DNA from: Halobacteriales archaeon QS_9_67_17
GTDB taxonomy: Archaea > Halobacteriota > Halobacteria > Halobacteriales > Haloarculaceae
Length of the DNA: 45,401 nt
NCBI GenBank assembly: GCA_003023185.1
Contig: PXSB01000084.1
Span: 1 to 45,401, forward strand
Direction: 5' to 3'
Shown here: piece by piece, positions 1 to 45,401 of the stretch
How the letters are laid out: every line of letters begins with the position of its first letter
How positions within the stretch are numbered: position 1 is the stretch's first letter
The notes under the pieces: model-generated
Database searches by the model: none
Seen by the model: only the letters and a program-made list of their open reading frames with translations
What the model was told of the DNA's origin: nothing
Position numbers and translations under genes: made by a program

Positions 1-131
1 ACTGGGATCACGACCGTCTCGAACGGTTGGCCGAGACCCGCGACGTGACCGCGCAGTTGGCTGAGGAGCACGGCTACCGGTACACGCCTCGCCTGCACGT
101 CGACCTGTGGAACGACGCCCCGGAACGATGA
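1..131 (+). CDS. queE: 7-carboxy-7-deazaguanine synthase (QueE), C-terminal fragment
   Basis: Only the last 42 codons are in the window, read from base 3 and ending at the TGA at 129-131. The visible tail finishes with RLHVDLWNDAPER, which resembles the end of radical-SAM QueE proteins, where a similar L-x-x-x-LW segment closes the chain. The radical-SAM CxxxCxxC motif lies upstream and cannot be seen. The stop overlaps the start of queC (ATGA), so the two are probably translationally coupled. QueE makes 7-carboxy-7-deazaguanine, the substrate of QueC, on the route to archaeosine in archaeal tRNA. The assignment rests mostly on this context plus the short tail. Confidence 0.6.
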   Translation, partial: WDHDRLERLAETRDVTAQLAEEHGYRYTPRLHVDLWNDAPER

Positions 132-808
132 GCCGGGCAGTGATTCTCGTCTCGGGCGGGATGGACAGCGCCACCGCCGTCTACGAGGCGATGGCGCGGG
201 GATACGAGCCGCTCGCGCTCCACACGAGCTACGGGCAGGCGACGGAGAGCAAGGAGTTCAAGTGTGCCCGACGGCTCGCCGAGGAGGTCGGGACCGAACT
301 CCAGCACGTCGAGACGGACCATCTCGCGCAACTCGGCGACTCGTCGCTCACCGACGAGTCAGTGGCCGTCGAGGACGCCGACCTCGAAAGCGACGAGATA
401 CCGACCTCGTACGTGCCGTTCCGCAACGCGAATCTGCTGTCGATGGCCGTCGCCTGTGCCGAGGCGAACGACGCGAGCGCGGTGTTCATCGGCGCACACT
501 CGGAGGACTTCTCCGGCTATCCCGACTGCCGGCCGGCGTTCTTCGAGGCCTTCCAGCGGGTGATCGACAGGGGGACCAAGCCGGAGACGGAGATCGCACT
601 CGAAGCGCCGTTCGCGGAGTGGTCGAAGACGGAGATCGCAGAGCGCGGGCTGGAACTCGGCGTCCCGTACGAGCACACGTGGTCGTGTTACCGGTCGACG
701 GCACCCGCCTGCGGCACCTGCGATGCGTGTGCGTTCCGGCTACAGGCATTCCAGCGCGCCGGCGCGACCGACCCCATCGACTACGACCAGCGACCCGACT
801 ACACGTAG
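128..808 (+). CDS. queC: 7-cyano-7-deazaguanine (preQ0) synthase QueC
   Basis: 226-residue ATP-dependent enzyme that converts 7-carboxy-7-deazaguanine to preQ0, the precursor of archaeosine in tRNA. The N-terminal PP-loop SGGMDSAT (about residues 9-16) binds ATP. The C-terminus carries the family zinc site: a Cys in TWSCYRS followed by ACGTCDAC. An in-frame GTG at 107 would add seven residues. The ATG at 128 is preferred because it puts the PP-loop at the usual distance from the N-terminus and overlaps the queE stop as ATGA. Length and motifs are normal and nothing is missing. Confidence 0.96.
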   Translation: MSRAVILVSGGMDSATAVYEAMARGYEPLALHTSYGQATESKEFKCARRLAEEVGTELQHVETDHLAQLGDSSLTDESVAVEDADLESDEIPTSYVPFRNANLLSMAVACAEANDASAVFIGAHSEDFSGYPDCRPAFFEAFQRVIDRGTKPETEIALEAPFAEWSKTEIAERGLELGVPYEHTWSCYRSTAPACGTCDACAFRLQAFQRAGATDPIDYDQRPDYT

Positions 809-822
809 CTACTCCTCGACAC

Positions 823-840
823 CGGTCGCCTCGGCGACCG
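823..840. terminator. Hairpin between convergent genes
   Basis: Near-perfect inverted repeat CGGTCGC-CTCG-GCGACCG just after the queC stop and before the stop of the convergent small gene. It could form in transcripts from either strand. No clear T-run follows, so its role as a terminator is inferred from position only. Confidence 0.35.
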
Positions 841-844
841 TCGT

Positions 845-1081
845 TCACGTCTCCACGGCTTCGACCGCCTCGGGAAGCGCGGTCAGCAGGTCGTCGACGG
901 CCGGCTCCGGAACGGTCGCGTGGAGATTGTCGAACCGCGTCTCCGACTCGACGGTGCCGACATCGGTGACGGCCTCACGCGCCGCCGGAAGCGCGTCGGC
1001 GTCCACTCGGACGACGAGTCGCGCCGACGCACCGTCCGTCGGGTCCTCGCGCATCGTTCGGACGGCGGGTGCGAGATACAC
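845..1081 (-). CDS. Small hypothetical protein, possible I9/propeptide-like fold
   Basis: 78-residue acidic protein with haloarchaeal composition; a second Met at residue 10 (position 1054) is an alternative start. No family is recognised with certainty. The predicted order is strand (ARLVVRV), helix (ALPAAREAVTDVG), strand (SETRFDNLHATV), helix (AVDDLLTALPE) and a short strand (AVEAVET). This resembles the ferredoxin-like fold of subtilisin propeptides (I9 inhibitors), but no protease gene is adjacent. It is convergent with queC across a hairpin. The opposite-strand frames are Arg-rich, as shadows usually are, which favours this strand as coding. Confidence 0.55.
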   Translation of the reverse strand: MYLAPAVRTMREDPTDGASARLVVRVDADALPAAREAVTDVGTVESETRFDNLHATVPEPAVDDLLTALPEAVEAVET

Positions 1082-1174
1082 GTACGAACGAGAGCCACGG
1101 CAGAGTAAAACGGTGTCGCGTCCGCCCGTGCCGGGTTCGCGGCGCTTTTGCCCCCCGGTCGCCTGTGGACGGGC

Positions 1175-1906
1175 ATGTTCGAGCGGCTCGGCCGGCGGCT
1201 GAACGCGCTCGCGACCCGCGTCCCCGGTGGCGACGCGCCCGTCCCCGACGCCGAACCGCTCCCCCGCTATCTCGCGCCGCTCCCCGACTGGCTAGAGGAG
1301 TTCGGGCTTCGGCTCCTCTGGCCAATCGTGCTCGTCAACCTCGCCGGCACCGCCTTCGGCTTCTGGTACTACCGGTTCCAGTTCGCCGGCACGCCGGTCG
1401 TCGCGTGGCCGGTGGTCCCCGACTCCCCGCTCGCAACGCTGTTTATCGCGCTGTCGCTCGCGGCGTGGCGACTCGACGCCGACCGGCCGTGGCTCCACGC
1501 GCTCGCCTTCTTCGGCTGTATCAAGCTCGGCGCGTGGACACCGTTCGTCCAACTCGTCGTGAACGGGCAAGGAGCGACGCCGACGTGGCTCTACCAGTTC
1601 CTCATCTGGAGTCACGCCGCGATGGTCGTGCAGGCGTTCCTGATCCAGCGGTACGGCGAGTTCCCGGTGCGGGCCGTCGCCGTCGCGCTCGCGTGGTACG
1701 GCCTCAACGACCTCGTCGACTACTTCGTGCCGGTGGCCGGCGACCCACACCACACCCTGCTCGCGGCAGAACTCGTCGACGGGCGTATCGACCACTCCGT
1801 CGCCGCCCACGACACCGCGGCCGCCGCCGCCGTGTTGCTCACGATGTGCTGTGTCTTCCTCGCGCTCGCCACGCGGGCGTGGCGACTCCGTCTGCGCGCC
1901 GAATAG
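1175..1906 (+). CDS. DUF1405 family integral membrane protein
   Basis: 243-residue membrane protein with about six hydrophobic segments: near residues 36-58, the ATLFIALSLAAWRL segment, LHALAFFGCIKLGAW, WLYQFLIWSHAAMVVQAFLI, AVAVALAWYGLNDLVDYF and a C-terminal Ala-rich helix. The pattern with conserved WYGLND and GxDPHH-type residues matches what I recall of DUF1405, a family of unknown function in archaea and Bacillus. The frame opens upstream at 1148, but the ATG at 1175 (MFERLGRRL) gives a sensible cytoplasmic N-terminus. It ends three bases from the stop of the convergent ATP-grasp gene. Confidence 0.8.
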   Translation: MFERLGRRLNALATRVPGGDAPVPDAEPLPRYLAPLPDWLEEFGLRLLWPIVLVNLAGTAFGFWYYRFQFAGTPVVAWPVVPDSPLATLFIALSLAAWRLDADRPWLHALAFFGCIKLGAWTPFVQLVVNGQGATPTWLYQFLIWSHAAMVVQAFLIQRYGEFPVRAVAVALAWYGLNDLVDYFVPVAGDPHHTLLAAELVDGRIDHSVAAHDTAAAAAVLLTMCCVFLALATRAWRLRLRAE

Positions 1907-1909
1907 GTG

Positions 1910-3107
1910 TCAGCAGGCGCAGTAGTACTCCCGCTCGGCGAACTCCGTCTCCAAGAGCGCGTACGCTGGCCCTGGGTCCGAGGGCCGGTACACGCCGGTC
2001 GTCAGGGAGTCAGCCTCGAAGTCGCCGGACAGCAGCGCCCCCCACTCGGACGCCGAGAGCACGTCGTCGAACGTCGGCTCCTCGAAGTTCAGGCGGAGAT
2101 AGTCGGGCAGGAACACCCAGCGCGTGTCTCTCGGGTCTCGCGGGTCGGCGTGTTCGGTGTCCGCGCCGACCGCGTCCGTGTAGGCCGCCATCGGGAGGTT
2201 CACGCCCGCGGCGACGGGCATCCCGATCGCCGTGATACTCCGCGTCGGTCAGCATCCGTTCGGCTCGCTCCCGGACGACCGGTTCGTCGACCCGGTCGAC
2301 GACACACGAGGTGCCGTAGCCGACCGGGTAGCGAACCCGTGCGTTGCCGACGACGCCCACCGGGTCGCCCTCGGGCGGCACGTACGAGGCGAAGGAGTGG
2401 TCCTCGCCGGTCGCTCTCGTCACCTTCTCCTGTGCCATGATCCGAACCCCCGCCGCCTCGGCCCGCTCGACGGCGTCCATGAACTCCGCCTCGTCGGCGA
2501 CCTCCAGCACGTTCGTGCCGACGACCTCCTCGAAGCGGCGCTTGCGTGCGGGTTTCACGACGAGCGGGAAGCCGAGCGCCGCCGCGGCCTCTGCCGGGTC
2601 CGTCTCGTCGAGGAAGTACGTCTCCGGATACGGCACGTCCAGCCGGTCGGCGCGGCGGTAGAGTTCGTACTTGTCGAGCACCGAATCGATCACGCCCTCA
2701 GCAAACGGGAGTCGGACGCCGTCCGGGACTTCCTCCGCGAACGCCAGCGCCCACTCGTCCATACAGCCGAACGCGACCGGGTCGTGGTCGGTCGCGGCCG
2801 CGAGTTCCTCCACGTCCGCGCGAAAGCCGTCGGGGTCGTCCAGCGGATACGTCACCGCGCCGGCGGCGACGACGGCGTCGGATGGGGGTGCGGCCCCGCT
2901 GTGTGCGGTGGACTCCCGGGCGGCCGAGGCTTCGTCGGCGTTGTCTGCGCGGTCGAGTGCGATCACCGGCACGTCGTGGGCAGCGAGTGCTCGCGCCACG
3001 CTCAGTCCGGTCACGTGGGCGTTGGCGACGAACGCCGGCGGTCGGTCGAACTCGCGGCGGCGAACCGTTTCGAGGAGATCCTCGAAGGGGAGGAAGGCGT
3101 CGGCCAT
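1910..3107 (-). pseudogene. ATP-grasp carboxylate-amine ligase-like gene, disrupted by internal deletion/frameshift
   Basis: Reading from ATG 3107 (MADAFLPFEDLL), the N-terminal two thirds is a normal ATP-grasp protein: a nucleotide-binding-like N-domain, VVKPARKRRFEEV, and SFASYVPPEGDPVGVVGNAR. The frame then breaks near 2225-2240, right after AEYHG, into nonsense. The expected C-terminus reappears in another minus-strand frame from about 2233: IGMPVAAGVNLPMAAY through VYRPSDPGP to EREYYCAC at 1910. In relatives as I recall them, about 25-28 residues including the metal-binding D/E-x-N motif (VNTRPW-like) sit between these two parts, and they are absent here. The gene as given cannot make an active ligase. 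Either it decayed recently or the sequence is misassembled here. Confidence 0.8.
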
Positions 3108-3204
3108 TACAGGGTTGTTGCTGACCGGCAAGTGAAAAGCGCGGGGATTCGGGCGCTGGCGGTGTTCAAATGAGCAGGTCGCCGTTCGACTGAGAAACCG
3201 CGGT

Positions 3205-3327
3205 GGGCGGGATTGAAAGGGGCCGGGCGCTACGGTCGCGCGGCTCGCTGCGCGTCTCGCCCTCCCGTTGGTCGGGCTGCGGTGCTTGCGTCGCCGTGCT
3301 TCCCGTACCGCCCGGGGGCTTTCTATA
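3205..3327 (+). repeat. Interspersed haloarchaeal intergenic repeat, copy 1
   Basis: About 120 bp with conserved ends: GGGCGGGATTGAAAGGGGC at the left and CCGGGGGCTTTCTATA at the right. The same end motifs, in the opposite orientation, bound elements near 26.2 kb and 42.2 kb. The interior is GC-rich and poorly conserved between copies, with CGCTGCGCG-type stretches. It lies between the broken ATP-grasp gene and the end of top6A, where there is otherwise no gene (3108-3382). No convincing coding sequence is visible inside. Confidence 0.7.
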
Positions 3328-3382
3328 CCTCGTTGTCCGCCTAATCTCCGGACTCACTCTTGTCTGAACACTACCCGGACGC

Positions 3383-4465
3383 TCAGAGTATGCCCATCTC
3401 GTCGAGCCGTTCGGGCAGGTAGGTGTCGGTCACGAAGTCCAGTCCGCGCGAGGCGAGCGCCTGCTGTTCGGACTTCTTCTCGATGTCGAGCTGGAGGTTG
3501 ATCTGCTCCTCCCAGAAGTCCGTCTGGAAGCGCGGGTCTTCCAGTTCGGACTCCAGCGCGTTCGTGTCCGAGTCGGCGAGCGGGTCGGAGGGGAGGTCGT
3601 ACTCCTCGATGTCCTGTGGGCGGATGCCGACGAACTGCGCGTCCGGCGTGGCGAGATACTCCGAGAGGTGGGCCGACTTGATGGAGCCGTAGGCGACGGA
3701 GCCGTAGATGCGGTAGCTCCACGGGTCGCCGTCTGTGAACACTGCCACCGGGAGGTCGAGTTCGTCGTTGAGCCGTCGGGTGATGCGGCGGGTCGCGCGC
3801 GCCGGCTGGCCCTTCAGGTGGACGATGATCGCGTTGTACTCCAGGATGAAGTCGGCGTCGTCGTCCAGAAACTCGATGGTGTCCGGGTTGTTCGGGATCT
3901 GGTAGCCGCCTTCGCCGACATCCTCCTGACAGTGGATGACGCGCTCGCCGCGGCGGGTCTGCTCGCGGAGTTCGAGCGGGCCCATGATCGTCGCGCCCGA
4001 CTCCTCGGGGCGCATGTGGAAGTCCTCGCGGGTGACGCCGGAGACGAGTTCTAAGTCCTCGACGAGCTGGTTCGACTCGTCCTGACTGGAGAACTGGGCG
4101 TACTCGTTGTCCCACGACTCGGAGAGATAGTACAGCTCCCGCAGGGTCGAGGAGCGGTCCTCTTCTAACTGTGTAGCGAGGAACTCTGCGGTGTAGATAG
4201 ATTTGAGCAGTTTCTTCGCACCGCGCACGGAGTTCGCGGAGCGGGTTGAGTGGCGCTCGCCGAGCACCCACACGTCGCTGTCCTCATCGAAGACGATGTT
4301 CGATTTGCTCCGGGTGGGGATCTCCATCGAGGGAACGCTCCCGCCGTCGAACTGCTCGTAGAAGGCGTCGGCCAGCTCGATGAGTCGCTCGCGCGCCTTC
4401 TCGTCCTGTACGTCCGGTGCCGCCTCGACCTCGCCGTCGGCTTCGACCTCTGGTTCTGAGCTCAT
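3383..4465 (-). CDS. top6A: DNA topoisomerase VI subunit A
   Basis: 360-residue Spo11/Top6A subunit, which cuts DNA in the type IIB topoisomerase that relaxes and decatenates DNA in archaea. After an acidic N-terminal extension of about 20 residues comes the winged-helix (CAP-like) domain with the active-site tyrosine motif [10 protein letters not shown] (Tyr112/Tyr113). The Toprim domain follows, with an acidic residue in FILEYNAI and the [11 protein letters not shown] segment for Mg2+. Length is typical. It begins one base after the top6B stop, so the two are co-transcribed from the top6B promoter. Confidence 0.97.
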
Positions 4466-4466
4466 G

Positions 4467-6860
4467 TTATGCGTTCACCGTGACCTTCTCCGCCTCGACG
4501 CCCTCGATAGACACGTCGAACTCGGCGTCGTCGCTCACTTCGTACTCGATTCGCTCCTCGTCGCCGCCCGCCACGTCGACGGACCACTTCACGAACCACT
4601 CGCCGTCCATCTCGACGACGGTCGCACCGTCCACCTCGCCGGGGTCCTCGCTCACGATGTCGGTGAGCTCGAAGTCGACGCTCGACGAGCCGTGATTCTG
4701 GACGGTCAGTGTCGCGCCGCCGTCCGTGACCGACCGCTCGACGAGCGTGTTGTTCATGATCCGCGCCAGCGAGTCGTCGATGTCCAGCGACTCGCGGCCG
4801 GTCACCTGCGAGAGCTTCCGGGCCATCTCGGGAAGAATGTCGACGAGCGTGTTCTGTTTGCGTCGCCGCTTTTCAAGCGACCGCTGTTCGTTGAGATACG
4901 ACTTGAGTTCGCGGGCCGCCTCCCGGAGCGCGAGTTCGATCTCGTCTTCGATCTCGGGGACGTTCGCGACGGCGTCCTTCGACTCGCTCGTGAACGGAAC
5001 GTTCGTGGACGCGACGTGGATCATGACGACGCCCGGCCCGTTCGGCATTCCGCTCCCGCCCGGCTGGTCGAGCCCGTAGTTGCGCCAGTTGATCCGCTTC
5101 ACGACGCCCGTCGTCGAGCAGGCGCCGAGTCGGTAGACGAGCGGCACGCGGTTCGCGAACCGGAGCACCTCGACGTTCCCCTCGGCGGAGAGGTCGCCGC
5201 CGTAGGCGATACCGGCCTCGACGATGAACGGGTCGCCGCGGTGGACCTCGGCGTCGCGGGTCGCCGCCGCGTAGAAGTCGGCGTCGTACTCCTTGCGGAG
5301 CCCCTTCTCGACCAGCGACTCCTCGATGGGTGCCAGACAGCCGGTGGGCGGCGAGAGGATGTCCGTCTCCCGCATCGCTTCGAGGAACGCCGCCGCCGTG
5401 TCGCGGGCATCCGCTACCGCCGTGACCTTCGGTGGGTCGTCCGGCACGGTTGACATGACGTCCCAGATCGCATCCGTGACGTTCTCGCGGGCGGTGTCAC
5501 CGAACGTCTCGTCGTCGTGTTCCTCCGTCATCTCGGCCGAGCGGTCGACGTAGTCGACGAGCGTCGCCCGCGTCGCACGGGCACGGTCGTCGTCGGCCTC
5601 AGCGAACTTCTCGCCGATGCGTCGCGCCAACCCCTCGACTGCGGCGTCGTCCTTCCGGGTCGTGGTCGCCTCGTCGACGAGGTCGTAGAGGTCGGTGCCG
5701 CGCGTCTGCGTGCAGGCGTCCCACGCCGCCGCGACGGCGTTCTCGCGGGTGGTCGCGCCGAACGTCTTGTCGAACGCCTCCTCGGCTGCGTCGGCCGCCT
5801 CGTCGACCGCCGCGACGATTGCGTGGTGAGTCACCCGGTCGCTGTCGTCGAGTGCGTCGGCCACGTCCGCCGCGAAGGAAGCCGTCGCGTCGGCACCCTT
5901 GTTCGAGACGGCGTCGACGACTGCGGCCTCTACGTCGGCGTTGGCACTGCTCGCGGGCGGCCGCCACGACATCTCCCGCCCGAAGTGGCGGTCGCGGAAG
6001 TTATCGAGCACCGACCGGGCCGTCTTCGCACCGACGCGGGTGAACTCCTCCTGCATGAAGCCCGACAGCGAGTAGGAGTCCGTCGCCTCCAGCATCTTCA
6101 GCAGCGTCCCGAGTTCCACGCCGTGCGGGTGCGGGCGTATCTCCTCGGTCTCGTCGGGCAGTTGGTCGGTCGCTCGCTCGTACTTCTCGTGTGTCTCCGG
6201 CTCGCGGAACTCGATGCGGGCGTGGGGATTGACGACTGCCGTGTACTTGATGTAGTCGTGAAGCTGCTGGCGGGCGCGCATGTTCGCCTCCATCTCCACC
6301 TCGATGCGGGTGCCGTGGGGCCGTTCCCACGTCGTCGCCTCGTCGGTGTCGATCTCGGGCTCGTTGGTGTCCGTGTCGATGGTCAGCTCGAACCGTCGGG
6401 CCTGCTGGTCGGCCCCCGTCTTCGCCGTGACCGTGGCCGGCTTGCCGGAGGTGAGCTGCGAGTAGAGCACGGCCGCCGAAATTCCAATACCCTGTTGTCC
6501 GCGATTTTGCTCTCGCTTGTGGAACCGGCTGCCGTACAGCAGTTTTCCGAACACCTTCGGGACCTGTTCGCGGGTGATGCCGGGGCCGTTGTCCTCGACG
6601 ACGAGCCGGTAGTAGTCGCCCGCGTCCTCGATCTCGACGTAGATGTCGGGGAGGATGCCGGCCTCCTCGGTGGCGTCCAGCGCGTTGTCGACGGCCTCTT
6701 TGACGGCCGTGACGAGCGCCTTCCCGCCCGAGTCGAAGCCGAGCATCTGCTTGTTCTTCTCGAAGAACTCGGCGATGGAGATGGAGCGTTGCGACTCGGC
6801 GAGTTCCTCGGCGACGGTGCCACCGCCGCCCTCACCGAGCGTCGACTGGAACGAAGTCAT
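4467..6860 (-). CDS. top6B: DNA topoisomerase VI subunit B, haloarchaeal long form
   Basis: 797-residue ATPase subunit of topoisomerase VI. The GHKL ATPase has [17 protein letters not shown] and [10 protein letters not shown] in order. The transducer and C-terminal domain follow, with YGLDQPGG near the middle. Between about residues 290 and 510 lies a long Ala/Asp/Glu-rich helical insertion that makes the protein much longer than the 530-620 residues usual elsewhere. Inside it two segments resemble each other: [20 protein letters not shown] and [20 protein letters not shown]. The ATG at 6860 ([12 protein letters not shown]) is chosen because a TATA-like TTTTAG lies 28 nt upstream; the open frame continues to 7085 without coding character. 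Confidence 0.97.
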
Positions 6861-6885
6861 CTGCCGGGTCGTTACCCGCCGGAGA

Positions 6886-6891
6886 CTAAAA
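6886..6891 (-). promoter_or_regulatory. TATA-like box of top6B-top6A
   Basis: TTTTAG on the minus strand centred 28 nt before the top6B ATG, the spacing of a leaderless haloarchaeal transcript. It lies back to back with the peptidase promoter at 6928. Confidence 0.55.
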
Positions 6892-6927
6892 CAGTCGTGG
6901 TAGTTCGGTGAAAGTGAACGGCCAGCG

Positions 6928-6932
6928 TTTAT
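6928..6932 (+). promoter_or_regulatory. TATA-like box of the S9 peptidase gene
   Basis: TTTAT centred 27 nt upstream of the GTG at 6957. No ribosome binding site precedes that GTG, so a leaderless transcript is likely. This supports the GTG as the true start. Confidence 0.55.
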
Positions 6933-6956
6933 CACTCCCGGTCGACAGACACGACT

Positions 6957-13538
<6,582 letters not shown>

Positions 13539-13539
13539 G

Positions 13540-13824
13540 CTACTCCTCGGTCAGTTCGCGGTACTCCTCGCTCGACATATCGACCTGTTCCGCGAGTCGG
13601 TCGCCGACGAGCGCCGGTTCGTCGGCCTCCGAGGCGACCTGTCGCCCGACGTACGCGAGACCGAGCGTGATCACCGCCAGCGGAACCCCGAGCGCCACGA
13701 GCACGAATTCGCCCGACAGCGGGACATCGAAGAGCACCGTTCCGGCGAGCAGGAGCGACGGCGCAGCGAACAGCAGCAACACGAGCGCGGCGACGAGTCT
13801 ACCGCGCGGTCCCCCGAGTGCCAT
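13540..13824 (-). CDS. Small haloarchaeal membrane protein, unknown function
   Basis: 94 residues with two hydrophobic helices (about residues 9-30 and 38-58), then an acidic C-terminal tail ending YRELTEE. The start MALGGPRGRL at 13824 is preferred; the frame extends far upstream only as an Arg-rich shadow of arginase. No family is recognised. It ends one base from the gyrA stop (convergent). Confidence 0.7.
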   Translation of the reverse strand: MALGGPRGRLVAALVLLLFAAPSLLLAGTVLFDVPLSGEFVLVALGVPLAVITLGLAYVGRQVASEADEPALVGDRLAEQVDMSSEEYRELTEE

Positions 13825-13901
13825 ATCCGCCGTTCGGGGTCTGTCCACAAAAGCACTCGGCGCGGCGGAGCGAGAGACGCGCAGTGACAGCCTTGACGAG
13901 G

Positions 13902-14801
13902 CTACAGGATCTGTTTGCCGAGCGCGGAGGCGACAAGTTCGACGGCCAGCTCCGCGGTGCGGTTGTGCTTGTCGAGGACGGGATTCACCTCGACGACCTC
14001 CATCGAGCGGACGCTGTCGAGGCGGTCGGCGACGGCCTCCATCGCGGAGTGCGCCTCGCGGTAGGTGACGCCGCCGCGGACGGGCGTGCCGACCCCCGGT
14101 GCCTCGTCCGGGTCGAGAACGTCCATGTCGAGCGAGACGTGGATGCCGTCGGTGTCTTCGGTCGCGATTTCGAGGGCCTCGTCGACGACGGCCGGCGCGC
14201 CGCGCTCGTCGATGTCGTACATCGTGAACACGGACACGTCGCTCTCGTGTAACGCCTCGCGTTCGCGGTCGTCCAGCGAGCGCGTCCCGACGAGTACGAC
14301 GTTCGACGGGTCGATAGACGGGGCGACTGCCCACTCCGCGTCGGCGAACTCGCCGCGACCGAGGAGCGCGGCGAGCGACATCCCGTGGACGTTGCCCGAC
14401 AGGGTCGTCGCCGGCGTGTTGAAATCGCCGTGTGCATCGAACCAGACGACGCCGATCGACCGCTCGCGGGCGGCTCCACCGGCGGCCCCGATGGCGATGG
14501 AGTGGTCGCCGCCGAGCACGAGCGGAAATTCGCCGTCGGCGAGCGTATCGGCCACCGACGCTTGGAGTCGTCGACACACCGCGGCCATCTCGTCGAGGTA
14601 CTTCGCGTGGCGGTCACCGCTCGGCGCTTCGGTCATCGCCTCCGGACGAGGGACGGTGAGGTCACCGGTGTCGGTACAGTCGTGACCGTTCGCGTCAAGT
14701 TCCTCGTCCAGCCCCGCGTAGCGGATGGCGGAGGGTCCCATGTCCACCCCGCGACGGTTGGCGCCGAGGTCCATCGGGACGCCGATGACACTGATGTCCA
14801 T
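13902..14801 (-). CDS. rocF: Arginase
   Basis: 299-residue ureohydrolase that splits arginine into ornithine and urea with a dinuclear Mn centre. The metal motifs are all present: GGDHSIAIG, WFDAHGDFN and SLDMDVLDP. The N-terminus IGVPMDLGANRRGVDMGPSA and the segment APGVGTPVRGGVTYRE match arginase rather than agmatinase. Length is that of bacillar arginases. A TATA-like AATAAG lies about 27 nt upstream on the minus strand. It is probably monocistronic, since the epimerase ends 108 bp upstream. Confidence 0.93.
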   Translation of the reverse strand: MDISVIGVPMDLGANRRGVDMGPSAIRYAGLDEELDANGHDCTDTGDLTVPRPEAMTEAPSGDRHAKYLDEMAAVCRRLQASVADTLADGEFPLVLGGDHSIAIGAAGGAARERSIGVVWFDAHGDFNTPATTLSGNVHGMSLAALLGRGEFADAEWAVAPSIDPSNVVLVGTRSLDDREREALHESDVSVFTMYDIDERGAPAVVDEALEIATEDTDGIHVSLDMDVLDPDEAPGVGTPVRGGVTYREAHSAMEAVADRLDSVRSMEVVEVNPVLDKHNRTAELAVELVASALGKQIL

Positions 14802-14909
14802 GTTCGGGGTTTTCGGCCTCCAGCCTTATTGCCGACGGTCCGCGTTGGCGAGCCGAACGATCCTCGGCAAACACACACGGCGGTACAGAACGGCGCGAAC
14901 GGCGACGCG

Positions 14910-15821
14910 TTACAGATACGGTTCGCAGACGCGGCGCAGTCCGTCGTCGAAGTCGATTGCCGGCTCCCAGCCGGTCGCCTCGCGCATCTTCGAGGGGTCG
15001 GCCATCGTGTCGTGGACGTAGTTTTTCATCGTGTTCTCGGAGTAGGTCGGCTCCACGTCCGTCCCGAGCACGTCGTTGAGTCGGTCGACGAGCTCGTTCA
15101 GCGAGTACGAGTCGCCGGTGCCGAGGTTGTAGACGCCGGTGAGTTCGTGGTCGGCGGCCAACTCAAGCCCGCGCGTGATGTCGTCGACGTGGGTGAAATC
15201 GCGGGTCTGGGTGCCGTCGCCCCAGATATCCGGGCGCTCGCCGTTGGCGATCTGGTGGGCGAACTGCGCGGTGAGGTTCGCGTACTCCCCCTTGTGTTCT
15301 TCCGCGCCGGAGAAGCCCTGATACACCGAGAAGAACCGCATCCCGGCCATCGTCACGTCGTGGAAGTTCTCGTAATACTCCGCGTAGCGCTCGCGGGCGA
15401 GCTTCGACGCCTCGTAGCCCGTGCGCGCCGCGACATCCATCGACTCGGGTGACGGCTCCGTTCGGTCGCCGTAGATAGAGGAGGTCGAGGCGTAGACGAC
15501 GGTGTCACAGCCCGTCTCGCGCACCTGCTCGACGGTGTTGATGAACCCCTCGACGTTGACGCGAGCGCCGCGGGCGGGGTCGTCCTCGTGCATCGCTCGC
15601 GAGGAGAGCGCCGCGAGGTGGAAGAGCACGTCCACATCCGCCGGAAGGTCGTCGTCGAGCACCGACGCGTCGACGAACTCCACGTCGTCGTCGAGGTTGT
15701 CCGGCGTCCCGAGATACAGGTCGTCGACCGCGACCACGTCGTTGTCGGCCGCGAGGCGGTTCGCGAGGTTTGAGCCAATGAACCCTGCGCCGCCGGTCAC
15801 GAGCACGCGCTTCCCGTTCAT
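14910..15821 (-). CDS. NAD-dependent sugar epimerase/dehydratase (GalE/RfbB-like)
   Basis: 303-residue extended short-chain dehydrogenase. It opens with the NAD motif GGAGFIGSNLA and has the catalytic Tyr-x3-Lys in GYEASKLARERY with the upstream STSSIYG. It also has RDFTHVDDI and YNLGTGDSYSLNEL, typical of nucleotide-sugar 4-epimerases. The substrate cannot be read from sequence; UDP-glucose/galactose or a related sugar for glycoproteins is likely. It is divergent from the regulator at 15917, with a shared 95-bp promoter region. Confidence 0.9.
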   Translation of the reverse strand: MNGKRVLVTGGAGFIGSNLANRLAADNDVVAVDDLYLGTPDNLDDDVEFVDASVLDDDLPADVDVLFHLAALSSRAMHEDDPARGARVNVEGFINTVEQVRETGCDTVVYASTSSIYGDRTEPSPESMDVAARTGYEASKLARERYAEYYENFHDVTMAGMRFFSVYQGFSGAEEHKGEYANLTAQFAHQIANGERPDIWGDGTQTRDFTHVDDITRGLELAADHELTGVYNLGTGDSYSLNELVDRLNDVLGTDVEPTYSENTMKNYVHDTMADPSKMREATGWEPAIDFDDGLRRVCEPYL

Positions 15822-15884
15822 ACCCGACGAGCCACGTTCGGCGGGTAAGTGGCTACCGGTCTCGACGCCGCGCTCACCGTCGGG

Positions 15885-15890
15885 TTTAAG
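15885..15890 (+). promoter_or_regulatory. TATA-like box upstream of the winged-helix regulator
   Basis: TTTAAG centred about 30 nt before the ATG at 15917, inside the near-palindrome GGGTTTAAGCCC. The symmetry overlapping the TATA could be an operator for the regulator itself. That is inference. Confidence 0.45.
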
Positions 15891-15916
15891 CCCGACCTTA
15901 CCGAATTAGATTTATA

Positions 15917-16456
15917 ATGTCGTCTATCGAGCTCACCCCTTCGCAGAAGAAGATCCTCGAAGCGCTCATCAATCTCCACCGCGACGCCGAGAGCGCGGTC
16001 AAAGGCGAGGAGATCGCAGAGGAGGTCGACCGGAACCCCGGCACCATCCGCAACCAGATGCAGAGTCTCAAGGCGCTCCAGCTGGTCGAGGGCGTACCCG
16101 GGCCGAAAGGCGGCTACAAGCCGACCGGCACCGCATACGACGCGCTCCAGATTCAGGAGATGGAGCAGGCGGCGGACGTACCGCTCCGGCACGAGGGCGA
16201 GCCGATACCCGGCGCGAACGTACAGGAAATCAATCTCACGAGCGTCCACCATCCGGAGCTGTGTCGCGCCGAGATCCGGCTACAGGGGTCGATCAGCGAC
16301 TTCCACGAGGGCGATTCGGTGACCGTCGGCCCGACGCCGCTCTCGAAGCTCCGCATCGCGGGCACGCTCGACGGAAAGGACGACACGAACAGCAGCCTCA
16401 TTCTCACTATCGACGAGATGCGCGCGCCGGCAGAAGGCGAGACGCCGGAGAAGTAA
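15917..16456 (+). CDS. Winged-helix transcriptional regulator with C-terminal ligand/accessory domain
   Basis: 179 residues. The N-terminal 75 form a clear winged helix: LTPSQKKILEALINLH, then VKGEEIAEEVDRNPGTIRNQ (recognition helix) and LVEGVPGPKGGYKPT (wing). The C-terminal half, from about residue 95, is beta-rich (VQEINLTSVHHPELCRAEI) and may sense a signal. This arrangement is common in haloarchaea and resembles TrmB/Rrf2-type annotations. I cannot name the family with certainty or its targets. The gene begins next to the divergent epimerase. Confidence 0.75.
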   Translation: MSSIELTPSQKKILEALINLHRDAESAVKGEEIAEEVDRNPGTIRNQMQSLKALQLVEGVPGPKGGYKPTGTAYDALQIQEMEQAADVPLRHEGEPIPGANVQEINLTSVHHPELCRAEIRLQGSISDFHEGDSVTVGPTPLSKLRIAGTLDGKDDTNSSLILTIDEMRAPAEGETPEK

Positions 16457-16504
16457 TCACAAACGTTTCGCAGGGTTTGTATCGGAGGCATCCCAGCGAC
16501 TTGT

Positions 16505-17590
16505 ATGACCGACGACATCGTCGTGCTCGGCTCCGGGTACGCCGGAACCGGCGCCGTGAAGCGACTCGAACGGGAGATAGACGGCGAGGCCGACATCACG
16601 TGGATCTCCGACGTGGACCACCACCTCGTGCTCCACGAGTCACACCGGATCATCCGCAAACCAGACGTTCGCGATCAGATCACCTTCGACTGCGAGGAAC
16701 TGAAGGCGCCGTCGACGCGGTTCGTCAACGCGCGCGTCGAGGCGCTCGACACCGACGAACGCACGGTCGACCTCGCCGACGGCTCGACCGTCGATTACGA
16801 TTACGTGCTCGTCGCCTTCGGCTCCCGGACAGCCTTCTTCGGCATCGACGGACTCCGCGAGCATTCGCTTACCCTGAAATCCCTGCAGGACGCGCTCGAC
16901 ATCCACGACGCGGTCACGGACGCGGCTGCCGAGGCGACGAAGGAAGACCCGGCACAGGTCGTCGTCGGCGGTGCCGGCCTCTCTGGTATCCAGTCGGCCG
17001 GCGAGATCGCGGAGTTCCGCGATCTCCACCGCGCGCCAATCGACATCCACCTCGTCGAGGGGCTCGACAACGTCTTCCCGAACAACGACCCTGTCGTACA
17101 GGCGAAGCTCGCCAAGCTGCTCGACGACAAGGACGTGAACGTCATGACCGGCGAGTTCATCGGCGAGGTGGACGAGGAGACCGTCTACGTCCAGGACGAG
17201 CGGAGCCACCGGGTTCACACGGAACAGGACTTCACCACCAACGACGAGCGCGTGTTCGCCATCGGCGACGCCGCGCTCATCGACCAGCCGGGAGAGGAGA
17301 ACCCCGCGCCGCCCACCGCACAGGCGGCGTGGCAGGCGGCCGAGGTTGCGGGCGTCAATCTCGCGCGCGCCGCGCGCGGTGAACCACTTGAAACGTGGAC
17401 CCACGAGGACAAAGGGACGCTCGTCTCCGTCGGCGACGAGGCCGTCGCCCACAACGTCATCGGAGCTCGCGAAGTCGTCGATACGTTCGGCGGCCCGGCC
17501 GCCGAGATGCTGAAGAAGACCGTCGCTGCCCGCTGGATCAAGGATGTCGCCGGCTACGGGGCCGCCGCGAAGGCGTTCCCAGATATGTAA
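16505..17590 (+). CDS. NDH-2-like FAD/NAD(P) oxidoreductase, shorter than usual
   Basis: 361-residue flavoprotein of the type II NADH dehydrogenase family, which passes electrons from NADH to quinone at the inner membrane face. The FAD motif LGSGYAGTGAVK starts at residue 8, the NAD motif GGAGLSGIQSAGE at about 155, and the FAD-closing VFAIGDAA at about 250. The family normally has a D-x-x-I-W-T/A-x-G segment in an extra 25-30 residues between the NAD domain and this last motif. Here EVDEETVYV (to residue 229) runs straight into DERSHRVHTEQDF. The reading frame is intact, so an in-frame loss is possible, natural or technical. Activity may be affected. Confidence 0.85.
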   Translation: MTDDIVVLGSGYAGTGAVKRLEREIDGEADITWISDVDHHLVLHESHRIIRKPDVRDQITFDCEELKAPSTRFVNARVEALDTDERTVDLADGSTVDYDYVLVAFGSRTAFFGIDGLREHSLTLKSLQDALDIHDAVTDAAAEATKEDPAQVVVGGAGLSGIQSAGEIAEFRDLHRAPIDIHLVEGLDNVFPNNDPVVQAKLAKLLDDKDVNVMTGEFIGEVDEETVYVQDERSHRVHTEQDFTTNDERVFAIGDAALIDQPGEENPAPPTAQAAWQAAEVAGVNLARAARGEPLETWTHEDKGTLVSVGDEAVAHNVIGAREVVDTFGGPAAEMLKKTVAARWIKDVAGYGAAAKAFPDM

Positions 17591-17592
17591 CA

Positions 17593-17653
17593 CCCCACTT
17601 TTTGCACTTCCCTCGCGCGGCTTCGCCGCGCTCGGTCAGGCAAAAACTTGGGG
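17593..17653. repeat. Inverted-repeat-bounded intergenic element
   Basis: CCCCACTTTTTGC at 17593-17605 faces GCAAAAACTTGGGG at 17640-17653, an imperfect inverted repeat. A 7-bp hairpin (GCGCGGC-TTC-GCCGCGC, 17615-17631) lies inside. It follows the flavoprotein stop and could act as a terminator or be a short dispersed element. I believe similar sequences occur in other haloarchaea but cannot verify it here. Confidence 0.5.
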
Positions 17654-17751
17654 AAAATATGCGCGCCCTCCTCCCGTCGCGCGCTCACGCTGTTCGCGCG
17701 CGGTAGTCGTCAGGCGCTACGGCTCGCCTTCGGCGAGGTTCTGCTCCATAG

Positions 17752-17841
17752 ATTTAAGTACCGAAACGCGACCAACCGGCCCGTGACCTGATGACCCGTG
17801 CGGGGTTGGTCGAGACGGGAGCGCGACGCGCCACCCCGCAC
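17752..17841 (+). ncRNA. Candidate small RNA with TATA box and two mutually exclusive helices
   Basis: GATTTAAGTA (17751-17760) is a good haloarchaeal TATA box with no gene behind it. Downstream, CGACCAACC (17769-17777) pairs perfectly with GGTTGGTCG (17804-17812). GTGCGGGGT (17798-17806) pairs perfectly with ACCCCGCAC (17833-17841). The two helices share bases 17804-17806, so both cannot form fully at once, as in attenuators. A + transcript would run antisense into the end of udp; on the minus strand the same structures would be the udp 3' UTR. No known RNA family is recognised. Confidence 0.3.
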
Positions 17842-17863
17842 TCGCGCATGCGTCGCCTGCTCG

Positions 17864-18673
17864 CTACCGATCCAGCGATAGCCCCGCGTGCCAGCGGTCA
17901 GCGCCCGCGTCTGCCTTGACGCGGTCCATCTCCGCGAGGATGGCCGCGGCGAGCGACGCGACTTCCCCGGCGCGTCGCTCGCCTTCGGTGCGGAACTCCC
18001 CGGTGACCCGGTTGGCGTACACCGTGCACACCGCGCCGGCACGGAGTCCGTAGAGGTTCGCGACCGTCAGTATCGACGCCGCCTCCATCTCGAAGTTTAG
18101 GACACCCGCCGTCTGTAGCTCGTCGACCAGCGCGTCGGCGTCCGCGCCCTCGAAGCCGCCGAATCCGGGGCGACCCTGCCCGGCGTAGAAGGAGTCGGTC
18201 GAACAGGTGACGCCACAGTGGTAGTCGTAGCCCAGCTCCTCACAGGCAGTCACGAGCGCCGTCACCACCTCCGGGTCGGCTGCCGCAGGGTAATCCTCGC
18301 GGACGTACTCGTCGGAGGTTCCCTCCTGCCGGACCGCCCCGGTCGTGATGACGAGGTCGCCGACCTCCATCCCAGGCTGGATGGCACCACAGGAGCCGAC
18401 GCGCATGAACGTCCCCGACCCGATCTGTGCGTGCTCCTCGACAGCGATGGTCGCCGACGGCGACCCGATGCCGGTCGAGGTGACGGTCAGCGGCTCGCCG
18501 TCGTAGCGTCCGGTTGCGGTTCGGTACTCGCGGTGCTGGCCGACCTCCTCGGCCTTGTCCCACGCGTCGGTGATCTTCGGGACGCGCTCCGGATCGCCCG
18601 GTAGGAGGACGGAGCCCGCGGCGTCGTCCGGTCCGAGACCGATGTGATACTGTACGTCGTCATCCTCATCCAT
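17864..18673 (-). CDS. udp: Uridine phosphorylase / nucleoside phosphorylase (PNP-UDP family)
   Basis: 269-residue enzyme that releases the base from uridine by phosphorolysis, giving ribose-1-phosphate. The family signature is present: LLPGDPERVPKI, TSTGIGSPSATIAVEE, MRVGSCGAI and NFEMEAASI near residue 205. The ATG at 18673 (MDEDDDVQYHIGLG) gives the acidic start expected; the frame is open further upstream without coding character. It lies next to cytidine deaminase and the nucleoside importer, fitting pyrimidine nucleoside salvage. Specificity for uridine rather than another nucleoside is inferred. Confidence 0.92.
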   Translation of the reverse strand: MDEDDDVQYHIGLGPDDAAGSVLLPGDPERVPKITDAWDKAEEVGQHREYRTATGRYDGEPLTVTSTGIGSPSATIAVEEHAQIGSGTFMRVGSCGAIQPGMEVGDLVITTGAVRQEGTSDEYVREDYPAAADPEVVTALVTACEELGYDYHCGVTCSTDSFYAGQGRPGFGGFEGADADALVDELQTAGVLNFEMEAASILTVANLYGLRAGAVCTVYANRVTGEFRTEGERRAGEVASLAAAILAEMDRVKADAGADRWHAGLSLDR

Positions 18674-18747
18674 AGTCGCTGTTCCACCAGCGTGCTTGTA
18701 GTTCCATTGCCCCGAAGCTTCTCGACAGCGGGGACTCATCGTCGAGT

Positions 18748-19140
18748 GTGGACATCCACCACGTCGGACAGCTGGTCGACGCGGAGTTCGAGTCGGCAGT
18801 CGGGTTCTACCGCGACACGCTCGGACTACCGCTACGCGAGACGACCGACGGGCCCGTCCGCGTCGCGTTCTTCGATCTCTCGTCGGTGGAGTTCCATCTC
18901 ATCGTCCGCGAGGAACGCGGCTCGCCGGCGGACGAACTCCTCGACGCGGTCGGGAGGCGCTCTGCGGCCCACGTCGCGTTCGAAGTGAACGACCTCGCGG
19001 CGGCGATGGCGGACGCGGCCGATGCTGGCCTGCAGTTCGTCGGCGACCCGCCCGAGGACGGACTCGGGCCGTATCGACGGGCGTTCGTTGCGCCGGAGGC
19101 CCACGTCGGCGTCCCGTTCGAGTTCGTCGCGCCGGCCTGA
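18748..19140 (+). CDS. VOC family (glyoxalase/methylmalonyl-CoA epimerase-like) protein
   Basis: 130 residues with two beta-alpha-beta-beta-beta modules. It begins MDIHHVGQLV, with GFYRDTLGLPL in the first module and AAHVAFEVNDLAAAM in the second, and has metal-ligand candidates His5, a central Glu/His and the Glu in PFEFVAPA. This is the vicinal-oxygen-chelate fold; the reaction cannot be read from sequence. It starts with GTG and ends directly at the stop of the convergent cytidine deaminase. Confidence 0.8.
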   Translation: MDIHHVGQLVDAEFESAVGFYRDTLGLPLRETTDGPVRVAFFDLSSVEFHLIVREERGSPADELLDAVGRRSAAHVAFEVNDLAAAMADAADAGLQFVGDPPEDGLGPYRRAFVAPEAHVGVPFEFVAPA

Positions 19141-19533
19141 TTACTCAAGTGTCCCGGGTTGGATCGTGTTCGGGATGAGCTCACCGAGCGCGTACTCCGC
19201 GACTGTGTCACCCTCGTCACAGTAGACGGGGAGCGACTCGTCGCAGAACTCGGCGAGGGTCTGTCGGCACATGCCACACGGCGTGATGCCGTCGCGTTCG
19301 CCGGAGACGACAGCCAACGCGTCGAACTCGGTGTGACCCTCCTTCACCGCCTCGGCGACCGCGACCTCCTCGGCGTGCAGCGAGTTCGAGTAGTTCGCGT
19401 TCTCGATGTTACAGCCGACGTACGTCTCGCCGTCGGCGGTTCGGAGCGCGGCCCCGACCCGGTACTCCGAGTAGGGGACGTACGCGTCGGTGAGCGCGTC
19501 GCGGGCCGCGGAAAGCAGTGCGTCGGGTTCCAT
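19141..19533 (-). CDS. cdd: Cytidine deaminase
   Basis: 130-residue tetrameric-type cytidine deaminase that converts cytidine or deoxycytidine to uridine or deoxyuridine. Zinc and catalysis motifs are visible: HAEEVAVAEAV (His and catalytic Glu) and PCGMCRQTL (two Cys), with substrate loop NIENANYSNSLH. It is the last gene of the minus-strand run after the ABC importer, 37 bp below the second permease. The product uridine is the substrate of the neighbouring phosphorylase. Confidence 0.96.
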   Translation of the reverse strand: MEPDALLSAARDALTDAYVPYSEYRVGAALRTADGETYVGCNIENANYSNSLHAEEVAVAEAVKEGHTEFDALAVVSGERDGITPCGMCRQTLAEFCDESLPVYCDEGDTVAEYALGELIPNTIQPGTLE

Positions 19534-19570
19534 GTCCGTGTCTTCGGCGCGCGGGAGAAATAGCCTGCCA

Positions 19571-20662
19571 TCAGTCCTCGCCGGACTCGTAGTGGTCGCC
19601 GGCCGCCTCCGGAATCTGCGTGCGGCCCACGAGCGCGAGCACGAGGATGACGGTCACGAACGGGATGACCCGGACGAGCGAACTCGGGAGGCCCGTGCCG
19701 ACGGTCTGGAGCGAGAACTGGAGTGCGTCCAGTCCCGCGAACAGCAACGCCGACAGGAACGCGCCGACCGGGTTGTAGTTCCCGAACAGGTAGGTGACGA
19801 TGGCGATGAACCCCTTGCCGTTCACCATCGTCGCGCCGTTGCCGGTGAACTGCCCGATAGAGAGCGCGAGCGCACCGCCGCCGGCGCCGGAGAGCACGCC
19901 CGAAAGGAGCACGGCGGCGTAGCGCACTCGCGAGACGCTCACGCCGGCCGTGTCCAGTGCCTTCGGGTTCTCGCCGGCCGCGCGGACGTGCCGCCCGAAC
20001 GCCGTCCGATTCAGCACGTACCACGACAGCCCCACGGCGATGAACATCAGGTAGACGAACGGCGAGGCGTCGAACAGCGCGCCGAAGAAGGGTATCTCGG
20101 CGAGTACCGGTATCGTCACCGTCGCGGGCGTGGTGACGCTGGCGGTGTTCGGCCCGTCGTACACCACCTGCGACGCGAACGGGGCGAGCCCGAGCGCGAT
20201 GAGCCACACCGCGAGCCCGGCGATGATCTGGTCGGCGCGGAACTCGATGCAGACGACGGCGAACAGCCCCGCGAGCAGGGTACTCGCGACGACGCCGACC
20301 AGCAGGCCGAGCCACAGCTCCGCCTGTGTGGCCGCCCCCTCACCGGCGATGGTGTCCGTCGCGTACACCGCGGTGAACGCCGAGATGATGAGCAGCCCCT
20401 CCAGTCCGATGTTGATGACGCCGCTCTTCTCGGCGAAGATGCCGCCAAGCGCCGCGAGCGTGATCGGCACGGCGAACCGGAGCGCCGCACCGAGCGTGGT
20501 CCGGTCCGTGACGATAGCGAACAGATCGCCCGCGATGGTGTCGGGGAAGGCGAGTCGCGCCCCGGCGAGGAGCACGAAGAGCACGCCCACTGCGACCGTG
20601 ATACCGGTGCGTTTCGAGAACCGGTCGGCGAGCGGCGAGCCGTCCGCCCGTGCGTCACTCAT
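19571..20662 (-). CDS. Nucleoside ABC transporter permease (NupQ/YufQ-like)
   Basis: 363-residue membrane protein of the BPD_transp_2 family with about nine hydrophobic segments and the family motif GVINIGLEGLLI. It pairs with the permease encoded just upstream. ATG 20662 overlaps the end of that gene by 8 bp. In the Bacillus Nup system and related bacterial importers such pairs take up nucleosides. The context with cdd and udp supports this here. Confidence 0.92.
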   Translation of the reverse strand: MSDARADGSPLADRFSKRTGITVAVGVLFVLLAGARLAFPDTIAGDLFAIVTDRTTLGAALRFAVPITLAALGGIFAEKSGVINIGLEGLLIISAFTAVYATDTIAGEGAATQAELWLGLLVGVVASTLLAGLFAVVCIEFRADQIIAGLAVWLIALGLAPFASQVVYDGPNTASVTTPATVTIPVLAEIPFFGALFDASPFVYLMFIAVGLSWYVLNRTAFGRHVRAAGENPKALDTAGVSVSRVRYAAVLLSGVLSGAGGGALALSIGQFTGNGATMVNGKGFIAIVTYLFGNYNPVGAFLSALLFAGLDALQFSLQTVGTGLPSSLVRVIPFVTVILVLALVGRTQIPEAAGDHYESGED

Positions 20663-21947
20663 TTCGGTCACCCCCGTCGTCGGCCTGCTCACCGCCGTCC
20701 GTCGCGGCGGTCGACCCGAGTCGCCGCGCTCGTCGCTGGACGCGGTCCATGCGGCCGCCCAGCAGTCGGAAGAACTCCGGCATCGCGACGAAGAGGATGA
20801 TGAGTCCCCGAAGCACGCCCACGAGTTGTGGGGGCACGTCCGTCGCGAAGTCGACGACGGTGGTCCCGGATTTAAGCACGCCGAACAGCAGCGCGGCGAA
20901 GCCGACGCCGACCGGGTTGTTGCCAGCGAGGATAGAGACGGTGATCCCGTCGAAGCCGTACGCCGGCACGCCGGTCTGGTAGTTGCCGAGGATCATCAGC
21001 ACGTACAGCGCACCGCCGAGCCCGCCCAGCGCGCCGGAGAGAGCGAAGCTCGCCACGACGGTTCGGGCCGCGTCTACGCCGCCGTACTCGGCCGCCTCCG
21101 GCTGGAGACCGCTCGTCCGCAGATCGTAGCCGAAGGACGTGTGCGCGAGCAGATAGTAGACCGCGACGATGAGACTGATCCCGAAAGCGAGGGCGATCAG
21201 CGAGAAGTTGCTGCGAGGGTCGAAGACGACTGCGGGGAAGTCGGCGTAACTCGGGAGCGCCCGCGTCTGTGTCGCCGCGCTCGTTGGATCCTTGAACTGA
21301 TTGAGGACGAGATAGCCAACGACGCCCGTCGCGACGAAATTCAGCATGATCGTCGTAATGACCTCGTTCGCGTCGGCGTACGCCTTCAGCGCGCCCGGTA
21401 TCGCGCCGTAGAAGCCCCCGCCGACCGCGCCGGCGAGCAGTCCGAGCGGAATGAGCGTCAGTGTGCCAACGAACCCGGAGACGGCCGGCGCGGCCGCGAG
21501 CACCGTCAACGCGGTCGCGAACCCACCGACGACGAGTTGCCCCTGCGTCCCGATGTTGAACACGCCCGCGCGGAACGCGACCGCGACGGAGAGCCCAGTG
21601 AAGATGAGCACCGTCGTCTCCCGCAACGTGACGGCCATCTGTGCGTTGCGCGGGCTCCAGCCCGCCGAGAACGGGTCGCCGAGCGCGCCGAGGAACAGGC
21701 GGTCGTACACCGCAATCGGGTCGTAACAGAAACCGACGGCGAAGAGCCGCGGGACGCCGAACGGCGTCGGATGGGTGAGCACGAATGCAGCGCTCGAACA
21801 GGCGGTCATCCGCCCGGCGACGAGCACGAGGAGCGTGCCGACGAGTATCGACGAGAACAGTGCCGCGAGGCTGATGGCGAGTCGCTCGGTCGCGGACGCG
21901 GCCACGAGTCGCGCCAGTAGTCGTTCTACTCGGTCGCGCCAGCTCAC
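20655..21947 (-). CDS. Nucleoside ABC transporter permease (NupP/YufP-like)
   Basis: 430-residue permease of the same family, longer at its N-terminus. Hydrophobic segments flank the signature GVFNIGTQGQLVVGG and the ANEVITTIMLNF loop typical of YufP-like partners. An external loop between the first two helices has Cys residues (MTACSSA, GFCYDP) that could form a disulfide. The start overlaps the ATPase stop by 4 bp, so the operon is tightly coupled. Confidence 0.92.
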   Translation of the reverse strand: MSWRDRVERLLARLVAASATERLAISLAALFSSILVGTLLVLVAGRMTACSSAAFVLTHPTPFGVPRLFAVGFCYDPIAVYDRLFLGALGDPFSAGWSPRNAQMAVTLRETTVLIFTGLSVAVAFRAGVFNIGTQGQLVVGGFATALTVLAAAPAVSGFVGTLTLIPLGLLAGAVGGGFYGAIPGALKAYADANEVITTIMLNFVATGVVGYLVLNQFKDPTSAATQTRALPSYADFPAVVFDPRSNFSLIALAFGISLIVAVYYLLAHTSFGYDLRTSGLQPEAAEYGGVDAARTVVASFALSGALGGLGGALYVLMILGNYQTGVPAYGFDGITVSILAGNNPVGVGFAALLFGVLKSGTTVVDFATDVPPQLVGVLRGLIILFVAMPEFFRLLGGRMDRVQRRARRLGSTAATDGGEQADDGGDRNE

Positions 21948-23500
21948 GACTCCTCACCCGCGAGCCGGAGCGACGAGAGCGAGCGACTCGGCTCCTCGCC
22001 CGCCATCAGCAGCCCGAGTTCCTCCTCGGTCACGTCGTCTGGGTCCACGACGGCCATCAGCTCACCGCCGTGCATCACGGCGAGTCGGTCCGAGAGCATC
22101 TGTACCTCATCCAGCTTCGAGGAGACGAGCAGCACCGCACCGCCGGCGTTCCGGAGGTCGAGCAGTCGGTCGTTGATGAACTCCGTCGACCCGATGTCGA
22201 CGCCACGGGTCGGATGGGTGGCGACGAGCAGAGACGGGTCCCGCTCAAACTCGCGGCCGACGATGAACTTCTGCTGATTGCCGCCGGACAGCGACACCGA
22301 GCGAGCATCGGGGTCCGGCGGGCGCACGTCGTACTCCTCGACGACCGCCTCGGCGTGGTCGCGCGCTCGGTCCCAGTCGATGCGGCCGCCCGCGGCGAAC
22401 GCCGACGCGTGCTGACTACCGAGCAGACCGTTCTCTACGAGGTCGAAGTCCATCACCAGCCCGCGCTCCTGTCTGTCCTCCGGAATGTACGCCATCCCGG
22501 CTTCGATGTGGTCGATCCGGGACCAGTCGGCCACGTCGCGTCCCTCGAAGTCGACCCGGCCGGCGGTCGGCTCGCGGAGCCCGGTTATCGCCTCGACCAA
22601 CTCCGACTGTCCGTTGCCGTCGACGCCGGCGATGCCGAACACCTCGCCGGCCCGGACGCCGAAGGATACGCCGTCGACGACGGTAACGCCACGCGAGTCC
22701 TCGACCGTGAGGCCGTCGACGCAGAGCGTCTCGTCGCCGGGGTCGCTCGGCCGCGCGTCCGTCTCCATCAGCACCTCGCGGCCGACCATCAGTTCCGCGA
22801 GCGCCTCGCGGTCGGTGTCGTCCGCGGAGACGCTCCCGACGTTCTTGCCGTCCCGGAGGACGGTTATCTCGTCGGCCGCCTCCATCGCCTCCCCCAGCTT
22901 GTGCGTGATGAAGATCACCGTCTTGCCGGCCGCGGTGAGTTCCTCGAACACCGCCAGAAGCTCCTCAACCTCCTGTGGCGTCAACACCGCCGTCGGCTCG
23001 TCGAGGATCAGCACGTCGGCACCGCGGTACAGCGCCTTGAGTATCTCGACGCGCTGCTGGACGCCGACGCTCACCGTCTCGATGCGGGCGTCGGGCTCGA
23101 CCGCGAAGCCGTACCGCTCGCTCAGTTCGCGCACCTCGCGGCGGGCCTGCTCGCGGTCGACCGCGAGCCAGCCCCACTTGCGCGGCTCGTTGCCGAGCGT
23201 GATGTTCTCGGCGACGGTCATCGTGTCCACGAGCATGAAGTGCTGGTGGATCATCCCGACGCCGGCGTCGATAGCGTCGCCCGGCGACTCGAAGGATTGT
23301 TCCTCGCCGTCGACCACGACCCGGCCCTCCTCGGGCTGGTAGAGCCCGTAGAGGACGTTCATCAGGGTCGTCTTGCCGGCACCGTTCTCACCGAGCAGCG
23401 CGTGGACGCTCCCCCGCTCGACTTCGAGCGTCACGTCGTCGTTGGCGACGACGCCGGGGAAGCGCTTCGTGATTCCGTCGAGGCGGACGGCGTCGGCCAT
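21944..23500 (-). CDS. Nucleoside ABC transporter ATP-binding protein, two NBDs (NupO/YufO-like)
   Basis: 518-residue ATPase with two fused nucleotide-binding domains. NBD1 has Walker A GENGAGKTT and Walker B VLILDEPTA; its signature motif is the degenerate VSVGVQQRVEI. NBD2 has a degenerate Walker A-like GVDGNGQSEL and signature LSGGNQQK, with ATHPTRGVD in place of the canonical Walker B/Glu. This asymmetry is typical of RbsA/YufO-type sugar and nucleoside importers. It sits between the lipoprotein gene (4 bp upstream) and the permeases. Confidence 0.95.
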   Translation of the reverse strand: MADAVRLDGITKRFPGVVANDDVTLEVERGSVHALLGENGAGKTTLMNVLYGLYQPEEGRVVVDGEEQSFESPGDAIDAGVGMIHQHFMLVDTMTVAENITLGNEPRKWGWLAVDREQARREVRELSERYGFAVEPDARIETVSVGVQQRVEILKALYRGADVLILDEPTAVLTPQEVEELLAVFEELTAAGKTVIFITHKLGEAMEAADEITVLRDGKNVGSVSADDTDREALAELMVGREVLMETDARPSDPGDETLCVDGLTVEDSRGVTVVDGVSFGVRAGEVFGIAGVDGNGQSELVEAITGLREPTAGRVDFEGRDVADWSRIDHIEAGMAYIPEDRQERGLVMDFDLVENGLLGSQHASAFAAGGRIDWDRARDHAEAVVEEYDVRPPDPDARSVSLSGGNQQKFIVGREFERDPSLLVATHPTRGVDIGSTEFINDRLLDLRNAGGAVLLVSSKLDEVQMLSDRLAVMHGGELMAVVDPDDVTEEELGLLMAGEEPSRSLSSLRLAGEES

Positions 23501-23504
23501 CCGC

Positions 23505-24656
23505 CTAAACGTTCGTCGGGTCCGTCGGAACGTCGACGCTGCCGTCGATGATCGACTGTGCGGCGGTGTCGACCTCGCTTTTGACCTCCGCGGATATCTC
23601 CGCGCCGAGTTCTTGGCCGTAGGTGATACCCACGCCGTCGTCGGCCAGTCCGAGCGAGGTCGTCGCGCCGCCCTCGAAGCTTCCGTTCACCGTCGCCTCG
23701 ATGGCGCTGTAGACGGCGGTGTCGACGCGCTTCACCATCGACGCGAGGATCACGTCCGCGTACGAGGACTTCGTCACCGACTGGTCGCGGTCGACGCCGA
23801 TAGCGAAGCGACCCTCCTCCTGTGCGGCCTGAAACACCCCCGTGCCGGTGTTGCCCGAGGCGTGATACACGATGTCGGCTCCGCTGTTGTACATCTGGAG
23901 AGCCGCCTCCTTGCCGGCCGCCGGGTCGTTGAACGAGCCGGTGTAGGCCGTCTGCACGTCGAGGTCGTCGGAGGCCGACTTCACGCCGGAGACGAAGCCG
24001 GCTTCGAACGTCGCGATCAGGTCGGACTCGCGGCCGCCGACGAAGCCCAGATTCGTCGAGTCGCTGGCCGTCGACCCACCGCCGGCAGAGAAGGAACGCG
24101 TCGACAGCAGGCCGGCGAGCCTCCCGACGAGGAACGACCCTTCCTCCTCGGCGAAGACGTACGAGCCGACGTTGTCGAACTGCTCGTCGCCCTCGTCGTC
24201 GCCGTCGGTGTCTCTCATCGGCACCGCGTCGACGATCTGGAACGACTGCTCGGGATACTCGGGGGCGACCTTTGCCAGCGGGTCACCCTGCAGGAAGCCG
24301 ACACACGAGACGAGGTCGTAGTTCGGGTCGGTCTCCTGTGCGAACTGCCGCTGGAGATTCTCGAAGTCGGAGGGCTGCTGGGGCTGCACCTTGCGGGACT
24401 CAACGTCGAAGTCCTCGGCCGCCTGCTGGACGCCCTGCTGGGCTTGGTCGTTGAACGAGCCGTCGCCGAGCCCGCCCGTCGCGTACACGACGCCGACGTT
24501 GGCAGACGCGCTCGCCTCGGCACCGCCACCGCTGCTCGACGTCTCGGTGTCGCTGTCAGAGGTGTTCTCACCGGACGGACCGCCGGAACAGCCCGCGAAT
24601 CCGGCGATGCCTGCTGCGCCCGCGCCCGTGATGAACCGGCGTCTGTCGAGTTTCAT
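23505..24656 (-). CDS. BMP family nucleoside-binding lipoprotein
   Basis: 383-residue substrate-binding protein. The N-terminus has a twin-arginine signal (DRRRFITGAG) and a lipobox ending GFAGC, so it is exported folded by Tat and lipid-anchored. A Ser/Asp-rich linker of about 30 residues precedes the BMP/PnrA-like domain (VGVVYATGGLGDGSFND, IVYHASGNTGTGVFQAAQ). PnrA-type proteins bind nucleosides. First gene of the importer operon. Another Tat client of the TatA encoded at 35593. Confidence 0.94.
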   Translation of the reverse strand: MKLDRRRFITGAGAAGIAGFAGCSGGPSGENTSDSDTETSSSGGGAEASASANVGVVYATGGLGDGSFNDQAQQGVQQAAEDFDVESRKVQPQQPSDFENLQRQFAQETDPNYDLVSCVGFLQGDPLAKVAPEYPEQSFQIVDAVPMRDTDGDDEGDEQFDNVGSYVFAEEEGSFLVGRLAGLLSTRSFSAGGGSTASDSTNLGFVGGRESDLIATFEAGFVSGVKSASDDLDVQTAYTGSFNDPAAGKEAALQMYNSGADIVYHASGNTGTGVFQAAQEEGRFAIGVDRDQSVTKSSYADVILASMVKRVDTAVYSAIEATVNGSFEGGATTSLGLADDGVGITYGQELGAEISAEVKSEVDTAAQSIIDGSVDVPTDPTNV

Positions 24657-24730
24657 ATGCCGTAACGCCGCAGCCCCCGGTCATAAGCGCTACGACCCGC
24701 TCTGAGCGCGCTGACAGGTGTGAGCAGGAC

Positions 24731-26092
24731 TCACAGCACGGCTTCGACGGTCTCTCGCGCCCGGTCGACGAGCGCGTCAACGTCCTCCGCCTCGGCGTAG
24801 ATCCGAATGTACGGCTCCGTTCCCGACGGGCGCACGAGCACCCACGACGCGTCCGGCCGTTCGACGCGGACGCCGTACTCCGTGTCGACCTCGCCGTCGG
24901 GAAACGCCGCCGGGAGCCGGTCGGTGAGCGCCGCCATCACCCGCACCTTCTCGTCGTCCGGACAGGGCACCGACACCTTCCGGTACGGTCGCTCCGTCAC
25001 CGGGTCGCGCAGGCCGTCCAGTCCCGACTCCGCGACGAGCCGGGTCAGCACCGCCGCGCTCGCGACGCCGTCGATCCACGGGCCGAACACGGGGTGGACG
25101 TGTTTCCACGGCTCGGCCGCGAAGGCGACGCCCGTCTCCGCCTCATCGCGGACCGCGGCGATGCCCTCGTGGAGCGCGCCGAGTCGCACGCGCTCGACCC
25201 GACCGCCCGCGGCCCGGACCCGCTCGTCGATGCGGGCGGAGGCGTTCGGCGTCGTCACGACCACCGGGTCCGCCGTCGCGGCCTCGCGCACGAACCGCTC
25301 GGCCAGCACCGCGAGCACGGTGTCCTCGTGGACCACCTCGCCGTCGCCGTCGACGATCACGATTCGGTCGGCGTCGCCGTCGTGACCGATGCCGAACGCC
25401 GCGTCGCCGTCGCGGACGAACGCCCGGAGTTCCGACAGCGAGTCCGCGGTCGGCTTCGACTCTCGCGCCGGGAAGTGGCCGTCGACCTGTGCGTTGAGCG
25501 CGACGACATCCGCCCCGAGCGCGCGCAGCACTGCCGGCGTCGCGACGCTCGCCATCCCGGTGCCACAGCCGACCGCGACGCGCAGGCCGTCGGGGTCCGC
25601 GCCGATACCTCGAGCGTACTCGGCGACGGCGTCCCGGTAGTCGGGGAGCACGTCCGCGCGCTCGGCGTCGCCGAACTGGTCCCACGGCACCGGTCGCTCG
25701 TCGGCTTCGACCCGCGTCTCGACCGCGCGTTCGGCCTCGCGGTCGTACTCCTCGCCGTCGACGAACAGCTTCAGTCCGTTGTCCGTCGGCGGATTGTGAC
25801 TCGCCGTCACCATGATCCCGCGTCGCCCCTGCGCGGCGTACGCGAGCGCGGGCGTCGGCACCGGACCGAGTCGGACGACGCGCGCGCCGCCGGACTGGAG
25901 ACCGCTGGCGACGGCGTCCGCCAATGCCGTGCCCGTCTCGCGGCCGTCGCGACCGACGGCGAACACCGGCGTTTCGTCGGACCCCGCCTCACGTGCGTGC
26001 TGGGCGGCCGCGCGGCCGACCGCCAGCGCCGCCGCCGGAGTGACTCGGTCGCGAACGTCGCCGCGGATACCCGCGGTGCCGAACAGCTCCAT
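24731..26092 (-). CDS. Phosphohexomutase-family enzyme (annotated type: phosphoglucosamine/phosphomannomutase)
   Basis: 453 residues with the four domains of alpha-D-phosphohexomutases. The start FGTAGIRGDV, phosphoserine loop TASHNPPTDNG (Ser98), metal loop DGDADR (about 238-243) and C-terminal phosphate loop RPSGTEP are present. The sugar-recognition loop, usually GExSGH, reads AAEPWKHV (326-332). This suggests a substrate other than the classical hexose phosphates. Given the adjacent nucleoside genes, a phosphopentomutase role is one option, but this is not shown. Starts at ATG 26092 and is co-directional with the importer. Confidence 0.88.
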   Translation of the reverse strand: MELFGTAGIRGDVRDRVTPAAALAVGRAAAQHAREAGSDETPVFAVGRDGRETGTALADAVASGLQSGGARVVRLGPVPTPALAYAAQGRRGIMVTASHNPPTDNGLKLFVDGEEYDREAERAVETRVEADERPVPWDQFGDAERADVLPDYRDAVAEYARGIGADPDGLRVAVGCGTGMASVATPAVLRALGADVVALNAQVDGHFPARESKPTADSLSELRAFVRDGDAAFGIGHDGDADRIVIVDGDGEVVHEDTVLAVLAERFVREAATADPVVVTTPNASARIDERVRAAGGRVERVRLGALHEGIAAVRDEAETGVAFAAEPWKHVHPVFGPWIDGVASAAVLTRLVAESGLDGLRDPVTERPYRKVSVPCPDDEKVRVMAALTDRLPAAFPDGEVDTEYGVRVERPDASWVLVRPSGTEPYIRIYAEAEDVDALVDRARETVEAVL

Positions 26093-26188
26093 ACCGTGAG
26101 TTGCAGACCGGGGTATTTCAACCGTACCGTCCGCGGGTAGTGTTCAGATACGCATAAAGGAGCCGCCATAGGCAGTGTGCCAAGCTTG

Positions 26189-26295
26189 GAAGCCCCCGCC
26201 GGCTCGACTCCCGGGCCTCGCTGCGCGCGCTCCCTCCGGTCGCGTGCTTGCGTCGACCGGGTTCGTCGACCCGACGGCCCCTTCCAGTCCCACCC
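26189..26295 (-). repeat. Interspersed haloarchaeal intergenic repeat, copy 2
   Basis: Runs from GAAGCCCCCGCCGG to GGCCCCTTCCAGTCCCACCC on the plus strand, the reverse of copy 1. It fills most of the gene-free 26093-26365 interval. The interior has CTCGCTGCGCGCGC, also similar to copy 1. Apparent ORFs through it are Gly/Arg/Pro-rich and not credible. Confidence 0.7.
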
Positions 26296-26365
26296 GACCG
26301 CACTCGCTCGGGCAGCCATCGTCTATCTGAACACCGCCCGCGCGCCTCAAAGTGAGAATCAGCGA

Positions 26366-26815
26366 CTACAACTCGACGCCGCTGGGGATGAGCGAGTGTT
26401 GGCGCAACAGCCCGCCGTCCGCGTCGTAGACGAGGAACGTTCCCTTGTGCTGTTCGAGGAAGTGGTCGCCGTCGATGGAGACTTGGATGCGATACCGGTG
26501 CTGTTCGTCCGTCTCCTTGCCGTACTCGCGTGCGGCGTCGATGAATCGGAGTACGTCGTCGCTGTCGGCGTTGAGTTCGAGGACGAACTCGCCGGTCACG
26601 CGGTTGGTAACGGAGACGACTGCCTCCGGCGATTCGTCTATCGGGCCTTGGAGCCGGCAGGCCACGTCGACCTCGTCGGCCGCGAGCGGTTCGCCCGTCG
26701 CGTCGGTGAGCCGCTCGGCCAACTGATCGGACGGCCCCTCGAAGTCGATGGCCACCGTCGGAACCCCCGAGGTGTCGAGATTGCTTGCCTCCAGCGTGAA
26801 GTAGTCGCGCCGCAT
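26366..26815 (-). CDS. Haloarchaeal conserved protein, DUF5793-like
   Basis: 149-residue soluble acidic protein starting MRRDYFTLEASNL, a start I associate with DUF5793. It is mostly beta: VPTVAIDFEGPSD, EVDVACRLQGP, AVVSVTNRVTGEFVLELNAD, a helix (VLRFIDAAREYGKE), then YRIQVSIDGDHFLEQHKGTFL. Function unknown. It is divergent from the membrane gene at 26925. Confidence 0.8.
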   Translation of the reverse strand: MRRDYFTLEASNLDTSGVPTVAIDFEGPSDQLAERLTDATGEPLAADEVDVACRLQGPIDESPEAVVSVTNRVTGEFVLELNADSDDVLRFIDAAREYGKETDEQHRYRIQVSIDGDHFLEQHKGTFLVYDADGGLLRQHSLIPSGVEL

Positions 26816-26895
26816 CTACACACGCTTAGCGGCGCGTCGGCAAGAACGTAACGGGGCCGGCAGGGCCCGCACGGCCCGCAGTCCAGCCCGACAGG

Positions 26896-26900
26896 TTTTA
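26896..26900 (+). promoter_or_regulatory. TATA-like box of the 26925 gene
   Basis: TTTTA centred 27 nt before the ATG, giving a leaderless transcript and supporting that start. Confidence 0.5.
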
Positions 26901-26924
26901 CTCACGGGCCGCGCGCGAGCACAC

Positions 26925-27428
26925 ATGGCGTGGGTCGACCCCGAGTACGCCGGCGAGTTCGCGGTGGTGTCCGCGTGGCTCGCGGCGCTGCTCCCGTGGT
27001 CCGTCTCGTTGAGTTCGCCGGCAGGCGGTCGCTTCGTCGTCGTCCGGTTCCCGTTCGTCGCCTTCCAGTTTCTCTTCGGCATCGAACTCGGGGCCGCCGA
27101 GGTGCCCGTACTGCCGATGTGGGCGGCCCCGGATTTCCCGCAGAGCACCGGCGTCGCGACCGCGTACACGGTCTGGCTGGCGGGCGGCGTCGCTGTCGCG
27201 GGCGCGGTGGCGCTCTCTGTCGTCTACTACGCCCGCGAGGCGGATGTCGAGACGAAGGCCCCGGTCGACCCGGCGCGGCTCATGGGTGGGCTGTTGACGC
27301 TCGGCGGCGTGTCGCTGCTCGCGGCCGTCGGACTCCTCTTCGGCTCCTACGCTGGGGTCACGGTGCCCGTCGGTGCGCTCATCGTGCCGGTGCTCGGCGT
27401 CGCACTGCTTCGGACGGATGCTCGGTAG
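26925..27428 (+). CDS. Haloarchaeal membrane protein of unknown function (possibly TIGR04206-like)
   Basis: 167 residues with about four to five hydrophobic segments: EFAVVSAWLAALLPWSVS, FVAFQFLFGIEL, TVWLAGGVAVAGAVALSVVY, GGLLTLGGVSLLAAVGLLFG and VPVGALIVPVLGVALL. It recalls a haloarchaeal family annotated TIGR04206, but I am not certain. It ends 11 bp from the stop of the convergent secretion gene. Confidence 0.7.
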   Translation: MAWVDPEYAGEFAVVSAWLAALLPWSVSLSSPAGGRFVVVRFPFVAFQFLFGIELGAAEVPVLPMWAAPDFPQSTGVATAYTVWLAGGVAVAGAVALSVVYYAREADVETKAPVDPARLMGGLLTLGGVSLLAAVGLLFGSYAGVTVPVGALIVPVLGVALLRTDAR

Positions 27429-27439
27429 AGAATTTGGCT

Positions 27440-30400
27440 TCAGGCCGGAACCGGCAGCAGTAGCAGCGCTAGATACGCGACGGCGATCATCAGGGTGGCG
27501 TGCTTCGCGCCCGAGAGCAGGTCGCCCTGACTGAGTTTGCCGGCGGTGAAGCCGGAGACGGCACCCTGAATGATCGTGCTGTGGAGCATGACCGTCGCGT
27601 ACGCGCCGGTCTGTCGCTGGCCGCTGGTGCCGGTGAGGCCAGCACCGAGTCCGGTGCCGGGGACGCTCTGCCCGCCCGCACCGCCCGTCAGTTCGCTTCC
27701 CGAGGGGAGCGCCGGGATGAAGATGAGCACGAGCGCCGCAACGATGCCGATGAACACGAAAAACGAGATGTAGATGATGAGCACGTAGATGATGAGCTCC
27801 TGTCGGCGGCGACGCTCCAGCCGGCGGTCAGTCTGTGCCTCGTCGGCGGCGATGCGCAACACCGGCGCGACATCGTCGCTGGCGTGGACGGCGTTCACGA
27901 TGAGGACGACTGCACGGGCCGCCAGCGGCGACTCCGCCCGCGACGCGAACCGCACCAGCGCGTCCGACGTCTTCGCGCCGAACTCGATGTCCCGCCGAAC
28001 CTGTCGGATGAGGTCCGTCAGCCCGGGGACGCTCTCGGGGTCGAGTTCCCTGATGCTCCGGGTGACACCCATCCCCGCCTCGGTCCGGTCGGCCAGCCGG
28101 TCGATGAAGTCGGGGAGTGCGCGCTCGATGCGCTTGAGCCGGCTGCTGGAGACGTACTCCGCGACCGAGAACGGGGCGAGCACCAGCAGCGTTCCCTGAA
28201 TCACGTAGTCGTCAACCGTCGAGATGCTCACTGTTCCGGTCGAGTACAGTTCGTACAGCTGAACGAACACGTACGTGGTCGCGATTGCCGTCGAGACGTA
28301 CAGCACCGTCAGCGGCGACCGCACCGCCGCGTCGAGCGGATTGGCGATGGTTTGCCGAACCCCACGAAGCCGGTCGTACATGTAGATCCGTTCGAGGTTC
28401 GCGCGGTCGGTCGGCAGTGCGCCGCCGTCGGTCACAGCCCTGTCGGACGTCTCCTCCGACGACGACGGCCCGCCCCGGTGGAGCATCTCTGCACCGATCT
28501 CAGCGACGCCGCCCTCGCTGTCCAGTCCCAGCTCCGCGGTGAGCCTGCCCAGATACGACATGAATCCAATCGTCGTGAGCGGGATGATCACGTAGACGAA
28601 CACGCGCAACGGGCCGAGCGTGTCGCCAAACAGGAGGCCGATGATGACGAGGATGGTGATGAGAAACAGCGGGCCGGCGACGAGCAGCGCGACGTACCCC
28701 TCGGCGAGCGCGGCCAGTTCCTCCAACACCTGTTGTTGGCGCGTCTGTCTGTCGTCCTTGTACTTCTCGTACTCCTCGCGGAAGTACTCCGACATCGACC
28801 GGCCCGTCCGGAGCACGTCGCTGAGATTCTCCGCGAAGTTGGCGAACTCCGTGCTCGGGGTCGTCTGCGCCAGTCGGCGGGTAGCGTTCAGGAAGTCGGC
28901 GTTCGAAAACTGCATGTCGCGGAGGCTAACGACCAGCTCCTCGGCGGCCTCGCCGAAGTAGTCGCTGTTCTGCCCGGTGATCTCGACGAGTTTTTTGTGG
29001 GTCATCCCGCTGCGCGAGAGCGCGAACATGAACGCGACGGTGCGGGGAAGCGACTCGTCGATGCCGGCCTCTCGCTTGTCGGCGATCTGTCGCGGCTGAT
29101 ACCACCGATAGAGATACACGAGCACGCCCGTACCGACCCCGTTGACCACGCCACCGACGACGAAGGCGGCGACCACCTGTGCCGGCGTCAGATCCGGAAA
29201 CGCGAGTTGGCCGGCGAGGAACTCCAGTTGCCCGGGAAGTTCGGACCTGAGCATCGCCTCCGGCACCGCCAACAGGTCGAAGACGAATCCGATGGCGGCG
29301 ATACCGAGCAGCGAGCCGGCCATCACACACAGGCTGGCGTACAGCAGCGTCTTGGCCGCGTACACGCGGTACGTGACGCCGAGTCGCGCCGACTGGACGA
29401 GCCCTTCCCGCCGTACCTGTCGCGGCGTGTTGTTGTCGACGTACGACCCGAACAGCTGGAGCGCGATGCGATTGAGTTGGCGATTGGTGCTTTCGAGCCG
29501 CGAGCCGACGACGAGCGCGTCCATCTCCTCGTCGATCTCCGACAGCACGGCGGCCGGGTCGCGCGCGTATCGGTTGATCACTGCCGTGAACTCCTCGTAG
29601 CCGTCGACCTCCTGATCGACGAGATACGCCATGATGCGTCGCCGGTTGCGGAACTCCTCGCGGAACTCCCGCTCCGACCAGCCGTTGGTTTGCCGGATCT
29701 GCTCGAGCACGCGACTGTCCGTGTACTCACCGCTGACCGAGTCGGTCGCCGGGTCCCACGAGTAGAGATCCGAGAAGTTCAGCTCGCCCGTCCGGTCGTC
29801 GATGTTGCCGATCTCGACGACGCTGTCGGCCCGGCGCACGCGCTCGTCGCCCTGTCGTGACAGCGTCTGGACGCTCAGGATGTCGAGCGACTGCACCATC
29901 GCGCGGGGGACGTTGATCGGGTCGTTCTCCAGCCGGTTGATGACGGTCTGGACGGAGTCGGCGTGCATCGTCGAGTAGGTCGTGTGCCCGGTGTTCATCG
30001 CCTGAAACAGCGTGAGCGCCTCCTCGCCGCGGACCTCGCCGACGATGATGTACTCCGGTCGGTGGCGCAGCGCCGAGCGGAGCAGCGCGTACATCCCGAT
30101 GTCGGCCGCCTCCGAGAGCCGTTCGCGCGTGATGTTCGACAGCCAGTTGTCGTGTGCCAGCGATATCTCGCGGGTGTCCTCGATGGTGACCACCTTCGAG
30201 CCGGGCGGGAGGAACATCGAGACGGCGTTCATACTCGTGGTCTTTCCCGAGGCCGTGCCGCCCGCGAAGATGAGATTCATCCGATTCTCGATGGCCAGCC
30301 AGAAGTATGCCATCTGCTCGACGGTGAACGTGCCGTAGTTGATGAGGTCCACCGGCGTCATCGTGTCCTCGTCGTACTGCCGGATGGTGAACGCGGAGCC

Positions 30401-31048
30401 GTGTGCTGACACCTCCTCCGTGTAGACGAGTTCGGCACGCGACCCGTCGGGTAGCGTCGCGTTGCTGATCGGCTCCGCGACGCTGAGTTGCCGGTCCGAC
30501 ATCTGTCCCAAGCGGACGATCAGGTCGTCGAGGTCCGCCCGCCCGAAGGAGATGTTCGTCTTCAGGTCGGTGTAGCCGTCGTGATAGACGAAGATGGGGA
30601 TGTCGTAGCCGTCACACGAGATGTCCTCGATGTGCGGGTCGTGCATGATCGGCTGGATGCGGTGGTAGCCGGTGAAGTCCCGGTCGATGTAGTAGAGATA
30701 CTTGTGGAACTCCTCGACCGTGATGTCCGCACCGTACTGTTCGAGCGTCTCCTCCAGTTGCGACCGCAACACGTCCTCCTCGTCGATCTCGACCTCGGTG
30801 GTCGTGTACAGCAAATGGTTACGAATGTCGCCCTTCAGCGATGCGAGCAGTCGCTCTTGGGCGGTCGTGAGCGACGGCTCGACCACGTGATACCGCAGTT
30901 CGTTGGCCTCGAGGTCGTCGTATATCGAGACGAACGAGAACGGGGCATCCACCCAGTAGCGCTCCTGTTCGACGCAGTTTACCGGCACGTCGTACGAGGT
31001 GAGCGGCTCGTGGTTGTCGAACCGATAGGTGCCCACGTCGACGGACAC
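27440..31048 (-). CDS. Fused type IV pilus/secretion ATPase (PilB/TadA-like) and membrane platform (PilC/TadC-like)
   Basis: 1202 residues in one open frame. Residues 1 to about 505 are a VirB11/PilB-type ATPase: Walker A GGTASGKTT (263-271), Asp box TIEDTREIS, Walker B EYIIVGEVRGEEA (332-344) and His box GHTTYSTMHADS (354-365). From about 510 the chain continues as a PilC/TadC platform with two T2SSF modules and roughly eight to nine membrane helices, including the pairs near 565-600 and 635-665. Met509 (MDALVVGSRL) is where a separate PilC could once have started. In described archaeal systems these are two genes. A GTG at 31048 is the only in-frame start, but the best-placed ATG (31088) is out of frame, so the 5' end is uncertain. 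No pilin gene is adjacent. Confidence 0.93.
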   Translation of the reverse strand: MSVDVGTYRFDNHEPLTSYDVPVNCVEQERYWVDAPFSFVSIYDDLEANELRYHVVEPSLTTAQERLLASLKGDIRNHLLYTTTEVEIDEEDVLRSQLEETLEQYGADITVEEFHKYLYYIDRDFTGYHRIQPIMHDPHIEDISCDGYDIPIFVYHDGYTDLKTNISFGRADLDDLIVRLGQMSDRQLSVAEPISNATLPDGSRAELVYTEEVSAHGSAFTIRQYDEDTMTPVDLINYGTFTVEQMAYFWLAIENRMNLIFAGGTASGKTTSMNAVSMFLPPGSKVVTIEDTREISLAHDNWLSNITRERLSEAADIGMYALLRSALRHRPEYIIVGEVRGEEALTLFQAMNTGHTTYSTMHADSVQTVINRLENDPINVPRAMVQSLDILSVQTLSRQGDERVRRADSVVEIGNIDDRTGELNFSDLYSWDPATDSVSGEYTDSRVLEQIRQTNGWSEREFREEFRNRRRIMAYLVDQEVDGYEEFTAVINRYARDPAAVLSEIDEEMDALVVGSRLESTNRQLNRIALQLFGSYVDNNTPRQVRREGLVQSARLGVTYRVYAAKTLLYASLCVMAGSLLGIAAIGFVFDLLAVPEAMLRSELPGQLEFLAGQLAFPDLTPAQVVAAFVVGGVVNGVGTGVLVYLYRWYQPRQIADKREAGIDESLPRTVAFMFALSRSGMTHKKLVEITGQNSDYFGEAAEELVVSLRDMQFSNADFLNATRRLAQTTPSTEFANFAENLSDVLRTGRSMSEYFREEYEKYKDDRQTRQQQVLEELAALAEGYVALLVAGPLFLITILVIIGLLFGDTLGPLRVFVYVIIPLTTIGFMSYLGRLTAELGLDSEGGVAEIGAEMLHRGGPSSSEETSDRAVTDGGALPTDRANLERIYMYDRLRGVRQTIANPLDAAVRSPLTVLYVSTAIATTYVFVQLYELYSTGTVSISTVDDYVIQGTLLVLAPFSVAEYVSSSRLKRIERALPDFIDRLADRTEAGMGVTRSIRELDPESVPGLTDLIRQVRRDIEFGAKTSDALVRFASRAESPLAARAVVLIVNAVHASDDVAPVLRIAADEAQTDRRLERRRRQELIIYVLIIYISFFVFIGIVAALVLIFIPALPSGSELTGGAGGQSVPGTGLGAGLTGTSGQRQTGAYATVMLHSTIIQGAVSGFTAGKLSQGDLLSGAKHATLMIAVAYLALLLLPVPA

Positions 31049-31110
31049 GCCGGGGTTTGAGTCCCGCCCCCGGTGGGCTGGAGGCCATTACAGTTTAATT
31101 CTCCCTTGCG

Positions 31111-31120
31111 ATATTTAATA
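31111..31120 (-). promoter_or_regulatory. TATA-like box upstream of the secretion fusion gene
   Basis: TATTAAATAT on the minus strand, centred 27 nt before the ATG at 31088 and 67 nt before the GTG at 31048. The spacing fits the ATG, which is not in frame with the protein. Confidence 0.5.
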
Positions 31121-31140
31121 GGCGGGGTGGGCAAACCCGG

Positions 31141-31428
31141 TTACACGCCGGCGCGACTGGCGTAGATGTACACGAGACCGCCGAACGCGGTCATAGTGAT
31201 GCCGACGCCGACCAAGTTCGTGAGGCCGAACAGCGGTGCCGCGTTGACGCTCGTGGGATCCGAGAGACTCGGCACGTAGATGTTGAGCAGCGCGAACGCG
31301 ACGATACCGAGCCCGAGTGCGACGGTGACGAACGCCGAATACTGGAGGACGGAGGGAGACCGCTCGCGACGACTCGCGTACCACGTCGTCTCGGGATCAC
31401 GGTCGTCTCGGCCCCCACTCGCAGACAT
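31141..31428 (-). CDS. Small two-helix membrane protein upstream of the secretion gene
   Basis: 95 residues from MSASGGRDDRDPE. An N-terminal charged region of about 30 residues is followed by two hydrophobic helices: YSAFVTVALGLGIVAFALLNIYV and a second from LTNLVGVGITMTAFGG to the end. It is not a pilin, since no class III signal with a following hydrophobic N-helix is seen. Same strand as the fusion gene, about 90 bp upstream, but each has its own TATA-like box. No family recognised. Confidence 0.7.
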   Translation of the reverse strand: MSASGGRDDRDPETTWYASRRERSPSVLQYSAFVTVALGLGIVAFALLNIYVPSLSDPTSVNAAPLFGLTNLVGVGITMTAFGGLVYIYASRAGV

Positions 31429-31453
31429 ATATTGGTTGATACGACGCGGCCTC

Positions 31454-31459
31454 AAATTT
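31454..31459 (-). promoter_or_regulatory. TATA-like box of the small membrane protein gene
   Basis: AAATTT centred about 28 nt before the ATG at 31428; leaderless spacing. Confidence 0.4.
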
Positions 31460-31540
31460 CTGTGGGTGGACGAAACCGTACACCGAGCCCTTGCGTCCCG
31501 AAATCGGTGCCGCTAATTCGCTGCCGCTCCACGCGTCCGT

Positions 31541-32212
31541 ATGACCGAGGAGGACGCTGACCGACGGGCCGTGCGGACCACGTACGACCGCATCGCCCCG
31601 CACTTCTCGGAGACGCGCGCCCATCCGTGGCCGCAGATAACGGAGTTCCTCGACAGCCGGAACGGGGGCGTTGGTCTCGACCTCGGCTGTGGCAACGGCC
31701 GTCACGCCGAACCGCTGGCCGACCGGTGTGAGCGCGTCGTCGGCCTCGACATCTCGCGGTCGCTGCTCGACATCGCCGACGAACGAGCCGCCGAGCGAGG
31801 TGTCGAGGCCGGGTGGCTACAGGGCGACGCGGCCGCGGTCCCACTCCGAGCGGAGACCGTGGACCTCGCGCTCTACGTCGCCGCCCTCCACCATCTCCCG
31901 TCCCGTGAGGCCCGCCGGCAGAGTCTGGATGACCTCGCGCGCGTCCTCGCGGCGGACGGGCGAGCGCTCGTTAGCGTCTGGAGCGTCACCCACGGGAAGT
32001 TTGACGCCGAGTCGGGGTTCGACACGACCGTCGACTGGACGCTGCCCGATGGTGAGACGGTACCGCGCTACTACCACATCTACGATCCCGAGGAGTTCGC
32101 GGCGGACCTCGACGCCAGCGCGCTGGCCGTCGAACAGACGTTCACGGACAGCGGCAACTGCTTCGCTGTCGTGCGCGGGAAAGGGAAACGCACATATCAG
32201 ACCACCGGGTAG
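31541..32212 (+). CDS. Class I SAM methyltransferase, Trm9/ALKBH8-like (tRNA wobble uridine)
   Basis: 223 residues. The N-terminal YDRIAPHFSETRAHPWPQI is the characteristic opening of Trm9-type enzymes. SAM motif I is GLDLGCGNGRH, motif II VVGLDIS, and LALYVAALHHLPS follows. In eukaryotes Trm9 methylates carboxymethyluridine at the wobble position (U34) of certain tRNAs. Here the next gene, 33 bp downstream, is tRNA-Gly with anticodon UCC, which has such a U34. Substrate in archaea not shown. Confidence 0.85.
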   Translation: MTEEDADRRAVRTTYDRIAPHFSETRAHPWPQITEFLDSRNGGVGLDLGCGNGRHAEPLADRCERVVGLDISRSLLDIADERAAERGVEAGWLQGDAAAVPLRAETVDLALYVAALHHLPSREARRQSLDDLARVLAADGRALVSVWSVTHGKFDAESGFDTTVDWTLPDGETVPRYYHIYDPEEFAADLDASALAVEQTFTDSGNCFAVVRGKGKRTYQTTG

Positions 32213-32245
32213 CTAACGGTGCTGAGGAAAGAGCGAAGTGAGTGA

Positions 32246-32316
32246 GCGCCGGTGGTCTAATGGTATGACTTGGGCCTTCCAAGCCCACGATCCGGGTTCA
32301 ATTCCCGGCCGGTGCA
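32246..32316 (+). tRNA. tRNA-Gly (anticodon UCC)
   Basis: 71-nt cloverleaf. The acceptor stem GCGCCGG pairs with CCGGTGC (one G-U), with discriminator A at 32316. The anticodon arm is TGGGC-CTTCCAA-GCCCA with anticodon TCC. The T-arm is CCGGG-TTCAATT-CCCGG. CCA is not encoded. Confidence 0.96.
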
Positions 32317-32575
32317 TGGCGTGAATAACTGTTTTGCGGGCTTTGCTGACACGTCTGCGGGGTGGTCGCCATGAGCGTCGAGCGCGAGTCCGATGGATGG
32401 AGCGGAACATGCTTCCCCGCGACCCATCGAAGCCAGCAGGCCCCGAGAGCGTGAGGGCACACTACTACTCGGAACGGATGTGGTGACGCTCCGGAGTGGA
32501 CTGGATTCGGACACGCTGCTCGCGACGACCACGGCCCGTCGGTCGGGCGGTAGTCGCTGTTTCTACGGACGTAGG
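32317..32575. other. Gene-free interval between tRNA-Gly and vapC
   Basis: 259 bp with no credible gene on either strand. The available frames are Ser/Arg-rich or run antisense through the tRNA. I see no repeat of the tRNA 3' end here. The final TTAAATAGCGATC overlaps the vapC stop region. Confidence 0.5.
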
Positions 32576-32977
32576 TTAAATAGCGATCAACTCGAAGCCG
32601 TCGATGTCGACGTGTGAGAAGTCGCTGTCGCGGCCGACGAGTGGCTCACTCATGCCGAGAGCGATGGACACCACCATCGCATCGACGCGGCTCAGTTCTG
32701 GCTTGGTATCACTCACGAGGTGCTCCCCGTAGATGATGCCCGAGCGCCGGGCGTCTCCCTGATCGAGACCGACGACGGGCTTGTTCGCGAGCAGTGCTTC
32801 GTACTTTCGCTGGTTCAGAATCGGCTCCGTGCCGGCTCCAACGGCAGTGTAAATCTCGTGAACGACGGGAGTCGGGACGCGGATCGGACGACCGTCTATC
32901 TCTGCCTCGGTGGCGACCTCCTCAGCGCGCGGATCGTTCTCGTCGAGGGCAATCAGAAAGGAGGTGTCCAGAATCAC
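32576..32977 (-). CDS. vapC: VapC-type PIN-domain ribonuclease toxin
   Basis: 133 residues. It starts MILDTSFLIALDEND (first PIN Asp), has a Glu in PTPVVHEIYTAVG, RVDAMVVSIAL (Asp) and DSDFSHVDIDGFEL (Asp) at the end, the set of acidic residues that bind Mg2+ in PIN nucleases. VapC toxins cut RNA, often initiator tRNA or rRNA. Its start overlaps the antitoxin stop by 4 bp (ATGA). Located beside a tRNA gene, a common place for such modules. Confidence 0.93.
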   Translation of the reverse strand: MILDTSFLIALDENDPRAEEVATEAEIDGRPIRVPTPVVHEIYTAVGAGTEPILNQRKYEALLANKPVVGLDQGDARRSGIIYGEHLVSDTKPELSRVDAMVVSIALGMSEPLVGRDSDFSHVDIDGFELIAI

Positions 32978-33228
32978 TGTTCTGGGGCCTCATCCCCCTC
33001 GTTCCGGTCGATATCGAGTTCTCGGGCGGTCTTCCTGTTATCGACGCTATCGGCCTCATCGAGGATGTCTCGCAGCCGGTCAGTGTCGCTGCTGTCGTCA
33101 CGGGCGAAGTCGACCAGCGAGTAGCCGGAGGTGAGACGGTCGATGGCCTCAGACATGGTTTCGTCGTCCAGCTTCTTTCTACGGACGCGGGCGTGAACGT
33201 CGTCGTCAAGGCGGACGGTTTTGCTCAT
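32974..33228 (-). CDS. vapB: VapB-type antitoxin
   Basis: 84 residues. The first 45 form a ribbon-helix-helix: MSKTVRLDDDVHARVRRKK then TMSEAIDRLTSGY. The acidic C-terminal half (DRLRDILDEADSVDN) would wrap the toxin. It is the first gene of the pair, as usual. A perfect inverted repeat begins directly upstream of its ATG. Confidence 0.9.
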   Translation of the reverse strand: MSKTVRLDDDVHARVRRKKLDDETMSEAIDRLTSGYSLVDFARDDSSDTDRLRDILDEADSVDNRKTARELDIDRNEGDEAPEQ

Positions 33229-33245
33229 GTGTACACACTGTACAC
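33229..33245. promoter_or_regulatory. Predicted VapB operator
   Basis: GTGTAC-ACACT-GTACAC, a perfect 6-bp inverted repeat with a 5-nt spacer touching the vapB start codon. A TATA-like GATACT lies at 33255-33260, so the palindrome covers the likely transcription start. This fits autorepression by a dimeric ribbon-helix-helix protein. Confidence 0.7.
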
Positions 33246-33303
33246 GCGCCGAGAAGTATCCTGTGCCGACACGACCGCTGGAATCTCGCCTGACCGACGA
33301 TCC

Positions 33304-34599
33304 TTAATCCCCCGGCGCCGGCCGAGGCGCGGGTCGGGCGTCGCTGTACATGAACAGGAACAGCCCAGTTGCGCCGGTGATGAGCGCCGCCGCGATGGCG
33401 AAGGCGGTGGTCACGTCCGTCGCGTCCCAGATGACGCCGACCGTGACCGGCCCGATCACCTGTCCGACCTTCCACGACACGGAGCGGAGCGACATCGACC
33501 CGGCGACGGCGTCGAACTGCTCGCCCTCCTCGACAAATAGCGCCATGCTGGCCGGGAGCCGGATCGAGTCGGCGACGCCGCAGATCATGTACGCGCCGGC
33601 GAGCACGAAGAAGGCGGGCGGGAGCAGGAGTGCGCTCGCCGGCGCACCCGCCACGGCGGGCAGTTGGATCGTGACCTCGGGGAAGACGACCGCAGCCCGT
33701 TCGGCGAACGGGATACACAGCGCACCGAGCGCGTACAGCAGTGCGCCGAGCGCGATGAACCGATGTTTGCCGCCCAGTCGGTCGGTCAAGTCGCCGACGT
33801 ACCCCTGCGTGAGCGCCTTCGTCAGTTTGCCGCCGGCGAGCAGTCCACCGACGACGAACGGATTCATCCCGAACGCGGTACGGGCGTAGATAGGGAGAAA
33901 GGTGATGACGGCCATCTTCCCGAACGAGAGGCCGAGTCGGAACGTGACGAGCGCGCGGATGCTCGATAGCGAGAGCAGTGAGCCGAGCGTCTCCAAGCCA
34001 GTCGCCTCCTCGGGGTCGGCCTGTCCGCCGGGGTCGTCGCGGAGCACGAAGAGGACGAGCACGCCGGCCCCGAGCGTCACGAGCGCGAGCACCGCGTACG
34101 CGACGTAGAAGTCGTACAGCGCGAGCAGCGCGCCCCCGACGAGGTCGCCGAACAGCGAGGAGAATGCCCCGACCTGATTGTACGTGCCGAGCCACAGGCC
34201 TTGTTCGCTCTCGCCGGCGATTTCGCCGATCACCGTCGACCCGGTGAGCCAGAGGACGCTCGCGCCGATACCCTGAAAGATGCGCATCGCGATGACGCCC
34301 TCGACGTTCGACACCATCGCGTAGCCGACGAAGACGAGGGCGTTCAGGCCGAGTCCGGCGAGCAGCCACCGCTTCGCGTTCCCGGTGTCGATCATCCGAC
34401 CGAGCGGGAGGACGATGAGCAGTTGGACGACGGCGAAGGCGGTCCCGAACAGTCCCTCGACCGTCGAGGTGGTGTTGAAGATGTCGGCGTACAGCGCCAG
34501 TGCGATGGCGACAGTGGAGTATGCCTGCGCGCGTGCGAACGCCGTCCCCGACATGGCGACGAACTCGGGGTCCTTGAGGACGCGGAGGGACGATGCCAC
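33304..34599 (-). CDS. Major facilitator superfamily transporter
   Basis: 431 residues with about twelve membrane helices in two halves. The loop-2/3 motif LGRMIDTGNAKRWLLAGL and the central charged loop (RDDPGGQADPEEATGLE) fit MFS drug or metabolite exporters. In the second half GYVGDLTDRLGGKHR repeats the loop motif. Substrate unknown. Start at ATG 34599 (MASSLRVLKDPEF). Confidence 0.9.
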   Translation of the reverse strand: MASSLRVLKDPEFVAMSGTAFARAQAYSTVAIALALYADIFNTTSTVEGLFGTAFAVVQLLIVLPLGRMIDTGNAKRWLLAGLGLNALVFVGYAMVSNVEGVIAMRIFQGIGASVLWLTGSTVIGEIAGESEQGLWLGTYNQVGAFSSLFGDLVGGALLALYDFYVAYAVLALVTLGAGVLVLFVLRDDPGGQADPEEATGLETLGSLLSLSSIRALVTFRLGLSFGKMAVITFLPIYARTAFGMNPFVVGGLLAGGKLTKALTQGYVGDLTDRLGGKHRFIALGALLYALGALCIPFAERAAVVFPEVTIQLPAVAGAPASALLLPPAFFVLAGAYMICGVADSIRLPASMALFVEEGEQFDAVAGSMSLRSVSWKVGQVIGPVTVGVIWDATDVTTAFAIAAALITGATGLFLFMYSDARPAPRPAPGD

Positions 34600-34671
34600 T
34601 ACGCGGCCGGAATAACGGGCCCTACAAAAGTTGCACCGTCCGCGGCCGCCGTGTCGGTGTGTGACACCGAC

Positions 34672-35484
34672 TCACAGTTCGATGCGCTCGACGAGCGTGC
34701 CGTCGTCCTCGGTGTTGACGGCGACGATGCGGACCTGCTCTTCGAGCCCCGACGCGTGGAGCTTCGACGTGAACAGTTCGTCGACCTGATACACGCCGGC
34801 GGCGGCGTTCATCTCGATTTCGACCAACACCGGCCGGTCGTCGCCGGGCGACAGCGAGACGCGCTGGATCGCCTGCGAGGAGAGCGTGTCGATGCCGCGG
34901 CCGCCGCGCTCGTACGGGATGCGCGAGCGCCCCTGCTCCATGTCGAGTGCGTCGGCGACGCGGACGACGCCGGCTTCGAGCGTCAGCGGCGTCTCCTCGG
35001 TGTGGTGACACAGGATGGCGTGGAGCGTCTCCCCCTTCACGCGGACGGCCTCCCGAGTGTCGTAAAACTCCGCGAGCAGCCGGTCGAGCACGTCCGCGGC
35101 CAGCGGGATGGAGTAGTACGGGTGGTCGTCCCGGTGGACGACGTGCCCGATGTCGTGGAGCGTTGCGGCCAGCGCGACGATGACAGGTTCGTCCGCCTCG
35201 TCGAGTCCCTGCTCGCGCGCGCCGTTGAACTCGACGCCGCCGCGTTTCAGCAGGTCGTACAGACACAGCGCCCGGTTGCGGACGATCTCGACGTGTTTCC
35301 GCCCGTGGTCGTTGTACTCCTTCCGTTGGACGGGGTTGACGTTCTGGGCCGCCAGATACGCGTCCACCTCCGGGTCGGACTCCAGCAGCGAGAGCACCGC
35401 GTTGACTCGCTCGTCGGGGAAGGCGTGGGTCGCGTCGGGGTCGTACTCCCGGCCGCCGTCGCCGTCGGCTTCCGTATCGTTCAT
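34672..35484 (-). CDS. HD-domain phosphohydrolase-like protein
   Basis: 270 residues. After an Asp-rich N-terminus come the HD metal motifs: HGRKHVEIV, the HD pair in ATLHDIGHVVHRDDH, then AILCHHTEE and VVRVADALDMEQGR. HD proteins hydrolyse phosphate esters, often of nucleotides; substrate unknown. ATG 35484 is preferred over a frame opening at 35586, which would run into the tatA promoter region. It is divergent from tatA. Confidence 0.88.
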   Translation of the reverse strand: MNDTEADGDGGREYDPDATHAFPDERVNAVLSLLESDPEVDAYLAAQNVNPVQRKEYNDHGRKHVEIVRNRALCLYDLLKRGGVEFNGAREQGLDEADEPVIVALAATLHDIGHVVHRDDHPYYSIPLAADVLDRLLAEFYDTREAVRVKGETLHAILCHHTEETPLTLEAGVVRVADALDMEQGRSRIPYERGGRGIDTLSSQAIQRVSLSPGDDRPVLVEIEMNAAAGVYQVDELFTSKLHASGLEEQVRIVAVNTEDDGTLVERIEL

Positions 35485-35558
35485 ACAGCATGGACCTATC
35501 CGCCGGCGAAAAGGGTTCTGGCGAACGGAGCCGTGACGGGTGCACCGCGAGGAAAAAG

Positions 35559-35566
35559 CATATAAT
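35559..35566 (+). promoter_or_regulatory. TATA-like box of tatA
   Basis: CATATAAT about 30 nt before the tatA ATG at 35593; leaderless spacing. Confidence 0.5.
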
Positions 35567-35592
35567 CGCAAGGTGGCACGTTTCACTCATAG

Positions 35593-35913
35593 ATGAACCC
35601 AATCGTTCCGGCTCAGTTCGGTATCCCCGGCGGTCCCGAACTCCTCGTCATCCTGCTCATCGCCGTACTGCTGTTCGGCGCGAACAAGATCCCGAAGCTC
35701 GCGCGGTCGACGGGCGAGGCGATGGGTGAGTTCCAGAAGGGACGCGAAGAGGTCGAACAGGAACTCCAAGAGATGCGCGAGAGCGGTGCCAGCGAAGAGG
35801 AGATCCAGCAGACCCGCGAGGAGTACGAGGCGGACGACTCCGTCGACGTCGACTCCGACACGGAACTGGAGACAGAGGCCGAAGCCGAACCGGCCGCCGA
35901 AGAGACGAACTAG
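35593..35913 (+). CDS. tatA: Twin-arginine translocase subunit TatA/TatE
   Basis: 106 residues: one membrane helix (ELLVILLIAVLLFGANKIP), then the amphipathic helix KLARSTGEAMGEFQKGREEV with the conserved FGxxKxPxLxRxxGxxxGEF pattern. A long Glu/Asp-rich tail follows. Forms the pore of Tat export, the main secretion route for folded proteins in haloarchaea. The two lipoproteins in this window (BMP protein, halocyanin) carry Tat signals. Confidence 0.95.
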   Translation: MNPIVPAQFGIPGGPELLVILLIAVLLFGANKIPKLARSTGEAMGEFQKGREEVEQELQEMRESGASEEEIQQTREEYEADDSVDVDSDTELETEAEAEPAAEETN

Positions 35914-35987
35914 CTCGTCCGTCTTTTACTGCGGGGAGCGGCGTCGCTCCACAACGATTTTGTCCGTCAGTGCGGAGTGTCTCGTGA

Positions 35988-36061
35988 GGGCGTGTGGCCT
36001 AGTGGACGAGGGCGAGGGGTTCCTAACCCCTCGACCGCGGGTTCGAATCCCGCCACGTCCG
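35988..36061 (+). tRNA. tRNA-Arg (anticodon CCU)
   Basis: 74-nt cloverleaf: acceptor GGGCGTG with CACGTCC (one G-U), discriminator G at 36061. Anticodon arm AGGGG-TTCCTAA-CCCCT with anticodon CCT. T-arm GCGGG-TTCGAAT-CCCGC. CCA is not encoded. Partial copies of its 3' end follow downstream. Confidence 0.96.
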
Positions 36062-36157
36062 TTTTCCGGCGAGCACCGCGAGCCGTGAAAACGTCCGGCG
36101 GATTCGAACCCTACCAGTCGCGCACAGCGACCGGAGGGAGCGAGCACGTCTGGTTCC

Positions 36158-36239
36158 GGTTCGAATCCTATCACGTCTGTCGTGAAGCCTACGGCTTCAC
36201 TCACTCCCGCCACGTCCTTCTCGGCGAGCACCGCAAGCC
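36158..36239 (+). repeat. Degenerate copies of the tRNA-Arg 3' end and its downstream flank
   Basis: Bases 36158-36179 match the tRNA T-arm and acceptor end (36040-36061) at 18 of 22 positions. Bases 36205-36217 repeat TCCCGCCACGTCC of the tRNA exactly. Shortly after that, 36223-36239 repeat the tRNA flank GGCGAGCACCGC-x-AGCC (36068-36084). A weaker third copy may lie at 36100-36119. This is what repeated integration at the tRNA leaves behind. No integrase is nearby. Confidence 0.65.
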
Positions 36240-36301
36240 CACAGGTCGACCGGCAAAAGACACATGTTTGCGTGGTCGAATCACAGGTGAGGCGTCCCTG
36301 T

Positions 36302-36886
36302 ATGACGGATTCTGACGACAGAGGCATGGAGGATCCAGTGACCAGCGCACTGGTCGACGGATCGACGTACGACCAGATCCGAGTGCAACGGATATCGACG
36401 TTCAAGTGGCCGGTTCGTCAGAAGCTGTTCCGACTCGGTGGGCTGTCGTCGGCCACGTCTGCGCTCATCCTCTCGCTTGCGCTTCTCCCCTCGGGCGTGG
36501 TCGAGTTTCTCCCGACCGACCCGTACGCCGCGCTGACCCGTGTGGTGTTGACCGCCGCTATCGCCGTCGCCGTGATGGCCGTCTCGGGGATACTGCTCGC
36601 GGTCGCCGGGACGGCTCGCCGGCGACTCGAACCGATGGACGAGGCGCGAGCCGAGGCGATGCTCGCGTTCGAGGAGATGTGGTCGCTCATCGGCTTCGTC
36701 GTCGCGGCTCACGCCGGCGTCGATGTCCTCGACGGCGTCTACCGACTCATCGGGCCGATGGCGTACATGTCCGTCCCGGCTCCGGTTCCACCCTCGGCCG
36801 TCGCGGTCACTGCACTCGCGGTCGGTATGACGTTCCTCGTCGTCAGCGCCGTGTTCCCCGACGACGGTCAGTGGACGGGTTCGTAG
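36302..36886 (+). CDS. Four-helix membrane protein, unknown function
   Basis: 194 residues from MTDSDDRGMEDP. Four hydrophobic helices: TSALILSLALLPSGVVEFL, VVLTAAIAVAVMAVSGILLA, WSLIGFVVAAHAGVDVLDGV and a C-terminal helix AVTALAVGMTFLVVSAVF. The frame is open from 36182, but that part consists of the tRNA-derived repeats and is unlikely to be translated. It overlaps the end of the convergent MBL gene by 19 bp. No family recognised. Confidence 0.7.
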   Translation: MTDSDDRGMEDPVTSALVDGSTYDQIRVQRISTFKWPVRQKLFRLGGLSSATSALILSLALLPSGVVEFLPTDPYAALTRVVLTAAIAVAVMAVSGILLAVAGTARRRLEPMDEARAEAMLAFEEMWSLIGFVVAAHAGVDVLDGVYRLIGPMAYMSVPAPVPPSAVAVTALAVGMTFLVVSAVFPDDGQWTGS

Positions 36887-37899
36887 CCGTCGCGGAGTCG
36901 GTCGGTCACGGCCGGGAACAGCGCGTCCAAGTCGGCGTCCGGCTGGACCAGCTCGTACTCGCGGCCCGAGCGTTCGACCACGCCCGCGTCGTGGAGATGG
37001 TCGAGGTGTGCGAACGCCTCGCCGGGACCGTGCAGGATGTGGATGTTTCGGAGGCCGCCGAACAGCGCCGCAGACACCGCCCACGGCGTCGCAGGCCCGG
37101 CGGCGAGCGCGTCGACGACCCGGGCCGTTCGCTGGCGATGGTGGTCGATGATGTCGGCCGCCCGTCCCGGTGGGTCGACGATGGCACCCCGATGGCCGGG
37201 CCACGCGCGGGTGTAGCCGCGGTCGACGATGTCCGCCAGCGTGGTGAGATACTTCGCCAGCGGCGCGTCGACGCGCACGTCGGCCCCGCCGACGTTCGGC
37301 GTGTAGTAGGGGAGGAGTGCGTCACCGGCGAACAGTTCCGCGCCGTCAGCCCCGTCGAACGCGAAGCCGGTCAGTCCGGCGGTGTGGCCCGGTAGCCCGA
37401 CCGCCTCCAGCGTCACGGAGCCGAGGTCGAACCGCTCCCCGGCCTCGAACGTCGTCACCGTCGGGTCGGGGTTGTCGTCGGTGTTGGCGCTCAGGAACGA
37501 CAGCAGTTCCTCGCGCTCGGCCGGGGGCATCCCCCACTCGGTGATCTGTTCGCGGAACGTCTCGTCACCAGGGCCTTGCGGGTCGACCCGACCGGCGACG
37601 ATGCCCGCGTCGGCATCGTGGACGTACACCGGACAGTCGGCGTCGGCCTGTATCTCCCTCGCGAGGCCGGCGTGGTCGGGATGCCAGTGGGTGAGCAGTA
37701 TCCGGTCCACGTCGGCGAATTCGGCGTCCAACTCCGCGAGGCCGGCCCGCAGTTCGTCTATCGTTCGCGAGCGACCGAGGCCCGTATCCACCAGCGTGAG
37801 GGGCGCGTCGGGTTCGGTGCCGAGCACGTAGCAGTTGTTCAGCCCCTCGAAGGCCGCGTTGCCGAGCTGGATCTGGTGGAGTGCGAAAGGGAGATTCAT
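36868..37899 (-). CDS. Metallo-beta-lactamase fold hydrolase
   Basis: 343 residues. The metal ligands are in THWHPDHAG (H-x-H-x-D-H), the His of GLPGHTAG, the Asp of FAGDALLPY and the His of PGHRG. A C-terminal winged-helix-like region of about 75 residues (RTARVVDALAAGPATPWAVS onward) resembles LACTB2/GloB-like hydrolases that act on nucleic acids or thioesters. Its ATG overlaps the stop of the ubiquitin-like gene (ATGA), so the two are translated together. Substrate unknown. Confidence 0.9.
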   Translation of the reverse strand: MNLPFALHQIQLGNAAFEGLNNCYVLGTEPDAPLTLVDTGLGRSRTIDELRAGLAELDAEFADVDRILLTHWHPDHAGLAREIQADADCPVYVHDADAGIVAGRVDPQGPGDETFREQITEWGMPPAEREELLSFLSANTDDNPDPTVTTFEAGERFDLGSVTLEAVGLPGHTAGLTGFAFDGADGAELFAGDALLPYYTPNVGGADVRVDAPLAKYLTTLADIVDRGYTRAWPGHRGAIVDPPGRAADIIDHHRQRTARVVDALAAGPATPWAVSAALFGGLRNIHILHGPGEAFAHLDHLHDAGVVERSGREYELVQPDADLDALFPAVTDRLRDGYEPVH

Positions 37900-38174
37900 C
37901 GGCCACCTGCGACGGAAGGCGCGAGTATCAGGGTGTCGCCGTCGGAGAGCTCCGTCCTGTCTGTATCGCGCACCGGGCCGTCGGCGACGAGGAGGTTCAT
38001 ATTCTGTCGGAGTCGCCTCTCCCCGTCGAACAGCAGCGGTCCGAGGCCGTCGTGGTCGGCGTCGAGTTGGTCGAGCAGTGCCTGGACCGTCGTTCCCGCG
38101 GGTATCTCGCGTTCGATCCGTTTCTCACCGACCGCCTCCCGGACGGTGGCGTGAAACTCGCAGGTGACGCGCAT
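37896..38174 (-). CDS. MoaD/ThiS-type ubiquitin-like protein (SAMP-like) ending GGR
   Basis: 92-residue beta-grasp protein: VTCEFHATVREAVGEK, a helix TVQALLDQL, GLGPLLFDGE, NMNLLVADG and the C-terminal GDTLILAPSVAGGR. Proteins of this type carry a terminal Gly-Gly that is activated by an E1-like enzyme for sulfur transfer or for SAMPylation in haloarchaea. Here one Arg (CGA) follows the Gly pair before TGA, and the TGA overlaps the ATG of the MBL hydrolase. Unless the Arg is removed the tail cannot be adenylated. ATG 38174 chosen; the frame opens upstream without coding character. Confidence 0.88.
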   Translation of the reverse strand: MRVTCEFHATVREAVGEKRIEREIPAGTTVQALLDQLDADHDGLGPLLFDGERRLRQNMNLLVADGPVRDTDRTELSDGDTLILAPSVAGGR

Positions 38175-38264
38175 ACGCGGCCTCAGAGTGGCGCGGGCAA
38201 GAGCGTTGTCACGGCGAGGAGACCCACGAATCGCCGACTCGCGCATCGGTATATTCGGACGGCC

Positions 38265-38870
38265 TCAGCCGACAGTCGTCGGGATGCCCTTCGTCTGTCG
38301 GTAGTCGCCGTCGAGTAGCGCGGTTATCTTCTCGACGAGCGCCGCGCGGTCCGCGTCGGTCCACGTCGCTGGCTCCGTCACCGGCACGACGAGGAACCCC
38401 CGGCCGCGGATGCCTGTCGCGTGGTGGCTGGCGGCGTCGACATCGACCTTCCGGAGCAGCGAGGTGTGCTGTTCGAGCGCGTAGCGGAGCGCTCGGTCAC
38501 CGACCGGAAAGAGGATGTGGGCGTTGATCGCCCGGAGTTCGGCGTCGAGGAAGCGCTCCTGCTCGTCGTACGCCGCCTCCGACGGTTCGCCGTCCGTGAT
38601 CCCCGGGTGTGCGTACGAGAGGAACGTGTTCGACAACTGTGGTTCGTCGCTGTACGCCTCGGCCGCGAAGCCAACTTCGGCCAGCACGGACTGGAGCCGA
38701 CGGCCGGTCTCCGTCTCGGTGAACGGCACGCCCGTCTCGACCCCGCCGTGGCGGGCGGGACTGTCGCCGATGAAGTGAAAGTCCGCGTTGGCGTCGCCGT
38801 AGCCGTAGGCCGCACCCCCCTCGATACGCATGCCGAACGGGTTGTGCACCCTCTCGGTGACGTTCTCCAC
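38265..38870 (-). CDS. Uracil-DNA glycosylase superfamily protein
   Basis: 201 residues. FHFIGDSPARHGG and the TGVPFTETETGRRLQ segment correspond to the first active-site region of family 4/5-like uracil-DNA glycosylases. YAHPGITDGEP and ILFPVGDRALRYAL are the later conserved parts. The classical 4Fe-4S cysteines of family 4 are absent; there is no Cys at all. Removal of uracil from DNA is the family role, but substrate is inferred. Starts at ATG 38870, 43 bp below the halocyanin stop. Confidence 0.8.
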   Translation of the reverse strand: MENVTERVHNPFGMRIEGGAAYGYGDANADFHFIGDSPARHGGVETGVPFTETETGRRLQSVLAEVGFAAEAYSDEPQLSNTFLSYAHPGITDGEPSEAAYDEQERFLDAELRAINAHILFPVGDRALRYALEQHTSLLRKVDVDAASHHATGIRGRGFLVVPVTEPATWTDADRAALVEKITALLDGDYRQTKGIPTTVG

Positions 38871-38913
38871 GTCGGGACGGAGGGGTGCCAGCGGGCAAAA
38901 AGGTCGCGTTCCG

Positions 38914-39420
38914 CTACTCGACGACGAGGCCGCCCTTCATCCCGAGGGTGCGGTGGGGCGAGCAGTAGTAGACCGCGACGCCGCGCTCCTCGAACGTCCG
39001 CGTGAACGGCTCCTGCTGTTCCTGCGGGTTACCGCTGGAGAGTTCGAAGTCGGAGCCGTCGGCCGAGACGACATTGTGGCTCCCACCGTCGCCGGTCCAC
39101 TCCCACGAAACGGTCGTGCCGGTCGATACCGTCACCGCCGGCGGCGCGTACGCGTAGTTGGCACCGTTGCCCGGCGCGCCGACCTCGATCACAACTTCGT
39201 CCGCGCCGGTCTCGTCGGCGAACGACCCGTCGAAATTTTCCGTCTCGCTATCGCTGGTAAGGTACTCGACGACCCGCTGTTCGGCCGCCGAGTAGTCGCC
39301 GCCGTTCACGTCACTCTCGCCGCTCCCGTCTCCGTCGCTACAGCCCGCGAGCGCCACGCTCGCGCCGACTGTCGTCACCGCGGCGAGGAACCGCCGTCTG
39401 CTCGTTTCGCCGGTGTTCAT
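38914..39420 (-). CDS. Halocyanin-type blue copper lipoprotein
   Basis: 168 residues. The Tat signal SRRRFLAAV and a lipobox ending ALAGC (Cys27) give export and lipid anchoring. After an Asp/Gly-rich linker comes a plastocyanin-like domain with copper ligands His (GGSHNV), Cys and His (YYCSPH) and Met (LGMKGG). It carries electrons on the outer face of the membrane. ATG 39420 (MNTGETSRRRF) is chosen because it puts the signal at the N-terminus. Confidence 0.95.
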   Translation of the reverse strand: MNTGETSRRRFLAAVTTVGASVALAGCSDGDGSGESDVNGGDYSAAEQRVVEYLTSDSETENFDGSFADETGADEVVIEVGAPGNGANYAYAPPAVTVSTGTTVSWEWTGDGGSHNVVSADGSDFELSSGNPQEQQEPFTRTFEERGVAVYYCSPHRTLGMKGGLVVE

Positions 39421-39558
39421 ACGGTCGATCCGAGGATTCGAGCGTGCAAAAGTCGTGTCTTTAACATGGACGCCTGCGACCATCGTCGGCAGGTTACCGA
39501 CCGTAATCCGGCTGTCACGTGCTCTACCTTCATACTGCTCGCGCCCCTGTCAACGCAC

Positions 39559-41085
39559 ATGATAGTCCTCGTTCTCGGCGATCAGCTGCACCCCGACCAC
39601 GGGCCGGTCGCCGACGCCGACCGCGTCGCGATGGTCGAGGCACGTGGCTTCGCGCGCCGACACGCCTACCACCCGCACAAACTGACGCTCGTGTTCGCCG
39701 CGATGCGACACTTCCGTGACCGGCTGCGCGAGGCGGGCGTCACCGTCGACTACTACGAGTGTGAGACGTTCGCCGAGGGGATGGACGACCACTTCGAGCA
39801 GTATCCGGGCGACGAACTCGTCGTCATGGAGCCGCCGAGCCACGGCGCGACCCACCGGCTGACCGAACTCGTCGCGGAGCGCGGCGGGAGTCTGGACGTG
39901 GTCGAGAACGAACTGTTCGTCTCCTCGCGGGCGCTGTGGGACCGCGAGTTCGGCGACAAGGAGCCACCGTACCGCCACGAAGATTTCTACCGCGTGGTGC
40001 GCCGCGAGACGGGGTATCTGATGCAGGACGGCGACCCGGTGGGCGGCGAGTGGAACTACGACGACGAGAATCAGGAGTTCCCGGGCTCGGGATACGAGTC
40101 GCCGGAGCCACCCCGCTTCGAACCGGACGCGATCACCGAGGAGGTGTGGGAGTGGGCGAGCTCACTGTCTGGGAGTTACGACACGGAGCCGAAGGGGCCC
40201 GAGTGGGCCGACCCGGAGCCGTTCTTCTGGCCCGTGACGCGCGAGGAGGCGCTCGACGCGCTCGACGCGTTCGTCGACTCGCGGCTGGCCGAGTTCGGCC
40301 CGTATCAGGACGCCATGCTCGCCGAGGAGTGGTCGCTGAACCACGCGCTGTTGTCGGGTGCGCTCAACGTCGGACTGCTCCACCCGGCGGAGGTCGTCGA
40401 ACGGGTCATCGAGGGGGCGAAGGAACAGGCCGACACACCGCTCAACAGCGTCGAGGGGTTCGTCAGACAGGTGATCGGCTGGCGGGAGTTCATGCGGCAC
40501 GTCTACCGCGAGGGGATGCCCAACCTCGCGGACGCGAACCAACTGGACGCCGACCACGACCTGCCGGAGCTCTACTGGTCCGGCGAGACGGACATGGCCT
40601 GTCTCTCGGACGTGGTCGACGGCGTCCGCGAACGGGGGTACAGCCACCACATCGAGCGGCTGATGATCCTCTCGAACTTCGCGCTCATCTACGGCGCGGA
40701 GCCGGCCCAGTTGAACGAGTGGTTCCACGCCGGCTACGTCGACGCCTACCACTGGGTGACGACGCCGAACGTGGTCGAGATGGGGTCGTTCGGACAGGGC
40801 GTGTTCGCGACGAAGCCGTACGCGTCCAGCGCCAACTACGTCAACCGGATGAGCGACTACTGCTCGGGCTGTGAGTACTACCACACGAAGGATTCCGGCG
40901 AGGGAGCCTGCCCGTTTAATTCGCTCTACTGGGACTTCCTCGACCGAAACGAGGAGCAGCTCCGCTCGAACCACCGGATGGGTCTCGTCTACTCACATCT
41001 CGACAACAAACAGGGCGAGGAACTCGACGCGATCAGGGAGCGCGCGGCCGAGGTGCGCGAGATGGCCGAGAACGGCGAGTTGTAG
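39559..41085 (+). CDS. Iron-sulfur bacterial/archaeal photolyase-cryptochrome (PhrB/FeS-BCP type)
   Basis: 508-residue deoxyribodipyrimidine photolyase-related protein. It begins MIVLVLGDQLHPDHGPVADA and continues with the long N-terminal antenna domain (HPHKLTLVFAAMRHFRD). The four cluster cysteines are Cys348 (MACLSD), Cys435, Cys438 (DYCSGCEYY) and Cys451 (ACPFN). This spacing is nearly identical to that of Agrobacterium PhrB (350, 438, 441, 454 as I recall). The family repairs (6-4) photoproducts with FAD and a 4Fe-4S cluster. It starts at ATG 39559; the frame is open back to 38830 without coding features. Confidence 0.94.
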   Translation: MIVLVLGDQLHPDHGPVADADRVAMVEARGFARRHAYHPHKLTLVFAAMRHFRDRLREAGVTVDYYECETFAEGMDDHFEQYPGDELVVMEPPSHGATHRLTELVAERGGSLDVVENELFVSSRALWDREFGDKEPPYRHEDFYRVVRRETGYLMQDGDPVGGEWNYDDENQEFPGSGYESPEPPRFEPDAITEEVWEWASSLSGSYDTEPKGPEWADPEPFFWPVTREEALDALDAFVDSRLAEFGPYQDAMLAEEWSLNHALLSGALNVGLLHPAEVVERVIEGAKEQADTPLNSVEGFVRQVIGWREFMRHVYREGMPNLADANQLDADHDLPELYWSGETDMACLSDVVDGVRERGYSHHIERLMILSNFALIYGAEPAQLNEWFHAGYVDAYHWVTTPNVVEMGSFGQGVFATKPYASSANYVNRMSDYCSGCEYYHTKDSGEGACPFNSLYWDFLDRNEEQLRSNHRMGLVYSHLDNKQGEELDAIRERAAEVREMAENGEL

Positions 41086-41091
41086 CCACCG

Positions 41092-42078
41092 TCAGTGCGC
41101 GTGGTCGTGTTCGTGCTCCGAGTGGCCGTGCGGGTCACCTTCGACGAACTCGTGGGCCGTTCGGTCGCCGGCCGCGAACTCAGCGATGCGGTCGACGACG
41201 GTCGACCGGTCGAGGAGCCCTTCGCCGAGCACGAACCGTTCGAGCGCCGAGAGCCACTGCTCGTAGTAGGGGCGCGACTCGTCGCGGTCGATCTCGTCCA
41301 CGAGCCGTCGCTGGAACGTCTCCCACGGGCGGTCGTCCGTCAGCGCGACCGCGAGCGCGAACGAGCGCGCCTGCCACGGTGCCTCGAAGGTCGGCCGGTC
41401 CACGTTGAGCGCGTCGCTGTCGTCGACCGTCGCCGCGCCGCCGTCGGAGGCCGCGGAGCCGTCGCTCAGCCGGTCGACGCCGATCATCGCGTTTCGAGTG
41501 ACGTGCTCGACCAGTTCCGCCTCGTCGAGTCCCTCCGTTCCCGGTGGGCGTTGCGGGAGCACCATGTACCGGAGTTCGGAGGTGGAGTCCCACACCTCGA
41601 TGTCGACGCCGCCGTCGAGGTCTAAGCCGAAGTCGTCGCGGAGCAGGCCGCGCGGGTCCTTCACGGCCCGGGACCGATACTCCGGCGTCTTGTACCACGT
41701 CGGCGGGAGGCCGAGCACGGCCCACGGGTAACACGAGCAGAGCGTGCAGACGACGAGGTTGTGGGTCGTCTCGTCGTTTTCGGCTACCTGTATCTCCATC
41801 GTCTCCGTGTCCACGTCGATATCGAGTTCCTCAATGGCGGCGGTGCCGTCGTCTAGGAGGCGTTCGCGGAACGCGTCCTCGGTCCACGCGCGAGCGACGA
41901 CGCGTGCCCCGTTCAGCGGGCCGATCTCGTCCTCGTACGTCGCGACGATCTGGTCGATGGTGTCAGTCGAGAGCATCCCCTCGTCTATCAACAGTGACTG
42001 GAGCGCTCGCGCTCGTGACTCCGGATCGTACTCGCGGCGGAGCGCGTCCGCGTCGAACGCGTCTGGGTCGTCGGTCAT
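41092..42078 (-). CDS. Nitrile hydratase alpha subunit fused to maturation chaperone domain with His-rich tail
   Basis: 328 residues. Residues 20-205 are the alpha subunit: the metal motif VCTLCSC (Cys111, 114, 116) is the cobalt form (Fe enzymes have CSLCSC), followed by YPWAVLGLPPTWYK and a conserved SELRYMVLPQRP. After a Ser/Gly/Asp linker (205-225), residues 228-310 (TFEAPWQARSFALAVAL, YYEQWLSALERFVLGEGLL) match the separate activator (P14K/NhlE) or beta N-domain. The chain ends HGHSEHEHDHAH, six His in twelve residues, likely to hold cobalt. The product hydrates nitriles to amides together with the beta subunit encoded upstream. ATG 42078 is chosen. Confidence 0.92.
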   Translation of the reverse strand: MTDDPDAFDADALRREYDPESRARALQSLLIDEGMLSTDTIDQIVATYEDEIGPLNGARVVARAWTEDAFRERLLDDGTAAIEELDIDVDTETMEIQVAENDETTHNLVVCTLCSCYPWAVLGLPPTWYKTPEYRSRAVKDPRGLLRDDFGLDLDGGVDIEVWDSTSELRYMVLPQRPPGTEGLDEAELVEHVTRNAMIGVDRLSDGSAASDGGAATVDDSDALNVDRPTFEAPWQARSFALAVALTDDRPWETFQRRLVDEIDRDESRPYYEQWLSALERFVLGEGLLDRSTVVDRIAEFAAGDRTAHEFVEGDPHGHSEHEHDHAH

Positions 42079-42178
42079 GTTCCGACCCTTCACATCCGAG
42101 CGCTTCAATCTTCGGACGGCCGAGACGGTCGTGTGCAAATAAGAGTGACTCCGGAGACTAGCCGGCTAATGAGGTGTA

Positions 42179-42358
42179 GAAAGCCCCCGCTCGCTCGACT
42201 CGCACGCCTCGCTGCGGTCCTCGTCGGTCGCTCGGCTCCCTCCTGCGGTCCTTACATCTCCCGTCTTCGTCGAGCGCACAGCCCCTTCCAGTCCCCCCCG
42301 AGCGGTCGACCGACGAGGACCGCAGCGAGCCCATCGAGTCGAGCGCGCAGGGGCTTCC
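42179..42358 (-). repeat. Interspersed intergenic repeat, copy 3, with inverted partial duplication
   Basis: The 42179-42297 part (GAAAGCCCCCGC to GCCCCTTCCAGTCCCCCC) is a third copy of the element, oriented like copy 2. Beyond it, 42307-42329 is the exact reverse complement of 42208-42230 (23 nt), with further matches out to GGGGCTT near 42350. The whole can fold into a hairpin of about 180 nt. It fills the gene-free 42079-42471 interval between the two nitrile hydratase genes; nothing else is seen there. Encoded ORFs are not credible. Confidence 0.75.
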
Positions 42359-42471
42359 AAAATCTTCGCTGCTCCTCTCACGGCAACCCCAAGGCGTCAC
42401 TAGACAGCACCGTAGAGGAAGGGAAGCGGTCGACGCATCGAGACGCGCGACTCAATCGAAGCGATAGCGCA

Positions 42472-43146
42472 CTACTCGTCTGCGTGGCGCAGATACGGCT
42501 CCCAGAGTTCGACCGAAATCGAGGTGCCGTCGTCGCCGCGGTCGCCCCACAGTTCCGCGGCGGAAAAGCGGACGTTGTAGAGTGGCTCGCTCCGCTCGTC
42601 GCCGTGGGCGGCCGCGTCCGGATACGTGTGGCTACCGCGGTAGGCGCGGACGGTTCCTTCGGCCCGGCGGACGTACGCCGGACAGCGGGTGTGGCCCGAC
42701 GGCGCGTGGTTCCGGACGATGACCCGGTCGCCGGCGCCGAACGCTGGCTCCGAGGACGTGCCGCTGGAGTCGTACGCGTCGTTCACGCCCGCGGCGAGTT
42801 CGCCGATCAGGTCCGGGTCGGTCCGCTCCGGAACCGTGGCGTCGCCGTCAGCGAAGGCGCGGGTCCGCTCGCGGACGGCGTCGGGGTCGAGGACGCCGCG
42901 CTCGACGAACAGCCGCGTGATGGCGGTCACCCACCGGTCGTAGTAGTCCGACGCGAGATAGTCGGCTGGCGGCATGCGCTCGATGCTGTGGCGGAACGCG
43001 TCGATGCCGAAGGTGCCGGAGCCGAGACCGGCGACGAACGTTGCGTACGTCTCCCCTTCCCACGGCTCGTGGAAGGTGTCATCGTGTTCGGTCGTGTCGA
43101 CGGGGCCGAAGCCGTCCATCCCGCCCACGTCGTGGATACCGTCCAT
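42472..43146 (-). CDS. Nitrile hydratase beta subunit
   Basis: 224 residues. It opens with the hallmark MDGIHDVGGMDGFGPV. A helical N-domain follows (FRHSIERMPPADYLASDYYD, RWVTAITRLFVERGVL), homologous to the activator domain at the end of the alpha protein. The C-terminal SH3-like barrel contains FGAGDRVIVRNHAPSGHTR and YVRRAEGTV. It forms the alpha-beta enzyme and shapes the active site. It is encoded 393 bp upstream of alpha on the same strand with a repeat between; a TTTTT-rich TATA-like box lies about 27 nt before its ATG. Confidence 0.94.
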   Translation of the reverse strand: MDGIHDVGGMDGFGPVDTTEHDDTFHEPWEGETYATFVAGLGSGTFGIDAFRHSIERMPPADYLASDYYDRWVTAITRLFVERGVLDPDAVRERTRAFADGDATVPERTDPDLIGELAAGVNDAYDSSGTSSEPAFGAGDRVIVRNHAPSGHTRCPAYVRRAEGTVRAYRGSHTYPDAAAHGDERSEPLYNVRFSAAELWGDRGDDGTSISVELWEPYLRHADE

Positions 43147-43188
43147 GCGACGGCGTTCCGCAGGCCAACAGGAAAAACCTCCGCCGGC

Positions 43189-43467
43189 TCAGCGGCCGAA
43201 GAGTTGATACTCTTTGTCGGGCGTATACCGCGGAACAGGCTGTTCGCCAACATCGAGACCGAAGAGAGCGTCATCTCCCCGGTCGCGAGGACCTGTCGCC
43301 GATCATCAGTGCGCCGCCGCCGTCCGCCTATATGGACTCGATGGCGTGGGCCTTCTCATCGGGCAATACGTTCGCCCGGACGTTCTCGGCCGGGACGCCG
43401 ACGCGCTCGGCGACCGCGAGTGCGCCGACCAGTCGGCCGTCGCTCGCTACGAGCATTGCCGTCTTCG
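43189..43467 (-). pseudogene. copA: Relic of copper P-type ATPase (CopA), C-terminal pieces
   Basis: Several pieces of a CopA-type ATPase remain in order on the minus strand: TAMLVASDGRLVGALAVA, joined directly to ERVGVPAENVRANVLPDEKA (some 35 residues with the TGDN motif lost between), then HAIESI and a TAG at 43328-43330. Past the stop the same frame continues ADGGGALMIGD, the start of the MVGDGxND motif, and then breaks. MTLSSVSMLANSLF (about 43231-43274) is the last membrane helix; after another frameshift RYTPDKEYQLFGR ends at TGA 43189. So: a nonsense mutation (probably CAG to TAG), two deletions and a frameshift. Certainly non-functional. Confidence 0.85.
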
Positions 43468-43703
43468 CCTCCACATAGAGCCGTTCGACTGTCTTGCGAG
43501 CCGGGTTCACGATGAACCGTTCGATGACACCCCTTCTTGTGCAGGCGCGTCACGCGGTCCGACACGGCCGGGCCGGAGGGATCTACCTCCTCAGCGATGT
43601 CGCTGAACGGCCGGCATGCGTCAGCGGCCAGCAGTGACAGAATTTCGAGGTCGGTCTCGTTGGGTTGGCTCACATCTACCAATCCATCTGTGTATCTAAA
43701 CAT
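43468..43703 (-). pseudogene. Relic of Lrp/AsnC-type regulator of the copper locus
   Basis: The N-terminal helix-turn-helix is well kept: ETDLEILSLLAADACRPFSD, IAEEVDPSGPAVSDRVTRLH. An extra base in the C-run at 43530-43533 shifts the frame after HKKG; the other frame continues VIERFIVNPARK and then enters CopA sequence near 43467. In haloarchaea a regulator of this type often precedes copA, so a deletion has fused the front of the regulator to the back of the ATPase. Start could be ATG 43703 or a GTG nearer SQPNETD. It is unlikely to work as a sensor. Confidence 0.75.
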
Positions 43704-43785
43704 CCTATCGCAATGAGCTTTTAATTCCAAAGAGTGCAACCGTCACCGATGGGGATTGTAGCGGTCGAGAGATTGGTCAGAGCTG

Positions 43786-44724
43786 CTAGAGTCGTTCGTA
43801 GAACACCTCGTGGAACTGTTCGCCTGTTTCAACCATCCACTCTAGATAGTCATCCCACCGGCTTTCATCGGTCACGTCAGTCTGTTTGATGACGGAGATT
43901 CTGCTGCGTTCTTTCCCTGAGCGCGTTTTCTCAGGCTCATGCCAAGTGAGCTCTTGGTCGAACTGTTGGTTGATTTCATCTTCGTTACCAGCTAACTCCC
44001 TGAAAGCTTCTGCGTCGTCTTGAATTAGTAGCCCGACCCCGAGCTCGTCTTCGGTCGACTTAATAGTGAACTGGAGTTTAAAACCCGACTTTCCGATTGG
44101 ATTATTATAATAGTAGCTGGTGTGTGGCTTTCGCGCGCTCAAGCGGGTGCTCTGTTCTTCGATGCAGTCTCGGAAGTCGGTCCAGTACTCCTCACGGAGC
44201 TTCTGGGTTTCGGTAAGTTCTTCATCGCTGCGTTGAGCTTTCTCTTTCCACTCGCTCGGCTCTGCGATTGGATTCAACCGGACGGCCGGCTCAGAGTCAC
44301 CAATTCGCCATACTTCAAGCCGAATAGCAAAGAGGTTAATTCCCTCTCGGCTGTTCTCGTTGAGCCACTGGATTGCATCGCGGTGCTCATCATAGAAGCG
44401 GGGAGCTATCCAGACGATGATATCAGCATCAACTCCGGAGGCATACGCGATGGATTTGCCCAAGTGGTCGTGGTCGGAGGAGGCGAGTTGATTCTCGATG
44501 ACCACGTTGCGGTTGTCATCAACGACTTCTGCGAGGATATCGACGTTGTATCTGCCGACGCTTTTTTCCTCTTCAATTACCACCAAGTCTAACTCTAACG
44601 CATCTTCCAACTCTGATACATCTTCGGCACGGATTTCGGATGCTAGCCAAGGTGTGAAGTCTCGCGCTTCGTTCTCCCAATACTCACGGACATCTCGCGA
44701 CTCAAGAGTTCCAAATTCAGGCAT
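43786..44724 (-). CDS. PD-(D/E)XK nuclease-fold protein, DUF4268-like
   Basis: 312 residues from ATG 44724 (MPEFGTLESRDVREYW). The nuclease-like core is SVGRYNVDILAEVV (Asp62) and VVIENQLASSDHDHLGK (Glu77-Asn-Gln79), followed by DADIIVWIAPRF. This matches the DUF4268/restriction-like N-domain as I know it, with Gln in place of Lys. The C-terminal half (TDFRDCIEEQS, YYYNNPIGKSGFKLQF) is the DUF4268 part. The gene is clearly more AT-rich than its neighbours and uses codons such as TTA, ATA and AAT, signs of recent transfer. A TTG start 21 nt upstream is possible. A role in defence or mobile DNA is plausible, not shown. Confidence 0.8.
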   Translation of the reverse strand: MPEFGTLESRDVREYWENEARDFTPWLASEIRAEDVSELEDALELDLVVIEEEKSVGRYNVDILAEVVDDNRNVVIENQLASSDHDHLGKSIAYASGVDADIIVWIAPRFYDEHRDAIQWLNENSREGINLFAIRLEVWRIGDSEPAVRLNPIAEPSEWKEKAQRSDEELTETQKLREEYWTDFRDCIEEQSTRLSARKPHTSYYYNNPIGKSGFKLQFTIKSTEDELGVGLLIQDDAEAFRELAGNEDEINQQFDQELTWHEPEKTRSGKERSRISVIKQTDVTDESRWDDYLEWMVETGEQFHEVFYERL

Positions 44725-44854
44725 AAATCTCCATGCAGTAGCCAATCTGAAAAATCACGGGATACGGGAAGGTTTCTAAAGTAACTGTCACCTATATAAA
44801 TGATGTCGGTAGAGGTTGACAAATACACTTATATATGCTTCTTATACGTGCTCA
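44725..44854. other. AT-rich intergenic region with TATA-like sequences
   Basis: 130 bp, much more AT-rich than the genome. It contains CCTATATAAATG near 44792 and CACTTATATATGC near 44827. The first, read on the minus strand, could drive the DUF4268-like gene with a leader. No gene is visible. The low GC joins this strip to the transferred gene. Confidence 0.45.
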
Positions 44855-45401
44855 TCAGTCACCACTATCTTGAGTGACATCAGTACGACCTAATGAGTAA
44901 AACTCCTCGTTCGGCCGCATGTCCGCGACGGTCGCCATCCGGTTCGAGAGGTTGTAGTACGCGACGACGCTGGCGACGTCCCACACTTGCTCGCGCGTGA
45001 ACCCGGCCTCGACGAGCGCCTCGACCGCGGCGTCGTCCACCTCGCCCGGTGACTCGGTGAGCAGTTCCGCGAAGTCCAGCATGGCGCGGTGACGCGGGGA
45101 GAGGTCGGCGCTCCGGTGGTTCGTCGCCAGTTGGTCGGCGAGCTGTGGGTCGTCGGCGTAGATGCGGACGAGCGCGCCGTGTGCCACCACGCAGTAGAGA
45201 CAGTCGTTGATACCCGAGACGGTGACGACGAGCATCTCTATCTCGTGACGCTCCAGCGACGTGTCCTCGACGAGCGCGTCGTGGTACGCGAAGAAGGCGC
45301 GGAAGTGGCTCGGCTTGTACGCGAACGCCGGGAAGACGTTGGGGGTGAACCCCGCCTCCTCCGTCTCCTCGGCGATGCGCTCGCGGATGTCGTCGGGCAA
45401 C
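44855..45401 (-). CDS. Peroxidase-related / carboxymuconolactone decarboxylase-family (AhpD-like) protein, N-terminus cut
   Basis: 182 codons are visible; the start lies beyond the window. The AhpD-type redox motif is NDCLYCVVAHG (Cys-x-x-Cys with following His). It is preceded by PAFAYKPSHFRAFFAYHDAL and followed by SPRHRAMLDFAELLTESP and VASVVAYYNLSNRMATVAD, matching the peroxidase-related (TIGR01926-like) group. Such proteins reduce peroxides through the cysteine pair. The reading up to base 45401 is in frame, with no Met at the edge, so this is a fragment. Confidence 0.9.
   Translation of the reverse strand, partial: LPDDIRERIAEETEEAGFTPNVFPAFAYKPSHFRAFFAYHDALVEDTSLERHEIEMLVVTVSGINDCLYCVVAHGALVRIYADDPQLADQLATNHRSADLSPRHRAMLDFAELLTESPGEVDDAAVEALVEAGFTREQVWDVASVVAYYNLSNRMATVADMRPNEEFYSLGRTDVTQDSGD

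Follow-up and report, generated by a model that had tools for sequence, protein, structure and literature searches.

A ubiquitin-like (UBL) protein of the ThiS/MoaD, SAMP type, encoded by a haloarchaeal contig, continues past its C-terminal Gly-Gly by one residue, and such capping is the rule in its subfamily and not a peculiarity of this gene. Its sequence and gene context suggest that it is probably made as a capped SAMP/MoaD-type precursor that would be trimmed by a JAMM protease and would work with the MBL-fold hydrolase to which it is coupled. The DNA analysed, referred to here as the window, is a stretch of 45,401 nucleotides from Halobacteriales archaeon QS_9_67_17 (contig PXSB01000084.1).

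The UBL gene was recognised from its open reading frame and a Pfam ThiS match, and lies on the minus strand at positions 38174-37896. It encodes 92 amino acids ending in SVAGGR, and its start methionine is the same in close homologues. The protein matches Pfam ThiS (PF02597) with 39.6 bits against a cut-off of 22.5 over residues 7-91, through to the Gly-Gly. It falls short of the cut-offs of SAMP1 in NCBIfam (NF041918; 55.9 bits, cut-off 60) and, narrowly, of archaeal MoaD (TIGR01687; 47.3 bits, cut-off 49.5). On the minus strand its last codons are GCA (37910-37908), GGT (37907-37905) and GGC (37904-37902), the latter two forming the Gly-Gly (37902..37907), followed by CGA (37901-37899), an arginine that forms a one-residue cap, and TGA (37898-37896). 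The ATG of the hydrolase occupies 37899-37897, and four bases, ATGA (37896..37899), are common to the two genes. Codon reading thus bore out the original prediction that the chain ends in AGGR, with CGA before a TGA that overlaps the next ATG; the protein has the make-up of a capped precursor, with a conserved Gly-Gly and then extra residues (GGR). Just upstream, at 38265-38870 on the minus strand, is a gene of the uracil-DNA glycosylase superfamily (Pfam UDG, 49.8 bits), a relative of which is likewise upstream in G083-G087, G116 and G123.

A sequencing or assembly error at the UBL-MBL junction would be easier to envisage given that the source genome (G000) is only 67.5% complete and lies in 102 contigs. 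Against this, a second genome, G086 (locus L035), encodes a diverged UBL protein (89% identical) and has the identical junction, GGT GGC CGA TGA ATC, with the same CGA codon. Because of this second copy, the read error at 37899-37901 that the original prediction had allowed for is unlikely, and an error at the junction as a whole is extremely improbable.

Capping was then assessed across the subfamily. At least 33 members were read among the matches listed, comprising 30 split copies, including that of the window, and three copies fused to the hydrolase, which came from further searches and not from the best 30 loci. Among these matches, Gly-Gly is kept in all 33 rows, two of the 30 split copies (L007 and L009) end exactly at Gly-Gly, and the other 28, including the window gene, carry at least one residue beyond it, whereas the original prediction had regarded the cap as peculiar to a single gene. 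The tails of the capped split copies are 1-27 residues long in 27 cases and 70 in one. When 392 genomes of the order were sampled, the listed matches fell into a group at or above 118 bits, all from family f1, and a group at or below 99 bits; the fusions score at most 99 bits, so fused or diverged members outside family f1 could escape this search. Sixty further regions from weaker matches, a few of them overlapping, contained no additional subfamily member, and in the last batch of weaker-match regions, checked for an adjacent MBL gene, none was found.

The original prediction had suggested that an old TGA stop may have mutated to CGA and shifted the end by one residue, which can be read as a recent event in this lineage only, in a protein that is losing its part in conjugation. 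CGA is one transition from TGA, and the locus of G123, described below, suggests that the domain can decay; however, 28 of the 30 split copies are capped, G086 has the same junction, and GG-TGA occurs in none of the 33 subfamily junctions among the matches listed. The nearest relative ending at Gly-Gly, L007, reads GGA TAG ATG, with 6 nt from the first Gly codon to the ATG against 5 nt in the window, so that an indel separates the two junctions, which also speaks against a simple TGA to CGA change. Recent stop loss is thus very doubtful. The further suggestion that the protein is no longer conjugated is disfavoured by the fixed Gly-Gly, and the relatives, far from all ending in GGR, have many different tails. 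We know of no functionally tested relative of the capped UBL protein.

No sequence is common to all the tails (R, RW, RR, QE, SR, AATTRLAEVAQ and others). Comparison of close relatives shows them changing more quickly than the core: in a trio from g15 the cores are 91-95% identical and the tails 64-73%, and since RLAE is common to all three tails, the tails are not wholly free to vary. The tree of the 31 capped or fused rows has a length of 10.7 changes per column. Over this length only 8 of 93 columns never vary; the two glycines belong to these, and their estimated site rates are the 11th and 12th lowest of 93, slow but not the slowest. Six copies from genus g11 (L008, L011, L012, L014, L015 and L020) have exactly two residues past Gly-Gly (RW, RR, QE, RR, QR and SV, respectively), the length of the QbsE cap. 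The cap reported for PtmS2 is of this length as well (PMC6006322).

In the genus of the window, three genomes (G083, G085 and G087) encode the UBL domain, Gly-Gly and hydrolase in one frame of 440 amino acids, with the junctions SVSGG-KPTLPFEMETVRLGN, SVSGG-KRTLPFEMETVRLGN and SVAGG-SATLPFEMEIVRLGN, respectively; both domains of the G083 chain are detected by Pfam. By tblastn, the window shares one gene order with G083, G084, G085, G086 and G087: HD, TatA, membrane protein, MBL, ubiquitin-like domain, uracil-DNA glycosylase, halocyanin-type and photolyase-type, where the names TatA, HD, halocyanin and photolyase were assigned by eye from the sequence and not by family search. In the subfamily tree, which is based on a short alignment and has a long fused branch (1.09), the fusions group with the window and G086 copies (support 96/85), G084 is placed next to this group (97/92), and all 33 members form one clade (96/93). 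The G084 junction reads GGT GGA TAG ATG GAC CTG CCG, with both parts in the same frame and the TAG between them, and the G083 junction reads GGT GGG AAG CCG ACG CTC CCC; frame and spacing are equal, and lysine stands in G083 where G084 has its stop codon. Within one genus, this locus thus takes three forms: the Gly-Gly is exposed in G084, extended by a single residue in the window, and continued into the hydrolase in the G083 type. As fused, capped and TAG-separated forms coexist and Gly-Gly is kept in every copy read, the stop is labile while the Gly-Gly is fixed.

The overlapping gene (37899-36868, minus strand) encodes an MBL-fold metallo-hydrolase of 343 amino acids (Pfam Lactamase_B, 74.8 bits), whose best solved relative is 2zo4 (E 2.5e-27), a Thermus protein. 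Its metal-ligand positions, H71, H73, D75, H76, H172, D193 and H236, correspond to the di-metal ligands of the MBL fold and are retained in 97% or more of the 44 sequences compared. The partner hydrolase carries the full ligand set expected of an active MBL fold and is predicted to be an enzyme. Among the matches listed, the MBL gene is next to the UBL gene in 24 of 30 split loci and is fused to it in 3 genomes, which strengthens its candidacy as a partner, as put forward in the original prediction. When MBL starts were inferred from where MBL homology begins, 21 of the 24 split pairs had an ATGA or GTGA overlap, two had abutting TAG-ATG and one a TGATG overlap.

The other six split loci, all from genus g11, have no MBL gene beside the UBL gene, and in the three g11 genomes sampled an MBL relative is present elsewhere. 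The MBL family is common throughout the order, with matches at E 1e-30 in 155 of 195 genomes, and at those MBL loci outside family f1 that were read, no ubiquitin-like frame was seen in front when judged by eye. A 33-residue stretch ahead of the MBL gene in G123 (L146) resembles the start of a UBL protein and looks like a decayed UBL remnant. This short frame, which begins MEITFEFRTALR, replaces the UBL gene and overlaps the MBL start. The hydrolase can probably act without the UBL protein. Because MBL genes are common without UBL, six g11 copies lack an adjacent MBL gene and G123 retains an apparent remnant, the link between the two proteins is strong locally and not universal.

Three other proposals concerning this gene pair were rejected. 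An aldehyde ferredoxin oxidoreductase (AOR), guessed from start codons as the downstream partner, proved on translation and tblastn to be the MBL hydrolase. The MBL protein as a covalent target of the modifier was set aside, as it has few lysines and their positions vary; the site most often occupied by lysine (128) has it in 15 of 25 coupled or fused MBL proteins, a set that excludes those of the window and G086, and is glutamate in the window. The ATGA overlap alone cannot account for the caps, because the six g11 copies without an adjacent MBL gene still carry two-residue tails.

The close coupling of the two genes also admits a reading in which the UBL domain binds the MBL protein non-covalently, as a subunit with a regulatory or structural task. 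The C-terminus of the domain would then never be activated, the Gly-Gly being a mere hinge and the caps and fusions harmless. In-frame fusions and 4-nt overlaps do couple the two proteins, and the MBL metal site is complete and conserved. A hinge, however, would not require Gly-Gly in every one of the 33 rows, in an alignment with no more than 8 invariant columns out of 93; six loci carry the domain without an adjacent MBL gene, and two copies end exactly at Gly-Gly. We consider such a non-covalent role rather unlikely. Another arrangement, to which we give a low probability, is that UBL and MBL form a self-contained module, modifier and enzyme as one unit, in which the hydrolase might act on the C-terminus of its partner as a thioesterase or deconjugating enzyme, or might stay inactive until the Gly-Gly is cut. 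Were this true, the stop codon would act in evolution as a switch that yields a polyprotein, a capped protein or a ready-made one, and an MBL-fold enzyme acting on a ubiquitin-like C-terminus would, to our knowledge, be a new class.

The preferred reading, a capped precursor trimmed by a JAMM protease, calls for such a protease and an activating enzyme in the genome. A search for JAMM-type proteases, as the original prediction had advised, identified two genes (PF14464 matches), both encoding the full HxHx7Sx2D motif (read in L042 and L144), and both lie outside the UBL-MBL operon; their presence lends support to its proposal that the blocked Gly-Gly may need trimming. The first and stronger JAMM gene is approximately 0.4 kb from an E1-like gene, and its product matches solved JAMM1 and Rpn11 chains; the second is beside a nucleotidyltransferase-like frame. 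In the ten genomes tried, G000 included, a ThiF-family (E1-like) match over the cut-off was found in all ten, as was the second JAMM type, and the stronger type was missing from G034. The distance from the E1-like gene to the stronger JAMM gene is below 0.5 kb in six of these ten genomes, 1.5-2.3 kb in G066 and G080, and 7 kb in G122. Of 146 genomes of the family, 57 have the stronger JAMM type (E <=1e-17), and every one of the 33 genomes found to carry the UBL protein is among them. At the genus level, all 6 UBL genera are among the 11 of 22 genera with JAMM (hypergeometric 0.006, ignoring relatedness), using UBL-positive and JAMM genome sets compiled by hand. This co-occurrence fits trimming, but it follows genus and is confounded by relatedness. 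The E1-like protein of the source genome (L042, contig C68) is without some 24 residues that are present in G086 between GVP and VTAENV; this is either a real deletion or an assembly slip, and the activity of this copy is putative.

In the proposed pathway, a JAMM metalloprotease would cut after the Gly-Gly and remove the arginine, and the exposed glycine would then be adenylated by the E1-like enzyme. The activated UBL protein would either carry sulfur in the form of a thiocarboxylate or modify other proteins, and the MBL hydrolase may also take part in the process. The cap might hold the UBL protein off the E1 until trimmed, or might merely be tolerated where trimming is routine. A point against this pathway is that a single-residue cap offers a JAMM protease little to act on. 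Instead of a dedicated protease, an unspecific carboxypeptidase could take off the arginine; the window cap is indeed one residue, and no protease gene was seen adjoining the UBL-MBL pair in the window. The longest tails, of 27 and 70 residues, and the fusions to an entire protein, however, would need an endoprotease acting at Gly-Gly, and unspecific clipping accordingly seems hardly probable.

Paralogues, labelled SAMP1-like or SAMP3-like by their C-terminal motif, served as controls. An end exactly at Gly-Gly is seen in 9 of 11 SAMP1-like paralogues (0 of 1 in a later set) and in 16 of 37 SAMP3-like ones (9 of 11 in the later set). The product of the gene adjoining the SAMP3-like gene has GG as its very end in 37 of 37 distinct copies, once rows without a stop inside the locus were dropped. 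From these counts, exact ends are common among relatives and caps are found there too, while the subfamily is capped almost throughout. The source genome has three other ThiS-family matches besides the window gene, of which two end exactly at Gly-Gly and exceed the SAMP1 cut-off (119.9 and 96.5 bits). The fourth ThiS-family gene of this genome (L002, contig C63) has Gly-Gly and a 22-residue tail, CTCAVASYQIGITHAFHAVSHR, before its stop.

The SAMP3-like gene and its small GG-ending companion were seen together in L071, L080, L081, L082, L084, L088, L151 and L161, all from other genomes, and in L001 of the source genome. The two are fused in 6 of 37 loci into a chain that resembles a two-unit polyprotein, with one Gly-Gly inside it and another at its end; two more SAMP3-like fusions occur in the later set, where only the start of the tail was read. 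The companion has no significant match in Pfam or NCBIfam. It resembles the published description of arCOG06308 (PMC2948915).

No report of a UBL/MBL pair or fusion in archaea was found among the listed titles and abstract openings of the open-licence literature. MoaD fusions occur in archaea according to PMC11237513, in which the word 'lactamase' was not found; in a survey of archaeal UBL gene context (PMC2948915), neither 'lactamase' nor 'hydrolase' was found. Capping and trimming are already known, and what distinguishes this case is the MBL partner, the loose tails and the presence of three states within a genus; of these, the partner and the three states did not come up in the literature searched. 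If our reading is right, archaeal UBL precursors with a removable cap would be the norm in a haloarchaeal subfamily, and the three forms at one locus in one genus would be natural substrates for testing whether archaeal JAMM proteases mature modifiers in the way that ubiquitin is matured by eukaryotic enzymes. Attention would also be drawn to the MBL hydrolase as a partner, so far unstudied, of such a SAMP-type protein.

Among known systems, the nearest solved structure to the UBL protein by sequence is haloarchaeal SAMP3, 2m19 (E 6.6e-9; profile 5.5e-23), the structure of HVO_2177. HVO_2177 is identified as SAMP3 in PMC4500146. The SAMP3-like rows fall outside the 33-row clade, and their partner gene encodes another GG-ending protein, not an MBL protein. 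The CysO system of Mycobacterium employs Mec+, a JAMM-type protease. There, according to PMC3227635, Mec+ releases Cys from CysO, removing a single residue joined to the carrier C-terminus; that Cys is added enzymatically, whereas the window arginine is encoded. In Caldiarchaeum, PMC6043591 describes archaeal precursors with a tail past Gly-Gly and JAMM trimming, namely CsUb, with a 9-aa tail and CsRpn11, and the CsSAMP precursors, cut by CsJAMM; in contrast, the tail of the subfamily described here is fixed in neither length nor sequence. HvJAMM1 of Haloferax volcanii cuts a SAMP1-MoaE fusion in vivo, exactly after the C-terminal Gly (PMC4443979). This fusion and natural MoaD-MoaE fusions likewise combine a UBL domain, an internal Gly-Gly and a partner enzyme in one chain; the fusion tested was, however, made in the laboratory with MoaE as partner, whereas the fusions predicted here are natural and have an MBL hydrolase as partner. 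In Iyer et al. 2006 (PMC1779556), JAB is proposed to free fused ThiS/MoaD, and an MBL gene is likewise found beside ubiquitin-like pathway genes in bacterial E2-E1-JAB operons. The operon concerned (row 6a) consists of two genes, for a triple-module E2-E1-JAB protein and an MBL protein, and in the passages on it no UBL domain is coupled or fused to the MBL protein. The QbsD substrates, and PtmS2 (GG-MV) and PtmS3 (GG-C) with the JAMM protease PtmS1, are likewise ThiS/MoaD carriers with one or two residues past Gly-Gly and a JAMM gene in the genome, and a carrier whose cap is MV or one C requires a QbsD-type protease (PMC6006322). Those systems serve natural-product pathways, with PtmS1 clustered with PtmS2 (PMC6006322), whereas here the JAMM genes are elsewhere in the genome, cap length varies between 1 and 70 residues and an MBL hydrolase is encoded alongside.
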